This document shows, piece after piece, positions 1 to 64,000 of a DNA stretch of 64,000 nucleotides. Each line of letters begins with the position of its first letter. Position 1 is the stretch's first letter. A program made the position numbers and the translations under genes. The DNA lies in assembly GCF_024757985.1 (NCBI RefSeq), contig NZ_CP103289.1:682001-746000 (forward strand), read 5' to 3'. The DNA comes from Cellulomonas sp. NS3 (lineage in GTDB: Bacteria; Actinomycetota; Actinomycetes; Actinomycetales; Cellulomonadaceae). The notes beneath the pieces were generated by a model that saw nothing but the letters and a program-made list of their open reading frames with translations, had not been told where the DNA came from and did not search any database.

Positions 1-69
1 GCCGCGACGGAGACGAGCCGGCCCCTGCTGCGCTCGACGCTGCGCGACACCGTCGTGCGGGCGGACTGA
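1..69 (+). CDS. C-terminal end of a truncated gene, unknown product
   Basis: The first 22 codons in frame 1 read through without a stop and end at TGA (67-69), giving a tail that finishes in TVVRAD. Codon use is G/C-ending like the rest of the chromosome. Two GC-rich hairpins follow directly, which fits a real gene end. The piece is far too short to assign a family. Confidence 0.55.
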   Translation, partial: AATETSRPLLRSTLRDTVVRAD

Positions 70-78
70 GACGTGCAC

Positions 79-158
79 CGCCCGGGCCGGAGGGGGCCCG
101 GGCGCTGCGCACGAGGGACAGCGGGTGCGGGCGGCCGGAGGGACCGTCCCGCACCCGC
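79..158 (+). terminator. Tandem hairpins after the truncated first gene
   Basis: Two perfect inverted repeats follow the stop at 69. The first pairs CGCCCGGGCC (79-88) with GGCCCGGGCG (95-104). The second pairs GCGGGTGCGGG (121-131) with CCCGCACCCGC (148-158). There is no T-tract, which is common in high-GC actinobacteria. The next gene converges from the right and ends at 168, so the hairpins may serve both directions. Confidence 0.6.
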
Positions 159-167
159 TGCTCCGTG

Positions 168-1346
168 TCAGGACCGGCGCTTCGGGGGGACGTGCAGTAC
201 CGCGCGCACCCCGTCGTCGTACACCATGGAGAGCACGTGGCCCGCCCCGCTCTGGTCGGTCACCGCGACGGCGCGGTGCGTGGCGCCGAGCGGCGTCAGC
301 GTGCCGTCGACCCAGGCGAACGCCTGCTGGACGGGGGTGCCGTCCGGCCGGGCGAAGCCGATCCGCCCGGAGACCTGGCCGCGGTCGTTGACCTCGGACG
401 CCTCGCTCCAGGCGCCCTCCGGCGTCCCGATCGGGTCCATGTACCCGTCGGCCCACACGAACGCGCGCCGGCCCGAGTCCGTGGGGTCGGCGCCCTGGCT
501 CCAGCCGACGACCACGTCGTGCTCGTTGACCGCGTTCGCGCTGGCCCACACGTCGCCGGGCAGCGTCCCGAGGTCCTCGGCCGCGCCGTCGCGCCACAGC
601 ACGGCGGACAGCAGGCGGTCCGCCTCCGAGGCGCGGCCCACGACGTGCCCGCGGTCGCTCAGGTCGGTCGCGAAGAACCGCCCGTCCGCGTCACCGAGGC
701 GCGTCATGGTCCCGTCCCGCCACACGTAGCTGACCTCGCGGTCGTCGAAGTCCTCGGTCCGGCCGAGCACCGTCCCGGACCGGTTGAGGTCGACGATCCC
801 GCTCGACGTCCACGTCGAGGGGTAGGGCACCGGCCCGACCTCGACGAGCGTCCCGGCCGTCCACACGAACGGCGAGGTCGTCCACGGGTCGGTCTCCGAC
901 GGCTGCGCGGTGCCCCCGACCTGCCCGCGCTCGTTGATCTCGGAGCCGTACTCCGTCCCCGGGAGCAGCGTCGTCGTGCCGCGGTACCAGCGGAACGCCT
1001 GGGTCGGCTGCCCCTCGGCGAGCTGCACGTAGCCCGCGATCTCGCCGCGCTCGTTGATCGCGGTCGCCCCGCTCTGCCACGCGTTCGGGGTCAGGTCCGT
1101 CAGCACGCCGTCCCGCCAGAGGAAGGCGTGCCGGAGGCCGCCGGCGGTCTCGGACTGCCCCACGACGTGGCCCTTGTCGTTCACGTCGGTCGCGTCGGTG
1201 CGCGGCCCGCCGAGCGTCCCGAGGTCGACCGACGTCCAGCCGGCCGGCGGTGGTGCGCTCCACGCGGTGGCCGCGAGCGGTCCGGCGAGCGCGAGGCACG
1301 CCGTGAGCGCCCCGACGGTGGTCACGGCGACGAGTCTTCTCCGCAT
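168..1346 (-). CDS. Secreted HAF-repeat protein
   Basis: The 392-residue protein starts with a clear Sec signal peptide (MRRRLVAV..., hydrophobic to about residue 28, Ala-X-Ala-like cleavage). The rest is made of degenerate repeats of about 45-50 residues of the HAF type: a DLGTLGG-like strand, a VND(K/R)GHVVG or INERGE(I/V)xG turn and a (H/Q)AF(L/R/V)W element followed by DG. At least six copies can be followed along the chain. HAF-repeat proteins are predicted extracellular beta-propeller-like proteins whose function is not established. ATG at 1346 sits behind a G-rich stretch in the upstream leader. It is probably monocistronic and converges on the hairpins at 79-158. Confidence 0.8.
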   Translation of the reverse strand: MRRRLVAVTTVGALTACLALAGPLAATAWSAPPPAGWTSVDLGTLGGPRTDATDVNDKGHVVGQSETAGGLRHAFLWRDGVLTDLTPNAWQSGATAINERGEIAGYVQLAEGQPTQAFRWYRGTTTLLPGTEYGSEINERGQVGGTAQPSETDPWTTSPFVWTAGTLVEVGPVPYPSTWTSSGIVDLNRSGTVLGRTEDFDDREVSYVWRDGTMTRLGDADGRFFATDLSDRGHVVGRASEADRLLSAVLWRDGAAEDLGTLPGDVWASANAVNEHDVVVGWSQGADPTDSGRRAFVWADGYMDPIGTPEGAWSEASEVNDRGQVSGRIGFARPDGTPVQQAFAWVDGTLTPLGATHRAVAVTDQSGAGHVLSMVYDDGVRAVLHVPPKRRS

Positions 1347-1449
1347 AGGTGATACCCCCTGGAAACGGCCACCGCCGTGTGCGGTGTCCGGTTCGTCCCG
1401 TTCTACGGGGTGCGCGGTGACCCGGACAAGGCACGCCGCGGGTGAAGAC

Positions 1450-2268
1450 TCACGGCACGAGCGTGGGCAGCCGCTCCGCGAGCGCGCCGGCGAGGACGGC
1501 GTACCCGGTCTCGTTGGGGTGCAGCCCGTCGGCGCTCAGGTACGGGCGCAGGCCCTGCTCGCCCGAGGTCGCGGAGGCCACGAGCTCGGCCGCGTCGACG
1601 AACGGGACCCCGGCCGCCTCGGCCGCGGCCCGGACCGCCGCGGTCGTCGCGTCCTCCTGCGTGCCGCCCAGCAGCACCGACACGAACGGCCCGAGCACGA
1701 CGACCGTCGCCTCCGGGAGCCCGGTGCGCAGGTCGGCGAGGACCTGCGTCGCGGCCGCCTGCACCTCGGCGGGCTCGTAGCCGCGGAACGCGTCGTTGCT
1801 GCCGCCCGCGACGACGACGACCTCGGGGGCCGCGGCGACGACGTCGTCGACCCGGTCGGGCATGGCCTCCCCGCGGCCCGGCGCGACGAAGCCGCTCCCG
1901 GAGACGCCGTCGACGACCGCGATCGGCCAGCCCAGCGCCTCCGCCGTCTGCCACGCGTACCCGCGCTCGGGCGGCGCACCGACGCCGACGGTCAGCGAGT
2001 CGCCGAGGAACGCGATCGACGGGGCGTCGGGGTCCGGCAGCGCCGCGGGGCCCGGGGCCGGGGGGCTGGACGCGGGGGGAGCGGACGGGGTGGGCGCGGG
2101 CGTCGTGGGCGACGGGGTGGCGGTGGCCGTGCGGGACGGCGCGTCCGCGGCCGGCGACGACGTGCGCCCGGGCCCCAGCAGCGCCCAGCCCGCGGTGCCG
2201 ACGGCCACGACGGCGAGCGCGGCGAGCGGCACGGCGACGCGGCGGGACGGGGGCGTCAGCTCGGGCAC
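1450..2268 (-). CDS. Membrane-anchored SGNH/GDSL hydrolase
   Basis: The 272-residue protein has an N-terminal membrane anchor or signal (about residues 11-32), a Pro/Thr/Ser/Ala-rich linker to about residue 80, and an SGNH esterase domain. All four blocks are visible: GDSL with nucleophile Ser91, a Gly-containing GVSGSGF segment near 121-127, GGSND with Asn158, and DGLHP with Asp248 and His250. This predicts extracytoplasmic deacetylase or esterase activity on a carbohydrate or lipid ester. The substrate cannot be read from the sequence. Cellulolytic neighbours make a polysaccharide acetyl ester plausible, but that is inference. Confidence 0.85.
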   Translation of the reverse strand: MPELTPPSRRVAVPLAALAVVAVGTAGWALLGPGRTSSPAADAPSRTATATPSPTTPAPTPSAPPASSPPAPGPAALPDPDAPSIAFLGDSLTVGVGAPPERGYAWQTAEALGWPIAVVDGVSGSGFVAPGRGEAMPDRVDDVVAAAPEVVVVAGGSNDAFRGYEPAEVQAAATQVLADLRTGLPEATVVVLGPFVSVLLGGTQEDATTAAVRAAAEAAGVPFVDAAELVASATSGEQGLRPYLSADGLHPNETGYAVLAGALAERLPTLVP

Positions 2269-2289
2269 GCCTCACGGTAACCGGCGGGC

Positions 2290-2320
2290 GCGGATCGCTC
2301 CTGCGCAGGGCAGGATCCGC
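2290..2320. repeat. Inverted repeat between divergent genes
   Basis: GCGGATC (2290-2296) pairs with GATCCGC (2314-2320), and the enclosed bases can extend the stem through CCTG/CAGG pairing. It lies in the 147-bp divergent region between the SGNH hydrolase and the membrane protein gene at 2416. It could be a regulator site or an RNA hairpin. No function can be assigned. Confidence 0.35.
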
Positions 2321-2415
2321 ACCGACCGGCGTCCCGCGTCGCGTCGACCTCGGGCGGGCACCGGCCGACCGGCGGCCGATGCACCGGCGACCGGCGCGCT
2401 CCTAGCGTCGGAGCC

Positions 2416-3555
2416 GTGACCGACGCCGTGCAGGAGCCGCAGCCAGCACCGGGACCCGGGGGACGGGAGCCCGCCGGGCGGCCCTCCCGCAGCGCGGACG
2501 CGCACGGGATACCGCGCCGTCGCGTCCGCTGGGCGCTCGCGGCCGGCCTGCTCGTGCTCTCGCCGGTGGGCGCCGAGTACCTCGTCGGCTACGACACGAG
2601 CACCGGCGGCCCGGCGGCGCTGCTCGCCGGGCTGCTGTTCTTCGTGCCGCTGTACGGCGCGCCGGCGCTCCTGCTGCGCGAGGTCGCGGTGCGCGCCGGG
2701 CTGCGCTGGCCCGGGGTGCTGCTGCTCGCGACGGCGCTCGGCGTCGTGCAGGCCGGCGTGGTGGACCAGTCGCTGTTCAGCCTGTCGTACCGCCAGATCG
2801 AGGGCTGGGAGGAGGCGGCGCGCGCGACCCTGGTCGAGCCGTGGGGCGTCGCGGTCGGCAACGCGAGCAGCTTCCTGGTCGGGCACGCCGTGTGGAGCTT
2901 CACGGTCCCGATCGTGCTGGTCCAGTCGCTGCGGCCGGACGCCGCCCGCCGGCCGTGGCTGCGGGTGCCGGGGCTCGTCGTCGCGGCGCTGCTCTACGCC
3001 GCGGCCGCGCTCCTGGTGCACCTCGACCACCTCGAGACCGAGACCGACCACGCGTCGACCGGGCAGGTCGCGGGTGCGTGGGCCGTCGCGGTGCTGCTGG
3101 GCGTCGCCGCGCTGACGCTCGGCCGTCGCGTCGCCCCGCGCCGGTCCGGGCGGGTCCCGCCCGTCGGCGTGCTCGCGGGCGCGGGCCTCGCCGGCGGGCT
3201 GCTCGTGACGCTGTCCGGCGAGACGTGGGCCGGGGTCGCCGTCACGGCGGCGGGGCTCGTCGCGGCCGGCCTCGCGCTGCGGCGGTGGGCGCGCACGGAG
3301 GGCTGGGCGGGCCGCCACGTCGCCGCGGTCGCCGCCGGGGCGCTCGTCGCGAGGGCGGCGGTGGGGTTCCTCGTCGCGCCGCTCGGGGACGTGCCCGCCG
3401 GGCCGAAGTACGCGCACAACGCGGTCGCCGTGCTCGGGTCGGCGGCGCTCGGCTGGTGGGCGGTGCGGCGCAGCGGTCGCTCGGGCGACCCGTGGGACGG
3501 GGAGCGGCGGGCGGGCGGCGATGACTTCGCCCGGAGCCGACGGTCTACCCCGTGA
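2416..3555 (+). CDS. Polytopic membrane protein, unknown function
   Basis: The GTG-initiated 379-residue protein has a short Pro-rich cytoplasmic N-terminus and about eight hydrophobic segments starting near residue 40 ([13 protein letters not shown]), interrupted by a conserved-looking loop around [16 protein letters not shown]. The pattern resembles uncharacterised actinobacterial integral membrane proteins. I recognise no transporter or enzyme motif. It reads divergently from the SGNH hydrolase. The VOC gene starts 57 bp downstream on the same strand, so the two may be co-transcribed. Confidence 0.6.
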
Positions 3556-3611
3556 GCCCGGCCCTCCCGGCGCGGGCCGCGACGGTGCCCCGGCACCCGG
3601 AAGGAGCGACC

Positions 3612-3986
3612 ATGCTGCGCGAGTCGAAGGCGTTCAGCGGGTTCTCGGTCGACGACGTCCCGCGGGCGCGGGAGTTCTACGCGGAGACCCTCGGGCTCGA
3701 CGTCACCGAGGAGAACGGCATGCTCACGCTCCGGCTCGGCGGCGGGGCGCACGTCCTCGTCTACCCGAAGCCGGACCACGTGCCCGCGACGTTCACCGTG
3801 CTGAACTTCCCCGTCGCGGACGTCGAGGCCGCCGTCGCGTGGCTCGGTGGGCGTGGCGTCGCGTTCGAGCACTACGAGGGCACCGAGATCGAGACCGACG
3901 CGCAGGGGGTCTTCCGGGGTGGCGGGCCGCTGATCGCGTGGTTCACGGACCCGGCGGGCAACGTGCTCTCGGTGATCGAGGACTGA
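3612..3986 (+). CDS. VOC-fold (glyoxalase/bleomycin-resistance type) protein
   Basis: The 124-residue protein has a single VOC module: [19 protein letters not shown] at the N-terminus, [14 protein letters not shown] in the middle and [15 protein letters not shown] at the C-terminus, the last being the typical beta-strand with a metal-binding Glu position. The ATG at 3612 is chosen because AAGGAG (3601-3606) precedes it at good spacing; an in-frame GTG at 3552 would add residues without family character. Members are dioxygenases, isomerases or binding proteins, and the substrate is not predictable here. Confidence 0.85.
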
Positions 3987-4036
3987 GGCGGGCTGCTGCC
4001 GGCTCGGGCGGCGCGGGGCTCGGGGTGCGGACGGCG

Positions 4037-4068
4037 CGGGGTGCGGCCCGGCTCCGGACCGCACCCCG
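4037..4068. terminator. Bidirectional terminator hairpin
   Basis: CGGGGTGCGG (4037-4046) and CCGCACCCCG (4059-4068) form a perfect 10-bp stem between the convergent VOC and GH16-like genes. A further copy of CGGGGTGCGG lies at 4021-4030. Confidence 0.65.
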
Positions 4069-4092
4069 TCGCTCACCCCGTCGGGCGCCCGG

Positions 4093-5391
4093 TCAGGAAG
4101 TCGAGCAGGGCCCGAGGTCCTGCCACGCGCTGCTCGTGCCCGGGGCGGCCCGGCGGGTCGCCCGCGTCGCACGCCAGGCGTGGTCGGCGTGCGTGATCGT
4201 CGCGCCCGGCCAGTAGAGCCGGTTGCGGGCCCACGAGCGCAGGTGGTCGCACAGCGGCGCGGCCGGCGGGTTCGGCGCCACGGTCGGCACCGGGGTCGGG
4301 GTCGCGCTCGGCGTCGGCGCGGGCGTGCTCGCAGTCGGCGTCGGTGCGGGGGTCGGAGTGCCCGGCGGCGTCGCGGGAGGCGTCGTCGGGGTGCACGTCC
4401 CGAGCTTCACGGTGTCGGTGTGGCTCGTCCCGGCGGCGCGCAGGGCGGCGATCCGGGCGCTCACGTCGGCGGGCGCGAGCACCTCGCGGTCCGCGTGGAA
4501 CACGTAGTCGATTTCCTGCTCGTAGCGGCTCACGCCGCCCGTGTGCGACGCGAGGTCGATGAACCAGAGGTTCGCGTTGAGCGACATCGGCGTCTCGGGG
4601 TAGACGTGCCCCGTGTGGTCGGCGACGAGGCGGCCGTCGAGGTAGTACCGCACGTGGCCGGAGTCGACCTGCAGCACGAGGTCGTGCCAGCCCTCGAGGC
4701 TCCCGGGGATCGTGCTGCTGACGTTGTCGGCCTTCCAGGGGTCGTTCTGGTAGGTCTCGTAGGTCGTCGTGAACAGCGTGGGCCTCGTCGCGCCCCAGCC
4801 GCCGTTGGGCAGGTACTCGAAGTCGGCCTCGCCGTACGCCGGGTCGTTGGGGAAGTCGAGCGGCGTGATCGTGAAGAGCGTCTGGACGACGGGGTCGCCG
4901 TCGGCCCCGCTGATCGGGGCGTCCGTGAACCGCACCCGGCTCGCGTAGGTGCCCTCGAAGAACTTGCGCTGCTGGTAGACCTCGGCGTTGACCGTGCCGG
5001 CGGCGGTGCCGTCGGTCTGGGCGCGCAGGCGCATCGTCCGCGCCGCGCCGCTGCCGGGGAAGTCGACGTTGGCCGCGGACCACGTGTTCCCGGAGACGCC
5101 GGGGCCGCCCGCGCCGGTGCGGACGGTCCAGCCGCGCGAGCGCAGCGCGGGGTCGGACGAGGACGTGTAGGCGAAGTCGTCGAACAGCTGGCCGCAGCCG
5201 CCGGCGACGGCGGCGGGGCGGACGCCGGGGGACTGCGCGACGGGGCCGGCGGGTGCCGCGCCGGGGGCCGACGCGGCCGGTGGGGCGGTGAGCAGCGTCG
5301 CGGTGAGGACGCCGGGGAGCAGCCCGACGAGGGCGGCGCGGCGGGCGGCGGACGTGCGGGTGGTGAGGGGTGCAGCGCTACGTGAGGTCAC
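4093..5391 (-). CDS. Secreted GH16-like glycosidase with C-terminal CBM5/12-type module
   Basis: The 432-residue protein has a Sec signal peptide (cleavage near residue 42), a concanavalin-like catalytic domain of about 250 residues, a Thr/Pro-rich linker (about 330-370) and a small C-terminal module. The catalytic signature is EADFE at 188-192, which matches the GH16 ExDxE nucleophile/acid pattern, followed by NGGWG and a GWHDLVLQVD strand typical of the jelly roll. The C-terminal 55 residues have spaced aromatics (W..NRLYWPG...HAWRAT...WQDLGPC) like CBM5/12 chitin/cellulose-binding modules. This predicts hydrolysis of a beta-glucan or related polysaccharide outside the cell. It is divergent from the phosphorylase-like gene at 5703. 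Confidence 0.75.
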   Translation of the reverse strand: MTSRSAAPLTTRTSAARRAALVGLLPGVLTATLLTAPPAASAPGAAPAGPVAQSPGVRPAAVAGGCGQLFDDFAYTSSSDPALRSRGWTVRTGAGGPGVSGNTWSAANVDFPGSGAARTMRLRAQTDGTAAGTVNAEVYQQRKFFEGTYASRVRFTDAPISGADGDPVVQTLFTITPLDFPNDPAYGEADFEYLPNGGWGATRPTLFTTTYETYQNDPWKADNVSSTIPGSLEGWHDLVLQVDSGHVRYYLDGRLVADHTGHVYPETPMSLNANLWFIDLASHTGGVSRYEQEIDYVFHADREVLAPADVSARIAALRAAGTSHTDTVKLGTCTPTTPPATPPGTPTPAPTPTASTPAPTPSATPTPVPTVAPNPPAAPLCDHLRSWARNRLYWPGATITHADHAWRATRATRRAAPGTSSAWQDLGPCSTS

Positions 5392-5466
5392 GGCGGCGCC
5401 TTCCTGTCGGGGTCAGGGATGGTCGGCAGAATGTCACGTTTCGGTCACGGTCCGGTCAGTAAGCAG

Positions 5467-5482
5467 ATGAGACCTCTCTCAT
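5467..5482. promoter_or_regulatory. Inverted repeat ATGAGA-N4-TCTCAT
   Basis: A perfect 6-bp inverted repeat lies 76 bp upstream of the GH16-like start, inside the 311-bp divergent region 5392-5702. Position and symmetry fit an operator for the secreted glycosidase. The regulator is unknown. Confidence 0.4.
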
Positions 5483-5605
5483 GCTCGGCGGGCACCCGGA
5501 ACCCGCCGGCGAGCCCCGCGGCCCGGTGCCCGCATCGGGCCGGCGCCGGCCGAGGTCCCGCGTCGGGTCCTTGCCCGCACCGGCACCGGCATGACACGCT
5601 GGCGT

Positions 5606-5617
5606 GAGAGCGCTCTC
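5606..5617. promoter_or_regulatory. LacI-family (CelR-like) operator GAGAGCGCTCTC
   Basis: This perfect 12-bp palindrome has the central CG of LacI-family operators and the GAGCGCTC core of the known CelR box (TGGGAGCGCTCCCA, cellulase repressor site in Thermobifida). It lies about 86 bp upstream of the ATG at 5703 and just downstream of a plausible promoter (TTGCCC at 5571-5576, GACACG at 5593-5598). That placement would let a repressor block transcription. A related box precedes the GH48 cellulase at 44197. Confidence 0.6.
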
Positions 5618-5702
5618 TCGGAGCCGGTCCCGCACGGTCGCGGAACCGCCGGGGACGCGCGCCCGACGAGTCCGCCGCACCAACCCGACGCAAGGAACCC
5701 GC

Positions 5703-8700
5703 ATGTCCCTGCAGGTCGCCGCACCCCTGTCCGCCACCGACGCCGGCCCGGTCACCGGACGCACCCTCGAGATCGAGGGCCGGCCGTTCTACCAGATCAC
5801 CGCGTACGACCAGATCCCGCCGTTCTTCATGACGCTCGTCGGCGCGAGCGACCTGTGGGTCTTCATCTCGAGCAGCGGCGGCCTCACCGCCGGCCGCGTC
5901 GAGGCCGAGCACGCGCTGTTCCCGTACTACACCGAGGACAAGGTCGCCGAGGGCGCCGGCCGCACCGGCGGGCTCACGCTGCTGCGCGTCACCGGCGCCG
6001 ACGGGGGCACGACCGTCTGGCAGCCCTTCGCCGAGACGCGCCCGGGGGACCCCGCGGCCCGGCGCACGCTGTCCAAGGACTACCTCGGCACGACCCTCGT
6101 CTTCGAGGAGGTCCGCCCCGACCTCGGCCTGCGCGTGCGCGTCACGTGGCAGACCAGCGCCCGCTACGGCGTCGTGCGCACGGGCGAGCTCACGTCCACC
6201 TCCGACGAGCCGGTCGACGTCGAGCTGCTCGACGGGTTCGTCAACCTGCTGCCCGCGGGCGCGACCGTCCAGGTCCAGAACGAGCTCAGCTCGCTGCTCG
6301 ACGCGTACAAGCGCAGCGAGGTCGACGGTGCGACGGGCCTCGGGATCCTGTACCTGAACTCGAAGCTCACCGACAAGTCCGAGCCGAGCGAGTCGCTGCG
6401 CGCGAACGTCGCGTGGTCCCTCGGGCTCGAGGCCGCCGACCGGCTCGTCTCGACGCGCCAGGTCCGGGCCTTCGCCGCCGGGCAGCCCGTGCACGGCGAG
6501 ATCGACGTGCGCGGCGAGCGAGGCGCCTACCTCGTGCGGACGGGGTTCCGGCTCTCGCCGGGGGAGACGCGCCGCTGGCAGGTCGTCGCCGACGTCGAGC
6601 ACAGCGCCGCCGACGTCGTCGCGCTGCGCACCGAGCTCGCCGAGCCGGCCGCCGTCGCGCAGCGTCTCGCGGCCGACGTCGAGGAGACCCGCACCGCGCT
6701 CGAGGCGCTCCTCGCGACGGCCGACGCCGCGCAGCTCACGGGCGACGAGCTCGCCGCCGCCCACCACGCAGCGAACGTCCTGTTCAACACGATGCGCGGC
6801 GGGGTGCCCGTGGACGGCTACACGGCCGAGGCGGAGGACGTGCGCCGGTTCGTCGCCGAGCGCAGCCCGCGGACCGCCGAGCGCTGCGCGGACCTGCTCG
6901 CCGGGCTGCCCGAGCGCTTCGGCATCGACACGCTCGTCGCGCTCGCGGACGAGCACGGCGACGCGGACCTCGGGCGGCTCGCGCGCGAGTACCTGCCGCT
7001 CATGTTCAGCCGCCGCCACGGCGACCCGAGCCGCCCGTGGAACAAGTTCCGGATCGCGCTGCGCGACGCCGACGGGCGCACGCGCGTCGACTTCCAGGGC
7101 AACTGGCGCGACATCTTCCAGAACTGGGAGGCGCTCGCCTGGTCGTTCCCGGAGTACGTCGAGTCGATGGTCACGGTGTTCCTCGACGCGACCACCGCGG
7201 ACGGCTACAACCCGTACCGGATCTCCCGCCAGGGCATCGACTGGGAGGTCCCCGAGCCCGAGAACCCGTGGGCCAACATCGGGTACTGGAGCGACCACCA
7301 GATCGTCTACCTGCTCAAGCTGCTGGAGACGTCCCGGCGCTTCCACCCCGGGCGGCTCGACGCGCTCGTCGACCGGGCCGTCTTCACGCACGCCGACGTG
7401 CCGTACCGGATCGCGTCGTACGCGAAGACCCTCGAGGACCCGTACGACACGATCGCGTTCGACGACGCGGCGCAGGCGGCCATCGAGCGCCGGGTCGAGC
7501 GCGAGGGTGCGGACGGGCGGCTCGTGCACGGGCCCGACGGCGAGCTCGTGCGCGTGACGCTCGCGGAGAAGCTGCTGCTGCTGCTGGCCGCGAAGCTCGT
7601 CAACCTCGTGCCCGAGGGCGGGATCTGGATGAACACCCAGCGGCCCGAGTGGAACGACGCGAACAACGCGCTCGTCGGGCGCGGGCTCTCGGTCGTGACG
7701 CTCGCCTACGTGCGGCGCTACCTCGACGTGGTCCGCGACCTGCTCGTCGACGACGTCGTCGTGACCACCGAGCTGCGCCAGCTGCTCCGGGACGTGACCG
7801 ACGCGCTCGGCCGCCACGCGGGCGGCACCGAGACCGGCTTCGACGACGTGGCGCGCCTCGCGGTCATGGACGAGCTCGGCGCGGCGGGCACCGCCTACCG
7901 GTCGCGCGTCTACGACGGGTTCAGCGGCGCCGTGACCACGGTCGCCGCGGCGGACGTGACCGCGTTCCTCGACGTCGCGCAGCGCTACGTCGACTCCGGG
8001 CTGCGGGCCAACCGGCGCGACGACGCGCTGTCCCACTCCTACAACCTGCTCGACCTGCGGCCGGACGGCGCCGGGGTGCGCCGGCTGAGCGAGATGCTCG
8101 AGGGCCAGGTCGCGGTGCTGTCGTCCGGGGTGCTGAGCCCGGCCGAGGCGGTCGAGCTGCTCGACGGCCTGCGGCGGTCCGCGCTGTACCGCGCGGACCA
8201 GCACAGCTACATCCTCTACCCCGACAAGGACCTGCCGAGCTTCCTCGACCGGAACACCGTGACCGCGGCCGACGCCGCCCGGGTGCCGCTCGTCGAGCGG
8301 CTCGTCGCCGCCGGGGACCGGTCGGTCGTGCTGCGCGATGTGGCGGGCGACGTGCACTTCGCCCCGGACGTCCACAACGCGGGTGACGTCGCGGCGGCGC
8401 TCGACCGGGTCGGCGTCGAGGTGTCCGACGAGGACCGTGCCGCGCTGCTCGGGCTGTTCGAGGACGTGTTCCACCACGCCGAGTTCACGGGCCGGTCCGG
8501 GACCTTCTTCGCGTACGAGGGGCTCGGCTCGATCTACTGGCACATGGTCTCCAAGCTGTTGCTCGCGGTGCAGGAGAACCACGAGCGCGCGGTCACGGAG
8601 GGCGCGGACCCGGGCGTCGTCCGGCGGCTCGCCGAGATCTACGAGGACGTGCGCCGCGGGCTCGGGTACTGCAAGACCCCCGAGGTCTACGGCGCGTTCC

Positions 8701-9143
8701 CGATCGACCCGTACTCGCACACGCCGGCCGGCAAGGGAGCACGCCAGCCCGGTATGACCGGTCAGGTCAAGGAGGAGGTGCTCACGCGCCTCGGAGAGCT
8801 CGGGCTGCGCGTCGAGGACGGCCGCGTCGTGTTCCGGCCGGTGCTGCTGCGCGCCGAGGAGTGGACGAGCGCGCCCGCGACGTTCCGCCACCTCGACGTC
8901 CGGGGCGCGACGCAGCACGTCGAGCTGCCCGCGGGGTCGCTCGCGTTCACGTTCTGCCAGGTGCCGGTCGTGTACCGCCGGGCGGCGGCCGGGGCTCCGA
9001 CCGCCGTGACGGTCGAGCGGGCCGACGGGTCGTCGGTGGCGCTGCCCGACGCGGCGCTCGACGCCGGGCTGAGCGCAGAGGTGTTCCGGCGGACGGGCGA
9101 GGTCGTGCGGATCACGGTCGAGACGCCGGGTCCGGTCGGCTGA
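5703..9143 (+). CDS. Large cellobiose-phosphorylase-like (COG3459/GH94-related) cytoplasmic enzyme
   Basis: The 1146-residue protein has no signal peptide. It has an N-terminal beta-rich region (to about 300), then a long helical region with motifs that recur in a family usually annotated as cellobiose-phosphorylase-related: GNWRDIFQNWEAL near 465, WANIGYWSDHQIVYLL near 525, MNTQRPEWNDANNALVG near 643, and a GH94-like tail GMTGQVKEEVLTR near 1018. It is longer than classical cellobiose phosphorylase (about 800). The ATG is chosen because AAGGA (5692-5696) precedes it. The LacI-type box upstream and the absence of a secretion signal suggest intracellular processing of an imported oligosaccharide. 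The reaction itself is inference. Confidence 0.6.
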   Translation: MSLQVAAPLSATDAGPVTGRTLEIEGRPFYQITAYDQIPPFFMTLVGASDLWVFISSSGGLTAGRVEAEHALFPYYTEDKVAEGAGRTGGLTLLRVTGADGGTTVWQPFAETRPGDPAARRTLSKDYLGTTLVFEEVRPDLGLRVRVTWQTSARYGVVRTGELTSTSDEPVDVELLDGFVNLLPAGATVQVQNELSSLLDAYKRSEVDGATGLGILYLNSKLTDKSEPSESLRANVAWSLGLEAADRLVSTRQVRAFAAGQPVHGEIDVRGERGAYLVRTGFRLSPGETRRWQVVADVEHSAADVVALRTELAEPAAVAQRLAADVEETRTALEALLATADAAQLTGDELAAAHHAANVLFNTMRGGVPVDGYTAEAEDVRRFVAERSPRTAERCADLLAGLPERFGIDTLVALADEHGDADLGRLAREYLPLMFSRRHGDPSRPWNKFRIALRDADGRTRVDFQGNWRDIFQNWEALAWSFPEYVESMVTVFLDATTADGYNPYRISRQGIDWEVPEPENPWANIGYWSDHQIVYLLKLLETSRRFHPGRLDALVDRAVFTHADVPYRIASYAKTLEDPYDTIAFDDAAQAAIERRVEREGADGRLVHGPDGELVRVTLAEKLLLLLAAKLVNLVPEGGIWMNTQRPEWNDANNALVGRGLSVVTLAYVRRYLDVVRDLLVDDVVVTTELRQLLRDVTDALGRHAGGTETGFDDVARLAVMDELGAAGTAYRSRVYDGFSGAVTTVAAADVTAFLDVAQRYVDSGLRANRRDDALSHSYNLLDLRPDGAGVRRLSEMLEGQVAVLSSGVLSPAEAVELLDGLRRSALYRADQHSYILYPDKDLPSFLDRNTVTAADAARVPLVERLVAAGDRSVVLRDVAGDVHFAPDVHNAGDVAAALDRVGVEVSDEDRAALLGLFEDVFHHAEFTGRSGTFFAYEGLGSIYWHMVSKLLLAVQENHERAVTEGADPGVVRRLAEIYEDVRRGLGYCKTPEVYGAFPIDPYSHTPAGKGARQPGMTGQVKEEVLTRLGELGLRVEDGRVVFRPVLLRAEEWTSAPATFRHLDVRGATQHVELPAGSLAFTFCQVPVVYRRAAAGAPTAVTVERADGSSVALPDAALDAGLSAEVFRRTGEVVRITVETPGPVG

Positions 9144-9148
9144 CCGAG

Positions 9149-9186
9149 GCGCCCGACGCGGCGGGGGCACCCACCGCGTCGGGCGC
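9149..9186. terminator. Bidirectional terminator hairpin
   Basis: GCGCCCGACGCGG (9149-9161) and CCGCGTCGGGCGC (9174-9186) form a perfect 13-bp stem between the convergent phosphorylase-like gene and the methyltransferase. Confidence 0.75.
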
Positions 9187-9198
9187 GGCTTCCGTCCC

Positions 9199-9957
9199 TC
9201 ACGCCCGGCCGCGCGCGCTCCACGCCGACGCGCGGACCTCGAACGGCGCCGTCGGCAGGAGCTCCGCGCACCGGGCGCGCAGGGCGGCGCGCCCGTCGGC
9301 GTCGAGGCCCGCGACGTGCGCCCCCGCCGGGCCGACCCCGAGCGTGAACGGCTCCCACCAGTCGTCGAACGACGCGAACGGCACCGAGACGCTCAGGCAC
9401 GACTGCTCGACGTCACCGATCCCCGCCGCGACGAACAGCTCGGCGAGGTGCCCGGCGCGCGCGCCCGCGAGCCCCGACTCGTCGCGCGCCGCCGGGGTGA
9501 GCTCGTGGACCGCGCCCCAGAACGCCGCGAGCGGGCCGCCGCCGCCCGCGTGGTCCCACACGCACGCCGCGACGACGCCGCCCGGCCGCGTCACGCGCGC
9601 CATCTCGCGCAGGCCGCGGACCGGGTCGGCCAGGAAGTGCACGACGAGCTGGGCCAGCGCGGCGTCGACCGTGTCGTCGTCGAAGGGGAGGTCCTCGGCG
9701 GACGCCGCGCGCACGTCGACGCCGGGCAGCCGCGCGCGCACCGCCTCGACGAACGTCGGTGAGGGCTCGACGGCGTGCACCGCGCCGGCGCCGAGGCGCC
9801 CGACGAGCTCCGCGGTGAGGGCGCCGGGGCCGGAGCCGACGTCGAGCGCGCGCATCCCGGGCCGCACGCCCGCCCAGTCGGCGAAGCACGCGGCCAGCGG
9901 TCCGGAGAAGCGGCCCATGAACCGGTCGTAGGCGTCGGCGGCGACGTGGAAGGTCAC
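9199..9957 (-). CDS. Class I SAM-dependent methyltransferase
   Basis: The protein (about 252 residues) carries the Rossmann methyltransferase signature: [15 protein letters not shown] (motif I), [13 protein letters not shown] (post-I acidic loop), [12 protein letters not shown] (motif II region) and [15 protein letters not shown] (motif III). The N-terminal [16 protein letters not shown] is typical of the UbiE/Methyltransf_11 group. A GTG at 9957 is proposed because the family homology begins there; a TTG at 9996 is in frame but would run into the palindrome at 9991-10008. A small-molecule substrate is likely. It is divergent from the membrane protein/XRE pair. Confidence 0.75.
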
Positions 9958-9990
9958 CTCCCGAGAGTAGGGCTGCAGACCGCGTCGCGG

Positions 9991-10029
9991 TGTCAAAGAT
10001 TATTGACACGGTGTCTGGTCTGGCATACT
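9991..10029 (+). promoter_or_regulatory. Promoter with overlapping operator TGTCAA-N6-TTGACA
   Basis: A perfect inverted repeat TGTCAA (9991-9996)/TTGACA (10003-10008) has as its right arm an exact consensus -35 box. CATACT (10024-10029) is a plausible -10 at slightly short spacing. The ATG of the membrane protein is 37 bp downstream. A repressor on the repeat would occlude the -35, and the small XRE regulator encoded by the same transcript is the obvious candidate. This is inferred from symmetry and position. Confidence 0.6.
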
Positions 10030-10065
10030 TCGGACCGTCACCACCCCCCGTCCGAGGAGCCCGGC

Positions 10066-10488
10066 ATGTCGTTCGAGGAGAAGGGCGCCTGGCTCTACCT
10101 CGGCGCGGCCGTCGTCACCTACGTCGGGTACGTCGTCGCGCTGCTCGTGCGTGCCGGCGGGTCGGCGCTCAGCCAGGCGCCCTGGGTCTCGACGATGCTC
10201 TGGGCCATCGGCGCGTCGATCGTCCTCAGCGTCGCCGGTCAGGTGGTGCTCGGCGTCGCGCGCCCGTCCGAGGCGCACGAGAAGGACGTGCGCGACGAGG
10301 AGATCAACCGGCGCGGGGAGTTCGTCGGCGGCATGACGCTCGGCGTGGCGATGGTCGTGCCGTTCGCGCTCACGCTGCTCGAGCAGCCGCACGTCTGGGT
10401 CGCGAACGCGATGTACCTCGCGTTCACGGTCGCGGCCGTCGTCGGGAGCGTCGCCAAGCTCGTCGCCTACCGCCGGGGCTTCCGGTGA
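10066..10488 (+). CDS. Small four-helix membrane protein paired with an XRE regulator
   Basis: The 140-residue protein has four hydrophobic segments (about 8-28, 42-64, 90-108 and 115-132) separated by a charged loop ([20 protein letters not shown]). Small membrane proteins like this commonly precede a short HTH regulator in actinobacteria and firmicutes. The function is unknown. The ATG at 10066 follows GAGGAG-like sequence in CCGAGGAGCCCGGC. The stop overlaps the next start (TGATG), so translation is probably coupled. Confidence 0.75.
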
Positions 10489-10739
10489 TGGCGAAGCAGA
10501 CGCGGGTCACCAACCGGATCCGCACGCTGCGCTTCACGCACGGCGAGATGACGCAGGCCGAGCTCGCGCGCCGGGTCGGCGTGACCCGCCAGACCGTCCT
10601 CGCGATCGAGCAGGGCCGGTACTCGCCGTCCCTCGAGGTCGCGTTCCAGATCGCGCACGTCTTCGGGGTCCCGCTCGACGACGTCTTCCAGTACCCCGAC
10701 GGCGACGCGGCCGACGTGCCGGACCGACGGGTCGACTGA
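10488..10739 (+). CDS. Small XRE-family HTH regulator
   Basis: The 83-residue protein is essentially one Cro/CI-type helix-turn-helix ([30 protein letters not shown] as the HTH region) with a short C-terminal tail ([10 protein letters not shown]). This is the typical form of the YozG-like single-domain repressors encoded next to small membrane proteins. It shares one base with the upstream stop codon. It probably autoregulates through the palindrome at 9991-10008. Confidence 0.85.
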
Positions 10740-10924
10740 CCCCCGGCCGCGCTGGGCGATCCACCACTCGCGCTTCCGTGGCCACCGGTCCCGCGCCGCC
10801 TCGGTTGCGTGGCGGCTCCTCGCCGTCGGCGGCGAGCTCCGTCAGCCCTGCCCTGCCCTTGCGCCGGACCACGACGCACCCTGCCCGTGGCCCTCCCCCG
10901 CCGCACCCAGAACCAGGAGTCGTC

Positions 10925-11806
10925 ATGCCCACGACCGAGCCCGCGACGCACGCCGCCCCGCCCGCTCCCGCATCGGCAGCGCCCGCCGCCGCGCCCGCAA
11001 CGCCCGCCGCCGCGTCCCCAACACCCGCCGCGCCCGCCCCGGCGTCCGACCCGGCCGCAGCCCTCGCGCCTGCCGCCGCCGCGCCGCCGTCGTCCGCGCT
11101 GCGGCACCCGCAGCCCGTCGCGCGGCTCGCCGCCCTGCTCTACCTGCTGCTCGCCGTGCTCGGCGCGTTCGCGCACCTCGGGGCCCGGGCGGCCGTGCAC
11201 GTGCCCGGCGACGCGGCCGGGACGGCGGACCGGGTGCGTGCGCACGCGTCGCTCGTGCGGGTGGCCTTCGTCGCGGACCTCGTCCAGGCGACGATCCTGC
11301 TGTTCGTCGGCGTCCTGCTCTACGCGCTGCTCGGGCACGCCGCCCGGGCCGTCGGGCGCGTGATGGTCGGGCTCGTCGGGGTCGCGACGGCGATCATGTG
11401 CCTCAACCTCGTGCACCACCTCGGCGCGCTGCTCGTCGCGACCGAGCCGGCGTACGCCGCCGCGTTCGGGCCGTCGGGGGCGGACGGCGTCGTGCTCCGG
11501 CTCCTCGACCTGCACCGGAACGGGTACCTCGTCGCGCAGGTGTTCTTCGGCCTGTGGCTCGCGCCGCTCGGGTGGCTCGTGCTGCGCTCGCGGATGGTGC
11601 CGCGCGTGATCGGGGTGCTGCTGGTCGTCGGGTGCGCGGGGTACCTCGTCGACCTGCTGGTCGGGTTCCTCGCGCCGGCTGCGGCGTCGGCCGTGACGCC
11701 GTTCGCGACCGTGCCCGCCGCGGTCGCGGAGCTGAGCCTCATCGGGTGGCTGCTCGTCCGCGGAGTGCGGGTGCAGGGGCGACCCGCCGGAGCCCGGCCC
11801 CGCTGA
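10925..11806 (+). CDS. DUF4386-type membrane protein
   Basis: The 293-residue protein has a long Ala/Pro-rich N-terminus (about 60 residues) and six to seven transmembrane helices. The region from VARLAALLYLLLAVLG to VAELSLIGWLLVRG, including VVLRLLDLHRNGYLVAQVFFGLW, matches the DUF4386 pattern. No enzymatic motif is evident. ATG at 10925 is preceded by AGGAG (10915-10919). Its Pro/Ala tail at the N-terminus is unusual for the family. Confidence 0.7.
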   Translation: MPTTEPATHAAPPAPASAAPAAAPATPAAASPTPAAPAPASDPAAALAPAAAAPPSSALRHPQPVARLAALLYLLLAVLGAFAHLGARAAVHVPGDAAGTADRVRAHASLVRVAFVADLVQATILLFVGVLLYALLGHAARAVGRVMVGLVGVATAIMCLNLVHHLGALLVATEPAYAAAFGPSGADGVVLRLLDLHRNGYLVAQVFFGLWLAPLGWLVLRSRMVPRVIGVLLVVGCAGYLVDLLVGFLAPAAASAVTPFATVPAAVAELSLIGWLLVRGVRVQGRPAGARPR

Positions 11807-11858
11807 GCGCTGCCGCCGCCGGCGACGGGCCGCTCGGGCCCGCCGCCGGCCTGCGGGA

Positions 11859-12368
11859 TCAGCGCTGGGCGCCCGCGAGCGTGCCCGTGACCTGCCCGTC
11901 CGGGGAGGAGACGAAGCAGAGGATCTCGCGGTCCTCGTTCTCGTCCCACGAGACCTGCGTCGGGAAGAACGACGCCAGCTCGAGCACGGACTCGTCGTAG
12001 GACATGCCCACGAACGTCGCGAACTCGTCGTAGCAGAAGGAGTCGGCCGCCTCGGCGACCGCCTCGTCACCCGGGTAGTCGCCCTCGGGCAGGTCCGTGC
12101 GCGCGTACGCCTCGCTGTCGTGCGGCTCGCCACAGGGGACGGTCGGCACGGAGGAGACCTCCTCGACCTCCTCGGTGACGGTCTGGTTGAGGCAGTCGCC
12201 GACCTTCAGCGAGAAGACGTCCGCCTCGCTCGACTCGACGATCTCCCCGGACGTCTCGTCGCGGACGGCCGGCTCGGCCTCGGGCTCCAGCAGGCCGCAG
12301 CCGGTGAGGCCGACGAGCACGGCGGCGAGCAGCAGGGGGGAGGTGACGCGGGGGCTGAGGGTGCGCAT
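11859..12368 (-). CDS. Lipoprotein with septum-formation-like domain
   Basis: The protein (169 residues from ATG 12368) has a type II signal with lipobox LTGC and Cys24 as lipidation site. The mature part contains LKVGDCLNQT, VPCGEPHDSEAYARTDLPEGDYPG and CYDEFATFVG, which match the septum-formation (PF13845-type) domain with its conserved cysteines and the CxEPHxxE motif. It is exported and anchored to the outer face of the membrane. The family name is historical and no molecular role is established. An in-frame GTG at 12398 would add ten charged residues before the signal and is less likely. Confidence 0.8.
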   Translation of the reverse strand: MRTLSPRVTSPLLLAAVLVGLTGCGLLEPEAEPAVRDETSGEIVESSEADVFSLKVGDCLNQTVTEEVEEVSSVPTVPCGEPHDSEAYARTDLPEGDYPGDEAVAEAADSFCYDEFATFVGMSYDESVLELASFFPTQVSWDENEDREILCFVSSPDGQVTGTLAGAQR

Positions 12369-12624
12369 CTTCTTCTTCTCGATCGAGGGTGAGCGCACCG
12401 GTGCGACGCGCCCGCGCGAGGCTAGCGAGCACGCGCGGCGACGCGCCCGGTCTTTTGGTCACGATTCGGCTCCGGGTGCGCGATCTCACCCGGCCACGCG
12501 ATGCGAGGGACGCGGCGCGACACGGCCCGGGGGGGCCGGGTCGGCTCAGGCGGGTGACGGGGCCGACCCGGCTCCAGGGCTGTCTCGCGCCGGTGCGCGG
12601 CGTCAGCCTCGGGTCCTGCCGGCG

Positions 12625-13068
12625 TCAGCTGCAGTAGTCGCAGACGCCCGTCGCCGGCAGGACCATCGAGCACGTCGGGCACAGGACCGGGGTCGCCTCG
12701 CGCGTGGCGCTGGCCCGCGGCGTGGTGGTGCGCGGCGTGGACGTGCGCGGGGCCCGGGGGGTCTTGACCGGGGCCGCGCGGACGACGCCGGCCGGCTCGG
12801 TCACGTCGAAGCCGCGCTTGCGCAGGATCGCGACGGCGTTGGCCATGCCGCTGCTGAAGGCGTCGGGGGTCGCGAGCCGTCCGGTGGCGAACCGGTGCGC
12901 GACGCCGAGGACCGCCGTCACGTCGTAGGGGCGGCCCTCGTGGAGCAGCGCGTAACCCGGGGTCGGGGCGAACCCGTAGAGGTTCAGGAACGCGTCGCCG
13001 CCGCGCTCGTCGTACTCGGCGAGGGCCTGCAGGACGTGCTGCCGCGACACGGAGGAGAAGGTGGCCAC
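12625..13068 (-). CDS. ScoMcrA-head-like domain fused to a zinc ribbon
   Basis: The protein (about 147 residues) has an N-terminal domain (SRQHVLQALAEYDERG, FLNLYGF, YALLHEGRPYD, VLGVAHRFATG, FSSGMANAVAILRKRGF) that resembles the N-terminal head domain of ScoMcrA-type type IV restriction enzymes. A basic Thr/Pro/Arg linker follows, then a C-terminal CPTC...CDYC zinc ribbon. There is no nuclease domain. It may bind nucleic acid, but this is inference. GTG at 13068 is chosen over the TTG two codons upstream; neither has a strong ribosome-binding site. Confidence 0.65.
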   Translation of the reverse strand: MATFSSVSRQHVLQALAEYDERGGDAFLNLYGFAPTPGYALLHEGRPYDVTAVLGVAHRFATGRLATPDAFSSGMANAVAILRKRGFDVTEPAGVVRAAPVKTPRAPRTSTPRTTTPRASATREATPVLCPTCSMVLPATGVCDYCS

Positions 13069-13140
13069 GAACAAGGAGCCTAAGCGGGGCCCCGACCTCG
13101 CCGCACACCGCGCGACGACGCGCGGGGCGCCGGCCGGGCC

Positions 13141-14148
13141 TCAGGCCACGACCACGACCTTCCCCGCGACGTGCCCGCCCGCGACGTGCTCGATCGCGGC
13201 GGCCGCCTCGGCCAGCGGGTACGTCCGCTCGACGACCGGGGTCAGTGCTCCGGCGTCGACGAGCTCGGTCAGGGCGACGAGGTCGGCGGTGGTCGGGGAC
13301 ATGGTGAACGGCCGGATCGTCCGGCCGCCGACGAGCGACAGCGCCGCGCCGCGCGCCATGCGGGGGAGCGGGCCGAGGACGCGGCCGCCGTGGCCGCTGT
13401 TCATGAGCAGCGTCCCGCGGGGCGTGAGCAGCCGGCGCAGGCGCCGCAGCGGGACGGTCGCGACGTTGTCGAGGATCACGTCGTACCGCTCGGCGCGCTC
13501 GGTGAGGTCTTCGCGCGTGTAGTCGACCACGTGCGCCGCCCCGAGCCCGCGCACCAGCTCGACGTTGCGTGTGCTGCACACCCCCGTCACCTCGGCCCCG
13601 AGGGCCACGGCGAGCTGCACGGCGGCGTGCCCGACGCCCCCGGACGCACCGATCACGAGCACCCGCTGCCCCGGCCCGACCTGGGCGACCTGCAGCGCGC
13701 GCCGCGCGGTCAGCCCCACCATCGGGACGGCGCCCGCCTGGGCGAACGTCAGCCGCTCGGGCTTCGGGGCGAGCACGGTGTGCGGCAGCCGGGCGTACTC
13801 GGCGTACGACCCGGTCGTCTTCCCGAAGTCCCCCTCGCCGTAGACGTCGTCGCCGGGACGGAACGTCGACACGTCCGCGCCGACCGCCACGACCGTGCCC
13901 GCGACGTCCTGGCCGCGCGTCGCAGGCCTCGGACGACGCAGGCCGAGGACGACCCGCATCATCGCCGGGCGCCCGGTCGTGAGGAACACGTCCGCCGGGT
14001 TCACGCCCGCGGCGCGCACCCGCACGAGCACGTCGCCGGGCCCGAGCGCCGGCACCGGGACCTCGCGCACCGTGAGCACCTCGGACGGCGTCCCGTAGCG
14101 GTCCTGCGCGACCGCCGACATCGTGCGCGGTACCGCCTCCGTGGCCAT
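13141..14148 (-). CDS. NAD(P)-dependent alcohol dehydrogenase / quinone oxidoreductase-like (MDR superfamily)
   Basis: The 335-residue protein has the GroES-like N-terminal domain (VRVRAAGVNPADVF, GQDVAGTVVAVG) and the Rossmann nucleotide-binding motif VLVIGASGGVGHAAVQLA near the middle. It lacks the catalytic zinc ligands, so it is of the zinc-independent quinone-oxidoreductase/crotonyl-reductase-like group. ATG at 14148 shares a base with the stop of the upstream gene (TGATG). It is the last gene of a three-gene operon with a coiled-coil membrane protein and an ArsR-like regulator. Confidence 0.85.
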   Translation of the reverse strand: MATEAVPRTMSAVAQDRYGTPSEVLTVREVPVPALGPGDVLVRVRAAGVNPADVFLTTGRPAMMRVVLGLRRPRPATRGQDVAGTVVAVGADVSTFRPGDDVYGEGDFGKTTGSYAEYARLPHTVLAPKPERLTFAQAGAVPMVGLTARRALQVAQVGPGQRVLVIGASGGVGHAAVQLAVALGAEVTGVCSTRNVELVRGLGAAHVVDYTREDLTERAERYDVILDNVATVPLRRLRRLLTPRGTLLMNSGHGGRVLGPLPRMARGAALSLVGGRTIRPFTMSPTTADLVALTELVDAGALTPVVERTYPLAEAAAAIEHVAGGHVAGKVVVVA

Positions 14149-14441
14149 CACTCCACCGTCCGCAGGATCTGCTCGATCGACGCCGTCCGGCTGCGGAGCT
14201 CCGCGACGTCCGCCGCGGTGCGCTGCTGGGCGTCCATCGTCTTCTCGGCGAGCTGCTCGTACCGGTCGACGAGCTGGCGCAGGTCGTTCTCCCGGGCGGC
14301 GTCGACCTTGAGCTTCCGGTTCTCGGAGACGAACGCGATCACCGCCGCCGTGAGGAGGAAGACGAACAGGACGATGCCGAGGGTCAGGACGACGTTCGGC
14401 CAGGGGTTCGGCGCCGGCAGCGCGAGGCTCAGGTGGGTCAC
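14148..14441 (-). CDS. Small membrane protein with cytoplasmic coiled coil
   Basis: The 97-residue protein has one transmembrane helix (about residues 16-40, VVLTLGIVLFVFLLTAAVIAF) and a charged helical tail (ENRKLKVDAARENDLRQLV...) with heptad-like spacing to the end. No family is recognised. Its start overlaps the upstream regulator stop by four bases (ATGA), and its stop overlaps the dehydrogenase start, so the three genes are translationally coupled. In similar operons such proteins accompany an ArsR-like regulator. The function is unknown. Confidence 0.75.
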   Translation of the reverse strand: MTHLSLALPAPNPWPNVVLTLGIVLFVFLLTAAVIAFVSENRKLKVDAARENDLRQLVDRYEQLAEKTMDAQQRTAADVAELRSRTASIEQILRTVE

Positions 14442-14791
14442 GTGGGCTCCTTCGGGGCGGGACCCGCGGCGGGGTCCGACGGGGTGAGGGTCGACGCGGC
14501 ACGGGCCAGCGTCGCGGGGGTCAGGCTGAGCGCGAAGTCGGCGACCTCGAAGAACTTCATGGCCTTGCCGTCGGCGGAGAGCTCGAGGCTCCCGACGACG
14601 AGCCCGACGGCCTCGAGGCGCTGCAGGTGCATGTGCAGCAGGGGACGGCTGATACCGATCTCGCGGGCCAGGTGGCTCACGTAGTCCCGGCCGCTGGTCG
14701 TCAGCGTGGCGAGGACGCGCAGCCGGATCGGGTTGGCGAGCGCGGACAGCACGGCGACGAGCTCGTCACCGGTGGGCGGGGGTGCTGTCAT
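14438..14791 (-). CDS. ArsR-like winged-helix transcriptional regulator
   Basis: The 117-residue protein has a winged HTH (LSALANPIRLRVLATL, YVSHLAREIGISRPLLHMHLQRLEAVGLV) followed by a strand (KAMKFFEVADFAL). No cysteine metal site is present, so it is not a classical metal sensor. ATG at 14791 is preceded by CGGAG. Upstream, TGTC-A-GACA (14806-14814) is a short palindrome that could be its own operator. It leads the operon with the membrane coiled-coil protein and the dehydrogenase. Confidence 0.8.
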   Translation of the reverse strand: MTAPPPTGDELVAVLSALANPIRLRVLATLTTSGRDYVSHLAREIGISRPLLHMHLQRLEAVGLVVGSLELSADGKAMKFFEVADFALSLTPATLARAASTLTPSDPAAGPAPKEPT

Positions 14792-14936
14792 CGGGCTCCG
14801 TCATGTGTCAGACAATTCTTACGGGTGGAAGGTAGCGCGTGGGCTCGGTCGCGCACAAGAGCACGTCTCCGTGGCGACGTGCCGTGCCGGCCTGTGCCGC
14901 ACGGACACCGGGGTCCCCCGGCGAGCGTGGCTGCTC

Positions 14937-15092
14937 ATGGCTGCCGGCGACGATCGCGGTCATGGCGGCAGCTCCGGCTACGACGACCAGGTCGACGCCT
15001 ACTCGTGGGACAGCAAGGTCCCGAACCACACGAAGCTGTCGGTCGGCGATCACATCGCGTGTGTGGGACACGAAGCTCTTGTGCAGGCGTGA
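14937..15092 (+). pseudogene. Fragment of a restriction/HNH-type protein domain (WDS-VPNH type)
   Basis: A short frame encodes SSGYDDQVDAYSWDSKVPNH followed by KLSVGDHIA. This closely resembles the N-terminal domain of actinobacterial HNH-endonuclease or restriction-type proteins, which reads roughly YDD..YSWD(S/T)VPNH..VAVGD.I.LWD. The expected next strand, VWDTKLL, is present in another frame at about 15059-15080, so there is a frameshift as well as loss of the rest of the gene. The family resemblance is from memory of such sequences. No functional protein is expected. Confidence 0.5.
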
Positions 15093-15429
15093 GACGGTGG
15101 TGGGGGCGATGGCTCGTGCGGGACTCGTCGCGGCCGGTGGGGTCCTCGGCGCGCTCGGCGCCGTCGCGCGGACCGGTCAGGGCGGACCACCCCTCAGCTG
15201 GAGAGCGTGACCCTCTGCAGCTCCCCGAGAAGCACCCCACGGCCAGGACGGCGACCGTCACCTCGTGAGCCGGTCCCGCATGTCACGCGCTCGTCCGTGC
15301 GCTGCGACCGTCGTCGGCCCGTGCGCGCCCGGGTGTGCGGGTGCACAGCGGTGGATCGACCTGCGTGCGCGATCGGGAAGCCGGATGCTAGGCAGGTGCC
15401 GCACCGCGGCACCGGAGAAGGGAGACGGT
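15093..15429. other. Non-coding stretch upstream of the PP2C phosphatase gene
   Basis: About 340 bp hold no frame with convincing coding character. The start of the phosphatase at 15430 is preceded by GGAGAAGGGAGA (15414-15425). No terminator or clear promoter could be placed. Composition is slightly less G/C-rich than the neighbours, and the 5' part may be further debris of the broken gene. Confidence 0.5.
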
Positions 15430-18036
15430 GTGACCGACCCGGCAGGCAGCCCGGACGACGTGACGGCTGCGCGTGCGCTGACCGCGGACGGTGACCGGAC
15501 CGCTGCCGCGCACCGGCTGCTGCGGTCGGGCCAGGCCGAGGCGTCGTTGCAGTCGCTCACCGTGCTGGCGACCCGGTTGCTGGGCGTGCGGTCGGCGGAG
15601 ATCTCGTTGCTGACCGACGAGCGGGTCATCGTCGCCGCGGTGGACGCAGAGCCGGGCCCGGCGGGGACGCGCACTGCACTGGAGGGCTCGCTGTGCGCTC
15701 GGGTGGCGGCCGCTGGTGAGCGCCTCGTCGTGCATGACGCCGCCCATGACGCTCGGGTCGCCGGCGCGGCCGGGCTCGCCGCGGGGCAAGTCGGTGCCTA
15801 CCTCGGGGTGCCGCTGATCAGCGACGACCGGCGTGTGGTGGGTGCGATGTGCGCGTACGACCCGCAGGTGCGCGCGTGGTCGGAGCGCGACGTGCGAACC
15901 CTGGAGCACCTCGCTGCGGCCGCGGTCGCGCAGCTGGAGGTCACCGCGCTGCGTGCCGTGTTCGCGGCCGCCGACCAGGGTGAGCTGCTGACCGCCGCCG
16001 CGCAGGCGGCCGGGATAGGCACGTTCCAGTGGGACCTGCGCACCGGGGCGTTGCGATGGGACGCGGCTCTGCTGGAGGTGTTCGGGTACGACGAGGAGTC
16101 CTTCGGCGGCACGATCCAGGCGTTCGACGCCCGGGTGCACGCCGATGACCTGGCGCCGGTCACGGCGGCGCTGAACGCGGCGATCGCCGCGTGCGGGGTG
16201 TACGAGGCGGAGTTCCGGGTGCAGCGCCCGGACGGCACGGTGCGTTGGCTGGTCGCACGCGGGCAGGCCCTGCCGGGCCCGCACGGGACGGCGCAGGAGG
16301 TCATCGGCGTCACCACTGACGTCACGGCGCTGCGCCAGGGCGAGCAGCGTGTTCGCCAGGTGCTCGAGGACATGACCGTCGCGTACTACCACCTCGACGA
16401 GGCCTGGCGGTTCACCTACGTCAACGCCGAGGCCGAGCGCGTCCTGGACAGCACACGCGACCGTCTGATCGGCGGTGTCGTGTGGGAGCTCTTCCCCGCA
16501 GCGGTGGGCTCCACGATCGAGGAGAGCTACCGCGCCGTGGTCCGGACCGGGGAGCCGGTCGTGTTCGACGCGTACTACCCCGCGCCGCTCGACGCCTGGT
16601 ACGAGGTGCGGGCAGTGCCCGAGCGCGGCGGGGTCGCGGCGTACTTCACCGACATCACCGACCGCCAGCGGGCACTGGCGGTCGCCGAGCGCGCGCGTGC
16701 CCGGTCGGCTCTCCTGGCCGACGTCGCCACGAACCTCGCGGAGGTCCTCGACCCGACCCAGGCGTTGGAGGCGGTGCTCCCGCACCTGGTCCCGCAGCTG
16801 GGCGACTTCGCGATCGTCAGTCTGCTCGAGGAGGGCCACGGCCCGTGGCGGCACCGTCTGCGTGACGTCGCCGCTCTGCACGCCGACCCCCGCCTGCAGC
16901 CGGTGCTGGAGGGCTACCTGCGTGCGCGGCTCCCCGCGCTGACCGAGACGTCCCCGGTCGCGCGCGCCCTGACCGGCGGCCGCCCCGTCAGGCTGACGGG
17001 CTCTCCTGCGCACGTCGGCATCGTCGACGCCGGACCCGCGCGGGAGCTCCTCGATCGTCTCGCGCCGCACGCGAGCCTGGCCCTGCCGCTACGAGGGCGG
17101 GGGCGCACCCGGGGGCTGCTCACGCTCTACCGCGGAGCAGGACGGGGGCCCTTCACCGACGGTGAGCTCATCACCATGCGGGAGGTCGTCGCCCAGGTCG
17201 GCCTGGCACTGGACAACGCGCACCTGCACGCCACCCGCCGGCACCTGGCCGAGGAGCTGCAGCGCAGCCTCCTGACCGCGCTGCCGGAGCCCGACCACCT
17301 GCACCTGGTCGCCCGGTACGCGCCGGCCGCGACCGGCGCGCAGATCGGCGGTGACTGGTACGACGCGTTCGTCGTCCGCGACGGCAGCACCTGCCTGGTC
17401 ATCGGCGACGTCGTGGGGCACGACCTGCGGGCCGCCGTGACCATGGCCCAGGTCCGCAACGTCCTGCGCGGCGGCGCCCACGCCGTCGTCCAGCCGCCGG
17501 CGCACATCCTGTCCTCCCTCGACTGGGCCATGCACGACCTCGCCGTCGGATCGTTCAGCACCGCGATCCTGGCCAAGATCGAGCAGACGCCCGAGCAGGC
17601 CGAGGCGGGCCTACGGATGCTGCGCTGGTCCAACGCCGGGCACCTGCCCCCCGTGCTGCTGCACCCCGACGGGCGCGCCGAGCTGCTCGAACGCCCCGCC
17701 GACCTCCTGCTCGGGATCCGCGCCCACACCCGACGGCACGACCACACCCACGAGCTTCCGCCGGAGTCGACCGTCCTGCTCTACACCGACGGGCTCGTCG
17801 AGCGCCGCGGCGAACCCCTGAGACGCGGGCTGGAGCGACTGCGTCAGCACGTCGAGACGCTCGCCGACCTGCCGCTCGAGGACCTGTGCGACCGCCTGGT
17901 CCAGGACCTCGCAGCCCACACCGAGGACGACGTCGCACTCCTCGCGGTCCGGGCCCACCGCGAGGACCGACCTCGCCCCGCCTCGGCCGGCCCTCGACGC
18001 ACGCCCCGCGAGGCCGCGCAGCAGGAGGGGCCATGA
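15430..18036 (+). CDS. GAF-PAS-PAS-GAF sensor protein with PP2C (SpoIIE/RsbU-type) phosphatase
   Basis: The 868-residue protein has, in order, a GAF domain (about 30-165), two PAS domains (about 185-300 and 310-415, the second ending in an AYFTDITDRQRA linker), a second GAF (about 430-605) and a C-terminal PP2C domain. The phosphatase shows the metal-binding IGGDWYDAF motif near 639-647, VIGDVVGHDLRAA, WSNAGHLPPVLL and LLYTDGLVERRG. The family dephosphorylates anti-anti-sigma factors in partner-switching pathways. GTG at 15430 has a strong purine-rich site just upstream. An RsbW-like kinase gene follows 33 bp downstream, but no STAS protein or sigma factor is adjacent. Confidence 0.88.
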   Translation: MTDPAGSPDDVTAARALTADGDRTAAAHRLLRSGQAEASLQSLTVLATRLLGVRSAEISLLTDERVIVAAVDAEPGPAGTRTALEGSLCARVAAAGERLVVHDAAHDARVAGAAGLAAGQVGAYLGVPLISDDRRVVGAMCAYDPQVRAWSERDVRTLEHLAAAAVAQLEVTALRAVFAAADQGELLTAAAQAAGIGTFQWDLRTGALRWDAALLEVFGYDEESFGGTIQAFDARVHADDLAPVTAALNAAIAACGVYEAEFRVQRPDGTVRWLVARGQALPGPHGTAQEVIGVTTDVTALRQGEQRVRQVLEDMTVAYYHLDEAWRFTYVNAEAERVLDSTRDRLIGGVVWELFPAAVGSTIEESYRAVVRTGEPVVFDAYYPAPLDAWYEVRAVPERGGVAAYFTDITDRQRALAVAERARARSALLADVATNLAEVLDPTQALEAVLPHLVPQLGDFAIVSLLEEGHGPWRHRLRDVAALHADPRLQPVLEGYLRARLPALTETSPVARALTGGRPVRLTGSPAHVGIVDAGPARELLDRLAPHASLALPLRGRGRTRGLLTLYRGAGRGPFTDGELITMREVVAQVGLALDNAHLHATRRHLAEELQRSLLTALPEPDHLHLVARYAPAATGAQIGGDWYDAFVVRDGSTCLVIGDVVGHDLRAAVTMAQVRNVLRGGAHAVVQPPAHILSSLDWAMHDLAVGSFSTAILAKIEQTPEQAEAGLRMLRWSNAGHLPPVLLHPDGRAELLERPADLLLGIRAHTRRHDHTHELPPESTVLLYTDGLVERRGEPLRRGLERLRQHVETLADLPLEDLCDRLVQDLAAHTEDDVALLAVRAHREDRPRPASAGPRRTPREAAQQEGP

Positions 18037-18069
18037 GCCGTCGCCGCGCTTCACGGGCAGGAACGGCGC

Positions 18070-18519
18070 GTGGCTGACCGACGCACGGCCCGCGACCACG
18101 CCATGCCCGCACGCCTGCCGACGGGCACCTACCGTGCGCTCCGAGGATGGGTGCTCGACAGCCCCGCGGAGCTCACCTCGCTCCGGCACGGCGTCGTGGA
18201 CGCCGTCACCGGCCACGCCGGCTCGGCGCCTGTCTCGGCCCGGCTCTGCGACGCGATCGCGCTGGTGGTCTCCGAGCTCGCGACCAACGCCCTGCGGCAC
18301 GCCGGCCCGCCCGCCGTCGTCGAGCTGCGTACCGACGCGACGTCCTACCTGCTCGACGTCGCCGACAGCGCCGTGAACGCCGGTCCTGTTCTCGCGGGGA
18401 TCAGGCGGGCGGGCGAGGGTGGCTTCGGCCTGCAGATCGCCCACCAGCTCGCCCAGGAGGTCGGCTGGTACGCCGGGGCGACCACCAAGCACGTGTGGGC
18501 GCGGTTCCCGGCCGCCTGA
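18070..18519 (+). CDS. RsbW-like anti-sigma/GHKL serine kinase
   Basis: The 149-residue protein carries an HATPase_c domain: N-box VVSELATNALRHAGPP, a degenerate G1 box LLDVADSA (where DxGxG is usual) and G2 box GGFGLQIAHQLA. Proteins of this type phosphorylate STAS antagonists or bind sigma factors. GTG at 18070 lies 33 bp after the phosphatase, so the pair is probably one transcript. It ends one base before the convergent LtrA gene. Confidence 0.85.
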   Translation: MADRRTARDHAMPARLPTGTYRALRGWVLDSPAELTSLRHGVVDAVTGHAGSAPVSARLCDAIALVVSELATNALRHAGPPAVVELRTDATSYLLDVADSAVNAGPVLAGIRRAGEGGFGLQIAHQLAQEVGWYAGATTKHVWARFPAA

Positions 18520-18520
18520 A

Positions 18521-19708
18521 CTAGGCGTTCTCGTCGACGGGGAGCTTGCCGCGTCGTTGCTCGCGCAGGCCCGCGAGGATGACGACGATCATGGCGACGC
18601 CGATCGCCGTCACCGAGACGGCGGGGATCAGCTCGTCCACGTACCCGACAGCGAGGACGACCGGGACCGCCGCGGCGGGCCAGGGCCACACGGCGCGCCA
18701 CCCGTGGTCGCCGGAGATCATCACCGCGGTGCCGACGAGGAACAGCGCCGCACCCCCGCACAGCGCCCACCGCCCGCCCGGGCTGAGCTCACCGGCGGGG
18801 TGGACGATGTACTGCTCGATCCCGACCCCCACGGCCGCCAGACCCAGGGTCAGCGGCAGGTGGCCGTAGGCGTACCGGTCGGCGCTGGGCGTGCGCTGCG
18901 GTCGGTCGCTGGAGGTCAGCCGCTCCTTGCCGGCCGCCGCCCCGAGGTCGAAGTAGTTCCACCACAGGGCCGCCGCCACGGTGAACCCGACCGCGGCGAC
19001 GAACACGGAGGTGGGGTTCCAGTGGGTGTCGTGCATGCCGACCACGACCGAGGCGATCGACTCGCCCAGGACCAGGATGACGAACAGCCCGAACCGCTCG
19101 GGCAGGTGCTCGACGTGCAGGGGGGCGTTGTCTCCCTTGCGGGTGGCGATCAGCGGTGCGGTCGCCTCCAGCGCGACGCCCAGGCCCCACAGCCAGAACT
19201 TCGCCGGGCCGGGCACGAACAGCGACGCCGCCCACAACGCCGCCCCGACCGTCGTGCCGGCCAGGTAGATCGTGATCGTCGTGCGCGCCTCGTGGACGTG
19301 TCGCCACGCCCGGGCGTACAGCGCGAGCAGGAGCACCCGGGTGATGAGGTAGCCGACGGTGAAGGCCGTGGTCTCGGCGCCGGTGGGGTCGCTCGCCGCT
19401 GCGGCCATGATCGCCACACCGAACGCGCCGGCGAGCTTCGCCAGCCGGTACAGGACGTCGTCGGTGTCGAACCGGTTGGCGTACAGGGTGATGGTGACCC
19501 ACGACCACCACGTGATGGTGAACATCGCGGCGAACACCGCCGCTCCGTGCCACGTGAGGTCGAGCGCGAACGCGCCGGCGATCTCAGCGACCACCAAGAC
19601 GTACGCAAGGTCGAGGAACAGCTCCAGCCGGGATGCCGAGCGGTCCTCGCCGGTGCGCAGCTGGGGTGGGCGGATGAGCCGGGTCGACTGCTCGCTGTCG
19701 TTCGTCAT
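18521..19708 (-). CDS. Low-temperature-requirement A (LtrA) family membrane protein
   Basis: The 395-residue protein has about twelve hydrophobic segments and the LtrA hallmark RLELFLDLAYVLVVAEIAG at 27-45, followed by WWSWVTITLYANRFDTDD and HLPERFGLFVILVLGESI. The family was named from Listeria growth at low temperature; its biochemical role is not known. ATG at 19708 is preceded by AGGAG. An in-frame extension to 20071 would cross the tRNA terminator region and is rejected. Confidence 0.88.
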   Translation of the reverse strand: MTNDSEQSTRLIRPPQLRTGEDRSASRLELFLDLAYVLVVAEIAGAFALDLTWHGAAVFAAMFTITWWSWVTITLYANRFDTDDVLYRLAKLAGAFGVAIMAAAASDPTGAETTAFTVGYLITRVLLLALYARAWRHVHEARTTITIYLAGTTVGAALWAASLFVPGPAKFWLWGLGVALEATAPLIATRKGDNAPLHVEHLPERFGLFVILVLGESIASVVVGMHDTHWNPTSVFVAAVGFTVAAALWWNYFDLGAAAGKERLTSSDRPQRTPSADRYAYGHLPLTLGLAAVGVGIEQYIVHPAGELSPGGRWALCGGAALFLVGTAVMISGDHGWRAVWPWPAAAVPVVLAVGYVDELIPAVSVTAIGVAMIVVILAGLREQRRGKLPVDENA

Positions 19709-20041
19709 ACGGGCTCCTGACGGCTGGGCTGTGCGGTCGCTGGTGGTGCTCGTGCCGGTGCACGAGGCGGAGGAACGTGGTCCAGGCGCTCGCACCCGGG
19801 GGACGCATCGACCGCCGCTCACAGGAGCCGGGTCGAGCCACGAGCTGGTCGGCACGAGCGTGACGGCGCGGGTGCGCACGACGCGTTCGGTCCGGATGGG
19901 GTGCGCACGCCCTCCGAGGGGCGGGCTCGTCGACGACGCCCGACCTTCCTTCGGATCCCCTCCAGGATGCGATCGACCCGAGCAGCCCGCATCCGCAGCA
20001 CCGCGCGGACCCGACCGGGGCCGGTGCCTCGGCACGACGAA
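19709..20041. other. Intergenic region between LtrA and tRNA-Ser
   Basis: This 333-bp stretch lies upstream of ltrA. It holds no convincing coding frame. The reverse-strand reading frames are low-complexity and overlap the tRNA terminator hairpin. Only the ribosome-binding site of ltrA could be placed. Confidence 0.5.
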
Positions 20042-20077
20042 GGGCCCGTGACCTGCATGTCTGCAGGTCACGGGCCC
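20042..20077 (-). terminator. Terminator hairpin of the tRNA-Ser gene
   Basis: A 16-bp perfect stem, GGGCCCGTGACCTGCA (20042-20057) with its complement at 20062-20077, and a 4-base loop. On the minus strand it lies 9 bp beyond the tRNA 3' end and is followed by a short TTC stretch. Confidence 0.8.
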
Positions 20078-20086
20078 ATCGACCGG

Positions 20087-20171
20087 CGGAGGATGGGGGA
20101 TTCGAACCCCCGAGGGCTTTCACCCAACACGCTTTCCAAGCGTGCGCCATAGGCCACTAGGCGAATCCTCC
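20087..20171 (-). tRNA. tRNA-Ser (anticodon GGA)
   Basis: The minus strand reads acceptor GGAGGAT (from 20171), a D-arm with GCCTAGTGGCCTATGGC, an anticodon arm CGCTTGGAAAGCG with anticodon GGA, a long class II variable arm, T-arm GGGGGTTCGAATCCCCC and acceptor ATCCTCC with discriminator G. CCA is not encoded. The long variable arm and the GGA anticodon identify a serine tRNA for UCC/UCU codons. Confidence 0.95.
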
Positions 20172-20215
20172 CGGCCGCACGAGGATACCGGAGGTCGCGC
20201 CCGCTGCCGAACGGC

Positions 20216-20836
20216 TCACCCGCCGGCCGCGTCGGCCGCCCCGGCGCTGCCTCGCCGCCGGGGCCGCGCGCGCACGTGCATCCGCTCGCCCTGCCGGCCG
20301 AACAGCGACAGGAACTCGACGGGCTCCCCGACGACGGCGGGCCCGAACCAGTGCGGCGTGCGGGTGTCGAACTCGGCCACCTCGCCGGGCTCGAGGACGA
20401 TGTCGTGCTCGCCGAGGACGACGCGCAGCCGCCCGTGGAGCACGTACATCCACTCGTACCCCTCGTGGACCTTGGGCTCGGGCTCGGGGAGCGTGTCCTG
20501 CGGGGCGATGCGGTGCTGGAACGCGCGGGGTCCGCTGGCCTGGCGGCTCAGGGGGACGGTCGTCAGGTAGCCGTGGGTGGTCGGGCGGCCGTGCACGCGG
20601 GGATCGCCGGTGGGTGGGGCGCCGACGAGGTCGTCGAGGGCGACGTTGTGGGCCTTGGCGAGCGGGAGCAGCAGCTCGAGGGTCGGGCGGCGCTGGCCGG
20701 ACTCGAGCCGCGAGAGCGTGCTGAGCGAGATCCCGGTGGCCGTGGCGAGCTGGGTGAGCGTCACGCCGCGGCGCAGCCGCTGGGCGCGGAGCCGGGGGCC
20801 GACACCGGTGAGCACCTGGTCGAGGTCGTCCGTCAT
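20216..20836 (-). CDS. XRE-family regulator with C-terminal cupin
   Basis: The 206-residue protein has an N-terminal HTH (VTLTQLATATGISLSTLSRLESGQRRPTLE region, residues about 25-55) and a cupin domain (VHEGYEWMYVLHGRLRVVLG, IVLEPGEVAEFDTRTPHWFG) with a degenerate metal site. This architecture is common for regulators divergent from a flavoprotein/methyltransferase operon, as here. ATG at 20836 is preferred over a TTG at 20860. It probably acts on the inverted repeat at 20845-20861. Confidence 0.88.
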   Translation of the reverse strand: MTDDLDQVLTGVGPRLRAQRLRRGVTLTQLATATGISLSTLSRLESGQRRPTLELLLPLAKAHNVALDDLVGAPPTGDPRVHGRPTTHGYLTTVPLSRQASGPRAFQHRIAPQDTLPEPEPKVHEGYEWMYVLHGRLRVVLGEHDIVLEPGEVAEFDTRTPHWFGPAVVGEPVEFLSLFGRQGERMHVRARPRRRGSAGAADAAGG

Positions 20837-20844
20837 GCCGACAT

Positions 20845-20861
20845 CTTGCTGTTCCGGCAAG
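20845..20861. promoter_or_regulatory. Inverted repeat CTTGC-N7-GCAAG in divergent promoter
   Basis: A perfect 5-bp inverted repeat lies in the 65-bp gap between the XRE-cupin gene and the divergent flavoprotein gene, the expected place for the regulator's operator. It is short, so the assignment is tentative. Confidence 0.4.
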
Positions 20862-20901
20862 GAGTGTTGTCAAACGGGAGCGTCCGCGCGACAGTCGACC
20901 C

Positions 20902-21960
20902 ATGAACACGAGAACGAGTCCCAGCAAGGAGTCGGGCGCCCTGCTCGACGCGGTCGTCGTCGGCGGCGGAGCGGCCGGGCTGAGCACCGCCGTGACCCTC
21001 GGCCGCGCGCACCGCTCGGTCGTCGTCGTCGACGCCGGCCACCCGCGCAACGCCCCCGCGACGCACATGCACAACTTCCTCTCGCGCGACGGCATGAACC
21101 CCGCCGAGCTCCTCGAGATCGGGCGCGACGAGGTCGCCCGTTACGGCGGCACGGTCCTGAACGGGCTCGCCGTGAACGCGGAGCGGCACGACGACGGCAC
21201 CTTCACCGTGACGCTCGACGACGGCCGCACCCTCCGCTCGCGCCAGCTCGTCGTCGCCACCGGCCTGACCGACCGGCTGCCCGACGTGCCCGGCGTCGCC
21301 GAGCGCTGGGGCCGCGACGTCCTGCACTGCCCCTACTGCCACGGGTGGGAGGTCAGCGGACGGGCGATCGGCATCCTCGGGCGCGGTGCCTTCTCCGCGC
21401 ACCAGGCGCTGCTCTGGCGGCAGTGGAGCGACGACGTGACGCTCTTCCTCGACGAGACCCCCGAGCTCGCCGACTCGGCGTGGGAGGAGCTCGCGGCGCG
21501 CGGTGTGCGCGTGGTCGAGGGTGCGGTCGAGCGGCTCGAGGTGGCCGACGACCGGCTCACCGGCGTGCGGCTCGCGGGCGGCAGGGTGCTGCCGGTCGAC
21601 GCGCTCGTCGTCCCCTCCCGGATGCACGCCAACGCCGAGCTCCTCGCGGGCCTCGGGGTCGCGACCGAGGACGTCGAGATGCAGGGGTCGGTCGTCGGCT
21701 CGCGAGTCCCGACCGGGCCGATGGGCGCGACGGACGTCCCCGGGCTGTGGGTCGCCGGCAACACCGCCGACGTCGCAGCGCAGGTGATCGTCGCGGCGGC
21801 CGACGGCGTGCGCACCGGCGCGGCCGTGAACTTCGCACTCGTCGCGGCCGACACGCAGGCCGCGGTCGCCCGGCGCCGCGAGCCGTTCTCCGCGCAGGAC
21901 GAGCGCGAGCTCGACGACCTTCGGACCGGCTCGGGTCTCCGTGGGCTGGGGGTGGCCTGA
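20902..21960 (+). CDS. FAD-dependent thioredoxin-reductase-like oxidoreductase with CPYC motif
   Basis: The 352-residue protein has an N-terminal FAD Rossmann motif (VVVGGGAAGLSTAVTLG, residues about 19-35), a redox-active CPYCHGW motif near 143-149 and an NAD(P)-binding IGILGRGAFSA segment. The end contains GLWVAGNTADVAAQV, the usual FAD-contacting strand. The family resembles low-molecular-weight thioredoxin reductase; the electron acceptor is unknown. The stop overlaps the start of the methyltransferase (TGATG), so they form an operon. Confidence 0.85.
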   Translation: MNTRTSPSKESGALLDAVVVGGGAAGLSTAVTLGRAHRSVVVVDAGHPRNAPATHMHNFLSRDGMNPAELLEIGRDEVARYGGTVLNGLAVNAERHDDGTFTVTLDDGRTLRSRQLVVATGLTDRLPDVPGVAERWGRDVLHCPYCHGWEVSGRAIGILGRGAFSAHQALLWRQWSDDVTLFLDETPELADSAWEELAARGVRVVEGAVERLEVADDRLTGVRLAGGRVLPVDALVVPSRMHANAELLAGLGVATEDVEMQGSVVGSRVPTGPMGATDVPGLWVAGNTADVAAQVIVAAADGVRTGAAVNFALVAADTQAAVARRREPFSAQDERELDDLRTGSGLRGLGVA

Positions 21961-22733
21961 TGACGACGCAGCACCCCGCCGGCGACCACGACGCGGCGCA
22001 CCACCACCGCACGCACGCGGTGCCCGACGACGCGGCCGAGGCTCCCGAGACCTCAGCCCCCGCGCCGCACGGTCACGCCCACACCCACGCCGGCCCCGAC
22101 GACGACGTCCCCGTCTTCGACGCGGAGTTCTGGGAGAACCGCTACGCCTCGATGCCGCGCGTCTGGAGCCGCCGCCCCAACGCGCACCTCGTCACCGACA
22201 CCGCCGCGCTGCCGCCGGGCCGCGCGCTGGACGTCGGCTGCGGCGAAGGGGCCGACGCCCTGTGGCTCGCCGAGCGCGGCTGGCAGGTGCTCGCCGTCGA
22301 CCTCTCGCCGACGGCCCTCGCCCGTGCCGCCGAGCACGCCGCCGAGCGCGGGCCGGAGGTCGCCGGACGCATCGTCTGGCAGGAGGCGGACCTCACGGCG
22401 TGGACGCCGCCCGCCGGCGACTTCGACCTCGTGACCGCGCACTTCGTGCACCTGCCTGCCGGCACGCGCGAGGGCGTGCTCGCCGCGCTCGCGGCGGCGG
22501 TGGCGCCGGGCGGCACGCTGCTCTACGTCGGGCACGACGTGTCGGACCTGCAGACGACGATCGGCCGACCGAACGTGCCGCACATGTTCTGGGCGGCGGA
22601 GGACGTCGCGGCGGCGCTCGACCCGGCGGCGTGGGAGGTCGAGGTCGCCGAGGCCCGCCCGCGCGACGCCACCGACGCCGAGGGCCGGACGGTCCGCATC
22701 CACGACGCGGTCACCCGGGCACGCCGCCGGTGA
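21960..22733 (+). CDS. SAM methyltransferase with histidine-rich N-terminus
   Basis: The 257-residue protein has a His-rich leader of about 50 residues (HDAAHHHRTH and HGHAHTHAG), then a class I methyltransferase domain: FWENRYASMPRVWSRRPN, ALDVGCGEGADALWLAERGW and VLAVDLSPTALARA. The pattern fits the TehB/thiopurine methyltransferase-like group that often follows the CPYC flavoprotein in actinobacteria. The His-rich tract may bind metal ions, which is inference. ATG at 21960 shares a base with the upstream stop. Confidence 0.85.
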   Translation: MTTQHPAGDHDAAHHHRTHAVPDDAAEAPETSAPAPHGHAHTHAGPDDDVPVFDAEFWENRYASMPRVWSRRPNAHLVTDTAALPPGRALDVGCGEGADALWLAERGWQVLAVDLSPTALARAAEHAAERGPEVAGRIVWQEADLTAWTPPAGDFDLVTAHFVHLPAGTREGVLAALAAAVAPGGTLLYVGHDVSDLQTTIGRPNVPHMFWAAEDVAAALDPAAWEVEVAEARPRDATDAEGRTVRIHDAVTRARRR

Positions 22734-22942
22734 CCCCGAGGCCCCGACCGGAGCCGGACCGGCACCGGTCGGCGGTCACGGATCCGTCGTCGTGAGGGCC
22801 CGCACGCCGTGACGGACGTGGCGAGCGACGGACCGCCGCCCGGACCCCCTTCCCGGCCGCCCGCGTGAGGGTTCCGTGCGCGCGGCGCGCGGGTCCTGGT
22901 CAGTCCCCGCGGCGCCCGGACGCCGCTGGCTAGCGTCCGGGC

Positions 22943-24472
22943 ATGCCCTCGCCCGCGACGCCCGACCGACGACGGCTCTCCCTGGCCTGGCGGCTCGGCG
23001 CGCTCGCGGTCGTGGCGCTGCTCCTGACCGCGGCCGTCGCCGCGGGCCGCCGCCCGCCCGCGACCGTCGCCGACCCCGTCGCGCAGGCGCTGGCCGAGCT
23101 GCGGGAGGTGCCCGGCGTCGCGCACGCGGGCGTGCGGCTGACCCGCCCCGATGACAAGCCGCGGTACGACGCGCTCCCGCCCGACGGCCTCGACGACGAC
23201 CACGACGAGGCGCGGCGCGAGCCGGGCGCGTGGCTCGCGACGGTCAGCGTCGAGCCGCGCAGCGCCCTGACCGTGTCCGACACCGTCGAGGTCGCCGAGC
23301 GCGTCGACGCCGTCATGGCGGGCGTCGCGGCCCGCGTCGCGGCGGTCGACCTCGCGTGGGAGGTGTGGCTGCACGACGACGCCGACCTCCGTGCGACCGA
23401 GGTCCGGCTCACGGGGGTCGACGACGTCGGGGAGGCGGTGCGCGGGGCCCGTGCGCTCGCGGACCGCGACGGCGTGCGGCGTGTGCGCGTCGACCGCGGG
23501 CGCGCTGACGTCGTGGTGGTCCGCCTGGCGCGCGCCCCCGGGCTCCCGTCGGCGGCGGCCCGCCACGGGCTCGAGCTCGCGAGCGTCGTGACCGTCGACG
23601 GGCGGGGCGACGTGCGGGTCGGCTCCCCGCAGCAGGCGCTCGCGGACCCGTTCGTCGAGCTCGCCGCCGCGGTGGAGCTCGTCCCGTCGGTCACGCGCGT
23701 CGCGCTGTCCGACCTGGGCGAGACCTCCGGGGCGTACCTGTCCGTCGAGGTCGCGGACGACGCGGCGACCGACCGGGTCGACCGGTGGCTCCGGGCGCCG
23801 AGCCGAGCGCCGGCCTCGGGCCGCACCGTGTCCTACGAGCTGCACGCGCCCGGGCGCACGTCCACCGGGTACATGGGCGGCGTCGAGCCCGAGCTGCCCG
23901 AGCCGGTCCCGGTCGAGCCGTCGGTGCCGGCCACACCCGACGACGCGCTGCCCGACGACGCGATCCCCGACGACGCGCGCGCCGGAGCGTCGGCCGGGCC
24001 GGACGCTCCGTCGTATGCCGACGACCCCACCGCACCCGCGTGCACCGGCGCCGACCTCGGCGTGCGGATCGGCGGGTCCGACGCCGCGCTCGGGTCGCGC
24101 TTCCTGCAGCTCGTCGCGACGAACGTCTCCGGACGGCCGTGCGCCGTCGAGGGGGCTCCCGCGCTCGGCTTCCGCGGCCGGTCCGGCGCGCTGCTCGCGG
24201 GCGTGACGACCCCGCCGCGCGACGACGAGGTCGCCGCGACCCGGCGCGTCGTGGTGCCGTCCGGCGCGGAGGTCCGATCCACCATGAGGTGGGGCGCCTC
24301 GTCGGTGGGGGAGCACAGCGACCCGGCGACCGCCGTGCTCGTGACGCCGGCTCCGGGGGCGCCCGTCGTCGAGCTGCCGGTCGCCGGCGAGGCCGGGATC
24401 ACGAGCTACCTCGACCTCCTGGACGGTGCCGTGGTCGACGTGCAGCCCTGGGGCATCGGCGCGGGGGGCTGA
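22943..24472 (+). CDS. Membrane-anchored protein with DUF4232-like C-terminal domain
   Basis: The 509-residue protein has one N-terminal membrane segment (about residues 15-36, ALAVVALLLTAAVAAG), a large extracytoplasmic region of two similar alpha/beta units and an acidic Pro/Asp-rich linker (about 320-360). A C-terminal beta domain has C...ADLGVRIGGSDAALGS and VATNVSGRPCAVEGAPALGF, the DUF4232 pattern with two cysteines. It is likely exposed on the outer membrane face. The function is unknown. The start at 22943 (ATG) is the first plausible codon after a 200-bp gap. Confidence 0.65.
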   Translation: MPSPATPDRRRLSLAWRLGALAVVALLLTAAVAAGRRPPATVADPVAQALAELREVPGVAHAGVRLTRPDDKPRYDALPPDGLDDDHDEARREPGAWLATVSVEPRSALTVSDTVEVAERVDAVMAGVAARVAAVDLAWEVWLHDDADLRATEVRLTGVDDVGEAVRGARALADRDGVRRVRVDRGRADVVVVRLARAPGLPSAAARHGLELASVVTVDGRGDVRVGSPQQALADPFVELAAAVELVPSVTRVALSDLGETSGAYLSVEVADDAATDRVDRWLRAPSRAPASGRTVSYELHAPGRTSTGYMGGVEPELPEPVPVEPSVPATPDDALPDDAIPDDARAGASAGPDAPSYADDPTAPACTGADLGVRIGGSDAALGSRFLQLVATNVSGRPCAVEGAPALGFRGRSGALLAGVTTPPRDDEVAATRRVVVPSGAEVRSTMRWGASSVGEHSDPATAVLVTPAPGAPVVELPVAGEAGITSYLDLLDGAVVDVQPWGIGAGG

Positions 24473-24544
24473 CCGCCGCCGACCGGCGTCGGGCTCCCGG
24501 GCCGGGCTGCCGGCCCGCACGGCTCGGCCTGTCGGCCGCGGACC

Positions 24545-25810
24545 TCACCCCGGGGTGTGCCAGCGGTGCACCGTGCCGTCCGCGAGCGCGAGCAGCCCAC
24601 GCGTCCCGCGCAGGGTCGCGACCCACTCCACGGCCGCGGTGCCGCGGGCCACGGCGGCACGGGCCCAGACGTCGGACCAGACGAGCGACGGCCCCACGAC
24701 GGTCGCGGCCAGCACGGTGGGCTCCGGGATCCCGGACCGCAGGTCGACGGCGGGGGCGACGTCCGGCGCCACCGCGGTCGCGACGCCGCCTGCGGCCACG
24801 GGCAGGGTCGCGAGCACGAGCCGCCGGTCGCGCGGGTGCTCGATCTCGACGTGCCACGGCTCGCGCTCCACCGGTCGGTGGGCGGTCCCCTCCCTGGCGT
24901 CGGCGTCGGCGGCGGCACCGGCGTCGAGGCGGTCCGGGGCGCCGGTGGCGTGGTCGTTCCCGGAGCGGGCACGGGCTACGGCGTCGAGCCCGGGGCGGGC
25001 GGCAGCGACGGCGGTCGTCGTCGTCGTCGTCGTCGTTGTCGTTGTCGTTGTCGTTGTCAGAGCGTCGGGTGCGGTCACGCCCCCGAGCGCCGCAGCGGCC
25101 GTCGCCGCGGGACCCGCGGCGAGCCCGGGCTGCGGACCGCGGAGCAGGAGGTCACCCCCGGCCTCGACCGCGAACGCGAGACCCGGGGCGCCCGCGAGGT
25201 GCCGCGCGGCACGCTCGAGGGCCCACGTGGTCACGAGCCCGCCGGGGGCGAAGACGCCCTCGGTGCCCCCGTCGCCGGCCCACGCGTCGACCGCGCCGTC
25301 GGTGCGCACGTGCGCCGCGACGCACAGCTCGTGGAGCTCGCGCAGCACCGGGTGCGCGTCGGCCAGCGCGAGGTCGCCCTGCGCGAGCCGCGTCAGCTGC
25401 GACCCCGGACGGTCGGTGCCGACGAGGCGCTCGACGGCCGAGAGCTCCGCGAACATCGAGCGCACGGCGCCGTCCGCGTCGGGTCCGTGCGCGGCGGGCC
25501 CGCGCGCGTGCACCGAGACGGTGACCCCCAGCACGCGGCGCACCCAGTCGCGCCGCTCGGCGTCGTCACCGGCGGTGCGACGCGTGCCGAGCGCGCCGTC
25601 GAGGACGGGGTGACGCGGGACGTCGGCGACGTCGGGGGAGCCTGCGGGCCCGGTCGTCCCCGCCGGCGCGACGGAGAGGACGGTGCCCGGACGACCGCCG
25701 CGGCCGTCCTCCCGCGGCGCCGAGCGGCCCGGTGCGGCGACGAGCGTCAGGCGCGCTCGACCGAGGGTCGCAGGGGCGCGGGAAGCGGTGCGGCTCGTCG
25801 TCGTCGTCAT
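24545..25810 (-). CDS. ApbE-like FAD:protein FMN transferase homologue with poly-Thr insert
   Basis: The protein (about 421 residues from ATG 25810) resembles ApbE: VTVSVHARG, MFAELSAVERLVGTDRPGSQ, LHELCVAAHVRTDGAVDAWA, FAPGGLVTTWALERAARHL and AVEAGGDLLLRGP. The canonical KGWA lysine position reads TTWA, so flavin transfer may be altered. About 150 residues of low-complexity insertion, including a run of 15 Thr encoded at 25014-25058, split the fold. It has no signal peptide or partner flavoprotein nearby. It could be degenerate or a divergent subfamily. Confidence 0.7.
   Translation of the reverse strand: MTTTTSRTASRAPATLGRARLTLVAAPGRSAPREDGRGGRPGTVLSVAPAGTTGPAGSPDVADVPRHPVLDGALGTRRTAGDDAERRDWVRRVLGVTVSVHARGPAAHGPDADGAVRSMFAELSAVERLVGTDRPGSQLTRLAQGDLALADAHPVLRELHELCVAAHVRTDGAVDAWAGDGGTEGVFAPGGLVTTWALERAARHLAGAPGLAFAVEAGGDLLLRGPQPGLAAGPAATAAAALGGVTAPDALTTTTTTTTTTTTTTTAVAAARPGLDAVARARSGNDHATGAPDRLDAGAAADADAREGTAHRPVEREPWHVEIEHPRDRRLVLATLPVAAGGVATAVAPDVAPAVDLRSGIPEPTVLAATVVGPSLVWSDVWARAAVARGTAAVEWVATLRGTRGLLALADGTVHRWHTPG
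25014..25058. repeat. GTC/GTT trinucleotide repeat (15 units) inside the ApbE-like gene
   Basis: On the plus strand seven GTC units are followed by four GTT-GTC pairs, a continuous 45-bp microsatellite that encodes 15 threonines on the minus strand. Such tracts are prone to slippage, which would change length in steps of one residue without a frameshift. Confidence 0.9.
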
Positions 25811-25907
25811 CCCCCGACGTTTCCCGGACATCCTGGGACGAGCCTGGCGCGAACCTGGGAGGAACCTGGGGATCGGGTGGTCGGGGGACTGCGTTAGGCT
25901 TGTCGTC

Positions 25908-25995
25908 GACCCCTCGTGCGGCGTCATCTCGCTGAACCCCCCCAGGGCCGGAAGGCAGCAAGGGCAGGTGAGCTCTGGCGGGTGTGCGGGGGGTC
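25908..25995 (+). ncRNA. ffs: Small signal recognition particle RNA (4.5S type)
   Basis: The region contains the SRP RNA core AGGGCCGGAAGGCAGCAAGG (25944-25963), holding the symmetric and asymmetric loops and the GGAA tetraloop bound by Ffh. The ends GACCCCTCGTGC (25908-25919) and GTGCGGGGGGTC (25984-25995) pair to form the long hairpin. It directs membrane-protein translation to the membrane with Ffh/FtsY. Its position upstream of dnaX and recR matches the common actinobacterial order. The boundaries are approximate. Confidence 0.9.
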
Positions 25996-26220
25996 CTTGC
26001 ATGCCCGACGCCGTCCGCGCCCGGGCGTGGCCTGCCGCCGCGCGTGCGCCGCTGCCTCGCGACCCCGGACCGCCGCCACCCCGGCGTGCGTCCCCGGACC
26101 TGCACCGTGTCCCGCGTATCAGGCAGCCCGCCCCTGGCTCTCCTTCTCTGCGCGACCGGGCGCGCGTGCGCGACGAGGCGCCGCCGCAGCACCGGTCGCC
26201 CGGCCCGAGGGGTTGAGGAC

Positions 26221-29200
26221 ATGCCGGTTCGCCCGTCCTACGTCGAGCTCCGCATCCACGGGGTGTCCGGGACGACGCCCGAGGACATGCTCGGGACGAC
26301 GCAGGTGGAGGATGTCGCGGGCGACGAGCTCGTGCGCTTCGTGCGCGCCGCCGAGCCGTCCGCGCGGGAGCTGCCCGGTGACGGGGTGCTCGAGGCGGTG
26401 AGCTGGGGGCGGCTCACGTCCGGGCTCGCCGCGCAGGCCGCGTGGGTCGTCATGCTGCCCTTCGCGCTCGTCAACCTCGCGATGTGGACGAGCCGGTCGT
26501 TCACGGAGACCGGATCCCGACCCCGGGCCGCCCGGGCGCGCGCCGCCGCCTCGCGCGGGTGCGTGCGCCTGCTCGGGCTCACGATCACCGTCGTCGTGAC
26601 GCTCGCAGCCGCACTCCTCGCGATGGACCTCGTCGGCTGGCAGTGCGGGCGGGTCGCGTGCGCCGTCGTGAGCGACCGGCTGGCGTTCGCCGAGGGGTGG
26701 TCGCGCGGGGCCCGCGTCGCCGCCGCCTCCGCCGTGCCCGTCGTCGTCCTCGCGGCGATCGCGTGGCTCTCGCACCGGGTGAGCCTGCGCTACGAGGCGG
26801 CCTCGCCGTCCGACGTCGCCGCACCGCGCGCCGCAGGCCCGGCGTCCGGCACGAGCGCGGGGGCCGGTCCGCATGCGGGCGCGGGCACCACGTCCGGCGA
26901 CGGCGCGACCTCCGCCACCGGCACGGTCACGGCTCCTGATCGTGGGACGGCCGCCGCGCTCTCGGGCGGTGCGACGGCCGGGACGAACGCGCACCCGCAC
27001 CCCACCACCCCGCTCGTCGAGCAGCAGCCCACCCTCTTCTCGCCCCTCATGTGGCACGCCGAGCCGATGGTGCAGCGCCTGCGGTGCGTGCACCTGAGCG
27101 TCGGGTGGGCGTCGGTCGGGGTGCTGCTCGTGTGGGCGGTCCGCGACCAGGTCGGCGCCGCGGTGCTGCACGGCGGCGCGGACTCGGCGCTGTGGTGGGC
27201 GGCGACCGTCTGCCTCGTGCTGGTCATCGTCGCGGGCGGCCTGCTCGTCGCGCTCCCGACGCGGTGGGTGGCCTGGACCGAGCGGCCGCTCCGGCGCCAG
27301 GGTTCCGTCGCGACCGCGCTCCAGGTGCTCGCGCTCGCCGGGGTCGGGCTCGCGGCGGCGTCGTTCGCGCGGACCGTCGACGGGCTCGCGGAGGACGTGA
27401 CCGGGCCGATCCCGGGGCTCGGGGGCGTGCTCGCCGTCGTCGTGTGGGTGCAGGTGGGGGTGCTGCTGGTGCTCGGCGGCGTGCAGCTGAGCTGGTCGCG
27501 GATCGAGCACGCGGTCGACCGCGCGGCCGTCTGGCTGCTCGACCGCGTCGTCCCGCGGCGGGTGCGGCGGCTGCTCACGACCCGGGCGGCCCTGCGGCAC
27601 CCGGTCCGTACCGCGCGTGCGCTGCGGGGCCTGCGCGACCGGGCGCGCACCCGCTCCGCCGACCGCGCCGAGCCGCAGCCGGACCGCGCCGAGGCGCAGC
27701 CCGACCGCGCCGACGGGCACCCGGCCGGTGGCGACTCGCAGCCGGACCGCGCCGACGCGCGCCCCGGCCGCCCGCGCCGCACGCTCACCGCGCGCCTGCG
27801 CCACGGCGTCGTGCGGCGCCGGGCCCGCGCGCAGCGGCGTGCCGAGCGCCGGGCCGCACCGGTGGCCCCACGACCCGAGTCGCAGCTGCCCGCGTTCCTC
27901 GGGCTCGCGCCGTGGGTCGTCGCGGCGAGCGGCGTCCTGCTCGCGTACGTCTACACGGCCGGGGTCACGCTGCGGGTCGGCGCGCTGCTGACCCCGACCG
28001 ACCCCGACGAGGGTGCGCTCGCGGTCCCGGCGCTCCTGACGTGGGCGTCGGGCGGGTTCGCGGTCGTCGTGGCGCTCGCCGTGCTCGCGGGCGCCGTCGC
28101 GTTCCTGCTCGTCTCGCGCGTCCCCGCGCGGGACGTCGTCGGCGTCGTCGAGACGTTCGTCCACCACCACGCCCTCCCGTCAGCCGAGCGGCCGGCCGCC
28201 CACCGGGCGTGGCGCGACGACTTCCGGATCCGGCGCATCGTGCGCGCCCGGCGGCTGCAGCGGCTCGTGCAGGCCCGGTGGATCCTCGACGGGCTCGGGT
28301 GCGCGGGCGTCCTCGGCGTGCTCATCGCCGTCGCGGCTCTCACGTCGAGCATCGAGCCGCTCGCGAGCCTCATGCGCGGGCGGCCTGCGCCCGGAGCGGT
28401 GCCCGAGGTCACGGTCGCCCCCGACGCCGCGGCCACGGACCTCACCTGGCCCGTCACGGTCGGCCACGGGCTCAGCGCGGCCGGCTCGTGGGCGCTGACC
28501 GCGCTGGCCGTGAGCGTCATCGGGCTCGTGGTCGCGGGGTGGCGCTCGCCCGTCGTGCGCCGGCGGGTGGGGGTCGCGTGGGACGTGCTGTCCTTCTGGC
28601 CGCGCGGCGGGCACCCGTTCGCGCCGCCGAGCTACACCGAGCGCGCCGTCCCGCAGATCGTCGCGCGCACCCGGTTCCTCGCCCGCGAGCCCGCGCACCG
28701 TCCTCGCGTGCTGCTCTCGGGCCACTCCCAGGGATCGGTCCTCGCGGCGGCGGTCGTCGCGCAGCTGCGGACGCTCGACGCCGCCGAGGGGTCCGCCGTC
28801 GGTGACGGCACGCTCGCCCGCGTGGCGCTCCTCACGCACGGCAGCCCGCTCGGGCGCCTCTACCAGCCGCTGTTCCCGCAGTACTTCGGCGGTGCCGAGC
28901 TCGTCCGGACCACCGCGCAGCCGGACGACGACGCGGGCGGCCGGTCCGCGCGGCACGAGGTCGGCGGACCGGAGCAGCTCCGCGCGCTCGACGCCGCGCT
29001 CGGCGGGCGCTGGCTCAACCTGTGGCGCGACACCGACCCGATCGGCTCGAGCCTCGCCTCGGCGCTGAAGGGCCACGACATCGAGTGCCGGGACCCGCTC
29101 GACTACCTCCTCGACGAGGAGCGCGCGGCGTACCCGACGGTGCACGGGCACAGCGACTACCCGGGCGCGCGCGAGTACGGCCGGGCGCGCGAGCACCTCG

Positions 29201-29322
29201 TGGGGGTACGGGCGTCGCTCGCGGACCTCGACGGGTGCACGCGCTGCGTGCGGAGGACCGGGCGGACGACGACGAGTGCGGGCGACCCGGTCGTGGAGCC
29301 GTTCCCGGTGCCCGCGCCCTGA
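26221..29322 (+). CDS. Large polytopic membrane protein with split lipase-like motifs
   Basis: The 1033-residue protein opens with YVELRIHGVSGTTPEDML (residues 7-24), which looks like beta-strand 1 and the oxyanion-hole HGxSG of an alpha/beta hydrolase. About ten transmembrane helices, in several blocks separated by Ala/Gly-rich and Arg-rich charged linkers, fill residues 60-790. The C-terminal part has LLSGHSQGSVLAAAVVAQL with a nucleophile-elbow Ser836 and a late HGHSDYPG that could supply the catalytic His (near 976). This predicts a membrane-embedded serine esterase or lipase. The substrate is unknown and catalysis is inferred. ATG at 26221 is preceded by GAGG. Confidence 0.65.
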   Translation: MPVRPSYVELRIHGVSGTTPEDMLGTTQVEDVAGDELVRFVRAAEPSARELPGDGVLEAVSWGRLTSGLAAQAAWVVMLPFALVNLAMWTSRSFTETGSRPRAARARAAASRGCVRLLGLTITVVVTLAAALLAMDLVGWQCGRVACAVVSDRLAFAEGWSRGARVAAASAVPVVVLAAIAWLSHRVSLRYEAASPSDVAAPRAAGPASGTSAGAGPHAGAGTTSGDGATSATGTVTAPDRGTAAALSGGATAGTNAHPHPTTPLVEQQPTLFSPLMWHAEPMVQRLRCVHLSVGWASVGVLLVWAVRDQVGAAVLHGGADSALWWAATVCLVLVIVAGGLLVALPTRWVAWTERPLRRQGSVATALQVLALAGVGLAAASFARTVDGLAEDVTGPIPGLGGVLAVVVWVQVGVLLVLGGVQLSWSRIEHAVDRAAVWLLDRVVPRRVRRLLTTRAALRHPVRTARALRGLRDRARTRSADRAEPQPDRAEAQPDRADGHPAGGDSQPDRADARPGRPRRTLTARLRHGVVRRRARAQRRAERRAAPVAPRPESQLPAFLGLAPWVVAASGVLLAYVYTAGVTLRVGALLTPTDPDEGALAVPALLTWASGGFAVVVALAVLAGAVAFLLVSRVPARDVVGVVETFVHHHALPSAERPAAHRAWRDDFRIRRIVRARRLQRLVQARWILDGLGCAGVLGVLIAVAALTSSIEPLASLMRGRPAPGAVPEVTVAPDAAATDLTWPVTVGHGLSAAGSWALTALAVSVIGLVVAGWRSPVVRRRVGVAWDVLSFWPRGGHPFAPPSYTERAVPQIVARTRFLAREPAHRPRVLLSGHSQGSVLAAAVVAQLRTLDAAEGSAVGDGTLARVALLTHGSPLGRLYQPLFPQYFGGAELVRTTAQPDDDAGGRSARHEVGGPEQLRALDAALGGRWLNLWRDTDPIGSSLASALKGHDIECRDPLDYLLDEERAAYPTVHGHSDYPGAREYGRAREHLVGVRASLADLDGCTRCVRRTGRTTTSAGDPVVEPFPVPAP

Positions 29323-29474
29323 GGCCGTCGGCTCGTGCTCGGCGCGCGTCCGGCGCCGTCCCTCGGGCCCGACCAGGGCCGTCACCGCCGGAGCGGCGGT
29401 GCGCCCGGCCGTGCACCCTCCGGGGTGCTGCTCGGGCGCTCCCCGGTGTCAGCGGCGGCGTCTAAGGTTCGTCT

Positions 29475-31991
29475 GTGACGACTGCGCTGTACCGCCGATA
29501 CCGGCCCGAGACGTTCGCGGAGGTCGTCGGGCAGGACCACGTCACGGCCCCGCTCCGGCAGGCGCTGCGCAGCGGCCAGGTCAACCACGCGTACCTGTTC
29601 TCCGGGCCGCGCGGGTGCGGCAAGACGACGTCCGCGCGCATCCTCGCGCGCTGCCTGAACTGCGCCGAGGGCCCGACGGACACCCCGTGCGGCGTGTGCG
29701 AGTCGTGCGTCGAGCTCGCGCGCGGCGGCCCGGGCAGCCTCGACGTCGTCGAGATCGACGCGGCGAGCCACGGCGGCGTCGACGACGCCCGTGACCTGCG
29801 CGAGCGCGCGACGTTCGCCCCCGCACGCGACCGGTACAAGATCTTCATCCTCGACGAGGCCCACATGGTCTCGCCGCAGGGCTTCAACGCGCTGCTGAAG
29901 ATCGTCGAGGAGCCCCCGCCGCACATCAAGTTCATCTTCGCGACGACCGAGCCGGACAAGGTCATCGGCACCATCCGCTCGCGCACGCACCACTACCCGT
30001 TCCGGCTCATCCCGCCGGACGTGCTCGTGACGTACCTCGAGCAGCTCTGCGCGACCGAGGGCGTCACGGTCGGCGCGGGCGTGCTCCCGCTGGTCGTGCG
30101 CGCGGGCGCCGGGTCGGCGCGCGACACGCTCTCGGTGCTCGACCAGCTGGTCGCCGGGTCCGGCCCGGGCGGGATCGACTACGAGGGCGCCGTCGCGCTG
30201 CTCGGCTACACGCACGCGTCCCTGCTCGACGACCTGGTCGACGCCATCGCCGCGCGTGACGGCGCGAGCGCGTTCCGCGTCGTCGAGCGCGTGATCTCGA
30301 CCGGGCACGAGCCCCGTCGCTTCGTCGAGGACCTCCTCGAGCGGCTGCGCGACCTCATCGTCATCGCGGCGTCGGGCGAGGCCGCGGGAGCCGCGCTGCG
30401 CGACCTCCCCGCCGACCAGCTCACCCGCATGCGCGCCCAGGCGGCGCACCTCGGCGGTTCCGAGCTCTCGCGCTCCGCGGACCTCGCGAACGCGGCGCTG
30501 AGCGAGATGACCGGCGCGACGTCGCCGCGCCTGCACCTCGAGCTGCTCATCGCACGCCTGCTGCTCCCGGCGGTCGACGACTCGCTGTCCGGCCTCGGTG
30601 CGCGGCTCGACCGGCTCGAGCGCGGGCTGCCGGCCGGTGCCGGGTCCGGCGCGACGTCTCCCGTGCCACCTGCGCCCAGGACCGCGGTCGCCACGCCGGC
30701 GGTCGCGCCGACCCCGGCTCCCCTCGCGCCGGCCGCTCCCGCGGTGCCGCCGGCGAAGGCGCCCCCGGCCCTCGCCGCGTCGGTCCCGCCGACCGACGCC
30801 GAGCCGCCGCAGCCCGCGCGCGCGGCCGAGTCGGCCGTGCCGGCTCCGGAGCCCGCCGACGCCGTCGATCCCGCGGCCCCCGGCCCGCCCGCGGCCGGCC
30901 CGGCACCGGTGTCTCCGGCCGCAGCCGCACCCGCGTCCGCCTCGACCCCGGACCGCGCTGCCCCGGACAGCCCTGCCCCGGAGCCCCCCGCCTCGGACCG
31001 CCCCGCCCCGGAGCGCCCGGCCGTCGCTCCGGCTGCACCGACCCCCGCCTGGGGCGCCGGCGCGGCGGTCGAGGTCCCCGCGGTCGCCGCGCCGGCACCT
31101 GCGGCGGCCGGCGCCGGGCAGGACACGGAGATGCTGCGTCGCCGGTGGCCCGAGGTGCTCGACACCCTGAACCGCCTCAAGAAGGCGACCTGGGTGCTCG
31201 TGAGCCAGAACGCGCAGGTCGCCGACCTCGACGCCTCGATGCTGCGCCTCGCGTTCACCGCGCCAGGCATCGCGACGGCGTTCCGCGGCGGCCAGCACGC
31301 CGAGATGGTGCAGCGCGCGGTCCGCGAGACGCTCGGCTTCGACGTGCGCGTCGAGCCGGTGCTGCACGAGCCCGGCGCGACGGGCGGAGCCGGGCCGGCC
31401 CCAGCCCCGGCCGGCGCCGGGGCGGGCGGTGCACCGGGCTCCGCACGCCCGGGCGGCAGCGGACCCACGATGTCCGCCGCCGAGGCCGCGGCGTCGTGGG
31501 ACACCCCCGCGCGTCCGCCGGTCCCGCCTGCCCCAGCCCCTGCCGCCGGCGCCCGACGTCCCGGCGCGGGAGGTCCCGCGGCGCCCGGGGCGTACGACGA
31601 CGACCCGGGTGCCTCCGAGCCGCCGCACGACCTCGCCGACGGCGACCCCTACGCGGGCATCCCGATCCCGCCGGCCGACGACCCGTACGACGACGCGCCC
31701 CCGGCGCGCCCGAGCGGCTCGGCCACAGGCCCGCGCGCGGCCGGCGGAGGCCATACCCCTGCGGGTGGCGCCGCCGGCGGCGGACCCGCCGAGCCCCCCG
31801 TCACGGCCCGGGTCGCCGCCGAGCGCGCGTACGCCGCGAGCCGGGGTGCGACGCGGAGCGCGCCCGTCGAGGACTTCCCGTCGCCCGACGACCCGGACCT
31901 CGCGACGTCGGGCCTCACCGGTGCGCCGCTCGTCGCCCAGCTCCTCGGCGGCACCATCATCGACGAGCAGACCGACGACCCGATGGGCTGA
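29475..31991 (+). CDS. dnaX: DNA polymerase III subunit gamma/tau
   Basis: The 838-residue protein is the clamp-loader ATPase of the replicative polymerase. Visible features are Walker A GPRGCGKT (44-51), the zinc-binding C63, C72, C75 and C78 of CLNCAEGPTDTPCGVCESC, LDEAHMVS (Walker B/DEAH near 132), SRTHHYPFRLI and the sensor RDTLSVLDQLV. The C-terminal half is Pro/Ala-rich with a conserved tau-like block (MLRRRWPEVLDTLNRLKKATW). The start is GTG at 29475. No A-AAA-AAG slippery site is seen, so a shorter gamma form by frameshift is not supported. recR and a DUF5063 gene follow. Confidence 0.95.
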   Translation: MTTALYRRYRPETFAEVVGQDHVTAPLRQALRSGQVNHAYLFSGPRGCGKTTSARILARCLNCAEGPTDTPCGVCESCVELARGGPGSLDVVEIDAASHGGVDDARDLRERATFAPARDRYKIFILDEAHMVSPQGFNALLKIVEEPPPHIKFIFATTEPDKVIGTIRSRTHHYPFRLIPPDVLVTYLEQLCATEGVTVGAGVLPLVVRAGAGSARDTLSVLDQLVAGSGPGGIDYEGAVALLGYTHASLLDDLVDAIAARDGASAFRVVERVISTGHEPRRFVEDLLERLRDLIVIAASGEAAGAALRDLPADQLTRMRAQAAHLGGSELSRSADLANAALSEMTGATSPRLHLELLIARLLLPAVDDSLSGLGARLDRLERGLPAGAGSGATSPVPPAPRTAVATPAVAPTPAPLAPAAPAVPPAKAPPALAASVPPTDAEPPQPARAAESAVPAPEPADAVDPAAPGPPAAGPAPVSPAAAAPASASTPDRAAPDSPAPEPPASDRPAPERPAVAPAAPTPAWGAGAAVEVPAVAAPAPAAAGAGQDTEMLRRRWPEVLDTLNRLKKATWVLVSQNAQVADLDASMLRLAFTAPGIATAFRGGQHAEMVQRAVRETLGFDVRVEPVLHEPGATGGAGPAPAPAGAGAGGAPGSARPGGSGPTMSAAEAAASWDTPARPPVPPAPAPAAGARRPGAGGPAAPGAYDDDPGASEPPHDLADGDPYAGIPIPPADDPYDDAPPARPSGSATGPRAAGGGHTPAGGAAGGGPAEPPVTARVAAERAYAASRGATRSAPVEDFPSPDDPDLATSGLTGAPLVAQLLGGTIIDEQTDDPMG

Positions 31992-32023
31992 GTGCCCGGG
32001 AACGACGCTCGGGCCGGGGCACT

Positions 32024-32179
32024 CCCACGTCTGGACGTGCGTCCGCACAGCGGGTGACCCACTGCGCCGTCGGCACGCACAGCGCGTGGCACTCGGCGAC
32101 GGGCTTGCCGAGGAGGTCGACGAGCGCCGCGTGCAGCGTGGGGGTCGGTGACCCCGCCGGACGTCAGCAGCAGCTTCAC
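32024..32179 (-). pseudogene. Decayed 5' fragment of peptidase E (S51 family)
   Basis: On the minus strand GTG at 32179 begins VKLLLTSGGVTDP, the conserved start of peptidase E. The homology continues in the +1 frame from 32136 as LHAALVDLLGKPVAECHALC and VPTAQW, then returns to the first frame at about 32059 as GHPLCGRTSRRG, where intact proteins have a GHPxCGPTSVRG-like stretch. This indicates one inserted base near 32137-32140 and one lost base near 32059. The remaining roughly 150 residues, including the catalytic Ser region, are absent. It is a relic in the dnaX-recR gap. Confidence 0.6.
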
Positions 32180-32322
32180 GGTGCCTCGCGGCTTCCGGGG
32201 GAGCGGCCGCCGCGGTGGACCGCGGTGGGCGCGGGAACTCATCGACGTCCGGCGGGCTGCCCGGCGGGCGGTCGTCGGCGCGCTCCCGGTCCGCGGGGTC
32301 CCCGGGCACGTAGGGTGGGTGT

Positions 32323-32922
32323 GTGTACGAGGGTGCGGTCCAGGACCTGATCGACGAGCTCGGGCGGCTGCCCGGCGTCGGTCCCAAGAGCGCGCAGCGG
32401 ATCGCGTTCCACGTGCTCGCCGCGGACCCCGCGGACGTGCGGCGGCTGGTCGACGCGCTGACCGAGGTCAAGGCGCGTGTCCGGTTCTGCGAGGTCTGCG
32501 GGAACGTGTCGCAGGAGCCGCAGTGCCGCGTCTGCCGCGACCCGCGCCGCTCGCCGACCACGATCTGCGTCGTCGAGGAGCCCAAGGACGTCGTCGCGAT
32601 CGAGCGCACGCGCGAGTTCCGCGGCAAGTACCACGTGCTCGGCGGCGCGATCAACCCGATCGCAGGCATCGGGCCGGACGACCTGCGGATCAAGGACCTG
32701 CTCACGCGCCTGCAGGACGGCACGGTCACCGAGGTGATCCTCGCGATGGACCCGAACGTCGAGGGCGAGGCGACCGCCACGTACCTCGCACGGATGCTCG
32801 TGCCGATGGGCCTCACGGTGAGCCGGCTCGCGTCTGGCCTGCCCGTGGGCGGGGACCTCGAGTACGCGGACGAGGTGACCCTCGGCCGGGCGTTCGAGGG
32901 CCGACGACGGATCAGCGCGTAG
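32323..32922 (+). CDS. recR: Recombination mediator protein RecR
   Basis: The 199-residue protein loads recombinase at gaps with RecF/RecO. It has the N-terminal helix-hairpin-helix ([17 protein letters not shown], 17-33), a C4 zinc finger (Cys56, 59, 68, 71), a Toprim domain ([34 protein letters not shown]) and a C-terminal [20 protein letters not shown], all as in the family. GTG at 32323 is the usual RecR start ([10 protein letters not shown]). The ybaB/ebfC gene that often lies between dnaX and recR is absent here. Confidence 0.95.
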
Positions 32923-32935
32923 GGGAGTGGCGACG

Positions 32936-33613
32936 ATGGCGGACGAGACGACGCAGGGCCCGACGGACGGCGGCGCGGTCGCCGGGGCGGACCTGCCCGG
33001 CGTGGACATGAGCGGCGAGCCCGGGCGTGCGGCGGTGACCCCGCCCGCGGTCGACGAGGACCTCGCGGACCTGCTGGGCGTCGCGCAGTCCGTCGCCGAG
33101 GAGTCCCGGAGCTTCCTGACGACGATCACCGAGGTCGGCGCCGGCACGAACCCCGAGGCCGCGATCCCGCTGCTGCTGCTCGCGGTGTCGGACGTGCTCG
33201 CGGTCGGGGCCCGGCTCGGCGCGATCGTCGACGTCGTGCCGCCGGACCGCTACGAGCCGGACATCGGGCCCGACCCGGACGTCGACCCGCTGCGCGTCGC
33301 GCTCGCGAACGTGCTCGAGGGCATCGACGAGTACGCCGAGGTCGTCGACCCGGTGCTGGGCGCCGAGCTCACGGGCTCGACGCTGTCGGGCGAGCTCGTC
33401 GCGATCGCGGGCGCGCTGGTCCAGGGCCTGCGCCACCACGAGCAGGGCCAGGAGCTCGAGGCGCTGTGGTGGTGGCAGTTCTCGTACCTGTCGAGCTGGG
33501 GCGAGCGCGCGTCGAGCGTGCTGCGCGTGCTGCAGGTCGTGCTCGGGCACCTGCGGCTCGACGTCGAGGACGACGTGGCGGCCGAGGCGGAGTACGACGC
33601 GCTGCAGCCCTGA
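32936..33613 (+). CDS. DUF5063 domain protein
   Basis: The 225-residue acidic protein follows recR by 13 bp. It is largely helical with LADLLGVAQSVAEESRSFL, YEPDIGPDPDVDPLRVALANVLEGIDEY and LEALWWWQFSYLSSWGERA, the DUF5063 pattern found next to recR in many actinobacteria. The function is unknown. ATG at 32936 is preferred over the GTG at 32927 because AGGGGAG lies at the right distance upstream. Confidence 0.8.
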   Translation: MADETTQGPTDGGAVAGADLPGVDMSGEPGRAAVTPPAVDEDLADLLGVAQSVAEESRSFLTTITEVGAGTNPEAAIPLLLLAVSDVLAVGARLGAIVDVVPPDRYEPDIGPDPDVDPLRVALANVLEGIDEYAEVVDPVLGAELTGSTLSGELVAIAGALVQGLRHHEQGQELEALWWWQFSYLSSWGERASSVLRVLQVVLGHLRLDVEDDVAAEAEYDALQP

Positions 33614-33837
33614 CGTCCGCGGGCGGGGACCTGCGGCTCGCGGGAGGGAGCCGGGGGACGACGGCGGCCCGACGAGCCCCGCAACCGTCGGCACCCGCAC
33701 CTCGCCGTCGGCGTCTGCGGCGTCGGCCGCGAGGCTGGGTCGTCGACCTTGCCCTGATCCGGAGCCGCGGCTAGCGCTGCTGGCGGGGACCTCCCCTTCG
33801 GGCACAACTGGGCCGTGACCTGCAGCGCAACGCTAGT
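33614..33837. other. Intergenic stretch after the recR operon
   Basis: With the following operator region this forms a 322-bp gap between the DUF5063 gene and the secreted phosphatase. I see no supported coding frame, no clear terminator stem and no RNA motif. Confidence 0.45.
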
Positions 33838-33849
33838 TACTGATCGGTA
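33838..33849. promoter_or_regulatory. TetR-like palindrome TACTGATCGGTA
   Basis: The 12-bp site is palindromic at all but one pair (TAC.GATC.GTA) and lies about 90 bp before the phosphatase start, embedded in an A/T-richer patch (CGCTAGTTAC...ATCAAC) expected of a promoter. Form and size resemble TetR-family operators. No regulator gene is adjacent. Confidence 0.4.
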
Positions 33850-33935
33850 TCAACCCGTAGCGTGCGGACGGCCCGGCCCTCCTGCCCGTGCAGCGGCCGA
33901 GCATCCTCATCCGGACGACTCAGGGGGTTGTGACC

Positions 33936-34595
33936 ATGCGTGGACTTCGTCGAGCAGCGGGTGTCGTGGCGGTGGCGGCGGTTCTGGCCTCGGGGGTGCC
34001 GGCCCCTGCCGTCGCCGCTCCGGACGGCGGGACCGCCGGCGAGGTCACGTCCGTCGACCCCACCCGGCCGGGTCCGCTCACGCAGCAGGACCTCCAGGCC
34101 CTCGCCCTCCCGCCGTACTCCCAGTGGCTCGCCGACGTCGCGGCGGTCACGGACGAGGCCGCGTTCCACCTGGGCACCCGGTTGCCCGACCCGTCGGGCG
34201 CCCGGACGGCGATCGTCCTCGACATCGACAACACCGCGCTGCAGACGACCTACCGTCCCGGGCTGACGAGCCCGGCGACGCCCGGTGTGCTCGAGCTCGC
34301 GCGGCAGGCCGACGCCGCCGGCGCGGCCGTGTTCTTCGTGACCGCCCGGCCGGAGATCCTGCGCGGCCAGACGCGCGCCAACCTCGACCGGGTGGACTAC
34401 CCGCGCGACGGTCTGTACATGCGTGGCTGGTTCGACTTCCGCTCCGACACGGACCTCAAGACCGCGAACCGCGCCGCGATCGAGCGGCAGGGGTACACGA
34501 TCGTCGCCAACATCGGCAACAACGACAGCGACCTCGCCGGGGGTCGCGCGGAGCGCACCTTCAAGCTGCCGGACTACGGCGGCCAGCTGTCCTGA
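33936..34595 (+). CDS. Secreted HAD-family (class B/IIIB) acid phosphatase
   Basis: The 219-residue protein has a Sec signal (MRGLRRAAGVVAVAAVLASG, cleavage after AVAA near 28) and a HAD subfamily IIIB fold. The nucleophile motif is VLDIDNT with Asp96 and Asp98, motif II is FFVTARP, and motif III/IV is NIGNNDSDL. It is similar to plant vegetative storage protein-type acid phosphatases. It probably releases phosphate from organic esters outside the cell. ATG at 33936 is preceded by AGGGGG. Confidence 0.85.
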   Translation: MRGLRRAAGVVAVAAVLASGVPAPAVAAPDGGTAGEVTSVDPTRPGPLTQQDLQALALPPYSQWLADVAAVTDEAAFHLGTRLPDPSGARTAIVLDIDNTALQTTYRPGLTSPATPGVLELARQADAAGAAVFFVTARPEILRGQTRANLDRVDYPRDGLYMRGWFDFRSDTDLKTANRAAIERQGYTIVANIGNNDSDLAGGRAERTFKLPDYGGQLS

Positions 34596-34654
34596 GGGTG
34601 CCTCGCGAGCCGCTCGGTCCGGTACCACGCGGTCGTGACCCGGTCACTGCACGA

Positions 34655-34686
34655 GCCCGGCGCCCTCCGGGGTGGGAGCGCCGGGC
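34655..34686. terminator. Bidirectional terminator hairpin
   Basis: GCCCGGCGC (34655-34663) and GCGCCGGGC (34678-34686) form a perfect 9-bp stem between the convergent phosphatase and ABC permease genes. Confidence 0.6.
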
Positions 34687-34741
34687 CCGTCGCCCGCGCG
34701 GCCCCCGCGGCCACGCAGGTCCTCCGGGGAGCCCACGTCCG

Positions 34742-39615
<4,874 letters not shown>

Positions 39616-39645
39616 CCCGCACGAACCTGCACCTGCACGCATCGC

Positions 39646-39682
39646 CACGAAGGCCCGGTCCACGTCGGACCGGGCCTTCGTG
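39646..39682 (+). terminator. Terminator of the lysC-asd operon
   Basis: CACGAAGGCCCGGTCC (39646-39661) and GGACCGGGCCTTCGTG (39667-39682) form a perfect 16-bp stem with a 5-base loop, 30 bp after the asd stop. Confidence 0.85.
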
Positions 39683-39732
39683 CGTCCGCGCCCGCCCGTC
39701 GGGGCAGCACCCCTTGTGCCGGCGGCGGTCCT

Positions 39733-39760
39733 GTGGTTCATTAGTCCAGTAACGAACCAC
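39733..39760. promoter_or_regulatory. Operator region of the GntR-ABC operon
   Basis: GTGGTTC (39733-39739) and GAACCAC (39754-39760) are perfect inverted arms around TTAGTCCAGTAA (39741-39752), itself near-palindromic (TTA.T..A.TAA). The region is A/T-richer than its surroundings and lies 28 bp upstream of the GntR start. It fits an autoregulatory YtrA-type GntR site. Confidence 0.55.
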
Positions 39761-39787
39761 TAGACCAGAGACGAGGGGGCGGACGCC

Positions 39788-40195
39788 GTGTTCGATGGCC
39801 GGGACCCCATCTACCTGCAGATCGCCGATCAGATCCGCAGCAGCATCCTCGACGGGACGCTGCAGGAGGAGGAGCAGGTCATGTCCACCACGCAGTACGC
39901 GACGACGTACCGCATCAACCCGGCAACCGCCGCGAAGGCGTTCGCCGAGCTCGTCGACGAGGGCGTGCTCTACAAGCGCCGCGGCGTCGGCATGTTCGTC
40001 GCGACGGGCGCCCGCAGCGCGCTGCAGGCCGACGGGCGCGAGCGCTTCTTCGCCGAGGTCGTCGACCCGGTCGTCGACCAGGCCCACGTGCTCGGCATCG
40101 AGGTCGCGGACGTGGTCAAGCGCATCGAGGACCGTGCCACCCGGCTCGGCTCCGAGGGCGAGACGCGCGGCGTCGCGCAGGGAGGTGCCCGATGA
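39788..40195 (+). CDS. GntR-family (YtrA subfamily) transcriptional regulator
   Basis: The 135-residue protein has the GntR winged helix (DPIYLQIADQIRSSILDGTL, STTQYATTYRINPATAAKAFAELVDEGVLYKRRGVGMFV) and only a short helical C-terminus, the YtrA form that controls adjacent ABC transporters. The start is GTG at 39788. The stop overlaps the ABC gene by four bases (ATGA). It probably represses its own operon through 39733-39760. Confidence 0.9.
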   Translation: MFDGRDPIYLQIADQIRSSILDGTLQEEEQVMSTTQYATTYRINPATAAKAFAELVDEGVLYKRRGVGMFVATGARSALQADGRERFFAEVVDPVVDQAHVLGIEVADVVKRIEDRATRLGSEGETRGVAQGGAR

Positions 40196-41196
40196 GCGGC
40201 TTCGGCGTCCAGGTCCGCGACCTCACCGTGCGCTACGGCGACGCGACCGCGGTCGACGGCCTGACCCTCGACGTCCCGGCCGGCGCGATCACCGGGCTGC
40301 TCGGCCGCAACGGCTCGGGCAAGACGACGCTCCTGTCGACGCTCGCGGCGTTCCGGCTCCCGACGTCGGGCCGGGTGCTCGTCGACGGCGAGGACCCCTG
40401 GGAGAACGAGCGGGTCATGGCCGGCACGTGCCTGATCCGCGAGAGCGGCGACGTGCTCGCCGACGAGAAGCTCGCGGCGACCCTCGACTTCGTCGAGCAG
40501 GCCCGCCCGCACTTCTCCCGCGAGCTGGCCGAGCGGCTGCTCGACACCTTCGAGCTCGACCCGAAGGCCAAGCAGAGCAGGCTCTCGCGCGGCAAGAAGT
40601 CGGCGTTCGGCGCCGTCGTCGGGCTCGCGACCCGCGCCGAGCTCACGATGCTCGACGAGGTGTACCTCGGCATGGACGCCCCGTCGCGGTACGCGTTCTA
40701 CGACGCGCTGCTCACCGACTACGTCGAGCACCCGCGCACGATCGTGCTCTCGAGCCACCTCATCGAGGAGATCGAGCGGCTCTTCGAGCACGTCGTCGTG
40801 ATCGACCACGGCACGCTGCTGCTCGCCGAGCCCGCCGACGAGCTGCGCACCCGCGGGCTCACCGCGACCGGCCCGTCCGACGCCGTCGAGCGGTTCGCCG
40901 TGGGGCGCACCGTGGTCGGGCGCCAGCAGCTCGGCCGCACCGCGCAGGTCACGCTGTTCGGCCCGCCGGCCCGCGACGACGACGCGCGCGCCCGGGAGCT
41001 CGGCGTCGAGCTCGGGCCCGTCGACCTGCAGGACCTGTTCGTGCACCTCACGGCCCGGGCCGGCGCGACGGGCGACACCGCCCGCACCGGCGGCCTCGGG
41101 GCCGCACCGTCCGACGACCCTGCCGGGGACCCCGGCTCGCTGACCGGGACCGGTGCCGCCGGCTCCGACCCGACCGTCACGGAGGTCCCGCGATGA
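40192..41196 (+). CDS. ABC transporter ATP-binding protein with atypical signature
   Basis: The 334-residue protein has Walker [16 protein letters not shown], a degenerate signature LSRGKKSAFGAVV, Walker B LTMLDEVYLGMD and switch VLSSHLIEEIE. The C-terminal 100 residues are a non-conserved regulatory extension ending in a Gly/Pro/Asp-rich tail. The altered signature is typical of YtrB-like exporters linked to GntR regulators. The permease overlaps by four bases. Confidence 0.88.
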   Translation: MSGFGVQVRDLTVRYGDATAVDGLTLDVPAGAITGLLGRNGSGKTTLLSTLAAFRLPTSGRVLVDGEDPWENERVMAGTCLIRESGDVLADEKLAATLDFVEQARPHFSRELAERLLDTFELDPKAKQSRLSRGKKSAFGAVVGLATRAELTMLDEVYLGMDAPSRYAFYDALLTDYVEHPRTIVLSSHLIEEIERLFEHVVVIDHGTLLLAEPADELRTRGLTATGPSDAVERFAVGRTVVGRQQLGRTAQVTLFGPPARDDDARARELGVELGPVDLQDLFVHLTARAGATGDTARTGGLGAAPSDDPAGDPGSLTGTGAAGSDPTVTEVPR

Positions 41197-41969
41197 GCGC
41201 CACGACCCTCGCCCGCCCGACCGTCCGCCGCCGGACCCCGACGGCCCGCACCGTGCGGCACCTGCTCACGATGCTGCTCTACCTCGCGGTGTGGTTCTGG
41301 GGCATCGCCGTCGTCGTCCTGACCGTCGCGATCCTGCTGGTGAACCGGTTCGGGGACGTCACGACGAGCGTCGTGCAGTTCTCCCGGCAGGGCGGCATCT
41401 GGTTCCCGTTCTCGCTCACGATCATCATCGCGACGACCTACCTGCCGACGCACGTCGCCGCCGGGATGACGCGCCGGGCGTTCGCCACCGCCGCCCTCGT
41501 CGCGGCGGGCGTCACCGCCGCCGTGTACGCGGCGGTGCTGACGCTGCTGATCCAGGCCGAGCGCGCGGTCTTCGACCGGGCGGGATGGACGCACACGCTG
41601 TCGGACGTCGGGCTCTCGGCGACGTCCTCGGGCACGGCGGTCGACATCGGCCGGCTGTTCCTCGACTACCTGCTGATGTTCGGCAGCGGCGCGGTGTCCG
41701 GCCTGCTCGTCGGCATCGTCTACTACCGGGCCGGCGGGTGGTGGGGGACCCTCGCGCTCCCGCTGACCATCGGTCCCCTGTTCCTCGTCACCGCGCTCCT
41801 CGCGAGCGACGCCGGGCCCTTCGACCTGGCCTGGGTCGTCGAGCGGTTCGGGCCCGGCGGGGACGACGCGCCCGCCCGCGTGGCGCTCTGCGTGCTGATC
41901 CTCGCCGCGCAGGCCACGGCGTTCCACCGCCTCACCCGGCGGGCCGCGCTCAGTCCCGTCACGACCTGA
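41193..41969 (+). CDS. ABC transporter permease subunit
   Basis: The 258-residue protein has six hydrophobic segments (starting with LLTMLLYLAVWFWGIAVVV) and no soluble domain. THVAAGMTRRAFATAALVAA resembles the coupling-helix region of exporter permeases of this operon type. It is the last gene of the GntR-ATPase-permease operon. The substrate is unknown; cell-envelope stress or peptide export is typical for YtrA-linked systems but is not shown here. Confidence 0.8.
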   Translation: MSATTLARPTVRRRTPTARTVRHLLTMLLYLAVWFWGIAVVVLTVAILLVNRFGDVTTSVVQFSRQGGIWFPFSLTIIIATTYLPTHVAAGMTRRAFATAALVAAGVTAAVYAAVLTLLIQAERAVFDRAGWTHTLSDVGLSATSSGTAVDIGRLFLDYLLMFGSGAVSGLLVGIVYYRAGGWWGTLALPLTIGPLFLVTALLASDAGPFDLAWVVERFGPGGDDAPARVALCVLILAAQATAFHRLTRRAALSPVTT

Positions 41970-42156
41970 CCCCCGGGCGGGCCGTCACGGCGGCCCGCCC
42001 GCACCACCCGCAGTCACAGCTCCACGGGACGGCACCCCGCCGCACCCGCGGGTCCGCACACCCTCAGCACGCCCTCAGGCATTAGCACGCACCGCCGGCG
42101 CACCGCCCGTGCGCACCTCGCCACCACGCGAACCACCCGAACCCCGGAGGGACGAC

Positions 42157-43131
42157 ATGACCGCCACACCCGTGATCCAGGTCGAGCACCTGCGCAAGTC
42201 GTACGGCTCGACGCTCGCCGTCGAGGACGTGAGCCTCACGGTCCACCGCGGCGAGATCGTCGGGATCCTCGGCCCGAACGGCGCGGGCAAGACGACGACG
42301 GTCGAGTGCCTCGCCGGGCTGCGCGACCGCGACTCCGGCCGCGTCGACGTCCTCGGTCTCGACCCCGCCCGGGACCGTGCGGCGCTGCGCGAGGTGCTCG
42401 GCATGCAGCTCCAGGAGAGCGAGCTGCCCGCCCGCATCACGGCCCGCGAGGCCGCCGAGCTGTACGCGTCGTTCTACGCGGACCCCGCGGACCCGCTCGA
42501 GCTGCTCGACGACCTCGGGCTCGCGGACCGGCGGGACGCGCAGTTCCGGGCGCTCTCGGGCGGCCAGAAGCAGCGCCTGTCGATCGCGCTCGCGCTCGTC
42601 GGCAACCCGCAGGTCGCGGTGCTCGACGAGCTCACGACGGGCCTCGACCCGCAGGCGCGGCGCGACACGTGGGACGTGGTCCGCAAGGTCCGCGACCGCG
42701 GCGTGACGATCCTGCTGGTCACGCACCTCATGGAGGAGGCGGAGCGGCTGTGCGACCGCATCGTCCTCATCGACGCGGGCCGGGTCGTCGCGACGGGCAC
42801 CCCGGCCGAGCTCGCGGCGCAGTCGGCCGGGGAGCACGTGCTGCGGTTCCGGTCGCCGGAGCCGGGCGTCGCGGCGGTCCTCGCGGGGGTCCCCGGCGTG
42901 CACGGGGTCGACGGGCCCGACGACGGCCTCGCGTACGAGGTCCGCGGCGGCCCGGAGATCGTGCAGGACGTCATGGTCGCGCTGTCGGCCGCGGGCGTGC
43001 GCGCGAACGACGTGCGGCTCGAGCGCGGCACCCTCGAGGACGCGTTCCTCACCCTGACCGGCCAGGACCGGTCCCGCGACGCCGGCGCCGGCCGTCGCTC
43101 CCGTTCCCTGCTGACCCGTTCGGAGGCCTGA
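42157..43131 (+). CDS. ABC transporter ATP-binding protein (DrrA/CcmA type)
   Basis: The 324-residue protein has Walker A GILGPNGAGKTTTVECLAG, signature LSGGQKQRLSIALAL, Walker B VAVLDELTTGLDP and switch LLVTHLMEEAE, followed by a C-terminal domain as in drug/lipid exporters. ATG at 42157 follows GGAGGG (42147-42152). The permease starts one base after the stop. Confidence 0.92.
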   Translation: MTATPVIQVEHLRKSYGSTLAVEDVSLTVHRGEIVGILGPNGAGKTTTVECLAGLRDRDSGRVDVLGLDPARDRAALREVLGMQLQESELPARITAREAAELYASFYADPADPLELLDDLGLADRRDAQFRALSGGQKQRLSIALALVGNPQVAVLDELTTGLDPQARRDTWDVVRKVRDRGVTILLVTHLMEEAERLCDRIVLIDAGRVVATGTPAELAAQSAGEHVLRFRSPEPGVAAVLAGVPGVHGVDGPDDGLAYEVRGGPEIVQDVMVALSAAGVRANDVRLERGTLEDAFLTLTGQDRSRDAGAGRRSRSLLTRSEA

Positions 43132-43132
43132 C

Positions 43133-43963
43133 ATGACCGCCGCCCCGCTCACCCCGACCCCCGCGCCCGCCCCGGCGGCGCGCACCGCGGCCACGACCGC
43201 GACGAGCGCACGCGTGCTCGCGCACGTGACCCGCACGGAGGCCCGGCTGTTCCTGCGGGAGCCGTCGGCCGCGTTCTTCGGGCTCGCGTTCCCCGCCGTC
43301 CTGCTCGTCGTCCTCGGGCTGTTCATGCCATGGGCCGACCAGCCGTTCGACGACAAGGACCCGGTGCTGTCGCAGATCACGGCCATCACCGGCTACACCC
43401 CGATCGTGCTGGCGCTGGCGATCGCGACGGTCGGGTTCTCGACGTTCCCGACCCCCATCGCGACGTACCGCGGCAACGGCGTGCTGCGCCGGCTCGCCAC
43501 GACGCCGCTGCCGAGCTCGCGGGTGCTCGCCGCCCAGGTGCTCGTCAACGTCGCGACGCTCGTCGTCGCCTCGGTCCTCGCCGTCGTCCTCGGCGTCGTG
43601 GTCCTCGACATCTCGCTGCCGGCCGACCCGCTCGCGCTGGTCCTCGGCTTCGTGCTCGGCGCCACGTCGACCATGGCGGTCGGCTGCCTCATCGCGGCCC
43701 GGGCGCCGAACACGTCCTCGGCGAACGGCGTCGGGATGCTGCTGTACTTCGTGTCGCTGTTCTTCGCCGGCGTGTGGATGCCGCTCCCGCTGATGCCGGA
43801 GATCGTGCAGACGATCAGCCAGTACACCCCGGTCGGCGCCGCGTCGCAGGCGATGGGCGCCGCCTGGTACGGCCAGCCGTTCCCGGCGACCGAGCTGCTG
43901 GTCATGGCGGCGTGGACGCTCGTCGGGGTGCCGGTCGCCGCGAGGATCTTCCGCTGGTCCTGA
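43133..43963 (+). CDS. ABC-2 type transporter permease
   Basis: The 276-residue protein has an Ala/Pro/Thr-rich start, six transmembrane segments and the ABC-2 features RTEARLFLREPSAAFFGLAFP, YRGNGVLRRLATTPLPSSRVL and VWMPLPLMPEIVQTISQYTPVGAASQAM. With the upstream ATPase it forms a DrrAB-like exporter. The substrate is unknown. A strong hairpin follows. Confidence 0.9.
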   Translation: MTAAPLTPTPAPAPAARTAATTATSARVLAHVTRTEARLFLREPSAAFFGLAFPAVLLVVLGLFMPWADQPFDDKDPVLSQITAITGYTPIVLALAIATVGFSTFPTPIATYRGNGVLRRLATTPLPSSRVLAAQVLVNVATLVVASVLAVVLGVVVLDISLPADPLALVLGFVLGATSTMAVGCLIAARAPNTSSANGVGMLLYFVSLFFAGVWMPLPLMPEIVQTISQYTPVGAASQAMGAAWYGQPFPATELLVMAAWTLVGVPVAARIFRWS

Positions 43964-43973
43964 GACCCGCTCC

Positions 43974-44007
43974 ACGACGCCCGGGCGACCCGTCGCCCGG
44001 GCGTCGT
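43974..44007 (+). terminator. Terminator hairpin after the ABC exporter
   Basis: ACGACGCCCGGGCGA (43974-43988) pairs perfectly with TCGCCCGGGCGTCGT (43993-44007), 15 bp with a 4-base loop, directly after the permease stop. The remaining 190 bp to the CelR-like box hold no gene. Confidence 0.85.
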
Positions 44008-44196
44008 CGCGCCCCGGCGCACGCCCGTCCCGAGCACCCACGAACGCCGAATCGTTTCACGGGGCTGTCGCCGGTGAGGGCGGGTGCCACTGTGGGCGCT
44101 GTTCGCGCGCCGGGCGCACGGACCGTGCCGACGACGGCCGGTCCGCGGGTCCGCCGCACGGACGGCCCCGGACGAAGGCCCGTGGCCGCGAGGTTG

Positions 44197-44210
44197 TAGG
44201 AGCGCTCCCA
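44197..44210. promoter_or_regulatory. CelR-type operator TAGGAGCGCTCCCA
   Basis: This matches the known 14-bp cellulase operator TGGGAGCGCTCCCA at 13 of 14 positions. It lies 242 bp upstream of the GH48 start in a long leader with no gene. CelR is a LacI-family repressor released by cellobiose in Thermobifida. Control of this cellulase by a CelR orthologue is inferred; no such regulator is in the window. Confidence 0.8.
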
Positions 44211-44451
44211 TCGACGTCGATCGCGAGCGTGCACGAGGTCCCCGCTGCCGCGGCGGGGGCGACGCAGGGCAGCACGCGCAGACCGGCACCGCAGCGACGC
44301 GGGCCGGTCCGACGCGGAGAGCCCGTCCCCCCGGTCGAGCCAAGGACGGCACGGCCGGGACGGCCCGGCGGCGGGGCCACCGGCGTTCCCGGCGCAGCGG
44401 GACCGCGTCCCGGGCACCCTCACCGGCGCCCTTCGACGAGAGGAACTTCGC

Positions 44452-47427
44452 ATGTCAGGACTCACCCGACGACGTGTCGCCTGGGCGGTCTCCGCCCTGG
44501 GCGTGTCGTCGCTCGTAGCCGTGTGCGGGATGCAACCCGCGCTGGCGTCACCCGCGCCCGCGGCCGCCGCTCCCGCGGTCGCGCCTGCCGCGATCGAGGA
44601 GGGGGGCGAGTACCAGCAGCGCTTCCTCGAGATGTACCAGGACATCAAGGACCCGGCGAGCGGCTACTTCAGCCCGCAGGGCATCCCGTACCACTCGGTC
44701 GAGACGTTCATCGTCGAGGCCCCGGACTACGGGCACGAGACCACGTCGGAGGCGTACAGCTTCTGGATCTGGCTCGAGAGCGCCTACGGCGAGGCGACCG
44801 GCGACTGGAAGCCGCTCAACGACGCGTGGGCCACGATGGAGAAGTACATGATCCCGCAGGCTGCGGACCAGCCCACCAACTCGTTCTACAAGCCCTCGGC
44901 GCCGGCGTCGTACGCGAGCGAGTACAACCACCCGAGCAACTACCCGTCGGCGCTCGAGTCGGGTGTCTCGGTCGGCCCCGACCCCATCGCGGCGGAGCTC
45001 AAGGCCGCGCACGGCACCGACGACATCTACGGCATGCACTGGCTCGCGGACGTCGACAACGTCTACGGCTTCGGAGCTTCCCCGGGCGCGGGCTGCACCA
45101 ACGGCCCCGGCGCGGGCACGTCGTACATCAACACGTTCCAGCGCGGCCCGCAGGAGTCGGTCTACGAGACCATCCCGCAGCCGTCGTGCGACGAGTTCGA
45201 GTTCGGCGGCAAGAACGGCTTCCTCGACCTGTTCACCAAGGACGCGTCGTACGCCAAGCAGTGGAAGTACACCAACGCCCCCGACGCCGACGCGCGTGCG
45301 ATCGACGCCATGTACTGGGCCAACCAGTGGGCGACCGACCAGGGCAAGGCGTCCGAGATCTCGGGCACCGTCGCGAAGGCCGCCAAGATGGGCGACTACC
45401 TGCGCTACGCGCTGTTCGACAAGTACTTCAAGAAGATCGGCTGCACCTCGAAGAGCTGCGCCGCCGGCACCGGCAAGGACAGCGCCCACTACCTGCTCTC
45501 CTGGTACTACGCCTGGGGCGGCGCGACCGACCCCAGCGCCGGCTGGGCGTGGCGCATCGGCTCGAGCCACAACCACTTCGGGTACCAGAACCCGATGGCG
45601 GCCTGGGCCCTGTCGACCGACTCGGCGCTCAAGCCCAAGGGCGCGACGGCCGTGTCCGACTGGACCAAGAGCCTCGAGCGCCAGCTCGAGTTCTACCAGT
45701 GGCTGCAGTCCGCGGACGGCGGCATCGCCGGTGGCGCGACGAACAGCTGGGACGGCGCGTACGCGACGCCGCCGGCCGGCACGTCGACGTTCTACGGCAT
45801 GGGCTACACCGAGGCCCCCGTCTACCACGACCCGCCGTCGAACTCCTGGTTCGGCATGCAGGTGTGGTCGATGGAGCGCATCGCGCAGCTCTACAACGCG
45901 TCCGGCAACCCGAAGGCCAAGGCGCTGCTCGACAAGTGGGTCCCGTGGGCCCTCGCGCACACCAAGGCGAGCGGCGCCGACTGGGCCGTCCCGTCGACGC
46001 TCAAGTGGACGGGTCAGCCGGACACCTGGAACCCCGCGAGCCCCGGCACCAACGCCGGTCTGCGCGTCGAGGTCGCCAGCCAGGGCCAGGACGTCGGCGT
46101 CGCCGGCGCGCTCGCCCGGACGCTCATGTACTACGCCGCCGAGGCCGACCACGCCGAGGCTCAGGCCGCGGCCAAGGGTCTGCTCGACGCGATCTGGACC
46201 AACAACCGCGACTCGATCGGCGTCTCCACGACGGAGACCCGCGAGGACTTCAAGCGTCTCGACGACGTCATGACCTCGACGACCGGCGACGGCGTCTACG
46301 TCCCCGCCGGTTGGACGGGCACGATGCCCAACGGCGACGTCATCAAGCCGGGCGTGAGCTTCCTCGACATGCGCAGCTTCCTCAAGAACGACCCGGCGTG
46401 GCCCAAGGTCAAGGCGTACCTCGACGGCGGACCGGCCCCGACGTTCAACTACCACCGGTTCTGGGCGCAGACGGCCATCGCGACCGCCCTGGCCGACTAC
46501 GACCGCCTGTTCGGCGACGGCGGCACCGTGCCGCCCGTCGACACGCAGAAGCCGACGGTCCCCACCGCCCTGACCTCGACGGCGAAGACGGCCACGAGCG
46601 TCACGCTGGGCTGGACGGCCTCGACGGACAACGTCCGTGTGACGGGGTACGACGTGTACCGCGGCACGACGCGGGTGGGCTCGGCGACGGGCACGACCTA
46701 CACCGACACGGGCCTCACGGCCGCCACGGCGTACTCGTACACCGTGCGGGCGAAGGACGCGGCCGGCAACGTCTCCGACCCGTCGACGGCGCTCAGCGTC
46801 ACCACGAACGAGGGTGGCGGCACCGTCGACACGACACCGCCGTCGGCGCCGCTCGGCCTCGTGTCGCCGAGCAGGACGACCACGTCGGTCGCCCTGACGT
46901 GGCAGCCGTCGACCGACAACGTGGCCGTGACCGGGTACGACGTGTACCGCGGCACGACGCGGGTCGGCTCCACGACGACCACGTCGTACAGCGACACCGG
47001 CCTGACGGCGAGCACCGCGTACTCGTACACCGTGCGCGCCAAGGACGCCGCCGGGAACGTCTCGACGCCGTCCGCGGCGCTGAGCGTCACGACGAGCCCC
47101 GACGTCACGCCGGGCGCCTGCAAGGTCACCTACACGACCAGCGACTGGAACTCCGGGTTCACGGCGTCGGTCAAGGTCACCAACACCGGCGCGGCGCTCT
47201 CGAGCTGGAAGCTCGGCTTCTCGTTCGCGGGCGGCCAGAAGGTCCAGCAGGGCTGGAGCGCGGTCTGGTCGCAGAGCGGCACGGCCGTCACCGCGGACAA
47301 CGCGCCGTGGAACGGCACCCTCGCCGCGGGCGGGACCATCGACGTCGGGTTCAACGGGTCGCACACCGGCTCGAACCCGAAGCCGACCGCGTTCACGCTC
47401 AACGGGGCTCCCTGCACCGTGGGCTGA
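44452..47427 (+). CDS. GH48 exocellulase (cellobiohydrolase) with FN3-FN3-CBM2
   Basis: The 991-residue secreted enzyme has a signal peptide (to about 32), a GH48 catalytic domain (about 50-690), two fibronectin III domains (about 693-785 and 791-885) and a C-terminal CBM2 (about 889-991, with the disulphide-forming Cys at both ends and surface Trp such as SDWNSG and QQGWSAVWS). The GH48 signature [13 protein letters not shown] (95-107) contains the conserved catalytic-acid Glu, and [13 protein letters not shown] and [15 protein letters not shown] follow. It releases cellobiose processively from chain reducing ends. This architecture is that of the major Cellulomonas GH48 enzyme. ATG at 44452 follows GAGAGGAAC. 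Confidence 0.96.
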
Positions 47428-47456
47428 CGCCCGCAGCACGGAGCACCACGCACGCC

Positions 47457-47494
47457 CCGCAGGGTCGGTCCGCTCGTCCGGACCGGCCCTGCGG
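47457..47494. terminator. Terminator hairpin after the GH48 gene
   Basis: CCGCAGGG (47457-47464) pairs with CCCTGCGG (47487-47494), and inner CGGTCC/GGACCG extends the stem with one wobble. It lies between convergent genes. Confidence 0.75.
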
Positions 47495-47548
47495 CCGTGC
47501 GCGCCGACCGGCCCGACCGTCGCCGTCCTCAGCAGCCCACCCTCGCGG

Positions 47549-48424
47549 TCACTCGCCGCACTCGTACCCGCCGGACATGGCCGTGACGACGGCGTCGGGC
47601 CCGCCCCCGACCGACGCGAACGCGTACGTCATCGGGAAGTCTCCGGTGGACCAGTGATACACGGACGGGCTGAACCAGGACTCCCCTCCGTCGAGGTCCG
47701 GGTACAGCGCGCGGGCCGCGGAGACGGTCTCGCCCAGACGCAGGCCCTCCGCGGTGCGGGTCCCGACCGCACGCCACGGGCCGTCCCACCCCGGCTCGTC
47801 CGGCGCGAGCTGCTGCACGCTCCACCCGGCGACGGTGGGCTCGACGGGCGCGCCGGTCGCGTCCCGGGTGCGCAGCAGGAGCGCGACGTTGCCCCACCGC
47901 AGGCTCGCCCCGGGGTCGCCGTTCGCGGGGCAGCGTCCCGGGCCCTGAGCGTTGACGTCCTCGGGCGCGGCGCCGAACAGCCCGGTGAGGTGCGCGACGA
48001 CGGCGCCCGCGTCGGCCCCGGCCCCGAAGCCGGCGACCGCCCCGCCTTTGCCGAGCACGAGCTCCGGCTGCTCCACGACGGGCGGTGCCGCGGACGTCGG
48101 CTCGCTCGACGTCCGCGCGGGGCTGGCGGACGGCGTAGGGGTCGGCTCGGGTGCCGTGCTCGGGCTGACGCTGACCGCGGGGCTCGGCGTGAGGGCCGGG
48201 GGCGCTGGACGTGGTCCGACGAACCCCTGGGCGGCGAGCACGCCGACGAGCGCCACCACGGCGACCCCGGTGCCCGCAGCACCTGCACGGAGCGTGCGAC
48301 GCCGGACGACGCGGCGCGCGACGCGCTGGACGTGCACCCCCGGGTCCGGTGCGCTCCGGGCGGCCAGCGCGCGGCCGCTCTCCTCGCCGAACTCCTCCAG
48401 CACGGACCGCAGGTCGCGGGTCAT
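47549..48424 (-). CDS. Single-pass membrane protein, partner of the ECF sigma factor
   Basis: The 291-residue protein has a cytoplasmic N-terminus with RRVVRRRTLRAG before one transmembrane helix (about 49-70), a Pro/Ser/Thr-rich linker and an extracytoplasmic domain with two cysteines. It overlaps the sigma-factor stop by four bases (ATGA). The layout suggests an anti-sigma or sensor role for the upstream sigma factor, but there is no zinc anti-sigma motif, so this is inference from position. Confidence 0.65.
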   Translation of the reverse strand: MTRDLRSVLEEFGEESGRALAARSAPDPGVHVQRVARRVVRRRTLRAGAAGTGVAVVALVGVLAAQGFVGPRPAPPALTPSPAVSVSPSTAPEPTPTPSASPARTSSEPTSAAPPVVEQPELVLGKGGAVAGFGAGADAGAVVAHLTGLFGAAPEDVNAQGPGRCPANGDPGASLRWGNVALLLRTRDATGAPVEPTVAGWSVQQLAPDEPGWDGPWRAVGTRTAEGLRLGETVSAARALYPDLDGGESWFSPSVYHWSTGDFPMTYAFASVGGGPDAVVTAMSGGYECGE

Positions 48425-48969
48425 GTCGCGCTCCTTCCGCTGCGGGTGTCGACCGGGACGGTCATCGGGTCCGTCACGGTGATCTCGTCACCGAGGACGG
48501 CACGCAGAGCACGCGTGCCGTCCGAGAGGTATCGCTTCACGGCCCCCTCGCTGATCCCGAGCCCGGCAGCGATCGCCGGCACGGTGAGGTCGTCGATGTG
48601 GCGCAGCACTACGCAGGCACGCTCCCGCGCGGGCAGCGTCGCGAGGGCCGCCCGCACGTCCAGCCCGGCCACGGCGACGTCGTCCGGTGAGCGGCGCCCG
48701 TGGTCCTCCACGAGCAGGTGCGCCTTGCCCCAGCGCGAGCGCCGCCGACGCACGCCGTCGAGGAACCCGCTGCGGATCGCGGCCCGGACGTACGCCTCGG
48801 CGCCCCGCGGGTCGTCGAGAGCGCGTCGCCGGGCGAACACGCGCACCAGCGCCTCCTGCAGGAGGTCCTCCGCCTCGTCCGCGTCGAGCGTGAGCACGTA
48901 CGCGTACCCGAGGAGCGACGCGCGCCGGGTGCGCACGACCTCCTCGAGCAGCTGTCTCCACTGCGGCAC
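48421..48969 (-). CDS. SigE-family ECF RNA polymerase sigma factor
   Basis: The 182-residue protein has sigma region 2 (LLGYAYVLTLDADEAEDLLQEALVRVFARRR) and region 4 (LATLPARERACVVLRHIDDLTVPAIAAGLGISEGAVKRYLSDGTRAL). It is of the actinobacterial SigE/SigM-like ECF group. GTG at 48969 is chosen because GGGGAGGGG lies about 7 nt upstream; a GTG at 49005 is also in frame but has no such site. It is coupled to the downstream membrane protein. Confidence 0.88.
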   Translation of the reverse strand: MPQWRQLLEEVVRTRRASLLGYAYVLTLDADEAEDLLQEALVRVFARRRALDDPRGAEAYVRAAIRSGFLDGVRRRRSRWGKAHLLVEDHGRRSPDDVAVAGLDVRAALATLPARERACVVLRHIDDLTVPAIAAGLGISEGAVKRYLSDGTRALRAVLGDEITVTDPMTVPVDTRSGRSAT

Positions 48970-49055
48970 CGTGCGTCCCCTCCCCGTCGCGACCCTCGTC
49001 ACCACCTAGAACGCGCCGGGTGCTCGAACCGTTGGGCAGCGGACGGCCGGGCGGC

Positions 49056-50261
49056 TCAGGCCAGGCGGGCCGCCCGGAGAGTGAGGTACTCGCGCTCGCG
49101 GAGGTTGGTCGCGGCGGCGGCGGCGTGCCGGTAGGCGTCGACGGCGTCGCGCGGTCGCCCGTCGAGCTCGAGCAGGTGGGCCCGGACGGCGTGCAGCCGG
49201 TGCCCGCTGCCGAGGCGCTCGGCCACACCGTCGAGCGCGGCCAGACCGCGTGCGGGGCCGTGCACCATCGCGACGGCGACGGCCCGGTGCAGCGCCACGA
49301 CGGGGCTGCCGGTCAGCGCGAGGAGGCGGTCGTACAGCGCGAGGACCTGGGGCCAGTCGGTCGCCCCGGAGCTCGGCGCCTGGTCGTGCAGCACCGCGAT
49401 GCAGGCCTGGAGCGTGTGCTCGCCCGGGCGTCCGGCGCGCAGCGCGTCGGTCGCGAGACGGACGCCCTCGACGACGAGGGCCCGGTCCCACAGCGAGCGG
49501 TCCTGCTCGGCGAGCGGCACGAGCTCCCCGTGCGGGCCGGACCGCGCGGGCCGGCGGGCCTCGGTGAGCAGCAGCAGCGCGAGCAGGCCGGTGACCTCCG
49601 CGTCGTCCGGCACCGCGGCGTGCAGCAGGCGGGTCAGCCGGATCGCCTCGCCGGTGACGTCGACCCGCAGCAGGTCGGGGCCGGCGCTGGTCGCGTAGCC
49701 CTCGTTGAAGAGCAGGTAGAGGACGTGCCGGACGAGGGCGAGGCGCCGCGGGACGTCGTCGGGCGCGGGCATCGCGAACGGGACGTCCGACGCCCGCAGC
49801 GTCGCCTTGGCGCGGCTGATGCGCTGGGCCATGGTCGCCTCCGGCACGAGGAACGCCGCCGCGATCTCGCGCGTCGTCAGGCCGCCGACCGCGCGCAGCG
49901 TGAGCGGGATCGCCGCGGCGGGAGTCAGCGCCGGGTGGCAGCACAGGAGCATGACGGTGAGCGTGTCGTCGTGCTGCTCGACGTCGTCCGGCGGGCGCTG
50001 GTCGCGTGCGGCGGCGACCTCCTCGCGGCGCCGGCGGGCGGTGACCTCGCGGTGCTCGTCCGCCAGCCGCCGCGCCGCGACCCGCACGAGCCAGCCGACC
50101 GCGTTGTCCGGGACGCCGTCGCGCGGCCACTGCTGCGCCGCCGCGAGCAGCGCCTCCTGCACGGCGTCCTCGGCGGCGGCGAAGTCCGCGTGCCGCCGCG
50201 CGACCGCCCCGAGGGCCTGCGGCGCGCACCGGCGCAGCAGGCCCTCGACGTCGGTGGTCAT
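49056..50261 (-). CDS. ECF42-type RNA polymerase sigma factor (DUF6596)
   Basis: The 401-residue protein has sigma region 2 (FAAAEDAVQEALLAAAQQWP, NAVGWLVRVAARRLADEHR), region 4 (PLTLRAVGGLTTREIAAAFLVPEATMAQRISRAK) and a long helical C-terminus of TPR-like repeats (YLLFNEGYATSAG; LLALLLLTEARRPAR), as in the ECF42 group. ECF42 factors are paired with DGPF/YCII proteins; the partner is encoded 22 bp upstream on the same strand. ATG at 50261. Confidence 0.92.
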   Translation of the reverse strand: MTTDVEGLLRRCAPQALGAVARRHADFAAAEDAVQEALLAAAQQWPRDGVPDNAVGWLVRVAARRLADEHREVTARRRREEVAAARDQRPPDDVEQHDDTLTVMLLCCHPALTPAAAIPLTLRAVGGLTTREIAAAFLVPEATMAQRISRAKATLRASDVPFAMPAPDDVPRRLALVRHVLYLLFNEGYATSAGPDLLRVDVTGEAIRLTRLLHAAVPDDAEVTGLLALLLLTEARRPARSGPHGELVPLAEQDRSLWDRALVVEGVRLATDALRAGRPGEHTLQACIAVLHDQAPSSGATDWPQVLALYDRLLALTGSPVVALHRAVAVAMVHGPARGLAALDGVAERLGSGHRLHAVRAHLLELDGRPRDAVDAYRHAAAAATNLREREYLTLRAARLA

Positions 50262-50283
50262 GGTGGCGGTGCCTGTCGGCTCG

Positions 50284-50682
50284 TCACTCGGGCGACGGCG
50301 CGCTCATGACCTCGCGCACCTCGATCCGCTGCTGGATCGGCCGGCCGCCCTGGGCCGGCGCCGCCGACGCCCTCGCGGCGATCTCGACGGCGCGGTCGAC
50401 CGAGTCGACGTCGACCAGCCAGTAGCCCGCGAGCAGCTCCTTGCCCTCGGGGTAGGGCCCGTCGACGACGACCGGTGCCCCGACGCCGTCGCTGACGACG
50501 AACTTCGCCTGGTCGGGCGACGCCAGCCCCTGCCCGTCGACGAACTCGCCCCGCTCGACGAGCTCCTCCTGGAGGGCGGCCTGGAACGCGAAGTGCGCCT
50601 GCAGCTCCTCGGGGGTCCAGCGGTCCATCGGCTCGCACGCGGACTCCACGCCGCCGTAGTCCATCATGATCATGTAGCGCAT
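50284..50682 (-). CDS. YCII/DGPF-family protein, ECF42 partner
   Basis: The 132-residue protein has the YCII start MRYMIMMDYGG and the DGPF-like motif VVDGPYPEGKELLAGYWLVD. ATG at 50682 is preceded by a perfect AAGGAG. Proteins of this family are encoded next to ECF42 sigma factors and thought to be controlled by them. The reaction is unknown. Confidence 0.9.
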   Translation of the reverse strand: MRYMIMMDYGGVESACEPMDRWTPEELQAHFAFQAALQEELVERGEFVDGQGLASPDQAKFVVSDGVGAPVVVDGPYPEGKELLAGYWLVDVDSVDRAVEIAARASAAPAQGGRPIQQRIEVREVMSAPSPE

Positions 50683-50861
50683 CGCGCGTCTCCTTCGTCG
50701 TGACGGCCCTCGGTGGTGCCGTTCGACAGGGTGTCGCACCCGGCCCTCCGTTCTCGACATCGTGCCCGCGACAGCCCGTGGGATGGCGCGGCACGGCGCG
50801 GACGCCGACGATGGGATCGACCTGGTCCGCGACGGCCCGGGCACGGCAGGGGAGGACGACC

Positions 50862-51092
50862 ATGAGCGACGCACCGCAGGCACCGGACGCCGGGGAGCCC
50901 GACGGCGGCTACGGGTACCCGACCCTCGAGCAGGAGGTCACCCCGGAGGTGCTCGAGTCGGGCGCCGAGCCGGACGGGTCGGGCGACTCCCCGGAGGGCG
51001 GCGCCGGGTCCACGGAGGACAGCGGCGAGGCCGACGTGCCGACGCCGGGCGAGCTCGAGGACGACCCGTCGGCGGTCGAGCCGACCGACTGA
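50862..51092 (+). CDS. Small acidic Pro/Gly/Glu-rich protein
   Basis: The 76-residue protein is almost entirely acidic and disordered (GYGYPTLEQEVTPEVLESG, then GDSPEGGAGS and PTPGELEDDPSAVEP). ATG at 50862 follows GGGGAGGA. No family is recognised. It stands alone between divergent and convergent genes. The coding call rests on the good ribosome-binding site and the absence of a better frame. Confidence 0.5.
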   Translation: MSDAPQAPDAGEPDGGYGYPTLEQEVTPEVLESGAEPDGSGDSPEGGAGSTEDSGEADVPTPGELEDDPSAVEPTD

Positions 51093-51156
51093 GAGGGAGG
51101 GCGGACGCCCCCGGCGCGGCGGCTGCCTGCTGGCGAGCGCCGGCGGCGTCGCTCGC

Positions 51157-51783
51157 TCAGGGCGTCGGCCCGGCGCCGTGCGGTGCGGCGGGTGGCGGCG
51201 CGTCCGCCGCGGTGGCGGAGGCGGTGGCGTGGAGGCCGTGGTCGATGAAGTCGATCAGCCACGCGAAGCTGTCGTCGACGTCCGTGTCGTACCGGAAGCC
51301 GGTGGCCACCTCGAGGGTGACGAAGCCGTGCAGCACGCTGCGCAGCATCCGCAGCGCGTGGATCTCCTCCTCCGGGGGCAGGCCGTACCCGCGCAGCACC
51401 GCCGTCAGGGCGCTCAGGGCGCGGCGGCTCGCGGCGACGAACGGGTCGTCGGGCCCGCCGGGTCGAGCGCTGTTGATCGCGGCGTAGCGGCCGGGGTGCT
51501 CCTTGACGTAGGTGCGCATCGCCTGGGCGGCGGCGGCGAGGGCCTCGCTGCCGGCCCGGCCCTGGATCGCGTCGCCCATGGCGTCGCCCAGCTCGTCGGA
51601 GGCCAGGACGGCGATGCGGTGGGCCAGGTCGGCCTGCCCGTCGACGTGCTTGTAGAGGGAGGGCGTCTTCACGCCGAGCCGCTCGGCGACCAGGCCCATG
51701 CTGAGCCGGGTGAAGCCGACCTCGTCGGCCAGGGCGGCGCCGGCCTCGGTGACGACGGCGGGGACGAGACCTGCCCTAGGCAC
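51157..51783 (-). CDS. TetR-family transcriptional regulator
   Basis: The 208-residue protein has the TetR HTH (VVTEAGAALADEVGFTRLSM, LVAERLGVKTPSLYKHVDGQADL) and a helical ligand domain of the WHG/TetR_C_33 type (FVAASRRALSALTAVL, LRMLRSVLHGFVTLE). The start overlaps the end of the upstream hydrolase gene by eight bases, so the two are coupled. The likely operator is the repeat cluster at 52649-52687. Confidence 0.9.
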   Translation of the reverse strand: MPRAGLVPAVVTEAGAALADEVGFTRLSMGLVAERLGVKTPSLYKHVDGQADLAHRIAVLASDELGDAMGDAIQGRAGSEALAAAAQAMRTYVKEHPGRYAAINSARPGGPDDPFVAASRRALSALTAVLRGYGLPPEEEIHALRMLRSVLHGFVTLEVATGFRYDTDVDDSFAWLIDFIDHGLHATASATAADAPPPAAPHGAGPTP

Positions 51784-52636
51784 GGGCCAGCGTCCGGGTG
51801 AGGAAGGGCAGGACGAGGGCGAGGAGCTCCTCGGGGGTCTGCGCGTGCGGGTAGTGGCCGGCGCCGTCGATCACGGCGAGCTCACCGAGACCCGGGGGCA
51901 GGTCGGCGAGGATGCGCTCGCCCTCGGCGCGGGGGTCGGCCCAGTCGGGGTCGAGGCTGCCCTCCACGACGAGGACCGGGCACGTGACGTCGGGCAGCCG
52001 GGCGCCGGCGTCGGCGGGGCTGGACTTCGCCATGGCCTGCAGCACCTTCATCCGCGCGGGCTCGCTCATCGAGGTGCGGATGCGGTCGCGCTCGTCGGCC
52101 CAGTCGGCCGGGGTGGTGGGGTAGGCCAGCTCGAGGTACTTCATCCACGACGGCACGCTGCCCAGCAGGAGGGTCCGGGCCAGCAGGGTCCCCGAGGCGC
52201 GGTACCGCTTGCTCCGCAGCAGGCCGCCCAGGTCGGCGGACTGCGCGCGGGTGAAGGGGGCGAGCTCGACGACGCCGGCGATCAGGTCGGGGGCGTCGGC
52301 GGCGGCGATGGTGGCGGCGCCGCCGCTGATCGACTGGCCCACGAGGACGGCCCGGTCGCTCGAGGTGCCGACGAGGTGGCGGACGAGGGCGAGGAGGTCG
52401 CCGGCGATGTCGGTGCGGCTGTAGCCCGTCCACCCGTGGCTGGAGTCACCGCAGCCGCGGAGGTCGAGGTTGGCGACGCGGTAGCCCGCGGCAGCCAGGG
52501 CGGGGACCAGGAAGCGGTACGAGCGGCGGCTGTCGCCCATGCCGTGGGCGAGCACGACGAGGGGCCCCTCGCCGAGGACGTCGTACACGAGGGTGCCCTC
52601 GTCCAGGTCGAGGCGGTGGGTCGTGGGTCCGGTCAT
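51776..52636 (-). CDS. Alpha/beta hydrolase
   Basis: The 286-residue protein has the oxyanion HGMGDSRRSYRFL, nucleophile elbow VGQSISGG (Ser in GQSISG), the acid region LVVEGSLDPDWADP and the catalytic His in DGAGHYPHAQTPEE. It resembles small-molecule esterases/haloperoxidase-like hydrolases. ATG at 52636 follows CTGGAGGG. It is first in the operon with TetR, which probably senses its substrate or product. Confidence 0.88.
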   Translation of the reverse strand: MTGPTTHRLDLDEGTLVYDVLGEGPLVVLAHGMGDSRRSYRFLVPALAAAGYRVANLDLRGCGDSSHGWTGYSRTDIAGDLLALVRHLVGTSSDRAVLVGQSISGGAATIAAADAPDLIAGVVELAPFTRAQSADLGGLLRSKRYRASGTLLARTLLLGSVPSWMKYLELAYPTTPADWADERDRIRTSMSEPARMKVLQAMAKSSPADAGARLPDVTCPVLVVEGSLDPDWADPRAEGERILADLPPGLGELAVIDGAGHYPHAQTPEELLALVLPFLTRTLARA

Positions 52637-52648
52637 GATGCCCTCCAG

Positions 52649-52687
52649 TGGCTAATGGGTGTAGCCAAAAGCTATCGACGTTAGCCA
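52649..52687. promoter_or_regulatory. TetR operator cluster (TGGCTA/TAGCCA repeats)
   Basis: TGGCTA (52649-52654) and TAGCCA (52662-52667) form a perfect inverted repeat with a 7-bp spacer, and another TAGCCA lies at 52682-52687, so that TGGCTAA/TTAGCCA (52649-52655/52681-52687) also pair. The cluster sits directly upstream of the hydrolase-TetR operon and is A/T-rich compared with the surroundings. Confidence 0.7.
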
Positions 52688-52783
52688 CGGAAGTCAATGG
52701 GCTCGCGCACTCCTCTTCCCGGGCGAGCCGCGCGACGCGACGGCCCGGCGGTCGCGACGCGGCTCTCCGGCTACGGTCGCCGT

Positions 52784-53305
52784 ATGGCTGTCTCGGGCGG
52801 GGAACCGCAGGTCGACTCCGCTGACGCGGCGGTGCAGCTCGTCGCGTACCTCGACTTCTGCCGCGACGCGGTGGCGCGCAAGGTGTCCGGGCTCGCGGAG
52901 CCCGACCTCCGCCGGTCGGTGCTGCCGTCCGGCTGGACCCCGCTGGAGCTGCTCTGGCACCTCGTGCACATGGAGCGCCGGTGGTTCGTGTGGGGCTTCC
53001 TGGCTGAGCAGGTCGACGACCCCTGGGGCGACCACGCCGACGGGGTCGACGGCGGTCGGTGGGCGGTGCCGGAGACCGTGACGGTCGCGGACGTCGTCGA
53101 GCGGCTGCATGCGGGCGGCAGACGGACGACGGCGATCCTCACGTCCGTGCCGCTCGGCGAGCGCGGCAGCCAGGGCGGGCGGTTCACCGCGGAGCCGACC
53201 CCGACGCTCGCGTGGATCGCCTTCCACGTGCTCCAGGAGTACGCCCGCCACGCCGGCCACCTCGACGTCGCGCGCGAGCTCGTCGACGGGGCGGCCGGCG
53301 AGTAG
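52784..53305 (+). CDS. DinB-family (DUF664) protein
   Basis: The 173-residue protein is a helical bundle with LVAYLDFCRDAVARKVSGL, SGWTPLELLWHLVHMERRW (a metal-ligand His) and AWIAFHVLQEYARHAGHLDVARE (two more His). This is the DinB metal-dependent fold used by mycothiol or bacillithiol S-transferases and related proteins. ATG at 52784. The substrate is not predictable. Confidence 0.85.
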   Translation: MAVSGGEPQVDSADAAVQLVAYLDFCRDAVARKVSGLAEPDLRRSVLPSGWTPLELLWHLVHMERRWFVWGFLAEQVDDPWGDHADGVDGGRWAVPETVTVADVVERLHAGGRRTTAILTSVPLGERGSQGGRFTAEPTPTLAWIAFHVLQEYARHAGHLDVARELVDGAAGE

Positions 53306-53334
53306 GGCGGCGCCCCGGCTCGCCGGTCGCGCCG

Positions 53335-53736
53335 TCATGCGACGGCGGTGCCCTCGAGCTCGACCATCAGGCCGGGGACCGCGAGGCGCGTGACCCCGAG
53401 CAGCGTGCTCGCGGGGGCGACCCCGGCGGCGGCGAGCCGCGACGCGAGCACCCCGTAGTGCTGCAGGAGCAGGTCGACGTCGGTCGTGAAGACGTTCAGC
53501 CGCACGAGGTCGGCCAGCGACAGGCCGGCACCACCGAGGACGGCCTCCAGGTTGTCGAGGCTCAGCGCGACCTGCGCCGCCATGTCGCCCCCGTGCTGCG
53601 GCGCCCCGTCGGCGTCCGTCGCGGTCTGCCCGGAGCAGTACAGCGTGCGGGTGTGCCCGGAGACGAGCTCGCCCTGGTGGAAGCCGAGCTGCTGGGACCA
53701 CGTCACCGGGTTCACTGCCGTTCGTTCGATCGTCAC
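53335..53736 (-). CDS. RidA-family enamine/imine deaminase-like protein
   Basis: The 133-residue protein has RidA features: GELVSGHTRTLYCSGQTATD, VALSLDNLEAVLGGAGLSLADLVRLNVFTTD and the C-terminal LAVPGLMVELEGTAVA, where the canonical Arg of the active site is not obvious. GTG at 53736 is preceded by AAGGAC. It is divergent from a WYL regulator that may control it. Confidence 0.88.
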   Translation of the reverse strand: MTIERTAVNPVTWSQQLGFHQGELVSGHTRTLYCSGQTATDADGAPQHGGDMAAQVALSLDNLEAVLGGAGLSLADLVRLNVFTTDVDLLLQHYGVLASRLAAAGVAPASTLLGVTRLAVPGLMVELEGTAVA

Positions 53737-53808
53737 GTCGGGTCCTTCGGTCGTCGGGAGGTGCGGACGCCGGCCGGCAGCACGCCGGCCCGCACGAGCA
53801 GGCTCTCG

Positions 53809-53840
53809 ACGAATCACGACACCCTCTGTCGTGTATTCGT
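53809..53840. promoter_or_regulatory. Inverted repeat in the RidA/WYL divergent promoter
   Basis: CACGACA (53815-53821) and TGTCGTG (53827-53833) form a perfect 7-bp inverted repeat with a 5-bp spacer; ACGAAT and ATTCGT extend it with a one-base offset. It lies 20 bp before the WYL start and is the likely operator of that regulator. Confidence 0.65.
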
Positions 53841-53852
53841 TACGGTCGTCGG

Positions 53853-54857
53853 GTGCGCGCCGACCGGCTCGTCTCGCTCGTGCTGCTGCTCCGCCAGCAC
53901 GGCCGCCTCTCCGCGGAGGCGCTGGCCCGCGAGCTCGAGGTCTCGACCCGCACCGTGCTGCGCGACGTCGAGGCGTTGTCCGCGGCCGGCGTCCCGGTGT
54001 ACGCCGAGCGCGGCCGGCACGGCGGCTTCGCGCTGCTGCCCGGCTTCCGGACGGAGCTGACCGGCCTCAACCACGACGAGGCGCTGGCGTTGCTCGTCGC
54101 CGGGTCGCGGCGAGGCGCGGAGGCGTTCGGCCTCGGGGCGGCGCTCGCGTCGGCCGTGCTCAAGGTCGTCGACGCGCTCCCCGCGAGCAGTCGGGCCACC
54201 GCGGCGCGGGCGGCCGAGCGCCTGCTGGTCGAGCCGGACACCGACCTGCTGGCGCGCCGGGCGGACGTCGACGACGTCCCGGGCGCCGTCACCGCGGCGG
54301 TCCGGCGGGCGGTGCTCGCCGGGCTGCGGCTGCGGCTGCACTACGCCGCCGCGGGGCAGGCGCCGGACTGGCGGACGGTGGACCCGGTCGGCCTCGTCAC
54401 CGTGCGCGGCCGGGCCTACCTGCTGGCCGCCAGGTCCGGCGCCGACCGCACGTACCGGCTGTCCCGGGTCCTCGCTGCCGAGGTCCTCGACGAGCCCGCG
54501 CAGCGCCCCGAGAGCGTCGACCTGGAGCGCGCGTGGCTCGACCGCAGCGCCCGCTTCCGGGCCGGCGACGACCAGGTGACGGTGGGCATCCGGGTGCGGG
54601 TCGCGCGGCGCGACGAGCTCGTGGGCACCGCGCTCGCCGTCGCGGGCGAGGAGACCGACACCGACGGCTGGCTGCGGGTCGAGGCCACGTTCCAGGACCC
54701 GCGGCACGCCGAGTGGGTGGTGTGGCAGCTCGGCGTGGACGCCGAGGCCCTGTCCCCGCCGTGGTTGCGGGCGGCCCTGCACGAGCGCGCCTCGGCCGTC
54801 GCCGACCGCTACCGGGAGGCCGCGCCGCCCGGCGACCGCCGCGGACCCAGCGACTGA
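53853..54857 (+). CDS. HTH-11/WYL-domain transcriptional regulator
   Basis: The 334-residue protein has an N-terminal winged helix (LVLLLRQHGRLSAEALARELEVSTRTVLRDVEALSAAGVPVY), a WYL-type middle domain (LRLHYAAAGQAPDWRTVDPVGLVTVRGRAYLLA, with the ligand-binding strand GADRTYRLSRVLAAEVLDE) and a WCX-like C-terminus. WYL regulators sense nucleotides or small ligands. The start is GTG at 53853. It is divergent from RidA. Confidence 0.9.
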   Translation: MRADRLVSLVLLLRQHGRLSAEALARELEVSTRTVLRDVEALSAAGVPVYAERGRHGGFALLPGFRTELTGLNHDEALALLVAGSRRGAEAFGLGAALASAVLKVVDALPASSRATAARAAERLLVEPDTDLLARRADVDDVPGAVTAAVRRAVLAGLRLRLHYAAAGQAPDWRTVDPVGLVTVRGRAYLLAARSGADRTYRLSRVLAAEVLDEPAQRPESVDLERAWLDRSARFRAGDDQVTVGIRVRVARRDELVGTALAVAGEETDTDGWLRVEATFQDPRHAEWVVWQLGVDAEALSPPWLRAALHERASAVADRYREAAPPGDRRGPSD

Positions 54858-55044
54858 CCCGGAGCGGCCGCCCGTGCGTCCGACGAGGCGCCGGCGCCGT
54901 CGACGCGGAACGGGCCGGGCGGTCGGGCGCCCGGACGGACGCCGCGCCCGGCCGGACGGGCACCCGGGGTGGGGGAGCCCCCACCCGGCACGAGGGGGAC
55001 CGCAGGCTGGGGCAGCGTGCACGCCGGGGCCTAGCGTCGTCCCC

Positions 55045-56679
55045 ATGACCTCCGACGTCCCCGCGCCGACCCCGGCGCCGGCCCCACCGAGCGGCGCCGA
55101 CGCGCCCGCGGACCCGGCCACCGAGCCGTCCGCGGCGTCCGCGCCCCCCACCGCCCCGACGCCCGCCCCGATCCCCGCCGGCGCACCTGCTGCGGGCGCG
55201 ACGACCGCCGTGCAGGGGGTCCCCGCGTACGCACGCCCGGCCCTCGCGACGCCGGGCTCGACCCCGACAGCCGTGCTCACCGCCCCGGCGCCGGGCGGCG
55301 GCGTGCGGCCCGCCGGCGCCCCCGCCGCGTCCGCACCGGCCCCCACCCAGAGCGTCGACGACGACCTGCGCGTCGTCGCCCCGGCGCTCACCGGCGGCCG
55401 CGAGCTGCTCCGGGCGCCGGTCAGCGCCGCGACGTGGCGCGCCGTGTCGCAGGCGACCGTCGGCCTGTGGCTCCTGCTGGGCGCCTCGATCGCGCTGGTC
55501 CTCGCGCTGGGCTTCTCGATCGCGTTCGCGGTGCTCGTCGTCGGCATCCCGCTGCTCGTGCTCACGCTGCTCGTCGCCCGGCCGCTCGCCGGGCTCGAGC
55601 GCAGCCGCCTGCACGCCCAGCTCGGCGTCGACATCCCCGCACCGGAGTACCGCAGCCCCGTCCAGGCGCGCCTGTGGCGTCGCGCCTGGGGCGTCCTGAC
55701 CGACGTCCGGAGCTGGGCCCACCTGGCGTACGCGCTCCTGGGCCTCGGGGTCACCGTCCTGCAGGCCCTGCTGGTCTGGGTGCTCGGCGGGTTCGCGCTC
55801 GCGATGGTCTTCTTCCCGCTGTACGTGGCGTCCACGGACGTCCCCGTCAGCCGGGTCCCGTTCCTCGTCGTCGTCGGGCTCGTCGGCACCTGGGTGTGGC
55901 CGCTCGCGCTGCAGGCCCTCACGCTGCTGCACGTGCGCCTCGCGCGGGGCCTGCTCGGGTGGCCCCGGAGCGCCGCCGCCGTGCAGGCCGCCCGCGTCGC
56001 CGCGCAAGCGGCGCAGGACCGGGCGTCGCAGGCCGAGGTCCGCGCCGTGCAGCTGCGGGAGACCCGCACGCGTGCGGTCGGCACCGCGGAGGACGACCGC
56101 CGCCGCATCGAGCGCGACCTGCACGACGGCGCCCAGCAGCGCCTCGTCGCGCTCGGCGTCGAGCTCGGTGTCGCCAAGCGCGCCGCCGCGCAGGACCCGG
56201 TGGCCGCCGCCGCGGCGCTCGACCACGCGCACCGCGAGGTCAAGGAGACGCTCGCCGAGCTGCGCGACCTCGTGCGGGGCATCCACCCGGCCGTGCTGAC
56301 CGACCGCGGGCTCGACGCCGCGCTCTCGGCGCTCGCCGCGCGGTGCACCGTCCCGGTCACGGTCGACGTGCCCGACCCGGCGTCGCTCGCCGCCGCCGGC
56401 CCGAGCGCGCAGGCGGCCGCCTACTTCGTGACCGCCGAGGCCCTCACCAACGTCGCCCGGCACTCGGGCGCCCGCACCGCGACCGTCCGTGCCACGGTGC
56501 GCGACTCCGTGCTCCGCCTCGAGGTCGTCGACGGCGGCCGCGGCGGCGCGACCGCCCGGCCCGGCAGCGGGCTCGACGGCCTGCGCAGCCGCGTCGAGGT
56601 GCTCGACGGCACCCTGACGCTCGACAGCCCCGTCGGCGGCGGCACCCGACTCACCGTGGAGGTGCCGTGCGCATCGTGA
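55045..56679 (+). CDS. Sensor histidine kinase (HisKA_3, NarL/DesK type)
   Basis: The 544-residue protein has a Pro/Ala-rich N-terminus (about 100 residues), four transmembrane helices with a conserved putative-sensor domain, a coiled linker, HisKA_3 RRRIERDLHDGAQQRLVALG with His360 and an HATPase_c with AAYFVTAEALTNVARHSGA, VVDGGRGG and GSGLDGLRSRVEVLDG. ATG at 55045. Its end overlaps the response regulator start by 13 bases. A cell-envelope stress sensor is likely. Confidence 0.92.
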   Translation: MTSDVPAPTPAPAPPSGADAPADPATEPSAASAPPTAPTPAPIPAGAPAAGATTAVQGVPAYARPALATPGSTPTAVLTAPAPGGGVRPAGAPAASAPAPTQSVDDDLRVVAPALTGGRELLRAPVSAATWRAVSQATVGLWLLLGASIALVLALGFSIAFAVLVVGIPLLVLTLLVARPLAGLERSRLHAQLGVDIPAPEYRSPVQARLWRRAWGVLTDVRSWAHLAYALLGLGVTVLQALLVWVLGGFALAMVFFPLYVASTDVPVSRVPFLVVVGLVGTWVWPLALQALTLLHVRLARGLLGWPRSAAAVQAARVAAQAAQDRASQAEVRAVQLRETRTRAVGTAEDDRRRIERDLHDGAQQRLVALGVELGVAKRAAAQDPVAAAAALDHAHREVKETLAELRDLVRGIHPAVLTDRGLDAALSALAARCTVPVTVDVPDPASLAAAGPSAQAAAYFVTAEALTNVARHSGARTATVRATVRDSVLRLEVVDGGRGGATARPGSGLDGLRSRVEVLDGTLTLDSPVGGGTRLTVEVPCAS

Positions 56680-57335
56680 TCGCCGAGGACTCCGTCCTCC
56701 TGCTGGACGGCCTGACCCGGCTGCTCGAGGCCGAGGGCCACGAGGTGACCGGCCACAAGACCGCCGACGAGCTCGTCGCCGCGATGAGCCGCGCCGACGC
56801 CCTCCCGGACCTGCTCGTGACCGACGTCCGCATGCCGCCGTCGCACACCGACGAGGGCCTGCGCGCCGCGGTCCACCTGCGCAGCATCCACAAGCGGCTC
56901 CCGGTGCTGGTCCTCTCGCAGTACGTCGAGCAGCGCTACGCCGCCGAGCTGTTCGCGGGGGACGTGCGCGCTCTCGGCTACGTGCTGAAGGACCGCGTCG
57001 CCGACGTCGACGAGTTCCTCGACGTCGTCGGCCGGGTCGCCGGGGGCGGCACCGTGATCGACCCCGAGGTCGTCGCGCAGCTGCTCGCCCGCGGCCGCCG
57101 CGCCGGGCTCGACGCCCTCACGGCGCGCGAGCGCGACGTCCTGGGCCTCATGGCGGAGGGCCGCTCGAACGCGGCCATCGCCGAACGTCTCGTGATCGGC
57201 CTCGGCGCCGTCGAGAAGCACGTGACATCCATCCTGACCAAGCTCGACCTCGCCCCCGACGGTGACGACCACCGCCGCGTGCTCGCGGTCCTGCGCTGGC
57301 TCGAGCACGCACCCACCGGAGGAGACCGACCATGA
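56667..57335 (+). CDS. LuxR-type response regulator
   Basis: The 222-residue protein has a receiver domain with phospho-acceptor Asp53 (LLVTDVRMPP), the switch region LSQYVEQRYAAELF and LKDRVADV, and a LuxR HTH (LTARERDVLGLMAEGRSNAAIAERLVIGLGAVEKHVTSIL). GTG at 56667 follows GGAGG (56658-56662) and lies within the kinase gene. It partners the upstream histidine kinase. Confidence 0.92.
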   Translation: MRIVIAEDSVLLLDGLTRLLEAEGHEVTGHKTADELVAAMSRADALPDLLVTDVRMPPSHTDEGLRAAVHLRSIHKRLPVLVLSQYVEQRYAAELFAGDVRALGYVLKDRVADVDEFLDVVGRVAGGGTVIDPEVVAQLLARGRRAGLDALTARERDVLGLMAEGRSNAAIAERLVIGLGAVEKHVTSILTKLDLAPDGDDHRRVLAVLRWLEHAPTGGDRP

Positions 57336-58588
57336 CCACGCACCACGAGCCGCTCGCGGACACCGCGGTCCTCACCCCGGAGGTCCCCGGCGCCCCGCAC
57401 ACGCCCGACGCACCCCCGCCCGGTGGCGGGAACCCGCCGACGGGGCTGCCGCCCGCGCCGTCCCCGCGCGGGCCCGGCGCCCGGGCGCTCACCTGGGCCG
57501 GGGGGATCGTCGGCGGAGGGCTGCTGGTGCTCGCGGCGTTCCAGGGGTCCGACGCGCTCGCGCAGAGCACCGCCACGGAGCAGCGCGACTTCGCGCCGGC
57601 CGACGTCGTCGAGCTCGTCGCCGACGGCCCCGTCGACGTCGCGGTCGGGACCGGGGACGTCGAGGTCGTGGCGCGCAGCCGCTCGGGGTTCGTCGACCCC
57701 GTCTTCGGCGGCCAGCTCGAGGGTGACCGGCTCGTCGTCGAGCACCGGTGCACGGGCATCTGGTTCGGGAGCTGCACCGCGGGCCTCGACGTGCGGGTCC
57801 CCGAGGGCACCGAGCTGGTCGTGCGGTCCTCGTCCGGCAGCATCGTGGCGTCCGGGATCGTGGGTGACGTCGACCTGAGCTCGGGGGACGGGAGCGTGAC
57901 GGTCGACGGTGTCGACGGCACCGTGCTCGCCGTCTCCGGCTCGGGCGGGGTCGAGGTGCACGACGCGACGGGCGGCGTCGAGGCGCGCTCGTCGGACGGG
58001 CACGTGCGGGTCGTCGACGCGGGCGGTGACGTCCTCGCCGGCTCCGGGTCCGGCGGCATCGAGGTCGTGGGCGTGCGAGGGAAGGTCGACGCCCGCACCA
58101 GCGACGGGTCGGTCGACGTGCGGGACTCGGGCGGCGAGGTCATGGCCCGCTCCGGCAGCGGGCGCGTCGCGGTGGCGGACGCCGGGGGCCGGGTCGAGGC
58201 GCAGAGCTCGGACGGGTCCGTCGAGGTGCTCGGCGCGGACGGCGACGCGCTCGCGGTCTCGGGCAGCGGCCAGGTCTCGGTCGTCGGCGCCCGCGGACGG
58301 GTCGAGGCCCGCTCGTCCGACGGCCAGGTCGACGTGAGCGACGTCACGGGCGACGCGACGGCCGTGTCCGGCAGCGGCTCGGTCACGGTCGCGGGGGTCC
58401 GGGGGAACGTCGAGGCGTCCTCGAGCGACGGCCCCGTGACGGTGCACGGCACGGGCACCCCGGTCCGGCTCGAGATCTCGACCGCCGACGGCCAGCAGGT
58501 CGTCGAGGCCGCGACCGACCCGTCGGCGTCGCGCTCGGTGTCGATCCGCTCGGGCAGCGGCACCGTGTCCTACCTCGGGCCGCGCTGA
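57332..58588 (+). CDS. Membrane-anchored DUF4097 beta-solenoid protein
   Basis: The 418-residue protein has one transmembrane helix (about 52-75) and a long repeat domain of about five 38-residue units, each with SGSGxVxV and (A/T)SDGxVxV rungs alternating with D/G turns, which predicts a right-handed beta-solenoid projecting outside. The region before it (VELVADGPVDVAVGTGDVEV; HRCTGIWFGSCTAGLDVRVPEG) is the DUF4097 start. It overlaps the response regulator by four bases, so it is probably the main product of the two-component operon. The function is unknown. Confidence 0.85.
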   Translation: MTTHHEPLADTAVLTPEVPGAPHTPDAPPPGGGNPPTGLPPAPSPRGPGARALTWAGGIVGGGLLVLAAFQGSDALAQSTATEQRDFAPADVVELVADGPVDVAVGTGDVEVVARSRSGFVDPVFGGQLEGDRLVVEHRCTGIWFGSCTAGLDVRVPEGTELVVRSSSGSIVASGIVGDVDLSSGDGSVTVDGVDGTVLAVSGSGGVEVHDATGGVEARSSDGHVRVVDAGGDVLAGSGSGGIEVVGVRGKVDARTSDGSVDVRDSGGEVMARSGSGRVAVADAGGRVEAQSSDGSVEVLGADGDALAVSGSGQVSVVGARGRVEARSSDGQVDVSDVTGDATAVSGSGSVTVAGVRGNVEASSSDGPVTVHGTGTPVRLEISTADGQQVVEAATDPSASRSVSIRSGSGTVSYLGPR

Positions 58589-58684
58589 CCCGGAGCGCCA
58601 CCGGGTCGGTCGGGCGTCGACCGCCCGGCCCGGCGAGCGCGGCACCGGGTCCCGGCGAGCAGGACCCTGCTGCGGGTGGCACGA

Positions 58685-58724
58685 CAGAGGGCCCGGACCA
58701 GCGTTCGCTGGTCGGGGCCCTCTG
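58685..58724 (+). terminator. Terminator of the kinase-regulator-DUF4097 operon
   Basis: CAGAGGGCC (58685-58693) pairs with GGCCCTCTG (58716-58724), and inner CGGACCAGC/GCTGGTCGG continues the stem with one mismatch. It ends 10 bp before the tRNA fragment. Confidence 0.75.
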
Positions 58725-58733
58725 CTCTCTCCC

Positions 58734-58775
58734 GGTCGGGGGGCGGGATTCGAACCCACGACCTCTTCGTCCCGA
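58734..58775 (-). pseudogene. 3' half of a tRNA-Pro gene (attachment-site remnant)
   Basis: On the minus strand the sequence reads TCGGGACGAAGAGG, then a T-arm GTGGGTTCGAATCCCGC and an acceptor end CCCCCGACC. These are the anticodon loop, 3' anticodon stem, variable loop, T-arm and 3' end of an actinobacterial tRNA-Pro(CGG)-like gene. The 5' half (D-arm and 5' acceptor strand) is missing, and upstream DNA on that strand is unrelated. Such displaced 3' tRNA halves mark one end of integrated elements. The acceptor end is one base short, so it is not functional. Confidence 0.7.
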
Positions 58776-59523
58776 CCGGGTCCGCGGCCCTGTCTCGCAG
58801 GGTCCGTACGGGCTGCGTGAGTTGCGATCGTCGGCTCAGTTTCGGTTCGCGTCGCCGCGGTGGTGGCGCGAGTAGTCCCCCTTGTCGTGAATCAGAGTCG
58901 GACGTCGTTCGGATACCCGCATGCCTTTGTCGCCGTGTGGTCGGGTCAAGGGGGGGCCGCCTTCGGCCATCGCGTAGCGACGCGGAGCGCCCTTGACGCG
59001 ACTGCGCGGTGGCAAAGACCGTCGTGGAGCCGATCGCCGTCTGTGGTGAGGAGTCGACGAGCTGCGAGCCAGCTGCGTCTCCGTCGGGATGGCGCGTGGG
59101 TGGGGTGGGGTGCGGCGGGGTGCGCGGAGGGAGCGCAGCGACCGCAGCGCGGGGCTCCTGCCGCGGGGCCTCGACCTACCCACGCGGCGCCGCGCGGAGC
59201 GCGGCCTTGAGTCAGTAAGGAACTTCCTCCCCGGGCAGGTCGGATTGAGAGGTCGAATCACAATCGGGTCCGTGGCCTGGCTCAGCGCCTGGCTTAGCGC
59301 AGGGGCCAGGCAGCCTAGCGGGGGTGTAGTCAACGTCCGGGGACCACGCGGCACGCGCCTCTTGCTTAGCTGCCCTCCGAAGCGGCGTGGTGCCTGGCTC
59401 GGCTCGTGCGGCGTATCTCTCGTGGAGGGTGGCCCAACGACATGCCGGGCACCCCGTTGCAGAGGATTTGCCCGCCTCTCGGTGCAAGCGCTGCTAAGTT
59501 CACCGGAGCGAAAGGGGGCGAGC
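58776..59523. other. Non-coding stretch at the island edge
   Basis: About 750 bp between the tRNA fragment and the first cargo gene hold frames on both strands that are Arg/Pro/Ser-rich and unlike real proteins. There is a short tandem duplication near CCTGGCTCAGCG/CCTGGCTTAGCG (59277-59300). I see no RNA or regulatory motif that can be named. Confidence 0.45.
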
Positions 59524-60117
59524 ATGCTCGGCACCGAGCGCAGTCATCGGCAGGTCATCTACCTCACCGGTGCTCCTGCCACGGGCAAGACGACTACTGC
59601 AACCCTGTTGGGGGGAATGGTCGACGCAAAGGTTCTCAGCTATGGCGCACTGCTGACCGAGCGAACGGCGAGCGTGGCGTCGCAGAGCGAACTCAGGGAA
59701 CGCTCGGCCCAAGTCATCGAAGAGCGCGATGTGAAGGACCTAGACGCTGAGATTGCGGCGCTCATTCGCGAATCTACGGCACCATGCATCATCGACTCGC
59801 ACGCCGTGACGAAGGAAGCGTGGGGGTTCAGAGCCGTACCGTACAGCCACGAGACGATCAGGCAGCTGGGCATTACGTCGATTGTCGTACTCTACGCCTC
59901 ACCGCAGGAGATTGGGCGGCGGATTGGCAGCGACTCGCAAGGGCGGCCTCTCCCCGACGAGCTCGACCTTCGGATTCACCAGGACCTGCAGATGAACTTG
60001 GCGCTAACGTACGCGCACACATGCCATGTACCGGCGTACTTCGTGAAGTCGGAGGGAGAGCCCGCGGCGGTGGCCAGGCAAGTGGCCAGGGCCTGTGGTT
60101 TCGAGGATCGGGGTTGA
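59524..60117 (+). CDS. P-loop (AAA/adenylate-kinase-like) NTPase
   Basis: The 197-residue protein has Walker A YLTGAPATGKTTTATLL (residues 13-29), a Walker-B-like CIIDSHAV near 88-95, a LID-like segment with ASPQEIGRRIGSDSQGRPLPDE and a C-terminal helix. It resembles small AAA_17/AAA_18-type nucleoside or nucleotide kinases. ATG at 59524 follows AAAGGGGG. Its stop lies inside the start region of the next gene. The substrate is unknown; it is the first gene of the cargo trio. Confidence 0.75.
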   Translation: MLGTERSHRQVIYLTGAPATGKTTTATLLGGMVDAKVLSYGALLTERTASVASQSELRERSAQVIEERDVKDLDAEIAALIRESTAPCIIDSHAVTKEAWGFRAVPYSHETIRQLGITSIVVLYASPQEIGRRIGSDSQGRPLPDELDLRIHQDLQMNLALTYAHTCHVPAYFVKSEGEPAAVARQVARACGFEDRG

Positions 60118-60952
60118 GTTGACCACTAACGGCGAGATCGACCTCAAGGCGGCAGTGAACGCTATTTCTGACGTGATCACGAATCGCCCGCGCCCGCTGC
60201 GCGAATTCGACCAAATTCACATGAAGGCCGGCGACATGGTGATGCAGGCCGAGTTCGTTGCACGGTGGGCGGCGGGCAAGCGGCTCGTCTTCATTGGGGA
60301 CGGAGATGCGATCAGCGTCTGCGTGGCCTACCTGTGTGAGCGAGGCATTTTTCCCTACGGCCCCACGCAGATACTGGTGCTCGATTTCGACGAGCGCGTG
60401 ATCGGGGCTGTGAAAAGATTTGCGGATAAGGAAAGAATACCGACGCTCGATGCAACCCTCTACAACTGTATTGACGAGCTCCCGCCGTTGAGCGACTTTG
60501 ACGCCTTCTACACGAACCCGCCGTGGGGTGCGAGCAACGGTGGTACCAGCGTTCACTTGTTTGCGTACCGCGGGATGCAAGCGACAAACTTCGCCGGGGA
60601 AGGACTCGTCGTCATAGCCGACGACGAGGAGTTGGATTGGGCGCAGGCTGTCCTCGGTGCGACCCAGCGGTTCGCGTCGGACCAAGGATTTTATGTGAAG
60701 CGTATGACGCCTCAACTGCATGCCTACCACTTGGACGACGCGCCCGACCTACTTTCTTGCAATCTGGTGTTTCGCGCCTTGCCGCGCTCGGCGCGCCCGG
60801 AGTCGCAGCCGCTGGTGGTGGATGCCGCGTTGCTCGAGAACTTCTACGGTGCCGGAAAGGCGCCGCGCGTACACTACGTGCGTGAACTGAAGCGGCTCGA
60901 CTACGGTAAGGCCCACCAGGACGAGTACAGGTTGGAGTTGCTTGATGGGTAG
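60095..60952 (+). CDS. BpsA-like (DUF43) methyltransferase-fold protein
   Basis: The protein (285 residues from GTG 60095, or 277 from TTG 60119) has motif I KRLVFIGDGDAISVCVAYL, a post-I acidic strand ILVLDFDERVI, the catalytic TNPPWGASNGG and a long C-terminal domain. The pattern is that of the bis-aminopropyl spermidine synthase (PF01861) family, which transfers aminopropyl or related groups. The usual N-terminal winged helix is absent. Overlap with the upstream kinase indicates coupling, and it overlaps the downstream gene by eight bases. The substrate in this context is unknown. Confidence 0.7.
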   Translation: MVSRIGVELTTNGEIDLKAAVNAISDVITNRPRPLREFDQIHMKAGDMVMQAEFVARWAAGKRLVFIGDGDAISVCVAYLCERGIFPYGPTQILVLDFDERVIGAVKRFADKERIPTLDATLYNCIDELPPLSDFDAFYTNPPWGASNGGTSVHLFAYRGMQATNFAGEGLVVIADDEELDWAQAVLGATQRFASDQGFYVKRMTPQLHAYHLDDAPDLLSCNLVFRALPRSARPESQPLVVDAALLENFYGAGKAPRVHYVRELKRLDYGKAHQDEYRLELLDG

Positions 60953-61523
60953 CATCCCTTGGGCGGAGGCGCAGGATCCCCGCACCGGCATTTTGTTCAT
61001 GAAGGTCGGGACTCACGCGAATGAGTCGCTTGACGAGATCATTACGCGCAAGCAGAAAGAGATCGAGCGTGCCGGCTTTGCCCTGTGGGGCTACGGGGGC
61101 AACACGTGCCACCCGACGTCGATGGTACAGCCGTTCGCTCAGTCGCTCGCTTCTCGGGGATCCCAGCTTGTGCTTGCGATGAAGCCCATGGAGTCGAAGC
61201 ACTTTGCGGAGCCCCTGCGTGCAAGCGAGTACTCCGTCGATGGGCTGGAGTGGGAAGCGATTCCGGAAGCCGTCAACGCGCTGGGGTCTCGGTATGCGCT
61301 TTGGATTGATAGCCTCGAAGAAGCGGACCTAGAGCTACCCCTTGACATGACTAAGGTGGGCCTAGGGCCGAGTGCTGGCCGCGCTGGAGACCGGTACGTG
61401 AAGGGGCGCGTGGATAAGGCCTGCCTGGAGTACGATCCCACGCTCATGAGCGAGGGTACCCAGGTAGCGTCGATCGGCTTGGTTGCCCATATGGCTGAGC
61501 CCTACGCGGTGTTCCTCCGCTAG
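60945..61523 (+). CDS. Unknown protein with GT/RK/WGYGGN signature
   Basis: The 192-residue protein has ILFMKVGTHANESLDEIITRK, then ALWGYGGNTCHP, with an alpha/beta pattern and a C-terminal SIGLVAHMAEPYAVFL. I recognise no characterised family. ATG at 60945 lies inside the end of the BpsA-like gene with GGAG (60934-60937) upstream, so the three cargo genes are probably one coupled operon. The N-terminal signature recurs in the protein encoded at 63226-63873. Confidence 0.75.
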   Translation: MGSIPWAEAQDPRTGILFMKVGTHANESLDEIITRKQKEIERAGFALWGYGGNTCHPTSMVQPFAQSLASRGSQLVLAMKPMESKHFAEPLRASEYSVDGLEWEAIPEAVNALGSRYALWIDSLEEADLELPLDMTKVGLGPSAGRAGDRYVKGRVDKACLEYDPTLMSEGTQVASIGLVAHMAEPYAVFLR

Positions 61524-61533
61524 TCCGGAGTGT

Positions 61534-62184
61534 TTATCTCATAAGCACAACGGGACACGACTTGCGCAAGTGCTCGATGTAGGAAGTAAGTCCCGTCGCC
61601 ACGTCGTCAAGTGTGACTACATCTTGGTTGCACGCGAACGCTAGAGCAACGGCGAGGTCGGCGGCGCGGTCAGTGCAAACCCCTTGCCTGCACGCGTCGA
61701 CGCCGATTTCTTGCGCGAGTCGGAGGATAATCTGCTCGAAGCAGATGGCGACGCCGGTGATTAGAGCGGCGTCGAGCACCAGCGGACCGACCACTTCGAG
61801 GGCGCCTAGGGCCCTTTTGTCGCCTGTAAGGAAGTGAGCGAAGCGGCGGTCCGCCACGATGGCGATGAGCTGGCTCTCTCCTGTGTCGAGAGGCAAGCCG
61901 AGCTCTTGGGCACGATCCTCCAGGGCGGCCGCCACGGCAAGCTCGGATGAACTTGGCTCTAACAGTTCCGCTGTCGCCATGAAGTCCTGGAACTGTGCCA
62001 GCGCTGCTGCGCGGGTTTCGATCGGCGTCTTCTTCTGCAATCGCGCGCCGACGACGAATGGTGCCGCGCCAAGGACCCCGGCGGCCTCTGGCCCGATCAG
62101 CCCTTGGAAGGACTCGGAGGTTAGGAATAGGTATCTCGACAGCTTGATCAGGACATCATTGTCGACGGCGCTTCGCTGGGCCAA
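61534..62184 (-). CDS. PIN-domain nuclease-like protein
   Basis: The 216-residue protein has a PIN-like acidic set: SAVDNDVLIKLSRY near 5-18 (first Asp), LDTGESQLIAIVADRRF (Glu/Asp) and FLTGDKRALGALE (Asp). PIN nucleases cleave RNA, often as toxins. TTG at 62184 follows the ImmA/IrrE stop by one base with GGGGAAG upstream, so it is coupled to it. The long C-terminal half is not part of a minimal PIN domain. Confidence 0.7.
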   Translation of the reverse strand: MAQRSAVDNDVLIKLSRYLFLTSESFQGLIGPEAAGVLGAAPFVVGARLQKKTPIETRAAALAQFQDFMATAELLEPSSSELAVAAALEDRAQELGLPLDTGESQLIAIVADRRFAHFLTGDKRALGALEVVGPLVLDAALITGVAICFEQIILRLAQEIGVDACRQGVCTDRAADLAVALAFACNQDVVTLDDVATGLTSYIEHLRKSCPVVLMR

Positions 62185-62185
62185 G

Positions 62186-63157
62186 TCACTTCCCCATGAC
62201 TGTATCGAGGTATTCCTGCTGGTCCATGCCGAGCGCATCCCAATGCAACATCTTGCGAGCGAGTCGGTTGATCGCCCCACCGACGTCACCCTCGCCGAGG
62301 ATTTTCAGCGCGGCCGTTCCTCGCGCCCACTCGTTGTGCTGGCGCGCGAAGATGAGCGCAATGGTCCCTGGGTCGATGCCCCATTCCCTAGAGTAGTCGA
62401 CTGCAGCGGTCGCTAGCTGAGCCGGATTGAAATCACCCGGAGGGCGGGTGATGTCCAATTCAGTCCTGCCCGTTAGGAGCTGTAGCGCGAAGGCATTTGC
62501 TGCCTCCTCCTCGTCATCCGGCTGCTCCCTGGCAGGATCCTCAATGTCGAGCAAGCTGGATGAGGTCCCGGTGTGGCCCAGGAATATGTGGCCCAGTTCG
62601 TGGGCGACGGTGAAGGCCGCCTTTGCAGGGAACCGCGTGCTTTCGCCGATGATAATGGCGAAACCGTCGTGCCATTGCGCGCAAACAGCGTGCATGCGCT
62701 TCTGGGGGAGAGGAAAGACAAGCGTCTGCACAACTGGTATACCACAAGCCCAGCTCAGCGTTAGGACGTCCCGTAGCGAGTACCCGGCCAGAAGTCGGCG
62801 AAGGTCAAGGGCGCCTTGCCTTGCTACTGGTACTCGTGGTCGAGGCGCACCGGCGGCGAGGATCGACGCCAGTGAAACCGCGAAGGAGCTGAGGATGTCC
62901 TGCTCAGTGGCTGATGTGCTTCCGAGGTTCTTGAAGCGGGCTGTGTCCTTCCAAGCGAACACGGGCTCTGTGTCGCCGAGCAAGGAGGATGGCTTGATCC
63001 CTAGCCGCCTTGCGATCGTCAGTTTCAACTCGGCGCGCGCGGAGATTGAGGCCTCCGCAGCGGCGCTCCACCACTCAGGCCAGACGGCGTCTATTGCTAG
63101 GTCCGAATAGCCGACCGAGTGGAGCGTTTGTCGGAGCGAGTTCTCGTTCTCGTTGAT
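62186..63157 (-). CDS. ImmA/IrrE-family metallopeptidase, apparent ATC start
   Basis: The protein (323 residues) has an N-terminal helical part (SLRQTLHSVGYSDLAIDAVW, PEWWSAAAEASISARAELKL, ARRLGIKPSSLLGD) and a C-terminal zinc peptidase with AHELGHIFLGH and a downstream EEEAANAFALQLL. Homologous-looking sequence continues upstream of the first standard start (TTG 63028) for 43 codons to ATC at 63157, which has GGGAGGTG five bases upstream. No ATG, GTG or TTG in frame lies in that extension. It probably controls the PIN protein or a neighbour by proteolysis, which is inference. Confidence 0.75.
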   Translation of the reverse strand: MNENENSLRQTLHSVGYSDLAIDAVWPEWWSAAAEASISARAELKLTIARRLGIKPSSLLGDTEPVFAWKDTARFKNLGSTSATEQDILSSFAVSLASILAAGAPRPRVPVARQGALDLRRLLAGYSLRDVLTLSWACGIPVVQTLVFPLPQKRMHAVCAQWHDGFAIIIGESTRFPAKAAFTVAHELGHIFLGHTGTSSSLLDIEDPAREQPDDEEEAANAFALQLLTGRTELDITRPPGDFNPAQLATAAVDYSREWGIDPGTIALIFARQHNEWARGTAALKILGEGDVGGAINRLARKMLHWDALGMDQQEYLDTVMGK

Positions 63158-63225
63158 GGCGGCACCTCCCCATTTATTCGCGTGGCGCGTTGTGCCTGGC
63201 GGGCTGAGTCTAGTACCCTCTAGGC

Positions 63226-63873
63226 ATGGCTGTGGAGGATATTGCGCCCCCGTCTTGCTTCTGTTGGACCAAGTTCGGCACTGAGGCCGGCGACACGATA
63301 GATGTCATACGTGCGCGGAAGGAGAGTGAGCGACAAGCTGGAGGCGGCCTCTTCTACTGGGGTATTGGCAACAGTATCGCCCCGTCGATCCAGGCGCTCG
63401 TAGAGACTGCGTCTAATCCAGAGGTGCTATTCACGCCGATGCTGTCGAAGCCGGCTGTCGGGGATGTCGCCCCAGAGCGCGTCGTCTCGTGGCGCTCCGG
63501 GTTGGGTATCGATGGGCGGCCTTATTCGCTGCGGAGCGGCGTCGTCACTAGTAAGGCCAGTGCCGCTTCCTCTCCCAAGAGGCACTATGCGTTGGTGTGC
63601 TACTCGGTCGATCCGCTCGATGTAGACGGCTTTCCGGTCAACTTTGCCGCGGAGTCTGTAGTGAACCTCCGTTCTGGTGCTCCAGTGGGTTCTTCGCAAG
63701 TGACATCGGTGGTGCGCTATGTCGATGATGCGCCGGCAGCGAGGCGGCGGTACACCGTCGCGTTCCGTGCGACGCTCGTTGCCCCGTATTTTGTCACGCT
63801 GCTTGACGCCGGCACCGCCGTGCAGGGGACGAAGGTTAGTGCGGACTACGAGCAGGAACTTCTCTGGGCTTAG
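63226..63873 (+). CDS. Unknown protein with GT/RK/WGIGN signature
   Basis: The 215-residue protein has CWTKFGTEAGDTIDVIRARK, then LFYWGIGNSIAPSIQAL, PEVLFTPMLSKP and GVVTSKA. The N-terminal signature (K.GT.A..(S/T)(L/I)D.I..RK..E....G....WG.GN) recurs in the protein at 60945-61523, so both may share a domain. No characterised family is recognised. ATG at 63226 is divergent from the metallopeptidase gene. Confidence 0.7.
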   Translation: MAVEDIAPPSCFCWTKFGTEAGDTIDVIRARKESERQAGGGLFYWGIGNSIAPSIQALVETASNPEVLFTPMLSKPAVGDVAPERVVSWRSGLGIDGRPYSLRSGVVTSKASAASSPKRHYALVCYSVDPLDVDGFPVNFAAESVVNLRSGAPVGSSQVTSVVRYVDDAPAARRRYTVAFRATLVAPYFVTLLDAGTAVQGTKVSADYEQELLWA

Positions 63874-64000
63874 CCCGAGGTACCCCCTATTGGGTCGAGG
63901 TCGCTGTCGTGTGTGCGGCGCTTGCTCGTGCTCGGCACGAGGCGCGCGCGGTGCTCGCGGCTTGCGCGGTGCGCTAGGCTTGCGAGCGGTGCCGTACTGG

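What the first reader, a model, noticed from the sequence alone, without database searches (positions are those of the whole stretch)
59524..61523. Candidate undescribed three-gene system: P-loop kinase, BpsA-like enzyme and WGYGGN protein
Three genes overlap or abut (60095/60117 and 60945/60952), sit on a low-GC island at a tRNA-Pro remnant, and combine a nucleotide-kinase-like P-loop (GAPATGKTTT), a PF01861-like transferase fold with TNPPWGASNGG, and an unrecognised protein. The composition of enzymes suggests chemical modification of a small molecule, nucleotide or nucleic acid. The company (PIN nuclease, ImmA/IrrE peptidase) suggests conflict or defence. I know of no named defence system with this trio.
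Basis: partly seen in the sequence, partly recalled or inferred. Interest (0 to 1): 0.82.

Follow-up and report, generated by a model that had tools for sequence, protein, structure and literature searches.

The report
Mobile five-gene modification-and-RNase cassette
The three genes are part of a compact, mobile set of five tightly linked genes (plus an optional kinase), found in unrelated bacteria, that looks like an undescribed molecular conflict system built around a methyltransferase-like enzyme, two unknown reader-like proteins, a predicted RNA-cutting enzyme and a switch protease.

Summary
The kinase-like (K), PF01861 (B) and WGYGGN (W1) genes lie in a 6.6-kb low-GC island bounded by a 41-nt repeat of a tRNA-Pro gene. 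The conserved unit is not the trio. It is B-W1, the convergent PIN-like (P) and ImmA/IrrE (I) genes, and a second W-family gene (W2). Of 70 genome loci with at least 4.5 kb held downstream of B, 70 carry all five in that order; K is in 33. The full unit is seen in four phyla, on plasmids and in two contigs classed as viral.

B is not a normal branched-polyamine synthase: two catalytic acids are replaced in every member (GDGD and NPPW, 87 of 87), suggesting an amino-methyltransferase. W1 and W2 are homologous, match no Pfam family as groups, and have confident models whose recurrent but sub-threshold structural matches are YTH/EVE modified-base readers. My best reading is a modification-gated RNase system of toxin-antitoxin/defence type, parallel to published PIN-GNAT-EVE-ASCH-AAA_17 operons. 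Mechanism and defence role are inferred. My searches found no publication describing the cassette.

The parts
58738..58778 (-). left copy of a 41-nt direct repeat, a 3' piece of tRNA-Pro (probable attachment site); the right copy lies in an intact tRNA-Pro 1.3 kb beyond the window end
59524..60117 (+). K: adenylate-kinase-like P-loop protein, accessory (33 of 70 loci)
   Evidence: AAA_17 9.3e-13; profile vs adenylate kinase 7owe 7.6e-16; P-loop 38 of 38
60095..60952 (+). B: PF01861 relative, predicted class I amino-methyltransferase-like enzyme (GDGD, NPPW); start may be TTG 60119
60945..61523 (+). W1: WGYGGN protein, no Pfam family; model pLDDT 90.5, weak YTH/EVE-like structural matches
61534..62184 (-). 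P: predicted PIN nuclease, acids DND/GES/TGDK kept; TTG start likely
   Evidence: phrog_15597 2.2e-10; PIN in 2 of 18 members, best 9.7e-4; alignment; start
62186..63157 (-). I: ImmA/IrrE-family Zn peptidase (HExxH) with a conserved N-terminal region; no ATG/GTG/TTG before that region, so ATC 63157 is the likely start
   Evidence: Peptidase_M78 6.8e-7; CapP-like; start
63226..63873 (+). W2: second W-family protein (WGIGN), divergent from I; model pLDDT 91.2, weak YTH-like structural matches
   Evidence: homology to W1: hhalign 97.7%, E 2.4e-12

Best explanation
It is a mobile, self-contained conflict cassette that couples a nucleic-acid or nucleotide modification to a PIN RNase. Proposed working: (1) B uses SAM to alkylate, most likely methylate, an exocyclic amine, the N6 of adenine being the first guess. 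(2) W1, encoded overlapping B, and W2 are PUA/YTH/EVE-like readers that sense the modified or unmodified state. (4) I, an ImmA/IrrE-CapP-like protease with a conserved N-terminal region and, in some loci, an adjacent small HTH protein, keeps P and the cassette silent and releases them on stress such as single-stranded DNA. (5) K, when present, phosphorylates a nucleotide linked to the modification. Shown: gene content, order, conservation, motif state, W1-W2 homology, mobile settings.
For: Order B>W1>P<I, then W2 on either strand, in 70 of 70 loci with enough sequence; paired divergence of all six genes (r 0.62-0.86, no permutation of 500 as high), which shared inheritance alone would also give. 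B: GDGD and NPPW in 87 of 87; BpsA's Asp159 becomes Gly and Asp225 becomes Asn (residue roles from PMC12979288, passages); weak match to PADLOC's mad2, 5.7e-5 to 2.2e-7 in three B proteins. P keeps the PIN acid pattern; I keeps HExxH in 80 of 81 and best resembles CapP. W models: of the 50 PDB rows shown, 36 are titled YTH for W1, plus THYN1 and 2eve (EVE by recall); 31 are titled YTH for W2, plus two chains of 4r3h (YTHDC1 by recall). Published parallel: PIN-GNAT-EVE with ASCH and AAA_17 (PMC7641849, sections 10 and 19 read). A divergent B-W1 pair just downstream of HipA (L068).
Against: No Foldseek hit reaches E 0.001 for W1 or W2. The top hit of each is not a YTH domain (T4 gp6; a type 9 translocon chain). 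Probabilities in the rows shown are at most 0.33, rmsd is often over 10, many YTH rows are near-copies of a few proteins, and E-values resemble those of unrelated hits in the viral library. Profile comparison of W1 and W2 with an eight-sequence EVE alignment gives nothing. Pfam families are shared by at most 2 of 74 W1 and 2 of 73 W2 members (best E 0.026 and 0.0061), and the two consensus sequences match none up to E 10. Pfam calls PIN in only 2 of 18 P proteins, and the P profile finds no PIN structure in the PDB. K is missing from about half of the loci. I in this genome lacks a usual start codon, so this copy may be weak. W2 also occurs without B.
Confidence: 0.42

Rival explanations
1. 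An elaborated type II-like toxin-antitoxin (addiction) cassette of mobile elements. P is the toxin, I (with or without the small HTH) the regulator, and B-W1-W2 neutralise or repair the damage; its selected role is element maintenance, not phage defence.
For: HTH-COG2856 proteins with PIN toxins were predicted as three-component TA (PMC2701414, passages). The cassette lies on plasmids, in a tRNA island, near TniB-type transposon genes and recombinases in some loci, and in two contigs classed as viral. A second B-W1 pair sits just downstream of HipA, a classic toxin.
Against: Five conserved genes on two strands are more than TA needs; a separate small HTH, the usual antitoxin type, is seen in only 10 of 87 loci.
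Confidence: 0.27
2. A small-molecule pathway: K phosphorylates and B alkylates (methyl or aminopropyl) a nucleotide-like metabolite that poisons phage replication or signals, W1 and W2 bind the molecule, and PIN and protease are downstream switches.
For: K matches adenylate kinases along its length; B is related to an aminopropyltransferase; W domains could bind small ligands.
Against: K is absent from 37 of 70 complete loci, so a kinase step by K cannot be essential. B has lost Asp159, which positions the aminopropyl group in BpsA.
Confidence: 0.17
3. Ordinary polyamine metabolism: B is a branched-chain polyamine synthase and its neighbours are incidental.
For: Annotation 'bis-aminopropyl spermidine synthase family protein' in three plasmid records (the fourth, says 'putative methyltransferase'); PF01861 over cut-off.
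Against: Both catalytic acids replaced in 87 of 87; no N-terminal BpsA part; fixed linkage to P, I, W1 and W2; no match in the 58 other relatives searched. Most named hosts are mesophiles (recalled).
Confidence: 0.04

Closest known systems
(PIN)-GNAT-EVE operons with ASCH and AAA_17 (Bell, Wolf and Koonin 2020, PMC7641849; after Iyer et al. as cited there)
   Same: PIN nuclease, a transferase, two reader-type proteins, an optional AAA_17-family P-loop protein, HTH in some; mobile; predicted TA/defence
   Different: Homology of K to that AAA_17 was not tested.
HTH-COG2856 (ImmA/IrrE) with PIN: three-component TA predicted by Makarova et al. 2009 (PMC2701414)
   Same: Zn peptidase adjacent to a PIN gene, small HTH in some loci, mobile settings
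   Different: Here the pair is fixed in a larger unit with B, W1 and W2
BpsA, branched-chain polyamine synthase (PF01861; structures 5xnc, 6j27)
   Same: Homologous catalytic domain, 22-212 of B
   Different: GDDD to GDGD, DPP to NPPW, no N-terminal part, linked to the cassette in the loci seen
CapH-CapP switch of CBASS
   Same: I's best PDB and PADLOC matches are CapP (7t5t E 0.0043; capP 1.5e-10); a small HTH directly upstream of I in 10 of 87 loci
   Different: No CBASS cyclase or effector match in the cassette; match limited to the peptidase domain
YTH / EVE modified-base readers
   Same: Most frequent, sub-threshold structural matches of both W models; similar element order at the N-terminus (comparison by recall)
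   Different: No sequence-profile match; extra C-terminal strands; different conserved motif (WGxG)
MADS (mad2, mad8 models in PADLOC)
   Same: B resembles mad2 over the SAM/NPPW region; one K (L054) resembles mad8 weakly
   Different: Single-domain resemblances only; no other mad model matched among the 16 proteins scanned

Membership tests
BpsA (branched-chain polyamine synthase) | PF01861 domain | tested here: met
   E 6.6e-14, 52.2 bits against cut-off 27
BpsA (branched-chain polyamine synthase) | GDDD motif with Asp159 that orients the dcSAM aminopropyl group | tested here: not met
   GDGD in 87 of 87 B proteins; GDDD in L120-L122 and L125-L128, GDHD in L129-L130; alignment
BpsA (branched-chain polyamine synthase) | Asp225 (DPP) near the amine nucleophile | tested here: not met
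   NPPW in 87 of 87; DPPE or DPPY in the nine readable PF01861 relatives
BpsA (branched-chain polyamine synthase) | N-terminal part of about 130 residues | tested here: not met
   B aligns from about residue 131 of the 371-aa chain 5xnc and has only about 20-30 residues before it
(PIN)-GNAT-EVE-ASCH-AAA_17 operon | GNAT fused to EVE | tested here: not met
   no GNAT or EVE match for the six window proteins up to E 1
(PIN)-GNAT-EVE-ASCH-AAA_17 operon | PIN domain and AAA_17 protein present | tested here: met
   AAA_17 9.3e-13; PIN by motifs and 2 of 18 members; K is in 33 of 70 loci only
EVE/YTH reader | sequence-profile match | tested here: not met
EVE/YTH reader | PUA/YTH-like fold | tested here: inconclusive
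   recurrent but sub-threshold Foldseek hits for both models
EVE/YTH reader | binding of a modified base in an aromatic pocket | not testable with these tools
   needs structure and binding assay
HTH-COG2856 with PIN, predicted three-component TA | HExxH Zn peptidase next to a PIN gene | tested here: met
   P then I in order in all 70 complete loci; HExxH..H 80 of 81; in L043 I lies in two frames
HTH-COG2856 with PIN, predicted three-component TA | toxicity of PIN and control by an HTH antitoxin | not testable with these tools
   no experiment possible
CBASS CapH-CapP | CD-NTase operon | tested here: not met
   no CD-NTase-type match for the six window proteins in PADLOC or Pfam; apart from recombinases and the small HTH no neighbour family is in more than 5 of 87 loci
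Adenylate kinase (archaeal type) | P-loop and full-length profile match | tested here: met
   7.6e-16 over nearly the full profile; window K alone is below the NCBIfam cut-off (51.6 against 155 bits)
Adenylate kinase (archaeal type) | AMP phosphorylation | not testable with these tools
   needs assay

The most novel reading that the evidence does not exclude
A previously unknown bacterial writer-reader-executioner system: B installs an N-alkyl mark on RNA or DNA, two YTH-like proteins of a new family read it, and a PIN RNase gated by a CapP-like protease destroys RNA when the mark is missing or foreign. Phage-borne stand-alone W2 proteins would then be counter-measures.
Probability: 0.25. Interest if true: 0.87.

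Novelty: new variant of a known kind. Interest (0 to 1): 0.68.

Why it matters
A five-gene unit kept in the same order in four phyla, with two protein families that match no Pfam model and an enzyme that databases probably name wrongly, is a sharply defined target. The annotation matters too: 'bis-aminopropyl spermidine synthase family protein' is given in plasmid records to proteins that lack two of BpsA's catalytic acids.

Tried and rejected
Three-gene system: rejected, since K is in 33 of 70 complete loci (one a fragment, L021) while P, I and W2 are in 70 of 70. Polyamine synthesis: rejected on catalytic residues. Alternative gene in K's place in K-less loci: looked for by clustering and by eye, no recurrent family found. 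Phage hypermodification cassette: B has no match in 50,697 phage records and in viral contigs only two loci, both cassette copies; K has no confirmed relative in viral contigs. Sequence support for EVE homology: none (a first attempt, used the wrong strand for six of eight loci and is void). Transfer between phyla from the B tree: not shown, one actinobacterial clade is not rejected (p-AU 0.266, 13 rows against 70). Integrase next to the tRNA: ORF L116:6370-6912 looked integrase-like by eye, but Pfam gives nothing. PIN-GNAT-EVE comparison: two EVE regions taken for it (L118, L119) were not of that type by eye, so homology of K with its AAA_17 stays untested. Structural search of W2 in viral models: nothing useful. 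Rows dropped: L123 and L124 (badly cut) from the PF01861 comparison; L002-L005 from the tree; ten of 80 genome loci lack 4.5 kb downstream and are left out of the 70 (misses there: W1 2, P 3, I 4, W2 6). The scan found 121 relatives and kept 80; 41 were not seen. The Chloroflexota locus (L022) is cut after B, so B is in five phyla but the full unit in four; the Acidobacteriota and Myxococcota loci are metagenome bins. Literature searches without a description of the cassette: (20 of 35 papers listed; titles and abstract starts only); some searches gave background papers. Passages only were seen of PMC2701414, PMC12979288, PMC11090510, PMC10853773 and PMC10904395; of PMC7641849 passages and two sections. 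The library lacks most subscription journals and bioRxiv.

Full report
Observation. The three ORFs, their overlaps and motifs are as described. W1 matches no family up to E 1 in four libraries. The GC content drops from about 75% to about 61% at the start of the cluster. A 41-nt direct repeat (95%) joins window 58738-58778 with an intact tRNA-Pro(CGG) 6,585 bp further on, outside the window, so the cassette is the main content of a 6.6-kb tRNA island.

The unit is larger than the trio. Plasmid copies from Rhizobium, Agrobacterium and Sinorhizobium showed K-B-W1 facing a 'hypothetical' gene and an ImmA/IrrE gene, followed by another W-like gene. These are P, I and W2, all present in the window too. 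Pseudomonas koreensis has the same genes in another order, with its W2 shortened. W2 (63226-63873) is a homologue of W1: BLASTP E 1e-6 for the window pair, profile comparison 97.7% and E 2.4e-12.

Co-occurrence. A scan of the genome collection (84,980 species by its description) with B found 121 relatives, of which 80 loci were kept; the viral collection gave two more. HMMs built iteratively from the six proteins were run on the ORFs of 87 loci, window and four plasmids included. Of the 80 genome loci, 70 hold at least 4.5 kb downstream of B, and all 70 carry W1, P, I and W2 in the order B>W1>P<I<, with W2 on either strand. In all 80 the counts are W1 78, P 77, I 76, W2 74, K 34; every core miss falls in a locus cut short. 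K is in 33 of the 70, once (L021) as a 63-aa fragment. It stands upstream of B in 26 and downstream in 8 of its 34 hits. B occurs in Pseudomonadota, Actinomycetota, Acidobacteriota, Myxococcota and Chloroflexota; the full unit in the first four, since the one Chloroflexota contig ends after B. The six genes diverge together (r 0.62-0.86; no permutation of 500 as high in any of 15 pairs), which common descent alone would also give. W1 and K occur in five plasmid records each, the same five that carry B over at least 80% of the query.

Mobility and patchiness. B is in 1 of 59 relatives, W1 in 1 of 346 genomes of the phylum, W2 in 1 of 246; the one is the window's genome each time. Copies lie on plasmids, in a tRNA island and in two contigs classed as viral, probably prophages. 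One ORF family with a Pfam tyrosine integrase lies near 12 of 87 loci, one with a serine recombinase near 10, one with TniB near 5 (families; one member of each identified by Pfam). The B tree follows host phyla in part and does not reject one actinobacterial clade, so the element has mobile settings but frequent transfer between phyla is not shown.

What B is. B matches PF01861 and the catalytic half of BpsA. In T. kodakarensis BpsA, Asp159 of GDDD orients the aminopropyl group and Asp225 lies near the amine (PMC12979288, passages). Counting along the alignment with 5xnc, and assuming a 20-residue tag, these fall on the Gly of GDGD and the Asn of NPPW. GDGD and NPPW are in 87 of 87 B proteins; the nine readable PF01861 relatives of the window's phylum have GD(D/H)D and DPP. 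The change restores a GxG motif I and gives the (N/D)PP(Y/W) motif of amino-methyltransferases (family knowledge, recalled). PADLOC's nearest model is mad2 (5.7e-5 for the window, 1.3e-6 and 2.2e-7 for two others). I infer an N-alkyltransferase, most likely methyl.

What W1 and W2 are. AlphaFold2 models from 74 and 73 sequences are confident (pLDDT 90.5 and 91.2). No structural match passes E 0.001, and the top hit of each is not a YTH domain. Among the 50 PDB rows shown, W1 has 36 titled YTH plus THYN1 and 2eve (EVE family by recall); W2 has 31 titled YTH plus two chains of 4r3h (YTHDC1 by recall); many rows are near-copies of a few proteins. Sequence searches give no support, and a viral-library search gives unrelated hits at similar E-values.

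P, I and K. P keeps PIN-type acids (DND-type 80 of 83, GES-type 79 of 83, TGDK-type 83 of 83), with Pfam PIN in 2 of 18 members and no PIN hit in the PDB. I keeps HExxH (80 of 81) and best resembles CapP. The CapP-CapH and PprI-DdrO pairs are activated by single-stranded DNA and act by repressor cleavage (PMC10904395, abstract and passages). A small protein family, HTH-like by Pfam in the one member tested, lies directly upstream of I on its strand in 10 of 87 loci. K is an archaeal-type adenylate kinase relative.

Side evidence. In L068 a second B-W1 pair follows a HipA gene on the same strand. W2-like proteins occur without B in the stretches held: in a phage contig with head, SSB-like and Sak4-like proteins (L111), in two more contigs classed as viral (L106, L107), in two Burkholderia records opened of four, in Methylomonas, and in a Rhizobium phaseoli plasmid next to Shedu, AbiGi and Eco57I-type genes. 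Of four plasmid cassettes opened, L002 has annotated Abi genes about 5 kb away, L003 an AAA ATPase-helicase pair and L004 an ABC-three component system (both defence-linked by recall); L005 has none. No matched control was run.

Interpretation. The closest published plan is the (PIN)-GNAT-EVE operon with ASCH and AAA_17, predicted as TA/defence (PMC7641849, sections 10 and 19 read): PIN, a transferase, two PUA-like proteins, AAA_17, sometimes HTH. Ours has a similar list of roles filled by different families, plus an integral ImmA/IrrE protease. B and W1 are the most conserved members (mean identity 63% and 57%) and P the least (34%), as expected if a writer is constrained and an effector diversifies. 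I commit to a modification-gated PIN RNase system at 0.42, with addiction cassette and small-molecule pathway as rivals.

Verdict. Real, in mobile settings, widely conserved and, as far as the searches reach, undescribed as a unit; new variant of a known kind; mechanism open.

Noticed in passing
L068:5512-8248 (Sphingopyxis MAG): A second, divergent B-W1 pair directly downstream of a HipA gene, beside the main cassette: B-W1 with another toxin type.
   Followed up: partly
L071:6865-8578 (Mesorhizobium amorphae): A second B gene followed by W1 pieces in two frames upstream of the main cassette.
   Followed up: partly
L040:7541-8353 (Terriglobia MAG): An extra divergent PF01861 protein with TNPPYGSKNGG next to the cassette; a wider B family exists.
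   Followed up: partly
L111:5578-6693 and 6715-7527: A phage contig carries a W2 protein followed by an ORF that matches only the first 57 positions of I.
   Followed up: partly
L112:8003-9681 (Rhizobium phaseoli plasmid): W2-like gene in an apparent operon with an unknown 329-aa protein in an island with Shedu, AbiGi, TcmP and Eco57I-type genes.
   Followed up: partly
window 63155-63157: The ImmA/IrrE gene has no ATG/GTG/TTG before its conserved N-terminal region; ATC behind GGAGG is the likely start. Of 82 I ORFs examined only L042 shares this.
   Followed up: partly
L048, L054, L066, L072, between W1 and P: About 0.75-1.6 kb of extra sequence between W1 and P; a shared ORF family lies there in L066 and L072.
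   Followed up: no
L126-L130: A group of PF01861 proteins in other genomes of the phylum with GDDD or GDHD and DPPY, in open frames of 468-859 aa; function not looked at.
   Followed up: no
L116:6370-6912 (window coordinates 64370-64912, beyond the window): ORF near the intact tRNA-Pro that looks like an integrase piece by eye; no Pfam match.
   Followed up: partly
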